This document shows positions 1-46,208 of a stretch of DNA of 46,208 bases, piece after piece. Location of the stretch: NCBI GenBank assembly GCA_030651475.1, contig JAUSEW010000021.1:65898-112105 (forward strand), in the 5' to 3' direction. A model generated the notes under the pieces. It was not told the DNA's origin and did no database searches. It was given only the letters and a program-made list of their open reading frames with translations. Origin of the DNA: Candidatus Levyibacteriota bacterium (GTDB lineage Bacteria > Patescibacteriota > Microgenomatia > Levybacterales > UBA12049). Position 1 is the stretch's first letter. Each line of letters begins with the position of its first letter. The translations under genes were made by a program, and so were the position numbers.

Positions 1-423
1 TTTCCGCCAACCTTCCATCATAAAAATATCTGTTATTCCACTTTCTAATATTTTATCGAATAAATTTATCATTAATGGTTTTCTTTCTTCTTCAGTGAGT
101 TTTGTTTCTTCTAAGGCTTTCCATACTGTATCAAATATATCTGTTGATGCAAAAATAGGATAATCATGTTTTTCACGTAATCCTATTGTATATTCTCTCA
201 TTCGTTTCATAGCTTCATCTCTCAATTTCTTTCTTATGTCAGTATCAGGGTGATTTTCGCCCCCGGGTCCTGAAACGAAACCTACCTTGATTCCTTTTTG
301 CCTTTTATCCCTTATTGCCTGTCCTATGGCGGTTTGTATTTCGCCATAATTTTTTACTCCCTTTAAGATAGTAGGGAAATCAATTTGTATATTCTGTATC
401 TGTCCTGTTTCTTGTTCGGCCAT
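1..423 (-). CDS. Partial CDS, hypothetical protein (possible nucleoside 2-deoxyribosyltransferase-like fold), runs off left edge
   Basis: Reverse strand open from ATG at 423 to window edge: MAEQETGQIQNIQIDFPTILKGVKNYGEIQTAIGQAIRDKRQKGIKVGFVSGPGGENHPDTDIRKK...DIFMMEGWRK; family is a weak guess. Confidence 0.6.
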   Translation of the reverse strand, partial: MAEQETGQIQNIQIDFPTILKGVKNYGEIQTAIGQAIRDKRQKGIKVGFVSGPGGENHPDTDIRKKLRDEAMKRMREYTIGLREKHDYPIFASTDIFDTVWKALEETKLTEEERKPLMINLFDKILESGITDIFMMEGWRK

Positions 424-523
424 AAGATGATTATACTAAATAGTTTAAATTTTTGCCTTAATTCCTAGATAATGTTAACTCTTGCTAGATGGATATGCGG
501 GAATGCTCAAGAAATTTCTTGTG

Positions 524-594
524 TAGGCCCAGGGGGAATCGAACCCGCATCAGGTGTGTATAAGACACCCGCTTTACCATTAAGCTATGGGCCT
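524..594 (-). tRNA. tRNA-Ile (anticodon UAU)
   Basis: Cloverleaf read by eye: acceptor AGGCCCA/TGGGCCT, D-arm GCTT-AATGGTA-AAGC, anticodon arm GGTGT-CTTATAC-ACACC, T-arm GCGGG-TTCGATT-CCCCC; CCA not encoded. Confidence 0.85.
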
Positions 595-664
595 GCAAAC
601 ATCAATTTTAACAGAAGGTAGAAAAAGAGACAAGCTTCGGATGATTTTTGGTATAATCCAATCA

Positions 665-1366
665 ATGAAGAATCGTGTTATTTTAGCTATTGGAGCGCAT
701 CCGGATGACACGGATTTTGGCGCGTCAGGAACAATTGCCAAATGGGTGGAAGAAGGAGCAACAGCCTATTATCTTATTTGTACAGACGGAAGCAGAGGTT
801 CTAAAGATCCCAAAATGACACATCAAAAACTAGCTCTTATCAGAAGAAAAGAGCAGGAAGAGGCAGCAGAAGTTTTGGGAATTAAAAAAGTATTTTTCCT
901 AGATCATGCGGATACGCAATTAGTTGTCGATAATGTACTCAAAGAGCAGATAGTTAGAATAATTAGAAAAGTCCGTCCAAATACCGTAATTACAATGGAT
1001 CCGACATTTTATTATTCGCAAAAATTTGGATTTATTAATCATACTGATCACAGAGCAGCTGGACTTGCGACACTTGATGCCTGTTTTCCTCTTTCCAGGG
1101 ATAGGCTGACTTTTCCGCAGCATGAAAAAGAAGGCTTAAAACCGCACAAAGTTGAAGAATTATTGCTGGTTAATCTCGAAAAAGCGGATTTCTTGGTTGA
1201 TATAACAACAACTATCGACAAAAAGATTAAGGCATTAGCTTGCCATAAAAGCCAGTTTGATGATTTTAAAAAAATAGAGAAAATGATTAGAACAAGATCA
1301 AAAATGCAAGGTAAGAAGGTGGGGTATAAATTTGCCGAAAGCTTCCTCCGTCTCAACCTCCCCTAG
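665..1366 (+). CDS. PIG-L/LmbE family deacetylase
   Basis: MKNRVILAIGAHPDDTDFGASGTIAKW (AHPDD motif), HTDHRAAG; the ORF-track start at 587 lies inside the tRNA, so the start is moved to 665. Confidence 0.85.
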   Translation: MKNRVILAIGAHPDDTDFGASGTIAKWVEEGATAYYLICTDGSRGSKDPKMTHQKLALIRRKEQEEAAEVLGIKKVFFLDHADTQLVVDNVLKEQIVRIIRKVRPNTVITMDPTFYYSQKFGFINHTDHRAAGLATLDACFPLSRDRLTFPQHEKEGLKPHKVEELLLVNLEKADFLVDITTTIDKKIKALACHKSQFDDFKKIEKMIRTRSKMQGKKVGYKFAESFLRLNLP

Positions 1367-2223
1367 AGTTCGGTTAAGATTCCTGTTTCTTTGGCGCGGT
1401 CAGTTACATATTGAAGATATCGTTCAGTTGTGGAAAGTCTTTTGTGTCCCAAAACCTTAGAGATTATAGTCAGAGAAACCCCTCTTTTTAGATGGTGAGC
1501 AACGAAAGTATGCCTAAGGTCATTTACTTTGGCATTTTTTATTTCTGCCAAGCGGAAATATCTTTCAACAGATGTTCGGATATTTCTGATTAAGAATTGT
1601 TTGCCTGATTTGGTTATAAAAACATGGTCGTCTTTGGCTTTCGGTCTGACTTCAAGATATCTATTTAGGGCTTCAAGAGAGCTTTTGTTAAGGGGAACCA
1701 TGCGCGCTTCATGTTTTTCAATTGGGCTGATATGCAAAGAATTTTTTTGGATGTCCGAAATCCTTAAGGCGGCGAGTTCGCCGATTCTGATTCCTGTTTG
1801 AAGCAGTACTTCTATAACTGCAAACATCCTGGGATCATTTCTTGCAGCATCACGAAACGCCCTGTATTCGGTAGGAGTAAGAATTCTAGGAGCTGCCAAT
1901 TGATATTTTGGGTGGGAGACTAAAAGCGACGGATCATCCGTAATATATTCGTTAATTTTCAAAAACCTATAGAAAGTTCTGGCGGAATTAAGTTTTCTGG
2001 AAACAGATTTTGGAGTATAACCTTCTTTGCTTAATTTTGCCAAAAAGGCTTCAATGTCCTCTTTTTTGACATCATGAGCCTGTGGTTTTGCCAGTTCTTC
2101 AAGAAATTTAACGAGCTGCTCTATATCTTTTGCGTATGCTACAATAGTAGAGTTTGAACGTTTATTTTCTTTAAGAAAATTTCTAAACTGTTCGTGGGCA
2201 TCGCGAAGTTTAATTGTTTTCAT
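1363..2223 (-). CDS. Tyrosine recombinase/integrase, XerC/XerD-like
   Basis: R...HLKRGVSLTIISKVLGHKRLSTTERYLQY C-terminal motif, N-terminal SAM-like core-binding domain. Confidence 0.85.
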   Translation of the reverse strand: MKTIKLRDAHEQFRNFLKENKRSNSTIVAYAKDIEQLVKFLEELAKPQAHDVKKEDIEAFLAKLSKEGYTPKSVSRKLNSARTFYRFLKINEYITDDPSLLVSHPKYQLAAPRILTPTEYRAFRDAARNDPRMFAVIEVLLQTGIRIGELAALRISDIQKNSLHISPIEKHEARMVPLNKSSLEALNRYLEVRPKAKDDHVFITKSGKQFLIRNIRTSVERYFRLAEIKNAKVNDLRHTFVAHHLKRGVSLTIISKVLGHKRLSTTERYLQYVTDRAKETGILTEL

Positions 2224-2294
2224 AGTTCGATTTCAAAATCTAATGTCCTATAATAGCAATAAATATCTAGATAGTCAAGCATGAATTTTAATTT

Positions 2295-2633
2295 ATGAAA
2301 AAGGTATTAGCAATTTTCGTTGCGATAGCTTGCCTTTTGATTATTAATAACCTTATCCATTCAATTTATAATCTTTGGCAGAAAAGAGATTTGGTAACTT
2401 CCGCGCAGGAAGAATTAAATAAAGCAAAGGAACAGAATAAGGCTTTAAAATCCAAACTTTCCCAAGTCGACAGCCCGCAGTTTATAGAAGAAGAGGCAAG
2501 AAACAAGCTTTTTCTGGTAAAACCCGGAGAAGAAATACTGATTACGAAAGATTTGCTGAATTCCAGTCCATCCGCTAAGTTGAATGAAAATGAAAAGCCC
2601 AATTGGCAGAAATGGTGGGAATTATTTTTCTAA
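2295..2633 (+). CDS. Septum formation initiator family protein (FtsB/DivIC-like)
   Basis: N-terminal TM, coiled coil, EEARNKLFLVKPGEE C-terminal motif. Confidence 0.75.
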   Translation: MKKVLAIFVAIACLLIINNLIHSIYNLWQKRDLVTSAQEELNKAKEQNKALKSKLSQVDSPQFIEEEARNKLFLVKPGEEILITKDLLNSSPSAKLNENEKPNWQKWWELFF

Positions 2634-2882
2634 AAAATCTTTTAGCATTGTACGTAGGGTAGCTTTGCCTTTTGTAGTTTTGAAATATCCCTCTCTTCTT
2701 TCAGCATCTTTTTTGCTTCGATACGCCTCATAAAATATTAAATCAAGCGGAGCATAGGCTTTCGTTGAAATCTCTTCGCGATTATTGTGTTCGAAAAATC
2801 TCTTTTTAAGGTTGTGAGTAAAACCGACATAAATAAAATCTTTTACTTTACTTTGGAGGACATATACGTAGAAGAATAGCAT
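2622..2882 (-). CDS. GIY-YIG nuclease superfamily protein (UPF0213/YhbQ-like)
   Basis: YVYVLQSKVKDFIYVGFTHNLKKRFFEHN. Confidence 0.85.
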   Translation of the reverse strand: MLFFYVYVLQSKVKDFIYVGFTHNLKKRFFEHNNREEISTKAYAPLDLIFYEAYRSKKDAERREGYFKTTKGKATLRTMLKDFLEK

Positions 2883-2899
2883 AAATATAAAAAGGGGAC

Positions 2900-2936
2900 G
2901 TACTATTCGTGAAGAACCTATACTTCACTCAAGTAC
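2900..2936 (-). terminator. Hairpin plus T-tract downstream of the intron-containing tRNA
   Basis: GTACT/AGTAC outer and GTGAAG/CTTCAC inner arms; on the minus strand followed by GTCCCCTTTTT. Confidence 0.4.
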
Positions 2937-2995
2937 ATTCCTGCCTCACCACTCGCTGCGTAGCCATGAACTCGAGCACAGCGAGTAGTTCGTTG

Positions 2996-3256
2996 TTGCG
3001 GGGTCGGGAGTTGCGCCCGACCTGTGAGATTATGCATCTGTTGCTCCGATTACTCAGAGTGTCGGACTATATCTTCATCCCGATAATCGGGAGCTCAGCG
3101 TGTAGTCTCTACGGGGTCATCCGCCAACTGGCGGAGACTTCCCTCGGTATTGCCCTTTAATCTGTTAGGGTTTCACCGATATAGCTGAGTTCATTTTTAA
3201 TGTTACCATCAAAACGGCCCATTTAGAGCCTCACGTGCACTGTACACTACCCCGCG
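2996..3256 (-). tRNA. Intron-interrupted initiator-type tRNA (CAU), noncanonical reduced body
   Basis: 5' exon 3256-3227: CGCGGGG-TA-GTGT-ACAGT-GCAC-G-TGAGG-CT; 3' exon 3034-2996: CATAA-TCTCA-CAGG-TCGGG-CGCAACT-CCCGA-CCCCGCA-A. C1:A72 mismatch and CUCAUAA anticodon loop are initiator-like. Spliced length 69 nt. Confidence 0.75.
3035..3226 (-). ncRNA. Group I self-splicing intron (IC3-like), 192 nt, no internal ORF
   Basis: P1 with U.G at the splice site (GGCU|CUAAAUGGGCC), P4-P6-like AUCGGUGAAACCCUAA...GGGCAAUACCGAGGGAAG, R element GUAGAGACUACACG, S element GAAGAUAUAGUCC, terminal G next to CAU. Confidence 0.88.
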
Positions 3257-3265
3257 CGTAGAATT

Positions 3266-3294
3266 ATCTTACCAAAACGTAGAAGATTAGTCAA
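3266..3294 (-). promoter_or_regulatory. Sigma70-type promoter for the intron-containing tRNA
   Basis: TTGACT-17 nt-TAAGAT on the minus strand, -10 ending 9 nt upstream of the tRNA 5' end. Confidence 0.75.
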
Positions 3295-3329
3295 TCGTTT
3301 GCGCTAAATACAAACTTAATAATTTCTTG

Positions 3330-3358
3330 TTGACATTGAGCAATTTAATAATCATAAT
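3330..3358 (+). promoter_or_regulatory. Sigma70-type promoter for the HTH/endonuclease-like ORF
   Basis: TTGACA-17 nt-CATAAT, 6 nt before ATG. Confidence 0.6.
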
Positions 3359-3364
3359 TAGTTT

Positions 3365-4054
3365 ATGGTTCATGCAAAAGCCGTTAAGGATAGAGTGCGT
3401 AAGCTTCGTGAAAAAGGCTTCAGCCTAAATCAAATTTTTCAAGAAGCTAAGGTACCCAAAACCACTATTCGCACATGGATTACAGATATTGTTCTTTCTA
3501 AAGAACACAGAGATGTTTTAAGAACCCGAACGCAAAATGCTTTACAGAAAGGTAGGATTAAGTTTCAGAGAAGCAAAAAAGAGGAAAGACTTACGAAGGA
3601 AAGAGTTTTTTTTGAAACTAGTAGATTAGAAGTTGGCAAATTGAGCAAGCGAGAATTATTTCTGAGCGGAATCGCCCTATATTGGGCTGAAGGATTTAAA
3701 AATAAGCATGAACACCGTTTGGGTTTTTGCAACTCTGATCCGAGCATGATCAGATTCTATATACATTGGTTGCAACAGTGCATTGGTCTTAAGAAGAATC
3801 AGCTAGTCGTTCGTTTAACGCTTAATCAACTTTACGAGAGCAAAACAAATGAAATACAGAGTTATTGGTCGAAAACACTTGGAATTCCATCTAGTCAGTT
3901 TACGAAGCCATTTTATCAAAATTCAAAATGGAAAAAACAATATAATATAGACAATTATCATGGAGTCTTGAGAGTTCATGTTAAAGAAAGCTTGGATTAT
4001 TTACTGAAGATGAAAGGATGGATTGAAGGATTAAGGCTAAACGTGATAAAATAA
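3365..4054 (+). CDS. HTH-containing, possibly homing-endonuclease-like protein
   Basis: N-terminal KLREKGFSLNQIFQEAKVPKTTIRTWI HTH; LFLSGIALYWAEGFKNKHEHRLGFCNSDPSMIRFYIHWL core resembles LAGLIDADG-type repeats; assignment is inference. Confidence 0.5.
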   Translation: MVHAKAVKDRVRKLREKGFSLNQIFQEAKVPKTTIRTWITDIVLSKEHRDVLRTRTQNALQKGRIKFQRSKKEERLTKERVFFETSRLEVGKLSKRELFLSGIALYWAEGFKNKHEHRLGFCNSDPSMIRFYIHWLQQCIGLKKNQLVVRLTLNQLYESKTNEIQSYWSKTLGIPSSQFTKPFYQNSKWKKQYNIDNYHGVLRVHVKESLDYLLKMKGWIEGLRLNVIK

Positions 4055-4061
4055 GCAGCAT

Positions 4062-4133
4062 GCCAGGGTAGCTCAATGGTGGAGCACAGCATTCATAACG
4101 CTGCGGTTGTGGGTCCGATCCCCACCCCTGGTA
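4062..4133 (+). tRNA. tRNA-Met (CAU), elongator type likely
   Basis: Acceptor GCCAGGG/CCCTGGT, D-arm GCTC..GAGC, anticodon loop TTCATAA, T-arm GTGGG-TCCGATC-CCCAC. Confidence 0.88.
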
Positions 4134-4137
4134 CTTT

Positions 4138-4947
4138 ATGTCTAATCAGCCTATTGGTATTTTAGATTCAGGAATTGGAGGATTATCTATTTGGAAAGAG
4201 ATAGTAACGCAACTTCCAGATGAATCAACAATCTACATAGCGGATTCAAAAAACTGTCCCTATGGAACCAGAACCCAAGAAGAAGTTTATGGATTAGCAA
4301 AGCTTATGGTTAATTTTTTGGTAGGAAAGGGTGCTAAAATTATTGTTTTGGCATGCAATACAGTAACTGTCTCCTGCCTTGATAAATTAAGAGAAGATTT
4401 TCTCAAACTTCCAATAGTCGGGACAGTTCCTGTAGTCAAAACCGCAACAGAAAAGACCTTTAATGGGAAAATAGGAATTCTATCTACGCCGTCAACTGCA
4501 AGCAGTGCGTATCAAAGACACCTCATAGAGCAATTTGCCAAAAACTGTGAAGTAATTAACTTAGGTACTAAAAATTTAGTGCCGTTTGTTGAAAAAGGCG
4601 AGACAAATACAAAAAAAGTTAAAGATGTTCTTAGGAAAGAATTGGATAAATTTATAGTCAATAAAGTTGATACGATAGCTCTTGGTTGCTCGCATTTTCC
4701 ATTCTTGAGGAAGGCCATGGAGACAATAATGGGAAAGAAAGTTATGATTTTAGATTCAACAGGAGCAATTGCAAGGCAAACAAAAAGAGTTTTAGCAAAC
4801 AGTAATAAGCTATCCTCGCAACCCAGCCCTTTATATGAGTTTTATACAACGAACGGTTCTAAAGAATTTATAAATGTTGCAAGAAAATTGGTTGGTAACG
4901 AAATGGCAAAAAAAATAGAATCGGTCGAAAACGTTTCCCTATCGTAA
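4138..4947 (+). CDS. murI: Glutamate racemase
   Basis: IGILDSGIGGLSIWKEI, VLACNTVTVSCL, ALGCSHFPFL motifs. Confidence 0.95.
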   Translation: MSNQPIGILDSGIGGLSIWKEIVTQLPDESTIYIADSKNCPYGTRTQEEVYGLAKLMVNFLVGKGAKIIVLACNTVTVSCLDKLREDFLKLPIVGTVPVVKTATEKTFNGKIGILSTPSTASSAYQRHLIEQFAKNCEVINLGTKNLVPFVEKGETNTKKVKDVLRKELDKFIVNKVDTIALGCSHFPFLRKAMETIMGKKVMILDSTGAIARQTKRVLANSNKLSSQPSPLYEFYTTNGSKEFINVARKLVGNEMAKKIESVENVSLS

Positions 4948-4949
4948 AA

Positions 4950-6332
4950 ATGATGTCAATATCTTCTTTGCAGTATAAAAAAGTAGCGATAATAGGGTTT
5001 GGGGTAGAGGGCTTGTCTAGTGCCAAATTCTTTGTTAAGCATAAAGCATATGTAACAGTTTTTGATAAGAAAGAAGAAAAGGATTTCGATGAGGAAGCAA
5101 TTAAAGCTCTTAGAAAGCTTGGAGTAAAATTTGTTTTTGGCGAGAACTGTCTTGATAATCCAGAAAAATTTGATTTGGTATTGCGAAGCCCAGGAATTAG
5201 AAGAGACGCAAAAGAATTAAAAGGTTTGGAGGCAAAAGGTGCTTCCATAACATCACAAACTAAAATTTTTTTTGACCTTTGCCCAGGTAAAATTATCGGA
5301 ATTACGGGAACAAAAGGGAAGGGAACTACTTCAACATTAATTTACCAAATGCTCTTGAAACAAAGACTAGAGGTATATTTAGGTGGAAATATCGGTAAAC
5401 CTCCCTTAGACTTTCTGGACACATTAAATGATCAATCGTGGACAGTTCTTGAATTGTCAAGCTTCCAGCTCCAAGATATGACATCTAGTCCTCATATTGC
5501 GATAATGCTTATGACAACCTCTGAACATCTTGATTACCATAAGGATGTGTATGAGTATATAGATGCAAAGAGAAACATTTTACGGTTTCAAAAAAAAGAC
5601 GATCTCGCAATTATAAATAGAGATTATCCGGTGAGTCATGAGTCAGATATCTATACAAATGCAAAGCTTTTTCAAGTAAGTAGAGAAAGAGAGTGTCGGA
5701 ATGGGTGTTTTGTCCAAAATGATTCAATCTGGGTGGAAAGGGAAGGAGAAAAACAAAAGATTATAGATACGAAAGACATACGGCTTTTGGGAAAACATAA
5801 TTTAGAAAATGTTTGCGCAGCAGTAATGGCGGCAAGCATAGTGGGTGTTTCTAAAGCAAACATAGCAAAGACTGTAAAGGCATTTAAAGGATTAGAGCAT
5901 AGATTGCAATTCGTGGGAGAAATCGACAAGGCTAGATACTATGATGACTCTTTTTCTACAATTCCGGAAACTACAATTGTAGCAATTGAGGCTTTCAATA
6001 AACCCAAAGTTTTAATTTTGGGAGGATCGGGAAAGAATAGCGATTTTACGCAACTTATTAATTTCATTAATAAGGCACAAGATATTAGAGGAATAATCGG
6101 TATAGGTTTAGAATGGAAAAATATCAAAAGTAAAATTAAAAATAAGAAATTAAGAATTGTTGAGGGATGTAAGGATATGAAGGAAATTGTGCGAGCTGCC
6201 TCTTCCCTTGCTAAACCTGGCGATGTAGTTCTTCTTTCTCCCGCATGCGCAAGTTTTGACATGTTTAAAAACTATAAGGATCGCGGGGAACAATTTAAAA
6301 AAGAAGTAAATCAATTAATTTCTAATTCCTAA
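4950..6332 (+). CDS. murD: UDP-N-acetylmuramoylalanine--D-glutamate ligase
   Basis: GITGTKGKGTTSTLIYQML P-loop, Mur ligase architecture, downstream of murI. Confidence 0.92.
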   Translation: MMSISSLQYKKVAIIGFGVEGLSSAKFFVKHKAYVTVFDKKEEKDFDEEAIKALRKLGVKFVFGENCLDNPEKFDLVLRSPGIRRDAKELKGLEAKGASITSQTKIFFDLCPGKIIGITGTKGKGTTSTLIYQMLLKQRLEVYLGGNIGKPPLDFLDTLNDQSWTVLELSSFQLQDMTSSPHIAIMLMTTSEHLDYHKDVYEYIDAKRNILRFQKKDDLAIINRDYPVSHESDIYTNAKLFQVSRERECRNGCFVQNDSIWVEREGEKQKIIDTKDIRLLGKHNLENVCAAVMAASIVGVSKANIAKTVKAFKGLEHRLQFVGEIDKARYYDDSFSTIPETTIVAIEAFNKPKVLILGGSGKNSDFTQLINFINKAQDIRGIIGIGLEWKNIKSKIKNKKLRIVEGCKDMKEIVRAASSLAKPGDVVLLSPACASFDMFKNYKDRGEQFKKEVNQLISNS

Positions 6333-6356
6333 TTGCTAATTTCTAAATAAATCCCA

Positions 6357-7556
6357 ATGATCAAAATGCAAAATTCTAAATTTAACTTTAAAATTATTGA
6401 AAAAGACAACAAGACAATGGCGAGAGCGGGGAGAATTACTACTTTCCATGGAATTGTTAATACTCCTGCATTTACTCCGGTTGGCACAAAAGCAACGGTC
6501 AAAGGGATGACACCCCTTGATTTAAAAGAAATAGGAGCAGAAATTCTTTTCGGCAATACTTATCATTTGCATCTTCGCCCAGGAGAAGATACCGTGAGAA
6601 GCTTTGGAGGGCTAGGAAAATTTATGGGATGGGATGGTCAGACAATTACAGACAGCGGTGGGTTTCAAGTTTTTTCTTTGGGACAAAAGAAAATCAAAAT
6701 TACAGAAGATGAAGAAGAAACAGAAGCCAAACTTGTAAATATAAAAGAAGATGGGGTGGAGTTTAGATCTCATATTGATGGCTCGCTTCATACTTTTACT
6801 CCTGAAAAATCTATAGAAATTCAGAAAAAATTGGGAGCGGACATAATGCTTGCTTTTGACGAATGCGCTCCTTATCCTTCAGCCAAAGAGTACGCCAGAG
6901 CGGCAATGGAGAGAACCCATAATTGGGCGGTTCGAAGTTTGAAAGCCTTTAAAAGTAAAGATTATTATTCTTGGCAGCAGGCGTTATATGGTATCGTCCA
7001 AGGCGGAATTTATAAAGATTTAAGGGTCGAATCTGCCAAGTTTATTTCAAATTTACCTTTTGACGGTATTGCTATTGGCGGAGTATCGGTTGGAGAAAGT
7101 AAAAAGGAAATGCGAGATGTTTTGGATTGGGTTTCTCCATTTTTGCCCGAGAATAAACCTCGTCATCTTTTGGGTATCGGTGAGGTAGATGATATTTTTG
7201 AGGCTATAGAAAGAGGAATTGATACTTTTGATTGCGTAATCCCAACCCGTTTTGGCAGATATGGAATGGTTTTTATTTCAGCTCCCGAAGGAAATCTAAA
7301 GAATAAATTTAGAATTGACATCAAAAAGTCGGTTTTCGCCAAAGACAAAGGACCGTTGGACAAAAACTGCAATTGCTATGCTTGTCAAAATTTTACCCGC
7401 GGGTACATTAACCATCTTTTCAGATCTTCAGAGCTTCTAGCATATCGTCTCGCCAGCTATCACAATTTATATTTCATAGTAAATCTGGTTAAGAAAATAA
7501 GAGAGGCGATTTTGGAAGGAAGATTTTTAGAGATGAAGAAGAAGTGGATAGGGTAA
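6357..7556 (+). CDS. tgt: Queuine/preQ1 tRNA-ribosyltransferase
   Basis: FGNTYHLHLRPG, DSGGFQVFSLG, GGVSVGE, RFGRYG, CNCYAC. Confidence 0.95.
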   Translation: MIKMQNSKFNFKIIEKDNKTMARAGRITTFHGIVNTPAFTPVGTKATVKGMTPLDLKEIGAEILFGNTYHLHLRPGEDTVRSFGGLGKFMGWDGQTITDSGGFQVFSLGQKKIKITEDEEETEAKLVNIKEDGVEFRSHIDGSLHTFTPEKSIEIQKKLGADIMLAFDECAPYPSAKEYARAAMERTHNWAVRSLKAFKSKDYYSWQQALYGIVQGGIYKDLRVESAKFISNLPFDGIAIGGVSVGESKKEMRDVLDWVSPFLPENKPRHLLGIGEVDDIFEAIERGIDTFDCVIPTRFGRYGMVFISAPEGNLKNKFRIDIKKSVFAKDKGPLDKNCNCYACQNFTRGYINHLFRSSELLAYRLASYHNLYFIVNLVKKIREAILEGRFLEMKKKWIG

Positions 7557-7580
7557 TCTTTTTGCTCTGCTTTTTACCGC

Positions 7581-7609
7581 TTGACAAGAAGGTTTAGTAT
7601 CAGTATACT
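7581..7609 (+). promoter_or_regulatory. Sigma70-type promoter
   Basis: TTGACA-17 nt-TATACT. Confidence 0.75.
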
Positions 7610-7651
7610 AGTATGATGAAGTTGAGATATCTATTTGGAGAAAGAGATAAT

Positions 7652-7900
7652 ATGAATAAAAATCTTGAGGAATTTATAAATGTACTTTTGAAAGTGCGGG
7701 AAAAAGGAAAGATGTACGATTTCCTGCAGGGAATTCTGACACCTAAAGAACTATTAGAGCTGTCTAATAGATTGCAAATTGTCAAAATGCTAAAGCGTGG
7801 TGTTTCTCATCATGATATTGCAGGGAAATTACATGTTGGAGTAGCAACAGTAACGAGGGGATCCCGTGAAATTCAGAAAGGCAGCTTTCAATATGTATAA
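7652..7900 (+). CDS. TrpR/YerC-YecD family transcriptional regulator
   Basis: LLKVREKGKMYDFLQGILTPKELLELSNRLQIVKMLKRGVSHHDIAGKLHVGVATVTR; start moved from 7613 because the promoter -10 ends at 7609 and GGAGAAAGAG precedes ATG 7652. Confidence 0.8.
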   Translation: MNKNLEEFINVLLKVREKGKMYDFLQGILTPKELLELSNRLQIVKMLKRGVSHHDIAGKLHVGVATVTRGSREIQKGSFQYV

Positions 7901-7978
7901 TATTAAAAATAGCGAATCAGTAAATAGTTCATGGGTAAAACCTTTTATCTAGGAGGTTTGTTTTCGTGTCAATGCAAC

Positions 7979-8000
7979 AACCTCCGAAAGGAGGTTTTTT
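7979..8000 (+). terminator. Rho-independent terminator or attenuator hairpin
   Basis: AACCTCC-GAAA-GGAGGTT followed by TTTT. Confidence 0.85.
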
Positions 8001-8028
8001 ATTGGAAAAAATAAAAAAGGGTGTAAAT

Positions 8029-8385
8029 ATGAGTAAAGAATTGGATTTCATAAGATCAGCGCATGAGTTGATAGTTGCACAACAGCCTTTTGTGGAGAAT
8101 GGAGTAGGGCACAAAACAATTATTGGTTTTAACAGAAAAGGAGATGGTTCAGAAAGAGGAGTATATACGTATCATGAGATAACAGATAGTGAAGGAACAA
8201 AGCAAATTTTAGTTCAAGACACTATGCTGCCCTGTCCCGTAAGAGGTGTAATAATCAAAGACGGAAAAATTATTGATTCGGTTGGTTTTGATGGCCTACC
8301 GCCAGAAAAACTAATGGAAGGAGCAAGAGCGCTATTTAGCGCATTTGGCGGTTGTGATAAATATGGGAGCGTAAATAAAATATGA
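8029..8385 (+). CDS. Hypothetical protein (alternative GTG start at 7966)
   Basis: ORF; ATG 8029 preceded by AAAAAAGGGTG; in-frame GTG 7966 has AGGAGG upstream. Confidence 0.65.
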   Translation: MSKELDFIRSAHELIVAQQPFVENGVGHKTIIGFNRKGDGSERGVYTYHEITDSEGTKQILVQDTMLPCPVRGVIIKDGKIIDSVGFDGLPPEKLMEGARALFSAFGGCDKYGSVNKI

Positions 8386-9296
8386 AAAATATTATTATTG
8401 ATACTGATGCGGGGCACGATGATGCGTTGGCTATTCTTTTACTGATTAAATCGAGAGCTTTTAATATAAAAGCAATTACTACGGTTGCGGGTAATTCGAC
8501 GTTGGAAAATGTTACGAGGAATGCATTTTTCATTAGGGATTTTGCGGCTAGGACTGATATTCCTATTTATTCGGGTTATGAAAAGCCATTAAAGAGAGAA
8601 CTTGTTTTGGCGGTGGTGCACGGAGCAAGTGGTTTGGATGGAATGAATTTAGCAAACATACAATATAAGCTAACCCATGATGCAGATAAACAACTCATAC
8701 GTTTAATAAAGGAAAATCCAAACAAAATATCTTTGTTGACAATAGGACCGCTAACTAATATAGCGAGAGCGTTTCTTAAAGAGCCAAAACTTCCCGGTCT
8801 ATTAAAGCAAATTGTGATTATGGGAGGAGCAATTGATTGTTGCGGCAATAAAAATAGAGTTGCTGAATTTAATATATTTGTTGATCCTGAAGCAGCAGAT
8901 ATTGTGTTTAGAGCAAAGGTTCCTAAAGTCCTAATTCCAATAGATGTCTGTAGTGATATGCCGTTATTTCTTTCTGATTTTGAAAAGCTTCATGGATCGG
9001 AATTATACGCTCTAATTATGAAAATGATGAGGGAATTCATAAAAGGAATAGAAGCGTATGAAGGGACAAAAGGAGCTTTGGTATATGATGCGATTGCCGC
9101 ATATTATCTTTTAAATCCAAAAGCATTTGTTCTTAAGCCAATGGATATCGTAATAGAGACAAAAGGAGAATATACGCGGGGAATGACCGTTGTGGAAAAG
9201 AGAATTGCTGCAAAAAAGATGCATAACGCAGAAGTAGCAGTAAAAGTTAATAGAGAAAAGTTTGTGAGCGATTTGATTAAGATGCTAAGGAAGTAG
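8382..9296 (+). CDS. Inosine-uridine preferring nucleoside hydrolase family protein
   Basis: IIIDTDAGHDDALAILLL, LLTIGPLTNIARAF, AEFNIFVDPEAADIVF. Confidence 0.92.
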   Translation: MKNIIIDTDAGHDDALAILLLIKSRAFNIKAITTVAGNSTLENVTRNAFFIRDFAARTDIPIYSGYEKPLKRELVLAVVHGASGLDGMNLANIQYKLTHDADKQLIRLIKENPNKISLLTIGPLTNIARAFLKEPKLPGLLKQIVIMGGAIDCCGNKNRVAEFNIFVDPEAADIVFRAKVPKVLIPIDVCSDMPLFLSDFEKLHGSELYALIMKMMREFIKGIEAYEGTKGALVYDAIAAYYLLNPKAFVLKPMDIVIETKGEYTRGMTVVEKRIAAKKMHNAEVAVKVNREKFVSDLIKMLRK

Positions 9297-9299
9297 TTT

Positions 9300-9725
9300 A
9301 TGAAAAAGTATGACGTTTTATTTATTTGTGAAGCCAATGTCGGAAGAAGCCAAATGGCAGAAGGCTACTACAACGCATTTACTGGGGGCAAAAATGCAAT
9401 AAGTGCCAGCATAAGAGATTATATCGAAAAGTATAATGGTAGGTCAGCTCCCCACATTATTGCAATTATGCATGAAGATGGGATTGATATCTCAAAACAA
9501 CGAATAAAAGTTCTTAAAAGAGAAATGATTGATCAAGTGAAGAGAATTATTATCTTATGCAATAAGAATATATGTCCGGTTTACCTTTTAAGTTTGTCAA
9601 AAACTAAAAGTATGTACATTCCTGATCTTTATAACATATCTTTACAAGAGGTAAGAAAGACACGGGACGCTATAAAAAAACTCGTAAAAAAACTTTTAGC
9701 AGAACGTGATAAAATAATAATATGA
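9300..9725 (+). CDS. Low-molecular-weight protein tyrosine phosphatase / ArsC-like protein
   Basis: VLFICEANVGRSQMAEGYYNAF P-loop. Confidence 0.85.
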   Translation: MKKYDVLFICEANVGRSQMAEGYYNAFTGGKNAISASIRDYIEKYNGRSAPHIIAIMHEDGIDISKQRIKVLKREMIDQVKRIIILCNKNICPVYLLSLSKTKSMYIPDLYNISLQEVRKTRDAIKKLVKKLLAERDKIII

Positions 9726-10723
9726 AAAGAGTGTATTCGGGAATTAGGGCAACTGGGAGATTGCATTTAGGGAATTATTTTGGTGCGGTTAAGGGTATGC
9801 TTGCATTGCAAGATACTTACGACTGCATATTTTCCGTGGTAGATTTGCATGCTATCACTACGCCATACGCACCTTCGTCACTCCAGAATTCAGTGAGGGA
9901 GATAATAATTGATTTTCTTGCGGCAGGCTTGGATCCGAAAAAATGCCATTTGGAAATTCAGTCAAAAATTCCCCAGCATACAGAACTTGCTTATTTGCTG
10001 TCGACTATCTACCCGGTTTCCCGTTTGGAGGATTTGCCAACATACAAAGACAAGAAAGCCCAATACCCAAAATATGTAAATATGGGGCTTTTGTACTATC
10101 CGGTTCTTATGGCAGCAGATGTTTTGCTTTACAAAGGAGAATTGGTGCCAGTTGGAATAGACCAGGAGCCTCATTTAGAAGTAATGCGGGAAATTGCCAG
10201 AAAGTTTAATTCAATGTTCGGTCATCCTTCGACAGGCTCAGGATCTTCGACGTTTCCCGAACCGCAAAGATTTAAGACAGAAGGGGAATATGTGCCTTCT
10301 TTAACAGGGAAAGGGAAAATGAGCAAAACAGTTGACGGAAGTTATATCAATTTAACAGACGATTTAGCGGTAATTAAGAAGAAATTAGCCGCTGTCCCAA
10401 CAGATAGCGGAACAATTGGAGGAGATTTGCCAAAAGAAGGCGGAGTAGCGAGTCTTTTTGTAATGATGAAATTATTCAAACAGGAAAATGAATACCGAAA
10501 ATTTGAAAACGATTATAAAAATAAAACAATTAGGTATTCTGAATTAAAAGAAGTGTTAACGCAGGGGGTTTATAAAGAATTAAAGCCCTTTCAAGAGAAG
10601 AGGAAAACTTTATTGGATAATCCAAGTTTGGTAGATTCGATTATTGCAGACGGACAAAAAGAGTGTATGGAAATGGCAGAAGAAACTATGAAAGAGGTAA
10701 GGCAAAAAATGGGTTTTGCGTAG
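9722..10723 (+). CDS. trpS: Tryptophanyl-tRNA synthetase
   Basis: YSGIRATGRLHLGNYFGAVKG, VGIDQEPHLEVMREIA, GKGKMSKT. Confidence 0.95.
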   Translation: MKRVYSGIRATGRLHLGNYFGAVKGMLALQDTYDCIFSVVDLHAITTPYAPSSLQNSVREIIIDFLAAGLDPKKCHLEIQSKIPQHTELAYLLSTIYPVSRLEDLPTYKDKKAQYPKYVNMGLLYYPVLMAADVLLYKGELVPVGIDQEPHLEVMREIARKFNSMFGHPSTGSGSSTFPEPQRFKTEGEYVPSLTGKGKMSKTVDGSYINLTDDLAVIKKKLAAVPTDSGTIGGDLPKEGGVASLFVMMKLFKQENEYRKFENDYKNKTIRYSELKEVLTQGVYKELKPFQEKRKTLLDNPSLVDSIIADGQKECMEMAEETMKEVRQKMGFA

Positions 10724-10759
10724 TAAAAACGATTATTCTATGATATACTGTGTCCAATT

Positions 10760-12631
10760 ATGCCCGCAAACGGTAAAAACAACAAAAACAATAAGAAACA
10801 TCGGATTGTAAGAGTCAAAGTTAATCTTTCGTGGAAAAATCTTTTCCTCTATGGGTTCTTAGCTTTATTTCTAGTTTTTATCTTCATGGGCTTTGCCCAG
10901 CAAAGTATTACACCCACCCAAACAGTTCCGCTATCCAAGGTAATATCGGATGTAAAAGAAGGCAAAGTTTCCGAAATTTCCATTTCAGACAACAAGCTTA
11001 CTGTTACGTCTTCCGGAAAAGCTCTGGAGAGTTTTAAAGAACCCGGTTCTAATATGTACCAGTTATTTAAAGATTCAGGAGTTTCTCAAGATGCAATTAA
11101 TAAAACAAAAGTCGTTATAAAAGATCAAGCAGGTCTTAACAGTTGGATAAATATCCTATCTTCAATTTTACCGATTATCTTGATGGTCGCATTTTTTTAC
11201 TTTATTTTTCGTCAGGCAAGAGGAGCGCAGGAAAATATTTTCTCTTTCGGACAATCAAGAGCAAAACTTTTCAGTAAAGATACTCCGGGAATTACTTTTG
11301 CAGATGTTGCGGGAGTAGATGAGGCCAAACAAGAATTAACGGAAATCGTAGATTTTCTTAAAAACCCTGCCAAATATAAAGCAATGGGCGCTCGTACTCC
11401 AAAGGGAGCCTTGATGATTGGACCATCCGGTACGGGAAAAACCTTGCTTGCTCGAGCAACAGCGGGTGAAGCAAATGTTCCATTTTTTTCTATGGCAGGC
11501 TCGGAATTTATGGAAATGTTAGTGGGAGTTGGAGCATCCAGAGTTCGGGATCTTTTTTCAACAGCCAAAAAAGCACAGCCCGCGATTATTTTCATAGACG
11601 AAATAGACGCAATTGGGAGACAAAGAGGGATAGGAGGAGTTATGGGCGGACATGACGAAAGAGAGCAGACTCTTAATCAAATTTTGGTTGAGATGGATGG
11701 GTTTTCTCGAACAGAGCAGCTAGTTGTTATCGCGGCTACAAACAGACCTGATGTTTTGGATCCGGCGCTTGTCAGACCCGGACGTTTTGATCGAAGAGTG
11801 ATATTGGATATGCCTGATGTTGTGGGAAGAAAAGCCATTTTGGCAATCCACGCCAAAGGAAAACCGTTTGTAAAAGAAGTTGATTGGGAAAAAATTGCCA
11901 AAAGAACAGTTGGGTTTTCCGGCGCGGATTTGGAAAATATGTTAAACGAATCGGCAATTCTAGCTGCCAGACTTTCCAAAAAAGCAATAGACATGAAAGA
12001 CCTGGAAGAAGCTGCAACTAAAGTAAAGCTAGGTCCTGAAAAAAAGAGACTGCAGTCGGAAGAGGATAAGAAAATGACAGCGTATCATGAAGCAGGACAT
12101 GCAATTGTATCTTGGCATATGCCGCATATGGATCCTGTGCATAGAATATCCATTGTAAGCCGCGGTCTTTCTTTGGGTCACACTATGATGGAGCCAACAG
12201 AACATATTCATGAAACGAAAACAAGACTTTTGGAACAAGTCGTGGTGATGCTTGGAGGAAGAGCTGCGGAAAATTTGATATTTAAGGAAATGACAACCGG
12301 CGCAGCGGATGATATTGCCAAAGCAACAGAAATAGCAAGAGCAATAGTGGTCGAGTACGGAATGAGCGATTTAGGTCCTATTAATCTGGATGGGGAACGC
12401 CGTAATTTTTATGAGCAAAGCAATGTTTCGCCTTCGATGGCAGCCAAAATTGACCAGGAAATAAAAAAGATTACCGATGAAGCATATAAGCAGGCAACGG
12501 AGATTTTGTTAAAACAAAGAAAGAGATTGGATCTTCTGGCGGAAGAGTTATTGAAAAAAGAAACAATTGAAGGAGAAGAATTCGTCAGACTAACCGGCCC
12601 CAAAAAACTCCCGGTTATATCTAAAACGTAA
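10760..12631 (+). CDS. ftsH: ATP-dependent zinc metalloprotease FtsH
   Basis: [16 protein letters not shown]+ [13 protein letters not shown]. Confidence 0.96.
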
Positions 12632-12633
12632 TT

Positions 12634-13917
12634 TTATTTCTTCAACACAGTTTTCAAAAGCGTATTGGTTGGAGACTCTTCGGAGACATCCGCATAGAAA
12701 ACAAAAAATCCTTTCGTTGATTCTCCTAGCGTTTGAAGCGCTTTTGCTCTGTATGGATCAAATTCTGAAAATGACAATATCCTTCCATTTTTACCCACGA
12801 CATTATAAGAAATTCCGGAATCAAATCCTCTGCATTTTTTTATTCCTACAACTGCTACGTTAGAATTTCGTTGTAATTGTTTTGCTCTAGCTATTGCTTC
12901 TTCCTGTGTATCCAATTTTTCAAAAAGAGGAAGCCAATTCACGAGACTGAAAAAAGCAGACTCCGCTACTAGCATGTCAGGAAAATACTTTCCGCATATA
13001 ATCTCAAGAAGATCATGATCAGTCATTTGTCTTAAGAGGGAAGGGGTAAGCTTTGAAGTATCATCTTTTGAATAAAGAGGTTCTAAAAGTTTTGCTATAA
13101 AGAGATCTCGTCCTTGATTTATTGGATGGAGATAAAATTCTCTATGAAGGGTTGCTCGCAAAAGCAAAAACGCATAAAGCATATTTGGGTCATTGAAAAA
13201 AACCTTACCCTTTTTTTGATCAACTCCAACGTCTCTATAGATATTTCCAATCTTAGGATAAAAGGAAATGATATTGCTTATGCTTGTTAGTAATGGATTT
13301 GATTCTATTTCCTCTGGTTTTATTGGGCCTATTACATTATAAAGATCCTTCATGACGTAGGTAATTCTGTCTGCGATATCCAAGACCTCGCCTAAAGGAC
13401 CCTGATTTTTTATAATTCTATCTAAAGTTTCTTTGTCCGCGAATCTTCTAACGAAGTTTTTTCCTCTTGTATCTAAGGTTTCCCACCAGAAATCTTCTTC
13501 ATTGAGATTTTTTGGATCCAGTTGCTTGATGGCATCTCCAAGCGCAGGAGTTGCGATGTCATGAAAAAGTCCCGCGACAATACCGACATTAATTTGATCC
13601 AAAGAGGCTCCATTTTGACGAAGTATTTGTTCCGTCGTAAGAGCAACTACCAGGGAATGGTCAAATCTTGTGTGATGATGCTCAATATAGAAATTATCTT
13701 TCGGATCCCGCGGACCTATAAAAGACAAAAAGCTTAAAGCTTTAATGTTTCCAAGACGAAGTAAGGCTTTTGTGCTTCTTTGTGCCTCTTCATAGGTGCT
13801 TTGTTCTGGTACCCATCTTGAAAGATCAGAGTATGGTAAGAATTCAAATAACGAATCTTCAAATAGCTCTTGAAAGTTGGGAAGCGATGGTTGACGAATA
13901 GTTTCTTTTTCCATCAT
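12634..13917 (-). CDS. HD-domain phosphohydrolase-like protein
   Basis: HHHTRFDHSLVVALTTEQIL...GLFHDIATPALGD; ORF track extends to 13968, start chosen at MMEKETIRQ. Confidence 0.75.
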   Translation of the reverse strand: MMEKETIRQPSLPNFQELFEDSLFEFLPYSDLSRWVPEQSTYEEAQRSTKALLRLGNIKALSFLSFIGPRDPKDNFYIEHHHTRFDHSLVVALTTEQILRQNGASLDQINVGIVAGLFHDIATPALGDAIKQLDPKNLNEEDFWWETLDTRGKNFVRRFADKETLDRIIKNQGPLGEVLDIADRITYVMKDLYNVIGPIKPEEIESNPLLTSISNIISFYPKIGNIYRDVGVDQKKGKVFFNDPNMLYAFLLLRATLHREFYLHPINQGRDLFIAKLLEPLYSKDDTSKLTPSLLRQMTDHDLLEIICGKYFPDMLVAESAFFSLVNWLPLFEKLDTQEEAIARAKQLQRNSNVAVVGIKKCRGFDSGISYNVVGKNGRILSFSEFDPYRAKALQTLGESTKGFFVFYADVSEESPTNTLLKTVLKK

Positions 13918-13986
13918 GGCGAAACATTTTACAACATAAATCCCGATTACGCAACCTAAACGAGGCATTATGATAGAATAAAGCTT

Positions 13987-14925
13987 ATGCAGAGACTTGT
14001 TTTAATAGATGGCAATGCGATTTTGCATCGGGGATTTCATGCGATGCCGCCATTTACCTCACCTGATGGAAGATTGGTGAATGCGGTTTATGGATTCTTC
14101 TCAATGTTTCTTAAAATTATTCAGGATTTTAAGCCTTCTTATTTAGTAGTTTGTTTTGACCGGCCCAAACCGACTTTTCGAAAACTTCTTTATGTCGGGT
14201 ATCAGGCAAAACGGCCCAAAATGTCAGATGATTTGGTTCCTCAAATTACGATAGTTCATGAAATTTTGGAAAAGGCGAAAATTGAGATTTTTGAAGTTGA
14301 CGGCTATGAAGCGGATGATTTAATCGGAACTCTTGCGACCAAAGCAGTTTCCGGCAAACTTGATGGGAAGCTTGAAGTGGTTATTGTTTCAGGAGATAGG
14401 GATATGCTGCAACTTATCAATCCCCAAGTAACAGCAGCAATGCCAATTACCGGAATTACCAATATGACTGTTTTTGACGAGCAGAAAACTGAAGAAAAAT
14501 ATCAGGTGAAACCTGCGCAGATAATTGATTACAAATCTTTAGTAGGGGATCCGTCGGATAATTATAGCGGAGTTCCGGGAATTGGTCCGAAAACAGCAGT
14601 AACTCTTTTGAGAGAATTCGGAAGTTTGGAAAATATCTATAAAAATCTTAACAAGATAGAAAAGAACAATCCAAATCTTGCGTTAAAACTTGCGCAAGGA
14701 GGAGAATCAGCAGGCCTTGCCAAAAAGTTGGCGACCATAGTTACTGATGCGCCGATAACTTTAGATATAGAAAAATGCAATATGTCACATTTTGATATGG
14801 CAGGAATTAAGGAAGAATTTGAGAAATTGAGTTTTAAAAGTTTGCTAAAAAGACTTGAGATTAAAAAACCTGATTCGCCAAAAGAAGACAAAGTAGAACA
14901 GCTCGGACTCTCTTTTAAATTATGA
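13987..14925 (+). CDS. Stand-alone 5'-3' exonuclease (PolA N-terminal/FEN family)
   Basis: LVLIDGNAILHRGFHAMP, EADDLIGTLA, GDRDMLQL, DNYSGVPGIGPKTA; no polymerase domain follows. Confidence 0.9.
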   Translation: MQRLVLIDGNAILHRGFHAMPPFTSPDGRLVNAVYGFFSMFLKIIQDFKPSYLVVCFDRPKPTFRKLLYVGYQAKRPKMSDDLVPQITIVHEILEKAKIEIFEVDGYEADDLIGTLATKAVSGKLDGKLEVVIVSGDRDMLQLINPQVTAAMPITGITNMTVFDEQKTEEKYQVKPAQIIDYKSLVGDPSDNYSGVPGIGPKTAVTLLREFGSLENIYKNLNKIEKNNPNLALKLAQGGESAGLAKKLATIVTDAPITLDIEKCNMSHFDMAGIKEEFEKLSFKSLLKRLEIKKPDSPKEDKVEQLGLSFKL

Positions 14926-16061
14926 AAGTAGCACTTATACACGATTACATCAAGGAGTATGGCGGAGCAGAACGGGTTTTGGAAGTATTAAGTGAAATTT
15001 TTTCGGATGCTCCTATCTTTACGGCTTTTTATGACAAAAAGGGAACAGCTTACGAACATTTTAAAAATAAAAAACTCATTCCTTCATGGGTGCAATATTT
15101 TCCGTTTTTTAGCAAATTGAGCAGTCCGTTAAGATTTTTAACACCTTTAATCTGGGGAAGTTTTGATTTGTCCGAATACGACATTGTCATTTCTTCCGCA
15201 AGCTGGTACATAACGAAGGGGTTTGGTTCTGCGAAGCGAAATCAAAAACATCCGATTGAAATTTGCTATTGCCATACACCTCCGAGGTGGCTATACGGAT
15301 ACAACACTTCTTTGAATTTTCAAAAATATCCTATTGTGAGAGTTTACGCAGGGATTGTTGGGCATTTTATGAGGCTTTATGATTTTAAACAGGCGCAAAA
15401 AGTGAATTATTTTATAGCAAATTCTCAAGAAGTTGCCGGAAGAATTAAAAAGTTTTATAAGAGAGACTCAACGGTAATTTATCCACCGGTTTGTTTACCG
15501 AAAAGCGAAAAGCGAAAAGCGAAAAGCGAAAAAAATGACTATTATTTTATAGTTTCAAGGATAGTTGGGGCCAAGGGATTAGATCTAGCTGTTGAGGCAG
15601 CGTTAAAAGCAGGTCTTAAACTAAAAATTGCCGGATCTTCTGCAGGATATTCTTTTGAATTAAATAAATTAAAAGGAAAAGCCCAACTTCGCCAAGGCTT
15701 CGATGGGCAGGTGGAATTTTTGGGACAAGTAACAGATGAAGAACTGGTAAAATTGTATAAAGGCGCCAAAGCATTTTTGGCTTTGTCTTTGGATGAGGAT
15801 TTCGGTATAACACCTGTTGAGGCAATGTCCTTCGGAACTCCGGTTATTGCTTTTAACGGCGGGGGATATAAGGAAAGCGTTTTGGATAAAAAAACAGGGT
15901 TACTATTTGATGATTTGTCCGTAGACGGATTAATTAAGGCAATCAAACAATTTAATAATTTGGAAATTGATCCTGAGGACTGCATAAAACAAGCCGAGAA
16001 ATTCTCAAAAGAAAGATTTAAAAAAGAAATAAAAGAGTTTGTAGGTTCAAAAGTAAAATGA
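14922..16061 (+). CDS. Glycosyltransferase family 4 (GT-B)
   Basis: ALIHDYIKEYGGAERVLE, EDFGITPVEAMSFGTPVIAFNGGGYKE. Confidence 0.9.
   Translation: MKVALIHDYIKEYGGAERVLEVLSEIFSDAPIFTAFYDKKGTAYEHFKNKKLIPSWVQYFPFFSKLSSPLRFLTPLIWGSFDLSEYDIVISSASWYITKGFGSAKRNQKHPIEICYCHTPPRWLYGYNTSLNFQKYPIVRVYAGIVGHFMRLYDFKQAQKVNYFIANSQEVAGRIKKFYKRDSTVIYPPVCLPKSEKRKAKSEKNDYYFIVSRIVGAKGLDLAVEAALKAGLKLKIAGSSAGYSFELNKLKGKAQLRQGFDGQVEFLGQVTDEELVKLYKGAKAFLALSLDEDFGITPVEAMSFGTPVIAFNGGGYKESVLDKKTGLLFDDLSVDGLIKAIKQFNNLEIDPEDCIKQAEKFSKERFKKEIKEFVGSKVK
15500..15532 (+). repeat. Heptanucleotide tandem repeat (GAAAAGC)x4 plus partial unit inside the glycosyltransferase CDS
   Basis: Four exact 7-bp units 15500-15527 followed by GAAAA. 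Confidence 0.95.
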
Positions 16062-16462
16062 AAACTAGAATTTGCGTAGTAGCTGTGATCGAAAAAGATG
16101 GGAAAATTTTGATGGGTAATAAAGCAAGGGATATTGGTCCTTATCCAAATACGTGGAGGCTTCCTGGTGGTGGAGTAGAAGAGAGAGAATCTTTAGAAGA
16201 TGCAATTAAAAGAGAGATTAAAGAAGAGACAAATTTAGACGTTGAAAAAGTTGAGAAGATAGGGGTTTATGAGGATGAGGAGCCTGATAAGGATGGAGAG
16301 ATGACACATTATGTTTTTAACGTATTCAAAGTTAAGTCATCGGGAAAGTATGCAGCAAGCGAAGAGTTTCCTTCTCTTGAGTGGGTTGATAAAAAACAAC
16401 TTGTGAATACGTCTTTGGCAAGACCATCCATAAAATTATTTAAAGAATTGGGGTATCTGTAA
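16058..16462 (+). CDS. NUDIX hydrolase
   Basis: GGGVEERESLEDAIKREIKEETNL Nudix box. Confidence 0.93.
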   Translation: MKTRICVVAVIEKDGKILMGNKARDIGPYPNTWRLPGGGVEERESLEDAIKREIKEETNLDVEKVEKIGVYEDEEPDKDGEMTHYVFNVFKVKSSGKYAASEEFPSLEWVDKKQLVNTSLARPSIKLFKELGYL

Positions 16463-17403
16463 TGCCAGAACTTCCTGAAGTGGAAACGATACGTGTAGGA
16501 CTACAGAAATATCTTATCGGACGCAAGATTATAGATATCAAAATTAGAGTTGCTAAAATATTTGTCGGCAAAAAAGAAGATGTAATCGGAGCCAAGATTG
16601 TTAATCTAAGAAGGATAGGCAAGGGTTTGATAATAGAATTAGATAATAATTTCGTTTTGGCAGTTCATTTGAAAATGACCGGTCAGCTTATCTACCGCGA
16701 CGCGAAAAGCGAAAACATTAAACTTTCTCCAAAAACTGGTGGCACTACACTCCCTTCCAAATATTCACACATCATATTTAAACTCAAAAATCAAAAATCA
16801 AATCTCAAAAATGATGAAGGAGACGCGTATTTGTACTATAACGATTTGCGTAGATTTGGTTGGATAAGGGTTGTGAGAAAAGATGAACTGATGAAAATGC
16901 CTTTTTTCAAAGAAATGGGTCCGGAGCCCTTCGTCGGACTGAAGCCCTCCTCAGGACTGAAGCCCTCCTCAGGACTTCGGTCTTCGGCCTCCGCCAGTAA
17001 TTTTTTGACTCTTAATCTTTTTAAAAATATTGTTGAGGGAAGTAATGTATCAATAAAACCTCTCTTGATGGATCAGAAAAGAATCGGCGGAATCGGCAAT
17101 ATTTACGCCAATGATGCCTTATTCGAAGCCAAAATAGACCCAAGACGAAAGGGAAAAACATTATCGGATGAAGAAATTAACAATCTTTATGACGCAATAT
17201 TTGCTGTCATTAAAAAAAGTCTTGAATATGGCGGCTCTTCGGATGAAAATTTTGTCAATGCTCTAGGTCAGGAAGGAAATTATCAAAATCATACTTTGGT
17301 GTATGGGAGAGAAGGAGAGCCTTGTAAGGTTTGCAGAAATCCTATTGAAAAGATCAAGCTCGGTGGTCGAGGAACATATTTTTGCCCCAGCTGCCAGCGC
17401 TAG
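16462..17403 (+). CDS. mutM: Formamidopyrimidine-DNA glycosylase
   Basis: MPELPEVETIRVGL, KPLLMDQKRIGGIGNIYANDALF, CKVCRNPIEKIKLGGRGTYFCPSCQ zinc finger. Confidence 0.95.
   Translation: MPELPEVETIRVGLQKYLIGRKIIDIKIRVAKIFVGKKEDVIGAKIVNLRRIGKGLIIELDNNFVLAVHLKMTGQLIYRDAKSENIKLSPKTGGTTLPSKYSHIIFKLKNQKSNLKNDEGDAYLYYNDLRRFGWIRVVRKDELMKMPFFKEMGPEPFVGLKPSSGLKPSSGLRSSASASNFLTLNLFKNIVEGSNVSIKPLLMDQKRIGGIGNIYANDALFEAKIDPRRKGKTLSDEEINNLYDAIFAVIKKSLEYGGSSDENFVNALGQEGNYQNHTLVYGREGEPCKVCRNPIEKIKLGGRGTYFCPSCQR
16936..16971 (+). repeat. 18-bp tandem duplication in mutM
   Basis: GGACTGAAGCCCTCCTCA x2 then GGACT. Confidence 0.95.
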
Positions 17404-17509
17404 GGGATATTGATTTTACCTCTGGTAATGTGTTAACATTTACAACTAGTGACCATAAATAAATATTATACATTCGAAGAGCTCAGTATAAATTTTAAGT
17501 TAAAAATTT

Positions 17510-18217
17510 ATGGGAAATAACCATAAAGACAGAGTAGTTATTTCGGTCGGAGGTTCATTAATCGTCCCCAATGGGGGAATTGACACCGACTTCCTCATTA
17601 AATTCAACAAATTCGTAAGAGCCCAACTGGCGAAAAATAAAAATCGCCAGTTTTTTTTGATTGTGGGAGGCGGATCAACTACCAGACACTATCAAAAAGC
17701 AGCAAGAGAAGTCATAGGAGATAAGCTTACCCGGGATGATTTAGATTGGTTAGGTATTCACGCAACAAGACTTAATGCTCATCTTGTCAGAACAATTTTT
17801 CGCGATATTGCGCACCACTATATCCTGAAACACTACGAAATTATTAGAAAAGTTGAAGAATCGGTTGTTGTAGGATCGGGTTGGAAGCCCGGTTGGTCTA
17901 CGGATTTCTGTGCAATAATGGCATGCCAAGATTATGATGTTAAAACAGTTATTAATTTAAGTAACATAGATCAAATTTACGATAAAGATCCTAATAAATT
18001 TAAAGATGCAAGACCAATCGATAAAATTTCCTGGAAAGAGCTGCGAAAATTAGTTGGTAATGAATGGATACCGGGAATGCACGCTCCCTTCGATCCGATT
18101 GCCGCGAAAAAAGCGGAAGAACTGGGACTTAAAGTTGTAATTATGAATGGTTCTAATTTAGAAAATGTACAAAATTACATGGACGGAAAAAAGTTTACTG
18201 GAACAGTGATTCAATGA
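17510..18217 (+). CDS. Amino-acid kinase family, archaeal-type UMP kinase-like
   Basis: VVISVGGSLIVPNGG, GGGSTTRHYQKAA, INLSNIDQIYDKDPNKFKDA. Confidence 0.8.
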   Translation: MGNNHKDRVVISVGGSLIVPNGGIDTDFLIKFNKFVRAQLAKNKNRQFFLIVGGGSTTRHYQKAAREVIGDKLTRDDLDWLGIHATRLNAHLVRTIFRDIAHHYILKHYEIIRKVEESVVVGSGWKPGWSTDFCAIMACQDYDVKTVINLSNIDQIYDKDPNKFKDARPIDKISWKELRKLVGNEWIPGMHAPFDPIAAKKAEELGLKVVIMNGSNLENVQNYMDGKKFTGTVIQ

Positions 18218-19281
18218 TCTTAAAATCCCTACGCCTTTCGAATTTTAGAAACTACAAGAAGACTAAATTCTCTTTTGCTAAAGAAACTACTTTTATAATC
18301 GGTCCCAATACTTCCGGAAAAACAAATCTAATCGAGGCAATTTACTTTCTTACCAAAGGTGTAAGTTTTAAATCTGAAAAAGATAAAGACGCAGTTTCTT
18401 ACGGTGAACAAATGGCGCGAATAGAAGGGGAATTAGAAGAAATAGAATTGGAGATTATGATAACTGCTCCTGAATCTTTTGGGAAGGAAAATGCCTTTAA
18501 AAAATACTTGGTGAACGGAGTTTCCAAAAGACGAATTGATTTTGTCGGTAATTTTTCCGCTGTGTTTTTCTTTCCGGTTGATCTGGATATTGTTATCTCA
18601 TCACCCTCAATCAGAAGAAATTTTCTGGACGAAGTTTTGGAAAGTACAGATAGAGAATACCGTTTGGCAATTCTTGAATACACAAAAGCGCTTAGGCAGC
18701 GCAATAAACTTCTGGAGCAGGCGCAAGAGAAGGGAGAAAGAGAGGATAAGGTTTTTGAATATTGGGATGAAACATTAATTAAAAATGGTAAAATTATTAC
18801 ACAAAAACGGGCGGATTTTATTAAATTTATCAATAGTGCGCAAAAAGATATTTTTGATTTCGTGACGATTTACGATCACAGTATTATCTCGAAAGAACGG
18901 CTTTTGCAGTATAAAGATGCTGAAATAGCCTCGGGTGTTACTTTGGTTGGGCCGCATAGAGATGATTTTTCAATACAGATGTTTGATAACGTAACCCAAA
19001 CAACACATGACGCTAAATCATTTGGATCAAGAGGCCAGCAAAGATTAATTGTTTTGCAGTTAAAGCTTTTACAGTTGCTTTTTATGGAAGAAAAGTTAGG
19101 TTACAGGCCTGCAATTATCCTGGATGACATTTTTTCCGAGCTGGATAAGGAACATATAGATCTGGTTTTGGAATTATTGGGAAAGCAACAGACCATTATA
19201 ACAACTACTCACCAAGAATTTATTGACAAGACATTGTTAAAGAGCGCAAATGTGATAGAATTACCATACCCTTCGACGTGA
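18214..19281 (+). CDS. recF: DNA replication/repair protein RecF
   Basis: LKSLRLSNFRNYKKTKF, IIGPNTSGKTNLIEAIYFL, GPHRDDFSI, SRGQQRLIVLQLK, ILDDIFSELD. Confidence 0.92.
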   Translation: MILKSLRLSNFRNYKKTKFSFAKETTFIIGPNTSGKTNLIEAIYFLTKGVSFKSEKDKDAVSYGEQMARIEGELEEIELEIMITAPESFGKENAFKKYLVNGVSKRRIDFVGNFSAVFFFPVDLDIVISSPSIRRNFLDEVLESTDREYRLAILEYTKALRQRNKLLEQAQEKGEREDKVFEYWDETLIKNGKIITQKRADFIKFINSAQKDIFDFVTIYDHSIISKERLLQYKDAEIASGVTLVGPHRDDFSIQMFDNVTQTTHDAKSFGSRGQQRLIVLQLKLLQLLFMEEKLGYRPAIILDDIFSELDKEHIDLVLELLGKQQTIITTTHQEFIDKTLLKSANVIELPYPST

Positions 19282-19297
19282 GCTCAGGGTCTACGAA

Positions 19298-20158
19298 ATG
19301 CAAGAATTTGACATAAACGATCGTAAAAAATTATATAACCCGCCTAAAAATTCGCATAAAGGGCAAAATGGAAAACTTCTGATTATCGGCGGATCAGAGC
19401 TGTTTCATTCTGCTTCTTTGTGGGCATTAAAAGTTGCCTCCCGAATAGTGGATATGGTTTTCTATTCTTCAATTCCTCAAAATAATGAAATTGTTCTTCG
19501 GGCAAAGGAAGAATTTAGGGATGGAATCGTGGTTCCCCGCGGTAAGATAGAGGACTACATTAACGAGGCGGATTGTATTTTGATTGGTCCGGGTTTACCA
19601 AGAAAAGTTGGGCAAGAAGTCGGGGATGATGACACTAAAGAGCTAACAGAAAAATTGATAAAGAAATATCAAGGCAAAAAATGGGTGATTGACGGAGGAA
19701 GTCTGCAGGTTTTAAGTCCTGAAATTTTGATGCTTCTTAGAGAGCCTATTCTGACACCGCACATAAAGGAATTCGAGCTCCTTAAATTAAAAATTAAAAA
19801 TGAAAAATTAAAAATGACAATTCAAAATTTAAAATTAGAGAAACAAGTGAAATTGTTCGCCAAAGAGTTTAAATGTGTAATCCTACTGAAAGGTCAGATA
19901 GATATTATTTGTTCGTCAAAAAAATGCATTAAAGTTCCTGGAGGGAATGCGGGAATGACCAAAGGAGGGACAGGAGATGTTTTGGCAGGACTTGTAGCTT
20001 CGCTTTATTGTAAAAATGATGCATTTTTGGCAGCCTGCGCTGGAAGTTACATCAATAAAAAAGCAGGGGAAAGTCTATTTAAGAAAGTCGGATATTTCTT
20101 CAATGCTTCGGATCTGGCCGATGCAATCCCGCAAGTTATGAAGAAGTTATTAGCTTGA
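19298..20158 (+). CDS. nnrD: ADP/ATP-dependent NAD(P)H-hydrate dehydratase (YjeF C-terminal/NnrD)
   Basis: GKLLIIGGSELFHSASLWALKVASR, GPGLPRK, GGNAGMTKGGTGDVLAGLVASL. Confidence 0.88.
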   Translation: MQEFDINDRKKLYNPPKNSHKGQNGKLLIIGGSELFHSASLWALKVASRIVDMVFYSSIPQNNEIVLRAKEEFRDGIVVPRGKIEDYINEADCILIGPGLPRKVGQEVGDDDTKELTEKLIKKYQGKKWVIDGGSLQVLSPEILMLLREPILTPHIKEFELLKLKIKNEKLKMTIQNLKLEKQVKLFAKEFKCVILLKGQIDIICSSKKCIKVPGGNAGMTKGGTGDVLAGLVASLYCKNDAFLAACAGSYINKKAGESLFKKVGYFFNASDLADAIPQVMKKLLA

Positions 20159-20437
20159 GGGTTTATCTTTTGGATCTCCGCCCCAATTTTGCTCGTTTCC
20201 TACAAATATTAGCATGCTAAGTGCCATTGCAAATGCAGACCAGTTTTCTTTAGGCGTGGCGGTATGAAATTCTGAAGAATTTACTTCCTGGAATTTTGGT
20301 TTTTGTTCTGCACAACTTGCAATTAAACCAACCGCTCCAGCTACGATTGCCATTGCGCTTATTACTCTAACTGTTTTTTTAATTATTTCCCTTGAATTCC
20401 AACTTGTCTTTTGTGTTTCCGGCAACCTTTCCCCCAT
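20150..20437 (-). CDS. Hypothetical membrane or lipoprotein-like protein
   Basis: ORF with hydrophobic segment VRVISAMAIVAGAVGLIASCAEQ. Confidence 0.55.
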   Translation of the reverse strand: MGERLPETQKTSWNSREIIKKTVRVISAMAIVAGAVGLIASCAEQKPKFQEVNSSEFHTATPKENWSAFAMALSMLIFVGNEQNWGGDPKDKPSS

Positions 20438-20520
20438 ATCAAGCGGATGATACTTCTAAATTATTAATTTGTCAAATTTTATTGCTAATTATAAATTTGG
20501 ATTTTTAATTTTGAAAAAGT

Positions 20521-21033
20521 TTAAGCAGTTTGGGATTCGTCTTTTGAAATAGGAGAAGGATTATTCGATATCTTTCTTTCCATCAGCCGACTCAGCCAAA
20601 GCAACCCAGATGTAAACAATACGATCCCAAGACCTGTTTGCAATCCGCCCGCCAAATAATCGGCGGGCATTTTTTGTTCTACTACCCTAGCGTTTACTAC
20701 CCTAACGTCTTTTTCCTTTGCTATAAGAGCTAAATCTTCTCTAACGCGATTTAGCTCGTCAGTTGTTCTTGCGTCAATAGAAATATAGTCGTTAAAATTA
20801 GTTATTCTTTGGTGAGCCTGCACCAGACCCTTTCGTGATGGTAATCCACTTATTATTAATTGGTGATCGATTTCTGCATTAACTTCCGTATTATAAGAGT
20901 TTATTTGCAGTCCTCCTTCTATGGCTCCTCCTGCACCTGCTAGAACAAGTAAACCTGATGCTACAAGCTTTGCTGCCCTTCTTACTTCTGGTTTCATTGT
21001 GCTTTTTATAACATAAAGACTTTGATTTGTCAA
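20521..21033 (-). CDS. Hypothetical membrane protein with two TM segments
   Basis: ORF; hydrophobic AAKLVASGLLVLAGAGGAIEGG and LAGGLQTGLGIVLFTSGLLWL. Confidence 0.6.
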   Translation of the reverse strand: MTNQSLYVIKSTMKPEVRRAAKLVASGLLVLAGAGGAIEGGLQINSYNTEVNAEIDHQLIISGLPSRKGLVQAHQRITNFNDYISIDARTTDELNRVREDLALIAKEKDVRVVNARVVEQKMPADYLAGGLQTGLGIVLFTSGLLWLSRLMERKISNNPSPISKDESQTA

Positions 21034-21055
21034 ATGAGGGCAATCAGACTATAAT
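21027..21055 (+). promoter_or_regulatory. Sigma70-type promoter
   Basis: TTGTCA-17 nt-TATAAT, 9 nt before ATG 21065. Confidence 0.7.
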
Positions 21056-21064
21056 TGGATATAA

Positions 21065-22120
21065 ATGTATTCTCCTAAGTTTGTTATCTCAAATAAAATT
21101 TTAAGAAATATTGGGGTTATTGAAGCCGCTAAAGAAATTATTGACCATGCTCCGCTTCTTCCTTATTACGAAAAGCAATTCCGCCAAGACGCGCTTGTTC
21201 GGACAGTCCACCACGGAACTCACATTGAAGGAAATGAACTTAATCTGAACCAAGCGGAAAAAATTCTGGCAGGACAAGATGTTGTTGCCAGAGAAAGGGA
21301 TATAAAAGAGGTAATAAATTACAGGAAAGCTATGGAATACATCTCGGAATTTAAAATTTTAAATTTGAAATTTAAAATGACGGAGGGAGTACTTCAGGAT
21401 ATTCATAAAATTACCGTTGATAAGATTTTACCAAGCGATAAATGCGGAGAATTTAGGAAAACACAGGTTGTTGTCAAAAATAGCTCTACCGGACAGGTTT
21501 CCTTCAGGCCTCCGATAGCCATAGCAGTTCCTGTGCAGATTAAAGAACTTATGGCGTTTATAAATAACTTGGAGCAGCAAGACATACATCCTGTTTTGAG
21601 AAGCGGTATTGTTCATTACGAGTTGGTAAGAATCCATCCCTTTATAGACGGAAATGGAAGGGTAGCAAGAGCTTTATCAACCTTAATTTTATTTTTGGAA
21701 GGTTATGACATAAGAAAATTTTTCTCTTTGGAGGAATATTTTGATAGCGATTCCGGGCGATACTATGAGGCGCTGCAAAGTGTTGCGAAAAACGCTGGGG
21801 ATTTAACAAAATGGCTGGAATATTTTACAGAGGGATTAGCGATTGAACTTGCCAAAATAAAAGAGAAAGTTGAGAAAATATCTATTGACGTCAAGCTTAA
21901 GGAAAAGTTGGGCGGAAAACCGATTATGCTAACGGAAAGACAATTGAAAATTATTGAATATATTCAAAAAACAGGATATTTACAAAACCAAGCTTTTGAA
22001 CAGCTTTTTCCAATGGTGTCGGAAGACACGATTCTCAATGAATTGAAAGTTTTATTGCAAAATGGCATAATCCGAAAACAAGGCGTTACCAAAGGCGCAA
22101 AATATATAATGTCAAAATGA
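21065..22120 (+). CDS. Fic family protein
   Basis: HPFIDGNGRVARALSTLIL, THIEGNE. Confidence 0.92.
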   Translation: MYSPKFVISNKILRNIGVIEAAKEIIDHAPLLPYYEKQFRQDALVRTVHHGTHIEGNELNLNQAEKILAGQDVVARERDIKEVINYRKAMEYISEFKILNLKFKMTEGVLQDIHKITVDKILPSDKCGEFRKTQVVVKNSSTGQVSFRPPIAIAVPVQIKELMAFINNLEQQDIHPVLRSGIVHYELVRIHPFIDGNGRVARALSTLILFLEGYDIRKFFSLEEYFDSDSGRYYEALQSVAKNAGDLTKWLEYFTEGLAIELAKIKEKVEKISIDVKLKEKLGGKPIMLTERQLKIIEYIQKTGYLQNQAFEQLFPMVSEDTILNELKVLLQNGIIRKQGVTKGAKYIMSK

Positions 22121-22671
22121 CAGAAGTAAACGCTCAAATAACACAAGTACAGGAACCCAGAGAAATCCCAATGTACGCTCTAGATTGGCGCGCTCCAATA
22201 GAGCATCTTTTTATTGGAAGTACGCCTCCCCCAGTTAAGGGTAAGTATATTGACGTAAGAGGCCTTCTTAAAAAAGTACAAGAAGGAGACAAGGAATCTT
22301 TGAGAATACTTCTTACCCCAATGACTCTTCAGGAAGAAACAAGAAGATTGAAAGATGTTAGGCTGTTAAGAAACGAGGAAAAAGAGGAAAAAGGTAGTAC
22401 GGGAATAATTGCCTTATTTGATTTAGATTGGCAAATAGATCTTGATTCTGAAAAACATATGTCTTTATGGGTTGAACCAAGTTTAATTGACGATGAAGGA
22501 CAGATAAAAGCAGAATGGAAAATATGGATTTTAGATAATAATAGGAAGACTGTTAATGACCCAGCATTAATAAGAGGTCTTTTGCTAAAGAAGAATAATG
22601 AACAATGGTTTAGATTAGAAACAGTTGGGAATGAACCTTATAAAGTGCTAAAACTAACTTTTGGGCAATAA
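22117..22671 (+). CDS. Hypothetical protein
   Basis: ORF, ATGA overlap with fic. Confidence 0.65.
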   Translation: MTEVNAQITQVQEPREIPMYALDWRAPIEHLFIGSTPPPVKGKYIDVRGLLKKVQEGDKESLRILLTPMTLQEETRRLKDVRLLRNEEKEEKGSTGIIALFDLDWQIDLDSEKHMSLWVEPSLIDDEGQIKAEWKIWILDNNRKTVNDPALIRGLLLKKNNEQWFRLETVGNEPYKVLKLTFGQ

Positions 22672-22675
22672 AATT

Positions 22676-24421
22676 ATGACGTTTCAGGAACTTTCATTGT
22701 TTTTCGAGAAATTAGAGGTTACTGCTTCAAGATTGACGTTGATAGATATCTTATCAGAGCTTTTTAAAAAATCTGCAAAAGAGGAAATCCAAAAAATTGT
22801 TTATCTAACGCAGGGAAGAATTGCTCCATTTTTTGAAGCGACAGAAATTGGCATGGCAGAAAAAAATGTAGCAGAGGCCATAGCGCGTGCGTATGGATCT
22901 TCAAAAGCAGAAGTACTCAAGTTTTATTCCAAACTTGGGGATATGGGTGCAGTTGTTACACAACTGAATTCAAAATCTAGAACTCAAAGTTCAAAAATAA
23001 GCGTTAAGGAAGTTTTTGAGACTCTGACTCAAATTGCTAAGACGAAGGGTGAGGGGACAGTTGAGAAAAGAGCAATTTTGTTTTCGGAACTTCTGAAAAA
23101 ATTAGATGCAAATTCAGCGAAATATTTAGTCAGAATTCCTTTGGGGAATTTGAGGCTGGGAATTGGAGATCCGACTGTTTTGGACGGTTTGGCTAAGGCG
23201 AAATTTGGAGACAAAAGCAAAAGAAAATTACTGGAAGGAGCCTACAATAGAACTTCTGATCTTGGGTTAATTGCGGAAACTCTTTGGAGAGAAGGTTTGG
23301 GCGCGGTTTTGGGATTGAAAATTCAGGTTGGTAAACCAATCCGTTCCGAGCTTTGCGAAAGGCTTCCAAATCCGGAAAAAGCCATAGAAAAAATGAAAGT
23401 TGTAGATGTTCAGTATAAATATGACGGTTTCAGAGTGCAAATTCATAAGGATGGAGAAAAAGTTACTATGTTTTCCAGAAATTTGGAGAATATGACGCAT
23501 ATGTTTCCCGAACTCATCAAGGGAACTCTTGAGCAAGTTAAAGCAAAAACCGCGATTTTGGATACCGAAGCTTTGGCATATAATCCTGATTCCGAAGAAT
23601 TTTTACCATTTCAGGAAACCACCAAAAGGCGAAGGAAGCATAATATAGAAGAGGTCGCTAAAGAACTTCCACTTAAGGCATTTGTCTTCGACCTTTTGTA
23701 CAAAGATGGGAAATCGTATATTGACGAGCCTTTAACCAAAAGACTTGAAGTTTTGAAAGAAACCATCAAGGAGGACGGAATTTTGATCTCTACCAAAACC
23801 CAGACCGTTTCCGATTCTCAAACTTTGTCCTTGATTTTGGAAGATGCTATTTCGAAAGGTCTGGAAGGAGTAGTGATTAAGAAATTGGACAGCAAATACG
23901 AAGCCGGAGCGAGAAATTTTAATTGGGTTAAGCTTAAAAGAAATTCTTCGGGTGAATTAAATGACACGATAGACTGTGTGATTTTGGGATATGTCATGGG
24001 AAAAGGGAAGAGAACAGCTTTTGGAGCAGGAGCGCTTTTGGTCGGAGTATATGATGACAAAAAAGATGAATTTGTGACAGTTTCTAAGATAGGGACGGGT
24101 TTAACCGATGAGGAATGGATAGAGATAAAAATTAAAAGTGAAAAATTAAAAGTGAAAAATAAGCCAGCGAGAGTAAACTCATTAATTAGTCCGAGTGTCT
24201 GGGTTGAACCCAAAATTGTGATAGAAGTTTTGGCAGATGAAATAACCAGAAGCCCAATTCATACGGCAGGCGCTTTTATTAATTCTTCAGGCGAAAGAGA
24301 ACCGGGTTATGCTTTAAGATTTCCCCGATTAGTTTCATTCAGAAGTAATGACAAAAAAGCAGAAGACGCAACAACAGCTAGGGAATTAATTGAAATGTAC
24401 AAGCTACAAAATAAAAAATAA
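22676..24421 (+). CDS. ATP-dependent DNA ligase, archaeal/eukaryal Lig1-type
   Basis: YKYDGFRVQIHKDG adenylation motif, DTEALAYN, EGVVIKKLDSKYEAGARNFNWVKLKR; start at MTFQELSLFFEKLE. Confidence 0.92.
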   Translation: MTFQELSLFFEKLEVTASRLTLIDILSELFKKSAKEEIQKIVYLTQGRIAPFFEATEIGMAEKNVAEAIARAYGSSKAEVLKFYSKLGDMGAVVTQLNSKSRTQSSKISVKEVFETLTQIAKTKGEGTVEKRAILFSELLKKLDANSAKYLVRIPLGNLRLGIGDPTVLDGLAKAKFGDKSKRKLLEGAYNRTSDLGLIAETLWREGLGAVLGLKIQVGKPIRSELCERLPNPEKAIEKMKVVDVQYKYDGFRVQIHKDGEKVTMFSRNLENMTHMFPELIKGTLEQVKAKTAILDTEALAYNPDSEEFLPFQETTKRRRKHNIEEVAKELPLKAFVFDLLYKDGKSYIDEPLTKRLEVLKETIKEDGILISTKTQTVSDSQTLSLILEDAISKGLEGVVIKKLDSKYEAGARNFNWVKLKRNSSGELNDTIDCVILGYVMGKGKRTAFGAGALLVGVYDDKKDEFVTVSKIGTGLTDEEWIEIKIKSEKLKVKNKPARVNSLISPSVWVEPKIVIEVLADEITRSPIHTAGAFINSSGEREPGYALRFPRLVSFRSNDKKAEDATTARELIEMYKLQNKK

Positions 24422-24438
24422 AAGATTAAATCTCAAAA

Positions 24439-24795
24439 ATGAATAACAAAAATGATTTTATAAAAAGAGCTTTAAAATTTTCTATTGAAGCTATAAAGCT
24501 TACGGAATTATTTCCCAACAAGCGTCAATTTTGGATTATTGCCGATCAATTAATTAGAAGTGCATGCTCGATAGGGGCAAACATGAAGGAGGCGAATTCC
24601 GCTTCAAGTAAAAAAGATTACATAAACTTTTATAGTCATGCCTTAAAAAGCGCTAATGAAGTAGTATATTGGCTAGATTTACTCAACGAACTTTTGAACA
24701 ACACGGCAATTAATAAGCTAATTTTAGAAGCTAGTGAGTTAGCGAGAATTTTAGCAGCAAGTATTATAACAATGAAAAAATCTCAAGCGAGATAA
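24439..24795 (+). CDS. Four-helix bundle protein (23S rRNA IVS-type family)
   Basis: FSIEAIKLTELFPNKRQFWIIADQLIRSACSIGANMKEANSASSKKDYINFYSHALKSANEVVYWLDLL. Confidence 0.88.
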   Translation: MNNKNDFIKRALKFSIEAIKLTELFPNKRQFWIIADQLIRSACSIGANMKEANSASSKKDYINFYSHALKSANEVVYWLDLLNELLNNTAINKLILEASELARILAASIITMKKSQAR

Positions 24796-24829
24796 GATTT
24801 AAGATTTTATTTTTAATATTTAATTTATT

Positions 24830-26209
24830 ATGGAGTTTGTTGCCGACCTGCATTTACATTCCAAATATTCCCGCGCGGTTTCGCAGAATATGGTTTTGCC
24901 GATAATGGCAAAATGGGCACAGAAAAAAGGACTGGGAATAATTTCCTCCTCCGACTGGACCCATCCTCTCTGGCTTAGGGAAATGAAAGCAGAATTGGAA
25001 GAAGCATCAGAGGGCTTGTACAAACTCAAAGGACAATCTTCGCCTTTATTTCTTCTCTCAACAGAAATTGCCAGCATCTACACAGAAGCAGGAAAATTAA
25101 GAAGGATACATAACTTATTATTTTCTCCCAATATAGAAACAGCCGAGAAAATCAATAAAAAACTTTTGGGTCTAGGATGCAACCTCTCATCTGACGGAAG
25201 ACCAATCATCGGATTATCTTCAAGGCATCTTTTGGAGCTGGTTTTGGAAATCGACGAACGCATTATGCTAATTCCCTGCCACATTTGGACACCTCATTTC
25301 GGAATGTATGGTTCAGCCAGCGGTTTTGATTCTTTAAATCAAGCCTTTGGAGAGTTGGACAAATATATTTACGGCATAGAAACCGGACTTTCCAGCGATC
25401 CGGCGATGAATTGGCAGGTGGAGGAACTTGATAACCGTTCGATTTTGTCATTTTCTGATGCCCATAGCCCGGCAAAGATGGGAAGAGAGGCGACCGTTTT
25501 TACAATTCAAAATTCAAAAAGCAAAAGTCAAAATTACAATTCAAAATTAAAAATTTCGTACGACGATATAGCGGCTGCGATAAAAAGAGATCCGGAGGGA
25601 AAATTTAAAATTGGGTATACAATTGAATTTTATCCGGAAGAGGGGAAATATCATTTTTCCGGACACAGAAATTGCAAGATAGTAAGAGGACCCAATGATA
25701 CCAAAACCGACGGCAACATCTGTCCTGTTTGCAAAAGACGATTGACAGAAGGCGTTTTGCATAGAGTTCAGCAGCTGGCAAAAAAATCTATGAGTGATGT
25801 TGTGCAAGAAAAAATAAGCCCAAGCGGAATAAAATGGCATGTCGCTAGATCCAAAAATCACCCACCCTTTGTCAAGCTTGTGCCATTTCTTGAAGTTATT
25901 GCCGAAGCTATGGAATCGACAACGGCAAGTATTAAGGTCAAGACCAAATTTGATGAGCTTTGCGCTCAATTGGGGACGGAAATAGAAATCCTTTTAAGAA
26001 TTCCGATTGAAAAAATATCACAAGCCGCAGGAGCGAAAATCGCCGAAGGCGTTGCCAAGGTTAGAAACGGAAATATAGCAATTGATCCGGGGTATGACGG
26101 GGAGTATGGAAAAGTAAAAATTTGGAATCCTGAAAAAGACCCTTCGGCAGACTCAGGGCATGGGAAGATAGAAGAGCCAAAAACTGACCAAATAGGACTT
26201 CAATTTTAG
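24830..26209 (+). CDS. PHP-domain nuclease, Endonuclease Q (EndoQ)-like
   Basis: FVADLHLHSKYSRAVS, ISSSDWTHP, SFSDAHSPAKMGREAT, HRNCKIVRGPN...CPVCKRRLTEGVLHRV zinc-binding region. Confidence 0.75.
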   Translation: MEFVADLHLHSKYSRAVSQNMVLPIMAKWAQKKGLGIISSSDWTHPLWLREMKAELEEASEGLYKLKGQSSPLFLLSTEIASIYTEAGKLRRIHNLLFSPNIETAEKINKKLLGLGCNLSSDGRPIIGLSSRHLLELVLEIDERIMLIPCHIWTPHFGMYGSASGFDSLNQAFGELDKYIYGIETGLSSDPAMNWQVEELDNRSILSFSDAHSPAKMGREATVFTIQNSKSKSQNYNSKLKISYDDIAAAIKRDPEGKFKIGYTIEFYPEEGKYHFSGHRNCKIVRGPNDTKTDGNICPVCKRRLTEGVLHRVQQLAKKSMSDVVQEKISPSGIKWHVARSKNHPPFVKLVPFLEVIAEAMESTTASIKVKTKFDELCAQLGTEIEILLRIPIEKISQAAGAKIAEGVAKVRNGNIAIDPGYDGEYGKVKIWNPEKDPSADSGHGKIEEPKTDQIGLQF

Positions 26210-26316
26210 CAACTCCTGCGATAGCCAAAGATACATTAGATAGTATTAAAAGATATTTTGATAGAGTAGTTGCTTTGCATATTGTTGGTAAATTTCAGAT
26301 GAAGAAACAGCTTTGA
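26203..26316 (+). pseudogene. Possible phosphoribosyltransferase C-terminal remnant
   Basis: Frame reads ILATPAIAKDTLDSIKRYFDRVVALHIVGKFQMKKQL*, resembling PRTase C-termini; no upstream ORF in frame. Confidence 0.35.
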
Positions 26317-26339
26317 TTTTAAAAAGATAAAATTAAAAT

Positions 26340-26368
26340 TTGACAAACAATCCGTTTATTGATATAAA
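26340..26368 (+). promoter_or_regulatory. Sigma70-type promoter (leaderless arrangement)
   Basis: TTGACA-17 nt-TATAAA, 8 nt before ATG 26377. Confidence 0.75.
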
Positions 26369-26376
26369 GCTAATCT

Positions 26377-26937
26377 ATGCTAGGCGAAGTACCTTTTCAC
26401 GTTTTGTGTACAGCGGAAGCGAATAGGAAATTGGAAAGGCAAATACAGGAAATAATACTTACTAAACTTTTTGCTGAAAAATTGAGATTAGAACAGTCTA
26501 CGTATAGAAAAAATCTCCCTCTTTTTAAGAAAAAAACAAACAGTGTTGATGTACTACAGATTATAGTGGAAGGAAGATTACCTTTAAGCGAGATTGCTGA
26601 AAAAGCAGGTATTCTTTGCGGTTACGAAATTGGACATTTGGACAAACCGGAATATGGACATTTTGCTGGAAAACCACCATATGTAGTACATTTAAGAATT
26701 GGAAATGGTCAGCTTAAGAAAGGAGAAAGGGAAGCAACTCTACTGGATGGAATTGGCTTAGTCATAATGCATCCGGAAAAAATAGAGATAAACTCTTTTC
26801 TTGTCTGCGCAGATTCCAAAATGGGAGCAGGCTATTTAGCTGCTATAAGACGGGTAGAAACTGGAACTGAAGTATTTTACGCTTCAAAACAAGATATTGG
26901 AAGCCCTAAATTCCAACGATTAATAAGGGTTAAATAA
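26377..26937 (+). CDS. Hypothetical protein
   Basis: ORF with promoter. Confidence 0.65.
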   Translation: MLGEVPFHVLCTAEANRKLERQIQEIILTKLFAEKLRLEQSTYRKNLPLFKKKTNSVDVLQIIVEGRLPLSEIAEKAGILCGYEIGHLDKPEYGHFAGKPPYVVHLRIGNGQLKKGEREATLLDGIGLVIMHPEKIEINSFLVCADSKMGAGYLAAIRRVETGTEVFYASKQDIGSPKFQRLIRVK

Positions 26938-27003
26938 ATTCAACCTATTTCCTCTTTCAATCATTCATTTTTTTTGCTATCATTAAGATTGAATGTTTTG
27001 ACA

Positions 27004-27621
27004 ATGAAATTGATTGTTGGATTGGGAAATCCCGGAGAAAAATACGAAAAGACTCGCCATAATTTGGGTTTTATGGTAATTGAAAAATTTCTCAAAGACT
27101 TCGAGCCGGTCAGAAAAACCGTTTGGGAGAACCAAAATAAATTCAAAAGCGATATTGTCCAGCTTGAATGGCAAAGGACACATGGCGGTTTGGAAAAGGT
27201 GATTCTTGCCAAACCCAAAACTTATATGAATAATTCGGGAATGGCAGTAAGATTAATTTCTGACTTTTTCAAGATAAGCTGTTCGGATATCTGGATTGTC
27301 AATGACGATATTGATTTGCCTTTGGGCGCAATGAAAATAAGATTTGGCGGAGCATCAGCCGGACATCACGGAGTTGACTCGGTTATGTCCAGCCTTGGAA
27401 CAGATAAATTTTGGAGATTTAGAATGGGAACAGGAATAAAAAATCAAAAATTAAATATTAAAAATCAAAAATTGAAAAACGTTGAGGATTTTGTATTAAG
27501 GATGTTTTCCGGATCGGAGAAAGGAAAAGTAAAGGAAATGATTAAAAGAGGAGCAAAGGCAATCGAGATGGCTTTGGAAGAAGGGATAGAAGCTTCGCAA
27601 AACCGCTTCAACACAAAATAA
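27004..27621 (+). CDS. pth: Peptidyl-tRNA hydrolase
   Basis: MKLIVGLGNPGEKYEKTRHNLGFMVIEKF, KPKTYMNNSGMAV, DDIDLPLG; start moved from 26974. Confidence 0.93.
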   Translation: MKLIVGLGNPGEKYEKTRHNLGFMVIEKFLKDFEPVRKTVWENQNKFKSDIVQLEWQRTHGGLEKVILAKPKTYMNNSGMAVRLISDFFKISCSDIWIVNDDIDLPLGAMKIRFGGASAGHHGVDSVMSSLGTDKFWRFRMGTGIKNQKLNIKNQKLKNVEDFVLRMFSGSEKGKVKEMIKRGAKAIEMALEEGIEASQNRFNTK

Positions 27622-27625
27622 TTTT

Positions 27626-27910
27626 ATGCAGACGGTTGGGCAGATCCTTAAAAAATTTAATCCTCAAAAAGATAAATATATTTCTCGTGAATTTCAGGCA
27701 TTCGGAGTATATTTGGCAGAAGAGCTTGGAGATTACAAGCACAGCGGTATGTATATAAAGCTTGCGAAAACAGTGCACCGCGCCATTTTGGAAAAGGCTC
27801 TTTCTTTCGTTTCCGACAGCAATGCCAGAAATAAAATAGGTCTTTTTATGTGGAAGATGAAGCAGTTGAGAGAAGAAGCAGAGAAAAGAACTTTGGCTAA
27901 GCAAAAATAA
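27626..27910 (+). CDS. Hypothetical protein
   Basis: ORF between pth and VTT protein, same strand, 4-bp spacings. Confidence 0.65.
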   Translation: MQTVGQILKKFNPQKDKYISREFQAFGVYLAEELGDYKHSGMYIKLAKTVHRAILEKALSFVSDSNARNKIGLFMWKMKQLREEAEKRTLAKQK

Positions 27911-27914
27911 TTTT

Positions 27915-28427
27915 ATGAAGAAATCTTACTTTTTGGGTTTCGCAGCGTCTCTAATTTTATTGACTATAGCTTTTTTATTCAGAGACAGATTATCTGACTT
28001 TAAGTCCCTAGGATTACTCGGAATATTTTTAATCAATCTTTTGGGCAATGCCACGCTTTTTCTTCCGGCTCCTGCTATCGCTTCTGTTGTCGCAGGAGGA
28101 TTATTGTATCCCGCCATCTTGGTTGCTTTGGCTGCTTCATTTGGGGCAAGCCTTGGAGATATGATAGGTTTTTTCTTAGGCATCTCGGGAAAAGCTCTAT
28201 TTATAAAAAATCACCACAAATGGTATATGTTCCTTCACGATATTTTCAAAAAGTATGGGAGTTTCATTATCTTTATCGTTGCTCTTATTCCCAATCCCTT
28301 TTTCGACGTGATAGGAATTTTGGCCGGAGTTTTTTCTTTTTCTTTTTATCGTTTTTTTATTCCTCTTTTTTTAGGAAGATTGATACGAAACTTACTTCTT
28401 GCTTACTTTGGAGTTTTCCTTAAATGA
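27915..28427 (+). CDS. VTT/DedA (SNARE-associated) family membrane protein
   Basis: ASFGASLGDMIGFFLGISGK, ALIPNPFFDVIGILAGVFSFSFYRFFI. Confidence 0.82.
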   Translation: MKKSYFLGFAASLILLTIAFLFRDRLSDFKSLGLLGIFLINLLGNATLFLPAPAIASVVAGGLLYPAILVALAASFGASLGDMIGFFLGISGKALFIKNHHKWYMFLHDIFKKYGSFIIFIVALIPNPFFDVIGILAGVFSFSFYRFFIPLFLGRLIRNLLLAYFGVFLK

Positions 28428-28696
28428 GAGTCCACGTTTTTATATCAGGTTTTGTTCAGGGAGTTGGTTTTAGGTATTTTCTCAAAAGACAGGCAAGAAG
28501 ATTGGGTCTTAACGGATTTGCAAGAAATACAATTGACAGAAGAGTAGAGGCTGTTTTTGGGGGAGAAAAAGAGAAGTTGGACGAAATAATTAAAATCTGC
28601 AGAAAAGGAGCGTTTTTATCAGAAGTAGAAAACGTAGAGGTAAAATGGGAAAGTCCCCAAAAAGACATACCCTCCCCATTTGAAATTATCCGATAA
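28424..28696 (+). CDS. acyP: Acylphosphatase
   Basis: MRVHVFISGFVQGVGFRYFLKRQARRLGLNGFARN. Confidence 0.93.
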   Translation: MRVHVFISGFVQGVGFRYFLKRQARRLGLNGFARNTIDRRVEAVFGGEKEKLDEIIKICRKGAFLSEVENVEVKWESPQKDIPSPFEIIR

Positions 28697-28737
28697 AAAA
28701 GATTTTCCTCTTAAAATTTGATATAATTTTAAATACA

Positions 28738-29487
28738 ATGCTTTTGACGATTTTATTAGCCACTTTTTTAGCTTCCATTTCCTCACTTTTTCTGGTGGCA
28801 ATTCTTCTCTTGCACAAAAGTTTTATCAAGAAAATTTCATTTTCCCTTGTTGCGTTCGCAGCCGGGGCACTTCTGGCAACAGGCTTTTTGGATACCTTAA
28901 AAGAGGCAGTCGAGATAAAAGGAGAAGAAGTATTTCTTTGGGTGACTATTGCAATTGCAGGATTTTTCGTCATAGAGCGTTTATTTCTTTTTTTGCATCA
29001 TCATGATGAAGAAGATCAACCTGTCGGTGGAGAAACAATGCGTTTGCCTACGGCGTTTTTGATATTTGGAGATGCTTTGCATAATTTTATTGATGGAGCA
29101 TCGATTGCCGCAACGTTTCTGGTGAGTTTTCCACTAGGTCTTGTTACAACTCTGGCAGTATTTATTCATGAGATTCCGCATGAGCTTGGAGATTTTGGAA
29201 TTCTTATCCATAAAGGGTGGGGAAGAGGATGGGTTCTTTGGTTTAATGTACTAACAGGAGTAGCTGCAATTGCCGGAGCGATTCTGGCATTTTACTTGGG
29301 CAATATTTTTGAAGATGCTGTTCCTATTCTTCTGGCTATAACTACGGGCAATTTTATTTACCTTTCCGCAACGGATTTACTTCCTGAAATTCATCATAAA
29401 GCAAAGAGGAGTTTAGCTCTTTCTCACACTCTTTTCTTTATAGCAGGGATTGTTTTGATAGCGGTTCTGATAAAGCTTCTGGGGTAA
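28738..29487 (+). CDS. ZIP family metal transporter
   Basis: GDALHNFIDGASIAATFL, HEIPHELGDFGILI. Confidence 0.92.
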   Translation: MLLTILLATFLASISSLFLVAILLLHKSFIKKISFSLVAFAAGALLATGFLDTLKEAVEIKGEEVFLWVTIAIAGFFVIERLFLFLHHHDEEDQPVGGETMRLPTAFLIFGDALHNFIDGASIAATFLVSFPLGLVTTLAVFIHEIPHELGDFGILIHKGWGRGWVLWFNVLTGVAAIAGAILAFYLGNIFEDAVPILLAITTGNFIYLSATDLLPEIHHKAKRSLALSHTLFFIAGIVLIAVLIKLLG

Positions 29488-29490
29488 AGA

Positions 29491-30225
29491 TTACTTTACT
29501 TTCGCAAGTTCTGCATCCAATATTGCTTTGAATGCGCTGTAAGGTTGCGCGCCTACGACTGTTTGACCGTTGATGAACGTTGTCGGAGTTCCGTTCACTC
29601 CTGCTTTTTGTCCGGCTGCCAAATCATCAGTAACATTTTTTGCATACTTGTCCGAGTCAAGACAGGAATTAAACTTAGCGGTGTCAAGCGAAAGCGCTTG
29701 AGCAAAGCCTTTTAATTTGTCTTTGGCAAAAGTTCCTGATCTTTCCGGACCTTGGTTCTTGTAAAGATAATCATGATATTCCCAGAATTTTCCCTGTTCG
29801 TTAGCGCATTCCGAAGCTTGCGCAGCCCAGGTTGATTCATCTCCCAGAAAGGCGAAGTGCCGGAAAGAAAATTTAACTTTCCCGGTATTTACATAATCTT
29901 TAATAAGGTTTGGCTCAACGTCCTTAAACCACCTCTCGCAGAAGGGGCATTGAAAATCTCCAAACTCCACCACTGTTACTTTCGCATTTTTACTGCCAAG
30001 TACGGGAAGATGACCATTGTCAACCTCGACTTTAGCAGGAGCAGCCGCTTGATTGGGTTGGCTTGGTGCAGTTGCGGCTGGCGTTGTTTTCGTAGCTACC
30101 CCCTGATTTTGCAATGACAGCTTTGTCGTAAGAGAACCCAACAGGAATACAGCTACTAATAAAAGAACCAAAAGAATAGGAGTAGAAGATGAAAGGTCGC
30201 TAAGAAATTTACTATTTTTTGCCAT
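29491..30225 (-). CDS. DsbA-like thioredoxin-fold oxidoreductase, membrane anchored
   Basis: VVEFGDFQCPFCERWFKDVEPNL, VNGTPTTFINGQTVVGAQPY; start chosen at MAKNSKFL. Confidence 0.88.
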   Translation of the reverse strand: MAKNSKFLSDLSSSTPILLVLLLVAVFLLGSLTTKLSLQNQGVATKTTPAATAPSQPNQAAAPAKVEVDNGHLPVLGSKNAKVTVVEFGDFQCPFCERWFKDVEPNLIKDYVNTGKVKFSFRHFAFLGDESTWAAQASECANEQGKFWEYHDYLYKNQGPERSGTFAKDKLKGFAQALSLDTAKFNSCLDSDKYAKNVTDDLAAGQKAGVNGTPTTFINGQTVVGAQPYSAFKAILDAELAKVK

Positions 30226-30463
30226 TAGACAATTATTGTGAGGGTTTATTAAATAATTGTCAATATCCAAAACTTGAAATTATAACTTTGGTTTCAAAAG
30301 ATTCTAATCTTTTGGCTCTTTTTCCTTTTTTATTTTTGTCTTCTCCCTTTATCCAGCTTATAATCTGGCGTAAAGATATTGGCGTAGGCCAGCTGGTTAG
30401 AAATGGTGCTGTGTATATTTGGTTCATATTTATTCCTTTCTGGAAATAATATATATCTTATGC

Positions 30464-30477
30464 ACTGCAAGTGCAGT
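30464..30477. promoter_or_regulatory. Palindromic candidate operator between dsbA-like and crp/fnr genes
   Basis: ACTGCA-AG-TGCAGT within TGCACTGCAAGTGCAGT. Confidence 0.45.
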
Positions 30478-30504
30478 AACTTGGATTACCGAAAATATGT
30501 GAGA

Positions 30505-30533
30505 TTGCTTACTGAATTTTATTCTGCTATACT
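30505..30533 (+). promoter_or_regulatory. Sigma70-type promoter for crp/fnr
   Basis: TTGCTT-17 nt-TATACT. Confidence 0.6.
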
Positions 30534-30544
30534 TTTGCGGCAAA

Positions 30545-31195
30545 ATGAATAATCTTGCAATAGAGAAACTTGAGAAATTTTTCTCGCAATTTAAAACAGT
30601 CCATTATAAAAAAGGGGAGACATTTCTTCGCCCGGGCGATATGCCCCAGGGAATACATTTTCTAAAAAAAGGCTATATAAGGCTATATTCTCTTTCTTCT
30701 GAAGGGCAAGACTTAACATTGGTTATTTACAAGCCAGGAGACTTTTTTCCTGTAGTTTGGGGTTTTACAGGTACCCCAAGTATTTATTATTTTGAGACTT
30801 TAAGTCCGGTTGAAATACAAAGGGCAAATAAAGAAGAGTTTGGTAAATTTATAGATGAGAATATTGATGTTTTTAAAGAGGTAAATTATCATATTATCCA
30901 CCGTTTCCAAATGGCTCTTAAGAGAATGGAATATCTTGTTTTTGGTAATGCAAATGCGAAACTTGCCTCAATTCTTCTTATTTGCGGAAGAGACTTCGGT
31001 ATAGATACGTCCAAAGGACGAGAAATTCAAATCCCTTTTGCGCACAAAGACATAGCTTCTCTTGTAGGGGTAACGCGGGAGACAGTCAGTCTGGAGCTGA
31101 AAAAACTTGAAAAAATAAAAATTATAGGATATAATGGGCGGCGTATCGTTATAAGAAACGAAAAAGCGCTGGAAAAAGAAGCACTTTTATCCTAA
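30545..31195 (+). CDS. Crp/Fnr family transcriptional regulator
   Basis: cNMP-binding fold plus IPFAHKDIASLVGVTRETVSLELKKLEK HTH. Confidence 0.92.
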   Translation: MNNLAIEKLEKFFSQFKTVHYKKGETFLRPGDMPQGIHFLKKGYIRLYSLSSEGQDLTLVIYKPGDFFPVVWGFTGTPSIYYFETLSPVEIQRANKEEFGKFIDENIDVFKEVNYHIIHRFQMALKRMEYLVFGNANAKLASILLICGRDFGIDTSKGREIQIPFAHKDIASLVGVTRETVSLELKKLEKIKIIGYNGRRIVIRNEKALEKEALLS

Positions 31196-31196
31196 T

Positions 31197-31727
31197 ATGA
31201 GTGAAAAATTGAGAAGAGGTCTAGATAGAGTAGGGAAAACTCCACAGGAAATGCTTTTAGAGGCACGAGACGGACTTGTTGCATGCAGGAATCTTTTTAT
31301 ACTTTCAACAATAATGCTTATATCAAGGTTGGGCGAAGACATAGATCGAACTTACTGGAGAAATGTGTGGTATGTTGCTTCTTCGAAAGAGAAAGAAATA
31401 GCAGAGAGACTTGTCGCTCCTGCGAAACTTCTTCAGCCAAAAGGATATCTTACGGTTCCAGAAGTTGAAGAAAATGCAAGAAAAAGGGGCGCTGAATTTA
31501 TTGGAGCGTTTGCTGGAAAAATAAGTCCTGAGGATGCCCTTAATCTTGCGACAGCAATAATAGATCCGCATATAAAATTTACCAAAGAAATTCAGGCGAG
31601 AATGGGAGTGAAGGAAAATCCTTTGTATGTGGAAGAAAAACCAGCAAGAAAACGTTCTATTTTCGCTGGTTACGGGTCAACTCCAAAAAATCCACAACTG
31701 CAAGAACGAGAAAGAGTAGCCTGCTAA
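31197..31727 (+). CDS. Hypothetical protein
   Basis: ORF directly downstream of crp/fnr. Confidence 0.6.
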   Translation: MSEKLRRGLDRVGKTPQEMLLEARDGLVACRNLFILSTIMLISRLGEDIDRTYWRNVWYVASSKEKEIAERLVAPAKLLQPKGYLTVPEVEENARKRGAEFIGAFAGKISPEDALNLATAIIDPHIKFTKEIQARMGVKENPLYVEEKPARKRSIFAGYGSTPKNPQLQERERVAC

Positions 31728-31738
31728 GTTTTTCCCCA

Positions 31739-31767
31739 TTGACAAGGAAGTGAAAGTTTGGTTTAAT
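31739..31767 (+). promoter_or_regulatory. Sigma70-type promoter for csoR operon
   Basis: TTGACA-17 nt-TTTAAT. Confidence 0.7.
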
Positions 31768-31777
31768 TAACTAATCC

Positions 31778-31796
31778 TATCCTGGGGGAGGGGATA
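31778..31796 (+). promoter_or_regulatory. Candidate CsoR operator overlapping the RBS
   Basis: TATCC-TGGGGGAGG-GGATA. Confidence 0.4.
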
Positions 31797-31801
31797 TAGA
31801 T

Positions 31802-32062
31802 ATGCAGCCAACAATCAAATCATCCGCAGCCAAGCGCTTAAAAATTATCGAAGGACATTTGAAAAAGGTAATAAAGATGGTTGAGAATGGCGCGTATTGT
31901 CCTGATGTTATTCAGCAGTCAACCGCAGTCCAAAGCGCTTTAAGAAAAGTTGATGAAATTTTGTTGGAGGGACATCTTAAAGATTGTGTAAGAAATGCCA
32001 TTAAATCAAGCGGGGGAGACAAGGAAATTCAAGAGCTTTTGGAAGCTTTTAGAAAGAGATAA
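31802..32062 (+). CDS. CsoR/FrmR-family metal-sensing repressor (copper-type C-H-C ligand pattern)
   Basis: RLKIIEGHLKKVIKMVENGAYCPDVIQQSTAVQSALRKVDEILLEGHLKDCV. Confidence 0.88.
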   Translation: MQPTIKSSAAKRLKIIEGHLKKVIKMVENGAYCPDVIQQSTAVQSALRKVDEILLEGHLKDCVRNAIKSSGGDKEIQELLEAFRKR

Positions 32063-32063
32063 G

Positions 32064-32564
32064 ATGGACAAAAAGGCAATAATAGGAATTCTAGTTTTTA
32101 CAGCACTTATAATAGTAGGCGCTATTTTGTTTTCCAACAATTCTCCTTCCAAAACAAGTCTTCAAAAAACCACCGGAGCAAGCATACAGACTTTCGAAAC
32201 CAGCTTTGATTTTAAAAATGTTCCATATTCAGGAGGAAATGTAGAACACCCGTTTAAAATTAAAAACTTCGGAACTGCTGATTTGACAATTGCCAATATG
32301 TCCACTTCCTGCATGTGCACCCAAGTTTTTCTCCAAAAAGGAAGTGTTATGAGTCCGAGATTTGGCATGACAGGACACGCAAGTGAAGGTGCGTGGAAGG
32401 GCGTATTAAAACCAGGAGAAGAAGCTTCAATCGTCGCAGTTTTTGATCCTACAGCTCACGGACCTTCAGGAGTTGGTCCAATATCAAGGCTCGTTAGCTT
32501 CGAGACGAATGATCCGGACCATCCTTATGTCGAATTCTCGTTTTCAGGCGTAGTGGTTAAATAA
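32064..32564 (+). CDS. DUF1573 domain protein
   Basis: SFDFKNVPYSGGNVEHPFKIKNFGTADLTIANMSTSCMCTQ. Confidence 0.8.
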   Translation: MDKKAIIGILVFTALIIVGAILFSNNSPSKTSLQKTTGASIQTFETSFDFKNVPYSGGNVEHPFKIKNFGTADLTIANMSTSCMCTQVFLQKGSVMSPRFGMTGHASEGAWKGVLKPGEEASIVAVFDPTAHGPSGVGPISRLVSFETNDPDHPYVEFSFSGVVVK

Positions 32565-33461
32565 ATGAAAAAAATACCAGTAGAGATTATTTTCGCTCTT
32601 ATTGTGCTAGCATTTTTCTTAGGTATTTTTGCAAATGAAAAGTTTTTAAATAAAGATCAGTCAGGCGTTTCAAAAACGGAAAATAAAATTGCGAATAATC
32701 TTGAAATTCTGCAAGAAAAAGTGCTTCCCAAAAACGGATATCGCTTCAAAATTAATTGGGGAATTTTGGGTAAACGGATGATTGACGACGGCGTGATAGA
32801 TAAAGTAAAACTTGCGAAAGCATTGACGGGAAAGGAAACTTTAGACGCAAATTTTGATAAATATTTGGACGGGAGCAATCAAAGAGAAATAGAATTAACG
32901 CAGGAAAACGCACAATTTTGGGTGGATGTACTTTGGGGATTTGGTCTTGCCAATAAAAACCCTATCCTTGAAACTGGACAGATGACTGAAGGAGGAAATA
33001 CTGCAAATTTTGCTTCAACAGGGGGATGGACAATAGGAGCAAAAGCGCCGATGGATTTATACAGCAAGTTTTCATACATAATTTTGTCGGAGAGCCAGCA
33101 AAAGATGGTTTCGGAAATCGCGGGAAATATTTACAGGCCTTGCTGCGGAAATTCCACTGCATTTCCGGATTGTAACCACGGAATGGCAGCTTTGGGCCTA
33201 ATTGAGCTGATGGTATCGCAGAATAAATCCAAAAATGAAATTTACAAAACAGTTTTGGCTTTTAATTCTTACTGGTTTCCGCAAACCTATCTTGATATTG
33301 CCTACCATTTTCAAAAAAGCGGACGGGATTATAGCAAAATTCCGGCTCAAGAACTCTTATCCAAGACATTTTCAAGCGCAATGGGATATGCGGTCGTAAG
33401 AAAAGAAGTGGGGAATCTTCCCTGGCCTCTTTTGCAAGGAGGAGGGAGCTGCGGAGCATAA
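32565..33461 (+). CDS. Hypothetical secreted/anchored protein with Cys/His motif
   Basis: N-terminal TM; RPCCGNSTAFPDCNHGMAALG. Confidence 0.65.
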   Translation: MKKIPVEIIFALIVLAFFLGIFANEKFLNKDQSGVSKTENKIANNLEILQEKVLPKNGYRFKINWGILGKRMIDDGVIDKVKLAKALTGKETLDANFDKYLDGSNQREIELTQENAQFWVDVLWGFGLANKNPILETGQMTEGGNTANFASTGGWTIGAKAPMDLYSKFSYIILSESQQKMVSEIAGNIYRPCCGNSTAFPDCNHGMAALGLIELMVSQNKSKNEIYKTVLAFNSYWFPQTYLDIAYHFQKSGRDYSKIPAQELLSKTFSSAMGYAVVRKEVGNLPWPLLQGGGSCGA

Positions 33462-34298
33462 ATGGATCAAATATTTTTTCAAACCTCTCTTATAGCTGCA
33501 TTTGCCGCAGGGATGGTGGCTCTTTTTGCTCCGTGCTGCATTACTTTTTTACTCCCTGCATATCTAGGGAGCGTCTTTAAGGAGAAATCAAAAATTCTTT
33601 TGGCGACTTTGGTTTTCGGTTTGGGAATATTTATAGTACTTTTGCCCGCGGTTTTGGGTGTTTCCTTGGTTTCAAAACTTCTTTTCCGCTATCACGACAC
33701 GCTTTACATTCTGGGAGGAATTATGCTATTCATAGTGGCTTTAATGTCATTTTTCGGAATAAAATTTCCAATGCCAAGATTTTCCCAGACTACCAAGAAT
33801 GGGAAGGCAGATATTATTTCTATTTTCTTACTTGGTATTTTCTCCGGAATTGCCAGTGCTTGCTGCGCGCCGGTTTTGGTTGGAATTTTGACTTTTAGCC
33901 TTCTGTCCCCGAACATATTAGGCGCAATTCTCATTGGCTTAATGTATGTTTTGGGTATGGTTTTTCCGCTTTTGCTAATTTCTATTTTTCTTTCCAAGAA
34001 AATGCCCAGCTTTTCGGCTTTCAGAAAACCAATTGCGTCTTTTAAAATCTTCGGCAAGACTTATTTTCTGTTTCTTAATAATCTTATTGCGGCAATTATA
34101 TTTTTCGCAACTTCTGTTTTGACATTTTACCTTACTTTCACAGGCAGATTGACGATGGGTAAAGCCGAAGGCATAACTTTAGCTATTCAAAATGTCGGGG
34201 CGTTTGTTAACCAATATGCCGGAGGAAGCATTCTTTTAAATATAATTTTCTTAGGTTTTGTAATTTTTATTATTTACAAGATAGCCAAAAGAGTGTAG
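33462..34298 (+). CDS. CcdA/DsbD-like transmembrane thiol-redox protein
   Basis: AAGMVALFAPCCITFLLPAYLGSVF, GIFSGIASACCAPVLVGIL, multiple TM segments. Confidence 0.8.
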   Translation: MDQIFFQTSLIAAFAAGMVALFAPCCITFLLPAYLGSVFKEKSKILLATLVFGLGIFIVLLPAVLGVSLVSKLLFRYHDTLYILGGIMLFIVALMSFFGIKFPMPRFSQTTKNGKADIISIFLLGIFSGIASACCAPVLVGILTFSLLSPNILGAILIGLMYVLGMVFPLLLISIFLSKKMPSFSAFRKPIASFKIFGKTYFLFLNNLIAAIIFFATSVLTFYLTFTGRLTMGKAEGITLAIQNVGAFVNQYAGGSILLNIIFLGFVIFIIYKIAKRV

Positions 34299-34328
34299 CC
34301 TAATAATTAGGTAAAGGGGGTGAGAAAT

Positions 34329-34475
34329 ATGATGGGATGGGGATATAGCAATATGATGAATTGGGGAACCGGCATGCCTTGGTTTGGCACCTTAGGCTTC
34401 ATCTTCTGGATAGTTGTTTTCGTAGACTTAGTTCTTTTGGGAGTTTGGCTTTGGAAACAAACACAAAAGAAATAA
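34329..34475 (+). CDS. Small Met/Trp-rich single-TM protein (48 aa), absent from the ORF track
   Basis: AAGGGGGTG RBS then MMGWGYSNMMNWGTGMPWFGTLGFIFWIVVFVDLVLLGVWLWKQTQKK*. Confidence 0.75.
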   Translation: MMGWGYSNMMNWGTGMPWFGTLGFIFWIVVFVDLVLLGVWLWKQTQKK

Positions 34476-34564
34476 AGGGTCCACCTATTCTTTCTTCTCG
34501 CCTTAGTAGATTTCTACTGCGGCTCGAAGAGCGAATTTAAGCGGGTGAAAGAGGGTGAGAAAAT

Positions 34565-35059
34565 ATGAAAGAAACATGGCTGGAAAAACTCTTATTTGGG
34601 AGCAAGTATTTTGCCTGGGTTTGGCTTATCGTGAGGGTTTATATAGGTTGGATATGGCTTCAGGCAGGACTGGAAAAAATAAAAAATCCCCTGTGGGTTG
34701 GAGAAAAAGCAGGGGTGGCGATTCAGGGATTTTTGGCGAATGCGCTGGCTAAAGCTAGCGGCGCGCATCCTGCTGTTGCGAGTTGGTACGCGGCATTTAT
34801 CAAAGATTTTGCCTTACCTAACTCAACAATTTTTTCCTATTTAGTTTCGTACGGAGAAGTAGTAGTAGGAATTGCGCTAATTCTTGGTCTTTTTACAGGA
34901 ATTGCTGCACTTTTTGGCGGGTTGATGAACTTAAACTATCTTTTAGCAGGTACTATAAGTATTAATCCTTTAATGCTGGTTGTACAAATCTTGCTGATGT
35001 TAGCATGGAGAACTGCAGGATGGTTTGGTTTAGACAGATACATAAATGCAAGACGATAA
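34565..35059 (+). CDS. DoxX/DoxD family membrane protein
   Basis: WLIVRVYIGWIWLQAGLEKI, GEVVVGIALILGLFTGIAALFGGLMNLNYLLAG. Confidence 0.85.
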   Translation: MKETWLEKLLFGSKYFAWVWLIVRVYIGWIWLQAGLEKIKNPLWVGEKAGVAIQGFLANALAKASGAHPAVASWYAAFIKDFALPNSTIFSYLVSYGEVVVGIALILGLFTGIAALFGGLMNLNYLLAGTISINPLMLVVQILLMLAWRTAGWFGLDRYINARR

Positions 35060-37241
35060 CCAAGAAAAGACGCTATATACATGTCCCATGGATCCTGACG
35101 TAATTACGGATAAGCCTGGCACTTGTCCTAAGTGCGGAATGAGGCTTGTTGAGACAGATCACCGGATGAAAAAACCGGAAGAAATGTCATGGTTTGAAAA
35201 ATTTAAAATGAGCATGACAATGAGTATGGGAATGGAACATACAGGCCTTGCAGGACGGGAAATGGCAAGACTTATGGAAGAAGATATTAGGCAAAAGTTC
35301 TTTTTCTCTCTGTTTCTATCAATCCCTATTATTGCTTACTCACCTTTGGGAGAAAAAATTTTGGGCATAAACCTTCCCCAACCTATTCCAAGCGCTTGGA
35401 TACTTTTTATACTCACAACACCTGTTTTTTTCTATTCCGGCTGGATATTTCTGTATTCCACTTTTAAAGCTCTGCAGCAAAAAACTTTAAACATGGCTGT
35501 TTTAATTGCCGTTGGAATAACAGCTGCTTATGCTTTCAGTATTTTACTTACTTTTTTAGGAAGCAACGATTCTTATTACGAAGCCGCGGCTCTTCTTATA
35601 ACTTTTGTTCTGTTCGGACATTGGATGGAAATGAAATCCAGACGCGGTACAACCGATGCCTTGCAGGCGCTTTTTAATCTCGTTCCTCCGCAGGCAAGAA
35701 TTTTAAAAAACGGAAAAGAAGTTTTAGTTTCAACCTCGGAAATTGTAGTTGGAGATATCGTTATCCTGAAGCCCGGCGATAAAATTCCCGTTGACGGAGA
35801 AATAATAGAAGGAGAAACGGCAATAGACGAGTCTTTAGTAACAGGAGAGTCTCTTCCTGTTGCAAAGAAAATAGGAGATAAGGTTATTGGAGGTTCTATT
35901 AATACATCGGGTTCAGTCAAATTTAAAGCAACAAAAATCGGCGAAGATACTGCTCTTGCGCAGATTGTAAAACTGGTTGAAACAGCTCAAAACTCAAAAG
36001 CCCCCGGGCAAAAAATTGCAGATAGGTTTGCCAAATATCTTGTTATTGTGGCTGTTGGAGGAGGATTGATTACTTTCGTTGTATGGTTTTTCCTTTTGGG
36101 GCAGCCTTTAATTTTTGCTCTTACTTTTGCCATATCAACAGTTGTTATTGCCTGTCCTGACGCCTTGGGACTTGCAACCCCTACCGCAGTTGCCGTTGGA
36201 ACAGGCCTTGGCGCAAAACACAATATTCTTATTAAAGATGCCCCTACTCTTGAAGGCGTTTCAAAAATACAGGCAATAGTTTTGGATAAAACAGGTACTT
36301 TGACCCAAGGAAAACCCGAAATTACCGATGTAATTGCTGCAAGAGGATTTAGTGAAGACAAAATTATTGAACTTAATGCCGCTGTTGAGGCCAAATCATC
36401 TCATCCGCTAAGTCAGGCAGTTTTAGAAGAAGCCAAGAAAAGAAACTTAACTATTCCAACTAGAGTAGAAGGATTTAAAAATCTTGCAGGACATGGAGTT
36501 GAAGCGCAAGTTTCAGGAAAGCACGTTCTTGTCGGAACAATAAAACTTATGAATGACAGAAAAGTGGACACTAAACCTTTGATAAAAGAAATCAACAGGT
36601 TGCTTTCAGAAGGGAAAACAATTATGGTTTTGGCAATTGATGGGAAAATTGCAGGAGTAGCAGCAGCCCTTGATCCAATAAAAGAAAATGCAAAAACAGC
36701 AATTCTTAAAATGAAAGAATTAGGACTTGAAGTGGTGATGATTACCGGAGATAACAAAAAAACAGGGGAATTAATTGGTAAACAACTTGAAATAGATAGG
36801 GTGTTTGCCGAAGTTTTGCCGGAAGATAAAGAAAAATATGTTAAAAAACTTCAGGATGAGGGAAAGTTCGTGGCAATGGTAGGGGATGGGGTGAACGACG
36901 CGCCTGCTCTTGCGAGGTCTGATATAGGTATTGCTATTGGCGCAGGAACAGATGTAGCCATAGAAACCGCAAAAATTGTTTTAATGAAATCCGACCCATT
37001 AGACATATTAAGGGCAATAAAGCTTTCCAAAGCAACTGTTAGGAAAATGAAAGAAAACCTTTTCTGGGCTTCTATTTACAATCTTTTGGCAATTCCTATT
37101 GCTGCAGGGGTTTTATATCCGGCATTTAAAATTTCTTTAAGACCGGAAATAGCAGCTCTTTTAATGAGTATGTCTTCAATTATAGTCGCAGTAAATGCAG
37201 TTTTGCTAAAGAGGGTGGAAAAAGATTTGGTTGAGGTTTAG
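35046..37241 (+). CDS. Heavy-metal (probably copper) translocating P1B-type ATPase with N-terminal metal-binding domain; variant CPD motif
   Basis: YTCPMDPDVITDKPGTCPKCGMRL, IACPDALGLATP, DKTGTLTQGKPE, MVGDGVNDAPALARSDIGIAIGAGTD. Confidence 0.92.
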   Translation: MQDDNQEKTLYTCPMDPDVITDKPGTCPKCGMRLVETDHRMKKPEEMSWFEKFKMSMTMSMGMEHTGLAGREMARLMEEDIRQKFFFSLFLSIPIIAYSPLGEKILGINLPQPIPSAWILFILTTPVFFYSGWIFLYSTFKALQQKTLNMAVLIAVGITAAYAFSILLTFLGSNDSYYEAAALLITFVLFGHWMEMKSRRGTTDALQALFNLVPPQARILKNGKEVLVSTSEIVVGDIVILKPGDKIPVDGEIIEGETAIDESLVTGESLPVAKKIGDKVIGGSINTSGSVKFKATKIGEDTALAQIVKLVETAQNSKAPGQKIADRFAKYLVIVAVGGGLITFVVWFFLLGQPLIFALTFAISTVVIACPDALGLATPTAVAVGTGLGAKHNILIKDAPTLEGVSKIQAIVLDKTGTLTQGKPEITDVIAARGFSEDKIIELNAAVEAKSSHPLSQAVLEEAKKRNLTIPTRVEGFKNLAGHGVEAQVSGKHVLVGTIKLMNDRKVDTKPLIKEINRLLSEGKTIMVLAIDGKIAGVAAALDPIKENAKTAILKMKELGLEVVMITGDNKKTGELIGKQLEIDRVFAEVLPEDKEKYVKKLQDEGKFVAMVGDGVNDAPALARSDIGIAIGAGTDVAIETAKIVLMKSDPLDILRAIKLSKATVRKMKENLFWASIYNLLAIPIAAGVLYPAFKISLRPEIAALLMSMSSIIVAVNAVLLKRVEKDLVEV

Positions 37242-37258
37242 CTAAGGGAGGTGATTTT

Positions 37259-37450
37259 ATGTTTGGACTTTTTGGAAAAGTTACAGACCCAGTTTGCAAA
37301 ATGGGAATAAATAAAAAGGAGGCAAAATTTTCTTCCGAAAGCAAAGGAAATATGTATTATTTTTGCTCACAAAACTGCAAGGATAAATTTGGAACCGATC
37401 CTAAAAAATATGCTGTTGAAGAAACCAAAAGCGAAGAATGCTGCCATTAA
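37259..37450 (+). CDS. YHS domain protein
   Basis: DPVCKMGINKKEAKFSSESKGNMYYFCSQNCKDKFGTDPKKY. Confidence 0.88.
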   Translation: MFGLFGKVTDPVCKMGINKKEAKFSSESKGNMYYFCSQNCKDKFGTDPKKYAVEETKSEECCH

Positions 37451-37868
37451 AATATCAATACTGTTTGGGCTGTTGGGAAGTTTGATTCTGCTGGGTTTGT
37501 ATTTTAGCGTTTTAACTCTTGTTTCCGGTTGGCAGTTTACCCTTAGGCAATTTTTTACTTATTGGTATTTTATAATAGTTCTTGCTTTGGGTTTTGGTAC
37601 GCAAGTTGGTTTATATGTTTTTCTTAAAACTAAAATTAAAGCAAATAACCAATCAGGCAAAATAGTAGCGGTTTCGGGGACAACGTCGACAGTTGCCATG
37701 ATCTCCTGCTGCTCTCATTATTTAGTGAATATATTGCCTGTATTGGGCGCAGTTGGATTTATAACAATTATTAGTCAATACCAAATTCAGTTGTTTTGGG
37801 TGGGTATAATTGCGAATTTAATAGGAATAATTTATATGGGAAGAAAGGTGGTGAGAATTAGGATATGA
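37389..37868 (+). CDS. Membrane protein with CCxH motif (start uncertain, overlaps YHS gene)
   Basis: TSTVAMISCCSHYLVNILPVLGAVGFITII; multiple TM segments. Confidence 0.7.
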   Translation: MEPILKNMLLKKPKAKNAAIKISILFGLLGSLILLGLYFSVLTLVSGWQFTLRQFFTYWYFIIVLALGFGTQVGLYVFLKTKIKANNQSGKIVAVSGTTSTVAMISCCSHYLVNILPVLGAVGFITIISQYQIQLFWVGIIANLIGIIYMGRKVVRIRI

Positions 37869-38122
37869 AGGAAGTTCCATTCGCAAATGCTTTAGCTTTG
37901 GTGTCAGGCTTGGTTTCGCTTATTTGCGCAGCAGGGGTTTGGCTTGCAAGAGATGCTTTTGTCGGACTTTTTGGAGAAATATTTCATGGAATAGATCTGG
38001 CAGCCTTACCTATTAAAGAGGTAACAATGGGCGGTGTGATAACCGGTTTAATTGTTGTTGTTATTTCAGGTTGGGTTTTGGGCTATATCTTTGCAAGTTT
38101 GTATAATAAGCTCGCCAAGTAA
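37865..38122 (+). CDS. Small membrane protein, 3' end duplicated downstream
   Basis: Two TM segments; ends ASLYNKLAK*. Confidence 0.7.
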   Translation: MKEVPFANALALVSGLVSLICAAGVWLARDAFVGLFGEIFHGIDLAALPIKEVTMGGVITGLIVVVISGWVLGYIFASLYNKLAK

Positions 38123-38125
38123 AGA
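38105..38125 (+). repeat. Direct repeat copy 1 flanking the RiPP cassette
   Basis: AATAAGCTCGCCAAGTAAAGA identical to 40650-40670. Confidence 0.95.
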
Positions 38126-38133
38126 ACAACTAA

Positions 38134-38161
38134 TTGACAAAGTCATTTCGAGTGCTATACT
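38134..38161 (+). promoter_or_regulatory. Promoter of the radical SAM cassette
   Basis: TTGACA-16 nt-TATACT. Confidence 0.75.
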
Positions 38162-38192
38162 ACGCTTGCCTTAATTCAAAAACAGGAAATTT

Positions 38193-39623
38193 ATGAGTAA
38201 GGAGTTTAATCCCGTAACTCAAGGTCTGCTTGACATACAACATTCCCCACAACTTTTTCCATCTACGCATATAGAAAATGTTCCGCCCAAAGACTTATAT
38301 AAGACGTTATCTGCTCCTCTTGATGTCCAGGTGGAAGTGACTACCCTGTGTAATGAAGCATGCGTACATTGTTATAACTTTTGGCGAGGAGCAAAGTTCA
38401 AAGGGGTTGCCAATAATCTTCCCGATACCACACTAGGAAAAGATAAAGTTCTAGTAATAATGGATCAATTGGTCAAAAGCCAAGTTTTTAGGGTAACTTT
38501 TACCGGGGGAGAGCCTTTTCTTTTCAGAGATGCAGTTACTGAAGGAGTAAGATTTGCAAAAAAAGCAGGACTTGATTGTTCTTTAAATAGTAATCTTACC
38601 GTAATTACCAGAAAGGACGCAGAATCTCTTAAAGAGGCGGGACTTGATTCCGTATTAACCTCGCTCCATTCTTTTGATGAGGAGACCCATGATGAAATAA
38701 CCCAAAGAAGAGGATCTTTTGGGCGTACTCTGCGGGGAATAAAAATTTGTCGAGATGCAGGACTAGATGTCGGAGTAAATATGGTAGTAATGCAAACAAA
38801 TCAAGAGCAGGTTTTTGAGACAGGGAAATTTGTTAAAGAGCTAGGAGTAAGATCATTTTCTGCCACAAAAGCTGCTCCTTGTCTAGGCGGAACTAATTTT
38901 TCAGAAGTTGGTATTGATAAAAACGCATTCAAGAAAATGATTGCAGATTTAATTCTTTTAGAAAAAACGTTTGGAATAAATGTTGACACCCTAATGGCTT
39001 ATCCTCTTTGTGCCCTGGGAGATGTAGATCGTTTTAAGAAATTTGCTCAACACAGCTGCGGAGCAGGGATTACAACCTGCACTATAGGTTCAAGAGGCGA
39101 TGTTAGACCATGTTCTTTTTCGGATGAGACTTACGGAAATATATTTTCCGATTCACTTCCTCAAATATGGAAAGGAATGAAAGACTGGCGGGACGGAAGC
39201 CGTCTGCCAAAAAACTGCGTTGATAACTGTAAATATTTTTCTCAATGCGGTGGAGGATGCAGAATGGAAGCGAAATTTGCTGGAGACAAGGTAGGAATGG
39301 ATCCGTTAGCTACGGGACCTTTAGATGTTGTTTCCTTGCCTGTTTCTGACTTAAATCCTTCTCCATCCGATTTTTGGGAGAGGCGACTTATTGTTACTCC
39401 TAATCTTAGACTAAGGAGGGAAAATTTCGGAGGAATTATAGCACCACAAGGCCGCCAACCAGTTCTTGTTGACAGTGCCGCCTACGAAATTATTGACAGA
39501 TTAAAAAACTCATCATCACCATTTTCTTTTAAGGGAATTGAACCTGATTTTAATCTATCGCAAGCTTCATCTGATTTCTTTTTTGCGCTCTTTACAAAAG
39601 AGTTTTTTAGAGAAGTTCAATGA
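38193..39623 (+). CDS. Radical SAM/SPASM peptide-modifying enzyme with C-terminal PqqD/RRE-like tail
   Basis: VTTLCNEACVHCYNFW (CxxxCxxC), FTGGEPFLF, SPASM-like cysteines CTIGSRGDVRPCSFSDETYGNIF...NCVDNCKYFSQCGGGCR. Confidence 0.85.
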   Translation: MSKEFNPVTQGLLDIQHSPQLFPSTHIENVPPKDLYKTLSAPLDVQVEVTTLCNEACVHCYNFWRGAKFKGVANNLPDTTLGKDKVLVIMDQLVKSQVFRVTFTGGEPFLFRDAVTEGVRFAKKAGLDCSLNSNLTVITRKDAESLKEAGLDSVLTSLHSFDEETHDEITQRRGSFGRTLRGIKICRDAGLDVGVNMVVMQTNQEQVFETGKFVKELGVRSFSATKAAPCLGGTNFSEVGIDKNAFKKMIADLILLEKTFGINVDTLMAYPLCALGDVDRFKKFAQHSCGAGITTCTIGSRGDVRPCSFSDETYGNIFSDSLPQIWKGMKDWRDGSRLPKNCVDNCKYFSQCGGGCRMEAKFAGDKVGMDPLATGPLDVVSLPVSDLNPSPSDFWERRLIVTPNLRLRRENFGGIIAPQGRQPVLVDSAAYEIIDRLKNSSSPFSFKGIEPDFNLSQASSDFFFALFTKEFFREVQ

Positions 39624-40354
39624 GTAAGGATATAAACTTAGAGAAGAATTTAATAAGCGTAGAATTAGGACCTCAAGCAAAAGGTTTTGTTTCTTTTCTT
39701 GCAAAAGACCCAAGTCTAAATAGGGTTATCAAAGATTTTAGATATGGTTATACTCGAGCCTCAAGTTTTTTTAAAAAGAAAATTCCCAAAATAAAACTCA
39801 CTCTTGTCTATAGCCGAGAGGAAATGAATAATTTAATTGGACATAAAACACCCAGTTGGTTTGTCGGATACGCAGATTCTTCTAGTAAAATATTCATGTT
39901 TAGTCCATCTGTTTTTGATAGAGAAAGCAATCATAACAAAAGAGATTTTAGAAAGGTTCTTTGCCACGAAATCTGCCATTTATTTATTCGGAAAATTCAC
40001 AACTCTTATGAACCTGTATGGCTTGAGGAAGGACTCGCTTATTATGCGGCAGGTCAAAAAAGCAGGTTGAAAGATAACAACCCTATTTTTAATAATCCGA
40101 AAGTTTTATTTTTCATAGACACGAGGAAACGATGGGATAAAACTATTGTTAGTCAGCCTGATGTACCGTATGCATTAGCGTTTTTGCTGGTAGACTTTTT
40201 GATTAGGTGTTATAGTAAAGACAGGGTTATTAAACTTTTAATGTCTCTGGGGGACAGATATAGCAAAAAGATTTTTTGTCAAAAATTTAGAAAGCTTTAT
40301 GGAAAAGATATAGAAGTAATCTTGAAGGAATTTTTTTCTAGACAGAATGAATAG
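39620..40354 (+). CDS. Gluzincin-like metallopeptidase
   Basis: KVLCHEICHLFIRKIHNSYEPVWLEEGLAYY (HExxH...E). Confidence 0.75.
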   Translation: MSKDINLEKNLISVELGPQAKGFVSFLAKDPSLNRVIKDFRYGYTRASSFFKKKIPKIKLTLVYSREEMNNLIGHKTPSWFVGYADSSSKIFMFSPSVFDRESNHNKRDFRKVLCHEICHLFIRKIHNSYEPVWLEEGLAYYAAGQKSRLKDNNPIFNNPKVLFFIDTRKRWDKTIVSQPDVPYALAFLLVDFLIRCYSKDRVIKLLMSLGDRYSKKIFCQKFRKLYGKDIEVILKEFFSRQNE

Positions 40355-40370
40355 AGAGGAGGTGAAAATT

Positions 40371-40640
40371 ATGTCTCCAGAAATTAGAGTAACGCCTAAG
40401 GATGCAAGTGTGGTGCCTCAATTCGTATCAATATTAAATAGTAAAGGATTGGAGCCGTTTGTAGGAGCAGGCAAAAACTGTATTAGTCCTAATCCCCCTT
40501 TACCTCCACCTTGTTTCGGTAAACCACCACCGCCTTGCGTTGGTAGACCGCCCCCGCCTTGCTATGGCGGTTGCTATGGAGGAAGAGGCGAGATAGAGCA
40601 AAGTCCTGTGAAAGGAAAAACGAGTAAAGTGTCTGGGTAG
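40371..40640 (+). CDS. Candidate RiPP precursor peptide (89 aa), Pro/Cys repeat core
   Basis: GAGGAGGTG RBS before ATG 40371; PPLPPPCFGKPPPPCVGRPPPPCYGGCYGGRG. Confidence 0.8.
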   Translation: MSPEIRVTPKDASVVPQFVSILNSKGLEPFVGAGKNCISPNPPLPPPCFGKPPPPCVGRPPPPCYGGCYGGRGEIEQSPVKGKTSKVSG

Positions 40641-40649
40641 GATTTATAC

Positions 40650-40670
40650 AATAAGCTCGCCAAGTAAAGA
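40650..40670 (+). repeat. Direct repeat copy 2 flanking the RiPP cassette
   Basis: AATAAGCTCGCCAAGTAAAGA; in frame encodes NKLAK*. Confidence 0.95.
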
Positions 40671-40688
40671 TTAATAAATCTAATTTTT

Positions 40689-41141
40689 ATGAAAAAAGTA
40701 GCGATAGTATTGCTTGTTGTGTTTGTTACTGCTTTGTTGGCGCTAATATTAATAGATAAAACAACCAAAAAAGAAACAGTTTCTAGTAAGGAAAGAGCGA
40801 AACCTACCCAAGCTTTAGCTAAATACAAAACACAGGGGAATTCTGAAGGGTCAGTGATTATTGAAGTAACCCCACTGGCAATATCAACCAAGGAAAATGT
40901 TGTTTTTGGTGTTTCAATGGATACGCATTCAGTAGAACTCAACAAAAATCTAAAAGAAATTTCTCTTCTTGTTGATGATATGGGAAATGAATATAAAGCA
41001 ATTAGCTGGGATGGAGGAATTGGCGGACATCATTTGGAAGGAACGTTAGTTTTTCCAAAAGTTAATTCCGAAGCTAAAGAAGTCAAGCTTATCATTTACG
41101 GAATTGCTGGAATAAACAGAGAATTCAAATGGGATCTTTGA
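40689..41141 (+). CDS. Membrane-anchored protein, possible copper-cluster accessory domain
   Basis: N-terminal TM; FGVSMDTHSVELNKNLKEISLLVDDMGNEYKAISWDGGIGGHHLEGTLVFP. Confidence 0.65.
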   Translation: MKKVAIVLLVVFVTALLALILIDKTTKKETVSSKERAKPTQALAKYKTQGNSEGSVIIEVTPLAISTKENVVFGVSMDTHSVELNKNLKEISLLVDDMGNEYKAISWDGGIGGHHLEGTLVFPKVNSEAKEVKLIIYGIAGINREFKWDL

Positions 41142-41187
41142 GCTGGCTTTACATTGACAGGGAAAACTTATAAAATAGGGTTAACTT

Positions 41188-42747
41188 ATGAATCTTTCAA
41201 GGCTTGCCAACCTTCTCGTCTCCGCATTTGAAAAAAATGAAATACAGCCTGCCCACGGAATTGATATTAATCCTGTAATTTCAGAGCTTGCCTCATGGTA
41301 TGAAAAATTGCGTAACGCCATGGATTACAGAGAAGAAGAAGTGGTGCGGCGCGCGGCAATTGAGAGAATTCTCAAAAGAAGATTATTCTTTTGGGGCAGC
41401 GGAGAAAAAATCGCGCCTCCTCTTATCAGAGAGCTTCTTTGGGCAAGATATTTCCCTGAAAGCATTATTGAAGAGTCAGAAGTTGCTAAAGTTGCAAGGA
41501 CGATAAATCTTTATCTAAAACTTCGGGAAGAACTGCATAAAAAAGAGAAAGAAATTCCAACCAATATAGACGAGCTTATTTACTATCTTTTGTCCGCCAA
41601 AATCGAAACCATGCTTAACAAGGATAAAAGCATGGATCTTTTCTCAACGTTTTTGTTCCATATTTTGCAAGATCACATCAGTATTCTTGATGATACGCCG
41701 CAAAACCGCGACCTGCAGATATTTTTGGCAGTCCGTCGTTCTTTTGCCAAAGACGATATTGCTTTTCTTAAATTCAGATTATTTGAGCAGTATTTTGGAG
41801 AGCTAAAGGAAGATAATCTTGCCTCTATCGTTGCCAATTTCCCCAAAGTTTACAAAGATATGGAAAAACAGCTTGCGTATCCTCTTAAAGATAGAATTGC
41901 ATCCTATGTTAAAAAACAAATTCCTTCGTTTCTGATAATGGTAGAAATTTTCCGCAAGAAAAAGTCGGACGTCAGAAGCTTAATCGCCAAGCCGGAAGAG
42001 CTTAAAAACGCAATTTATAAAGCCGCAGAAGAGCGGTACAAAACTATTGCCGTAAAAGTTCGAAACGGCATTATCAGAGCTGTTTTTTTCATACTGCTTA
42101 CCAAAGTTATTTTCGCTTTTTCCATAGAAGCAACCTACGACAATCTTGTTTTCGGTCATATCGTCTGGAAGTCTTTGGCTATCAATATTTTTATCCCGCC
42201 TTTAATAATGGTTTTGATTTCTCTTTTTATTAGAACGCCTGACATTAAAAATACGAATAGAATCTACGCCAAAATACAAAACATTCTGTTCACGGAAAAA
42301 CCTTTGCTTGATAAGCCGTTGGTTATAACCCTTAAACCGGAAAAAAGAAATCCAATTCTTGATTTTGCCTTCAAATTTTTCTGGCTTTTGGCATTTGCAA
42401 TTAGCTTTGGAGCGATTTTATTCGTTTTGGATAAACTTCAGTTTAATATCGTCAGCAAGGGAATTTTCGTTTTCTTCCTGGCAATTGTTTCTTTCTTTAC
42501 TTACAGAATTTCACAAACTGCCAATGTTTATGCTGTTTGGGAAAAAGAAGCGCTCACGACTCCAATTATCGACTTCTTGTTTATGCCGATTGTGCAGGTT
42601 GGAAGAAGATTTACAGAAGGGCTTTCGCAAATAAATATTTTCCTCTATGTTTTTGATTATCTGATAGAAACGCCGTTTAAAGAGCTTTTCGGTTTCCTCG
42701 AACAGTGGTTCTTCTTCCTCCGCACGAAACGTGAAGAACTAGGCTAG
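41188..42747 (+). CDS. Hypothetical multi-pass membrane protein
   Basis: 519-aa ORF, hydrophobic segments in the C-terminal half. Confidence 0.75.
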   Translation: MNLSRLANLLVSAFEKNEIQPAHGIDINPVISELASWYEKLRNAMDYREEEVVRRAAIERILKRRLFFWGSGEKIAPPLIRELLWARYFPESIIEESEVAKVARTINLYLKLREELHKKEKEIPTNIDELIYYLLSAKIETMLNKDKSMDLFSTFLFHILQDHISILDDTPQNRDLQIFLAVRRSFAKDDIAFLKFRLFEQYFGELKEDNLASIVANFPKVYKDMEKQLAYPLKDRIASYVKKQIPSFLIMVEIFRKKKSDVRSLIAKPEELKNAIYKAAEERYKTIAVKVRNGIIRAVFFILLTKVIFAFSIEATYDNLVFGHIVWKSLAINIFIPPLIMVLISLFIRTPDIKNTNRIYAKIQNILFTEKPLLDKPLVITLKPEKRNPILDFAFKFFWLLAFAISFGAILFVLDKLQFNIVSKGIFVFFLAIVSFFTYRISQTANVYAVWEKEALTTPIIDFLFMPIVQVGRRFTEGLSQINIFLYVFDYLIETPFKELFGFLEQWFFFLRTKREELG

Positions 42748-42753
42748 GGGGCC

Positions 42754-42822
42754 TGCCCCGTAACATCGCTCTTGCGACGCGAGGACGTAGACCTCGGGAG
42801 CAAGTAAGATTGTTACGGGGCA
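42754..42822. repeat. Large imperfect palindrome between convergent genes
   Basis: TGCCCCGTAACA / TGTTACGGGGCA perfect 12-bp arms, nested GAGG/CCTC hairpin; includes the stop of the minus-strand gene. Confidence 0.9.
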
Positions 42823-45800
42823 ACTTCTTTTTGAATTGGTCTGGTGAAGCGGATAAGTTGGGGGCTATTGATGATAAAGTCCGGACGCTCGATAAATTGT
42901 ACTGCCGGAGTAAAGGCATCATTGGCGCAAAGGTCTCTTTGATTTTGAAATGTTCCTCCATTTTGCCCTGCATTAACAACTACACTGCCTTCAACTTTTA
43001 ACTGCACATCGGAAGCAACAGAACAGTTGTTCGTACCCAGAACAATAAAGCCTTGGTCTGCGGAATAATAGCCTGCGATATCCGTGACGCTTTTGTCAAT
43101 ATAAATGTTTCCGGAAACTGCAAAAGTAACTGTTGAGCCGTTTGGCACGGTGATATCTCTGTTTATTGTCAAATCTCCATTGACCAAAATTACATAATTT
43201 TGATTTACGCCAAACACATAGCCGGAATTGCCGCTTTTGGAAAGAGTCAGGTTTCCGTTGGCAATATACAAACCATGAGGTAAAGAAAGAGAAAGAATAC
43301 AATTTCCAATTCCGAAAGAACAGGAAGCGTCGATATCGGTTGGAGTAAGTCCGTTTTGCTGGGCAGTTGATATCTGGTAAGCATAGGAGGTTTGTATTAC
43401 GTTTGTTTGTTTGGGTACAAATATTTCAGGGAAAATAGGCCCTCCCACAATCCAATTATATGGATTAGGCGAGGCTTGGCCAAGCCCTAGATCATAGGAA
43501 TTTGCCCCGGAGAAAATAATTCCTGGAGTGCCTCCAGAGCCTAAAGTAGAGGCATAAGGCTGCAGCGCGGTACTGGGAATATAGTTATTAAATCCGCTGT
43601 CAATTCTTATATCCAAACCAACGGACTGAATCCAAGGGGTTAAGTTGGTAATTCCAAAATTAAGATCTTTAATATCTCCCTGCCCAATACAAGCAGCGGA
43701 GTTTGAGCTTCCGACAGAACAAAATGTTCCGACTATTACATCAAAAGATGGCGGAGGACCGTTAACAGGATAACTAACTTGATAACCTGTCGGAAGATTA
43801 GTATAAGAAATGGTATAAGTTCCTTCGGGAAGACTGGAAACTTTGAAATTGCCGTTTCCCTGATATGCTACAGAACCGGTTGAGGAAGAAATAGTAATTG
43901 CGCCTGTGTAATTCTTCTCTCCTGTATCTTTAACTTTATTTTTATTCGCATCGACAAAAACGTTTCCCGAAACCTCGTAGAATTTTCCGGTCCAATTAAA
44001 GGCTGTTTGGTCTGTCTGAACAGTTCCGCCTGAACAAACAGTGGCATAATAAACAGTCGCTCCGTAATAATATGTTCCGGGAAGCAATGCATTTAGATTA
44101 TCAGTTGTTGTAAATGTCCAAGTTGGAGGGTTATAGCTACGAGTTGGAGAGGCAAGTTGAGTTCCAAGCGTCCAGCGGTTTAAAGGTCCTTCTATATAAT
44201 ACCCTTGTACATCAACCCCGTCTTGAGTTGGCGTCCAACTTAAAGAGACATTATTTTCTGCCTGTCCAGCTGCAAGGGTTGGATTAGTGCCAAGAGTTAC
44301 TGCTTGGCCTTCTTGGGTTCCGGCACCGAAGGGGAGGGCGCTTCCGTTAAAAGTATCATAGCCGCAATAGGTAGTGTTAGTGCCAAAACCTGAAACAGTT
44401 AAATTGTCAGATGTATTTGGCGGAAGACTTAAAGTATATTTTACTTTCCAAGTGGTTTGCTTACACCACGGGTTCCACCAGCCAGGGATGGAACAGGCTG
44501 ACGTAGGGGGAGAGTCATAGCTATTGAATGGAATATAAGACACAGTGTTTGAGGAAGAGCGCTGAATTTTAAGATACGGCGGAAGAACTGATGGATAACA
44601 GGTTGTGTTACAGCCCCAAAAATTAAAAGAGTTGACATAATAACTCAACTCAAAAGTAATAGATGTATCAGTAGAGCTAACTTGGTTTGCTCCTGATATG
44701 GTTCCGGGATTGTATCCGTAAGGCCATGGGGAACAAGGCGGAAGATTTGGTTTTTGGACCAGAACCGAATAAGGATTGGAATAGGTGGTAGAGCCATTGC
44801 TTGTTTTTGCGATCTGATAGTTGTAGTAATTGTAATAATTGCCTCCGCCTCCGCTAAGCGGATACTGAATGCCTGTATGGAAATTAGATCCATAATTGCC
44901 AAACTGCGTTGAGAAAAGAGTCGCAGTAGGAGGAGGGGTTGGGCCCAAAAATCCGGGACTTGTATTTCGGTAAAAATTTACAGTAGGATTGCTTACGTTA
45001 CTTAAAGTATAAGTAATATTAAGAGTATGTCCGTCCGGAGCTAGAACAACCGTCGGGCTGTTCGCAATCGTCGAGGGATCGATATAATTACAACTTGAAC
45101 TAAATGGAGGAGAAGTGGGAGTGGGAAAAGATGTCGGAGCGGGGGTAGAGGTTGGACCTCCCAATGGGGGAGTTGGGGTTGGGGTTGGCCCAGTGCCAAT
45201 AGTGAAATTGGCAGTAGTAGGACAGATGCCTGAATCAATTGTAATCGGATTTGGGGGATTTACGGAATAATTGGTAGATAAAGGGCTTTTGTCAAGATAT
45301 ATAAAATGATAGGTGTCAGAGGAAATATTGGACAGTTTATAGGTACCGTTAGATGGATTGGTAGTAGTTGAATCTTGGGCCCCAGCACAGCTGCCCGGAA
45401 TATTTGGATCACGGCAGACAGTTAATTTTGTCCCGGAAGGCTGTCCTGTCACAGTTCCGTTAATTGCATACGTACTCCCAGCAGTACAAGAAGGGGTATA
45501 TTTAAAGAAAATATCAGCATAGTTACCGCCAGTTGGCAGGGGAATATTTGATACAGAATTACCCGAAGTATAGGTTGTATGGGTAAGGGGAGGGCAAGAT
45601 GAATTTGTGCATGAGTAAAGGGAATAAGATGTGGCATACCCTGAAATATTATCAGCAGTTGCCGTGTATGTACCTGGAGATAAAGTGTTGAAAAACCAGA
45701 TTGGAGAATCTGTTTTGGAACTTGAAGGAACAGTGTTAACAGTTACTTTCTGTCCTGCCAAAACCAAATCATTTCCTGATGAATCTACATGGTGTCCTTG

Positions 45801-46208
45801 AATCGTGACAGTTGGTGGTGGGGTAGGAGTAGGTCCTCCACAGATAAGAGGATAGTTTATGGTTACGTCTGAAGGAGGCATGGAAAATGGATTGGGATTT
45901 GTGGCAGTAGTAGAACAACCCGCAGGAATACTTTGCAGAGTTACCGTGTACAAAGTGTTTGGCACATATTCCCGAAGTGTTCCATAAAAGCCATTATTAT
46001 TTATAGAATAGGTTCCGGTAGGCGGGCCGTTGGTGATATTGACATAGGCAGGATTACCTTTAGTACCATCATACATAAGCTCTCCCGGATCAGGAAAACC
46101 ACTGCTATTCGTATCGTAAAAAACATTTCCGTAAATCATATAGAGCGGGCCTGGGGTGGGGGTGGGTGGTGGTGGAGTGGGAGTTGGAGGAACATAACAT
46201 TGGTTTAC
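42813..46208 (-). CDS. Partial giant surface protein with SdrD/Cna-B-like and Fn3-like repeats and Pro/Thr linkers; open through the right edge
   Basis: YEVSGNVFVDANKNKVKDTGEKNYTGAITISSSTG..., IYGNVFYDTNSSGFPDPGELMYDG; frame stays open 46140-46208 (VNQCYVPPTPTPPPPTPTPGPLY). Confidence 0.85.
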   Translation of the reverse strand, partial: VNQCYVPPTPTPPPPTPTPGPLYMIYGNVFYDTNSSGFPDPGELMYDGTKGNPAYVNITNGPPTGTYSINNNGFYGTLREYVPNTLYTVTLQSIPAGCSTTATNPNPFSMPPSDVTINYPLICGGPTPTPPPTVTIQGHHVDSSGNDLVLAGQKVTVNTVPSSSKTDSPIWFFNTLSPGTYTATADNISGYATSYSLYSCTNSSCPPLTHTTYTSGNSVSNIPLPTGGNYADIFFKYTPSCTAGSTYAINGTVTGQPSGTKLTVCRDPNIPGSCAGAQDSTTTNPSNGTYKLSNISSDTYHFIYLDKSPLSTNYSVNPPNPITIDSGICPTTANFTIGTGPTPTPTPPLGGPTSTPAPTSFPTPTSPPFSSSCNYIDPSTIANSPTVVLAPDGHTLNITYTLSNVSNPTVNFYRNTSPGFLGPTPPPTATLFSTQFGNYGSNFHTGIQYPLSGGGGNYYNYYNYQIAKTSNGSTTYSNPYSVLVQKPNLPPCSPWPYGYNPGTISGANQVSSTDTSITFELSYYVNSFNFWGCNTTCYPSVLPPYLKIQRSSSNTVSYIPFNSYDSPPTSACSIPGWWNPWCKQTTWKVKYTLSLPPNTSDNLTVSGFGTNTTYCGYDTFNGSALPFGAGTQEGQAVTLGTNPTLAAGQAENNVSLSWTPTQDGVDVQGYYIEGPLNRWTLGTQLASPTRSYNPPTWTFTTTDNLNALLPGTYYYGATVYYATVCSGGTVQTDQTAFNWTGKFYEVSGNVFVDANKNKVKDTGEKNYTGAITISSSTGSVAYQGNGNFKVSSLPEGTYTISYTNLPTGYQVSYPVNGPPPSFDVIVGTFCSVGSSNSAACIGQGDIKDLNFGITNLTPWIQSVGLDIRIDSGFNNYIPSTALQPYASTLGSGGTPGIIFSGANSYDLGLGQASPNPYNWIVGGPIFPEIFVPKQTNVIQTSYAYQISTAQQNGLTPTDIDASCSFGIGNCILSLSLPHGLYIANGNLTLSKSGNSGYVFGVNQNYVILVNGDLTINRDITVPNGSTVTFAVSGNIYIDKSVTDIAGYYSADQGFIVLGTNNCSVASDVQLKVEGSVVVNAGQNGGTFQNQRDLCANDAFTPAVQFIERPDFIINSPQLIRFTRPIQKEVAP

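Follow-up and report, generated by a model that had tools for sequence, protein, structure and literature searches.

The window, that is, the whole stretch of 46,208 nucleotides analysed here, contains three consecutive forward-strand genes that encode a radical SAM/SPASM enzyme (38193..39623), an HExxH metallopeptidase (39620..40354) and a putative precursor peptide (P0001, 40371..40640); the first two genes overlap by 4 bases. The enzyme has 476 amino acid residues and matches PF04055 (6e-27) and PF13186 (5e-6). In the alignment, Cys53, Cys57 and Cys60 make up the CxxxCxxC motif of the radical SAM cluster (38349..38372), and six SPASM cysteines are found at residues 289, 307, 342, 346, 352 and 356 (39057..39260). 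Both sets are invariant or nearly so across the aligned enzymes, as in a maturase, with the exception of the enzyme of locus L011, which has no SPASM domain. In this Daviesbacteria enzyme (L011:7986-9116) the whole domain, about 75 residues between KFA-like sequences, is missing in frame, which may reflect either a genuine loss or a fault in the assembly; the peptidase and precursor of the locus look intact despite it.

The last 85 residues of the window enzyme (392-476; 39366..39620) show a beta-beta-beta-beta-alpha-alpha-alpha topology in a low-confidence structure model (pLDDT 58), and this C-terminal domain may be RRE/PqqD-like by its resemblance in fold; Pfam and hhalign gave no support for an RRE in the enzyme. 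Its nearest named relative belongs to a Levybacteria MAG, while the best solved relative is SkfB (6efn), both by profile (E 5.9e-22) and at the top of the fold search made with the same model. All NCBIfam equivalogs were far below their cut-offs, with bit scores of 60.8 for SkfB (cut-off 300), 80.6 for AlbA (850), 82 for StsB (625) and 62.7 for ACGX (400); the enzyme thus matches no named sactipeptide equivalog, and its assignment to any of the named radical SAM peptide systems was rejected. The window's own genome, of 0.91 Mb, has only two Radical_SAM matches.

The metallopeptidase has 244 residues and belongs to the Peptidase MA superfamily (PF13485, 7.6e-9), and its predicted model resembles, with moderate confidence, the gluzincin (M1/M61) aminopeptidases. 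The zinc site HEICH-x16-E (H116, H120 and E137; 39965..40030) is kept in distant homologues, and HExxH...WLxEG (W-x-x-EG) is conserved in the peptidase relatives, in each case where the ORF covers the site. M1 and M61 metalloproteases carry out leader removal or core processing in lanthipeptide pathways (PMC10885120). Several relatives of the window peptidase have no enzyme nearby, and no plasmid or viral homologues were found.

Putative precursor peptide and its homologues

The third gene encodes 89 residues, and its start is best placed at the ATG at 40371, behind the strong Shine-Dalgarno site AGGAGGTGA (40357..40365), such a site being present in all homologues; an alternative upstream ATG at 40347 gives a longer ORF that overlaps the peptidase gene. 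The leader (residues 1-41; 40371..40493) carries the conserved sequence DxSVVPQFVSILN.KGLE, and the core (40494..40586) consists of proline-rich C-[FVY]-G units with cysteines at residues 48, 56, 64 and 68. A C-terminal tail of 17 residues (73-89; 40587..40637) is found only in the window copy. The proteins of its close relatives end with the core, in CYGGR*, CYGR* or CYGG*, and by this comparison the tail apparently arose by loss of the stop codon.

A preliminary description of this DNA had reported an octapeptide repeat core, and the repeat is real: positions 40494-40589 (+) encode residues 42-73, PPLPPPCFGK-PPPPCVGR-PPPPCYGG-CYGGRG, letter for letter as it was given. True octapeptides are limited to two units, and the fourth unit has no prolines. 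When the 89 residues were shuffled 200,000 times, a maximum of two P-C-[FVYI]-[GD] motifs was obtained and never three. Furthermore, the units now differ in their codons and the motif is kept in the homologues, with the exception of the divergent L010, so the repeats are due neither to chance nor to recent DNA duplication. Translation of four-proline runs, which are present in the precursor (40371-40640), usually requires EF-P; an EF-P gene is found in the window's genome.

Homologous peptides were found in six other Patescibacteria genomes: L008 (G040), L009 (Levybacteria), L011 (Daviesbacteria), L003 (G070), L004 (G023) and the divergent L010. With L010 set aside, the leader sequences hardly differ around SKDxSVVPQFVSILNxKGLE. 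The cores differ in length and spacing and contain three to five P-rich-C-[V/F/I/Y]-[G/D]-x units, with V, F or I in the first units and Y in the last. Nine of the 24 core units have V or I in place of an aromatic residue, and the aromatic residue in every unit that characterizes triceptides is therefore absent.

The same alignment, which the preliminary description had proposed as a check on its multi-core precursor, upholds one part of that idea and not the other. The conserved leader, the varying number and spacing of units and the gene linkage bear out a precursor that has repeated cores and is tied to the enzyme; however, the suggested processing at K or R is not borne out, because just half or so of the units have one of these residues after C-x-G, the others having T, E, M, S or G (T, T, E and E in L003, whose single R is terminal). 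Cutting out individual cores at K/R is thus no conserved design. Homologues without the repeats, which had been named as evidence against the proposal, exist in a mild form, since the cores of distant enzyme relatives are rich in Cys and Asp and have no proline repeats; this makes the repeats a feature of one clade and does not by itself make the RiPP reading wrong.

Between the window and three relatives, dN/dS is about 0.14-0.19 across the precursor, with pS of 0.46-0.55 and pN of about 0.12. Silent codon changes predominate, and the protein sequence is thus under selection. The peptide also has the features of RiPP precursors, namely a conserved leader with a variable core and a conserved linkage to a modifying enzyme. 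In L010 (653-2009) the enzyme gene is frameshifted, and the adjoining precursor has a tail and no proline repeats (CITPAPCQACYVGCVGC), with a transposase-like gene after it; this cassette is possibly decaying or intermediate. Weaker precursor matches were rejected: G029 and G052 show no Cys-rich leader/core ORF, the G004 match has a low score and stops, and G185 has neither peptidase nor enzyme of the family nearby.

Gene cassette and its relatives across Patescibacteria

The order enzyme-peptidase-precursor is identical in the window, L008, L009, L010 and L011, and peptidase and precursor are kept together up to the contig ends in L004/L065 and L003/L064, with the end of the enzyme gene also present in L004. 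In G023, a truncated radical SAM-like ORF lies immediately 3' of the precursor (L065:14387-15280). No exporter or immunity gene was recognisable beside the cassette in the ORFs read. The surroundings vary and comprise copper genes (window and L008), unrelated genes (L009 and L011) or a transposase-like gene (L010). In the window, a metal-handling island (31802-37450) encodes a CsoR-type repressor, a DsbD-like protein, a DoxX/HvfX-like protein, a P-type ATPase with a heavy-metal-binding domain and a YHS protein. The genes at 37389 and 40689 bracket the window cassette; their homologues in L008 (60 and 41% identity) adjoin each other and the L008 cassette is located elsewhere, so the copper island of the window appears to have received the cassette by insertion. 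The window peptidase is 82% identical to that of G070, which belongs to another family, over the available fragment, compared with 59% for FtsH, the main marker; the value for Tgt is 34%, but this gene is possibly not the true orthologue. As the cassette identity exceeds that of FtsH, the cassette probably moved as a unit, and lateral transfer offers the simplest reading of these comparisons.

Profile searches with the enzyme and the peptidase were extended to 384 genomes drawn across the phylum Patescibacteria. The enzyme profile matched 11 genomes and the peptidase profile 24; both were found in seven, against 0.69 expected (Fisher 4e-7). The two genes are adjacent in six of these seven, and in G562 about 11 kb of a single contig separates them. 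All adjacent pairs, as well as three enzyme relatives without the peptidase, have a Cys-rich mini-ORF close by, nearly always preceded by a clear Shine-Dalgarno site. A script detected such an SD-led mini-ORF after eight of the 11 enzyme genes, and a ninth (L059) was recognised by eye. The nine (L012, L049, L056, L058, L059, L063, L077, L078 and L079) lie within a few hundred bases 3' of the enzyme, the enzymes of G562 (L080) and G757 (L081) being the exceptions. As a control, the script matched 22 of 492 other gene entries, nearly all of which were duplicates or precursors of the same family, while YHS proteins and a single unrelated ORF made up the remainder; Cys-rich mini-ORFs beside unrelated genes are very rare.

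Examples of the encoded peptides are CDSCQCVSCNSCDNSC (L012), CDVGKCDCVQCDCD (L049, with two further CD-rich ORFs), CYCHCACACHVTG (L077) and CEDCDCYDCVCQCDYC (L078). Cysteine is the common residue of the cores of these distant relatives. Some leaders share the stretch F/Y-V-S-[I/L]-L (QFVSILN in the window, GFVSILV in L049 and GYVSLLI in L077), which could plausibly be a recognition strand. An enzyme relative from Epsilonproteobacteria (L013) was rejected, as it lies in a sugar locus with neither a Cys-rich peptide nor the peptidase alongside.

Several of these loci show further particularities. In L049 (4997-6997) one enzyme-peptidase pair is surrounded by three different Cys/Asp-rich small ORFs, which suggests several precursors for one enzyme. 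In L058 (6867-9346) a second system adjoins the first; it encodes a further HExxH peptidase, a 62-aa peptide rich in (CD)n, and a radical SAM enzyme that is PapB-like (119 bits, below cut-off) and has an N-terminal RRE-like part. The enzyme and/or the peptidase are inserted in the S10 ribosomal-protein operon, after rplB, in L012 (4427-7298) and L044 (5120-8373), and in the latter the peptidase is kept, the enzyme is absent and a REP-type transposase-like ORF is present. Possibly related proteins adjoin the cassettes at L049:5335-5985, L056:2750-3517, L070:5024-7289, L078:1970-2851 and L079:314-1252; the two tested had no Pfam match, and these proteins are perhaps a second accessory family.

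Known systems, competing explanations and proposed pathway

The nearest known systems each share some traits with the window cassette. As here, the SkfB/sporulation killing factor system (a sactipeptide) combines a radical SAM enzyme that has an auxiliary-cluster domain with cysteines in the core; however, the RRE of SkfB is N-terminal and is accompanied by a twitch domain (PMC8172795), whereas the window enzyme has a putative RRE-like domain at the C-terminus and a fuller SPASM set, and the core here is a Pro-Cys repeat. The freyrasin/PapB ranthipeptides also show repeated Cys motifs on one precursor with a radical SAM/SPASM enzyme, and Cys/Asp-rich cores are a PapB-like trait of the distant relatives. 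PapB links Cys to Asp or Glu in CX3D/E motifs (PMC9413430); with neither residue present, the window core falls outside this definition, and the 25 best matches of the window enzyme do not include the PapB model. Targets of the SCIFF, CXXX-repeat and ACGX types are likewise small Cys-rich precursors encoded next to a SPASM maturase, but none of the precursors tested matched an NCBIfam family above cut-off. Gluzincin RiPP proteases (AplP, and MfuP of M61) likewise are HExxH...E zinc peptidases of M1/M61-like fold encoded beside a RiPP precursor; in contrast, the window peptidase is a small single-domain protein that matches Peptidase MA (PF13485) and does not reach the cut-off of M1 (PF01433).

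Bufferins and methanobactins resemble the window peptide in their Cys-containing core, and copper genes lie near the window cassette. They bear on the possibility that the peptide is a modified ligand of copper or another soft metal, in which the C-x-G thiols, modified or not, would chelate Cu(I) and the cassette would form part of a copper-handling island. Four to five cysteines separated by prolines might well coordinate soft metals, the window cassette follows closely on the genes for the CsoR-type repressor, heavy-metal P-type ATPase, YHS and DoxX/HvfX-like proteins, and CsoR and YHS genes are also upstream in L008. However, this neighbourhood occurs in only two of the four informative loci (window and L008) and is thus not conserved, no recognisable metal genes are present in the upstream stretch read in L009 and L011, the window cassette looks like an insertion into the copper island when compared with L008, and the stretches read around the distant family members show no link with copper genes. 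Moreover, bufferins and methanobactins need an MNIO enzyme (DUF692), whereas the modifying enzyme here is a radical SAM protein and the window's own genome has no match to MNIO (PF05114), which rules out an MNIO-type copper RiPP. We consider a metal-binding role, which the preliminary description had also raised, unlikely.

Alternatively, the peptide might stay unmodified and have nothing to do with the enzyme, acting as a Pro/Cys-rich component of structure, envelope or regulation, or else as a propeptide or inhibitor of the adjacent peptidase. Proline-rich low-complexity peptides are often structural, and in the window clade the precursor gene directly follows the peptidase and not the enzyme. 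Nevertheless, no signal peptide is evident by eye, the Cys-rich ORF lies directly after the enzyme and before the peptidase in L012, L049, L056, L058, L059 and L063, and in L077-L079 it follows the enzyme with no adjacent peptidase of this family. The enzyme is therefore the constant partner, and a peptide unrelated to it appears highly improbable. Another reading accepts modification with a different chemistry, such as C-C or C-O crosslinks on Tyr, Phe or Val next to Cys, Pro-centred oxidation, or a redox cofactor made from the C-terminal CYG (PQQ- or mycofactocin-like, decarboxylated or crosslinked). The enzyme scores for NirJ2, GeoRSP, PqqE, mycofactocin and WgkB are all below cut-off, so that no single chemistry is favoured, and the last units always have Tyr where the first have V, F or I. 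Against it, no unit has lost its Cys, the residue that is also common to the cores of the distant relatives, and the units with V or I, which have no aromatic residue, argue against an aromatic-centred cyclophane per unit. On balance such chemistry seems rather unlikely.

We favour, with moderate confidence, the reading of the window ORF as a RiPP precursor in which the C-x-G units are modified by the SPASM enzyme, most likely to thioethers, and the leader is removed by the peptidase. The leader/core anatomy, the variation in repeat number, the conserved three-gene cassette and the enzyme motifs are all seen at the sequence level, and the homologue anatomy, the recurrence of the cassette and the Cys-rich mini-ORFs together point to a new, unnamed radical SAM RiPP family, of which the window represents a Pro-Cys clade. 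The radical SAM/SPASM enzyme would bind the conserved leader, probably by means of the putative RRE-like domain at its C-terminus, and would then proceed along the core and modify every C-[V/F/Y/I]-G unit. The pairing of the enzyme with this precursor as its substrate is highly probable. Much as in sactipeptides or ranthipeptides, the likeliest bond would be a thioether that joins the sulphur of Cys with a carbon in a residue close to it, although thioether chemistry as such is plausible rather than probable. The product would have several small rings kept apart by stiff polyproline segments. Removal of the leader by the HExxH gluzincin-type peptidase is likely. The small cyclised peptide may serve in interactions with neighbouring cells, a role that we put forward tentatively.

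Ranthipeptide enzymes use acceptors such as Asp, Glu and Thr. The window core has none of the three, and among the homologues C-[IV]-D occurs in L008 and L009. This lack counts against the proposed pathway, as do the missing SPASM domain in L011, the negative Pfam and hhalign results for the RRE, the peptidase relatives that have no enzyme nearby and the absence of a recognisable exporter or immunity gene beside the cassette in the ORFs read. Gly is a known sactionine acceptor, as in the Cys31-Gly34 bond of one peptide (PMC8172795), which makes the C-x-G units candidate sites. As the Pro-Cys core has no usual acceptor residues, the enzyme may carry out chemistry not yet described. At its widest, the proposal is that Patescibacteria have a new class of radical SAM RiPPs: within polyproline-spaced units, a single enzyme would iteratively join Cys with a carbon of a neighbouring Val, Phe, Tyr, Gly or Pro, so that a series of small thioether rings is set on a rigid rod, and the three-gene cassette would have spread between host-dependent ultrasmall lineages; we regard this as possible, though somewhat short of probable.

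Patescibacteria have tiny genomes that are usually scored poor in natural-product genes, and the bacterium of the window is probably host-dependent. No description of the family was found in the portions of the literature covered by our search, and one survey reported no BGCs in its Patescibacteria MAGs (PMC11613949). The novelty lies in the unusual Pro-Cys core of an apparent radical SAM RiPP cassette that belongs to an unnamed family of Patescibacteria. A genome of 0.91 Mb devotes one of its two Radical_SAM matches to an apparent peptide maturase, and the recurring cassette of enzyme, Cys-rich peptide and peptidase offers a testable route to the products that epibionts may use for contact with their hosts or neighbours.
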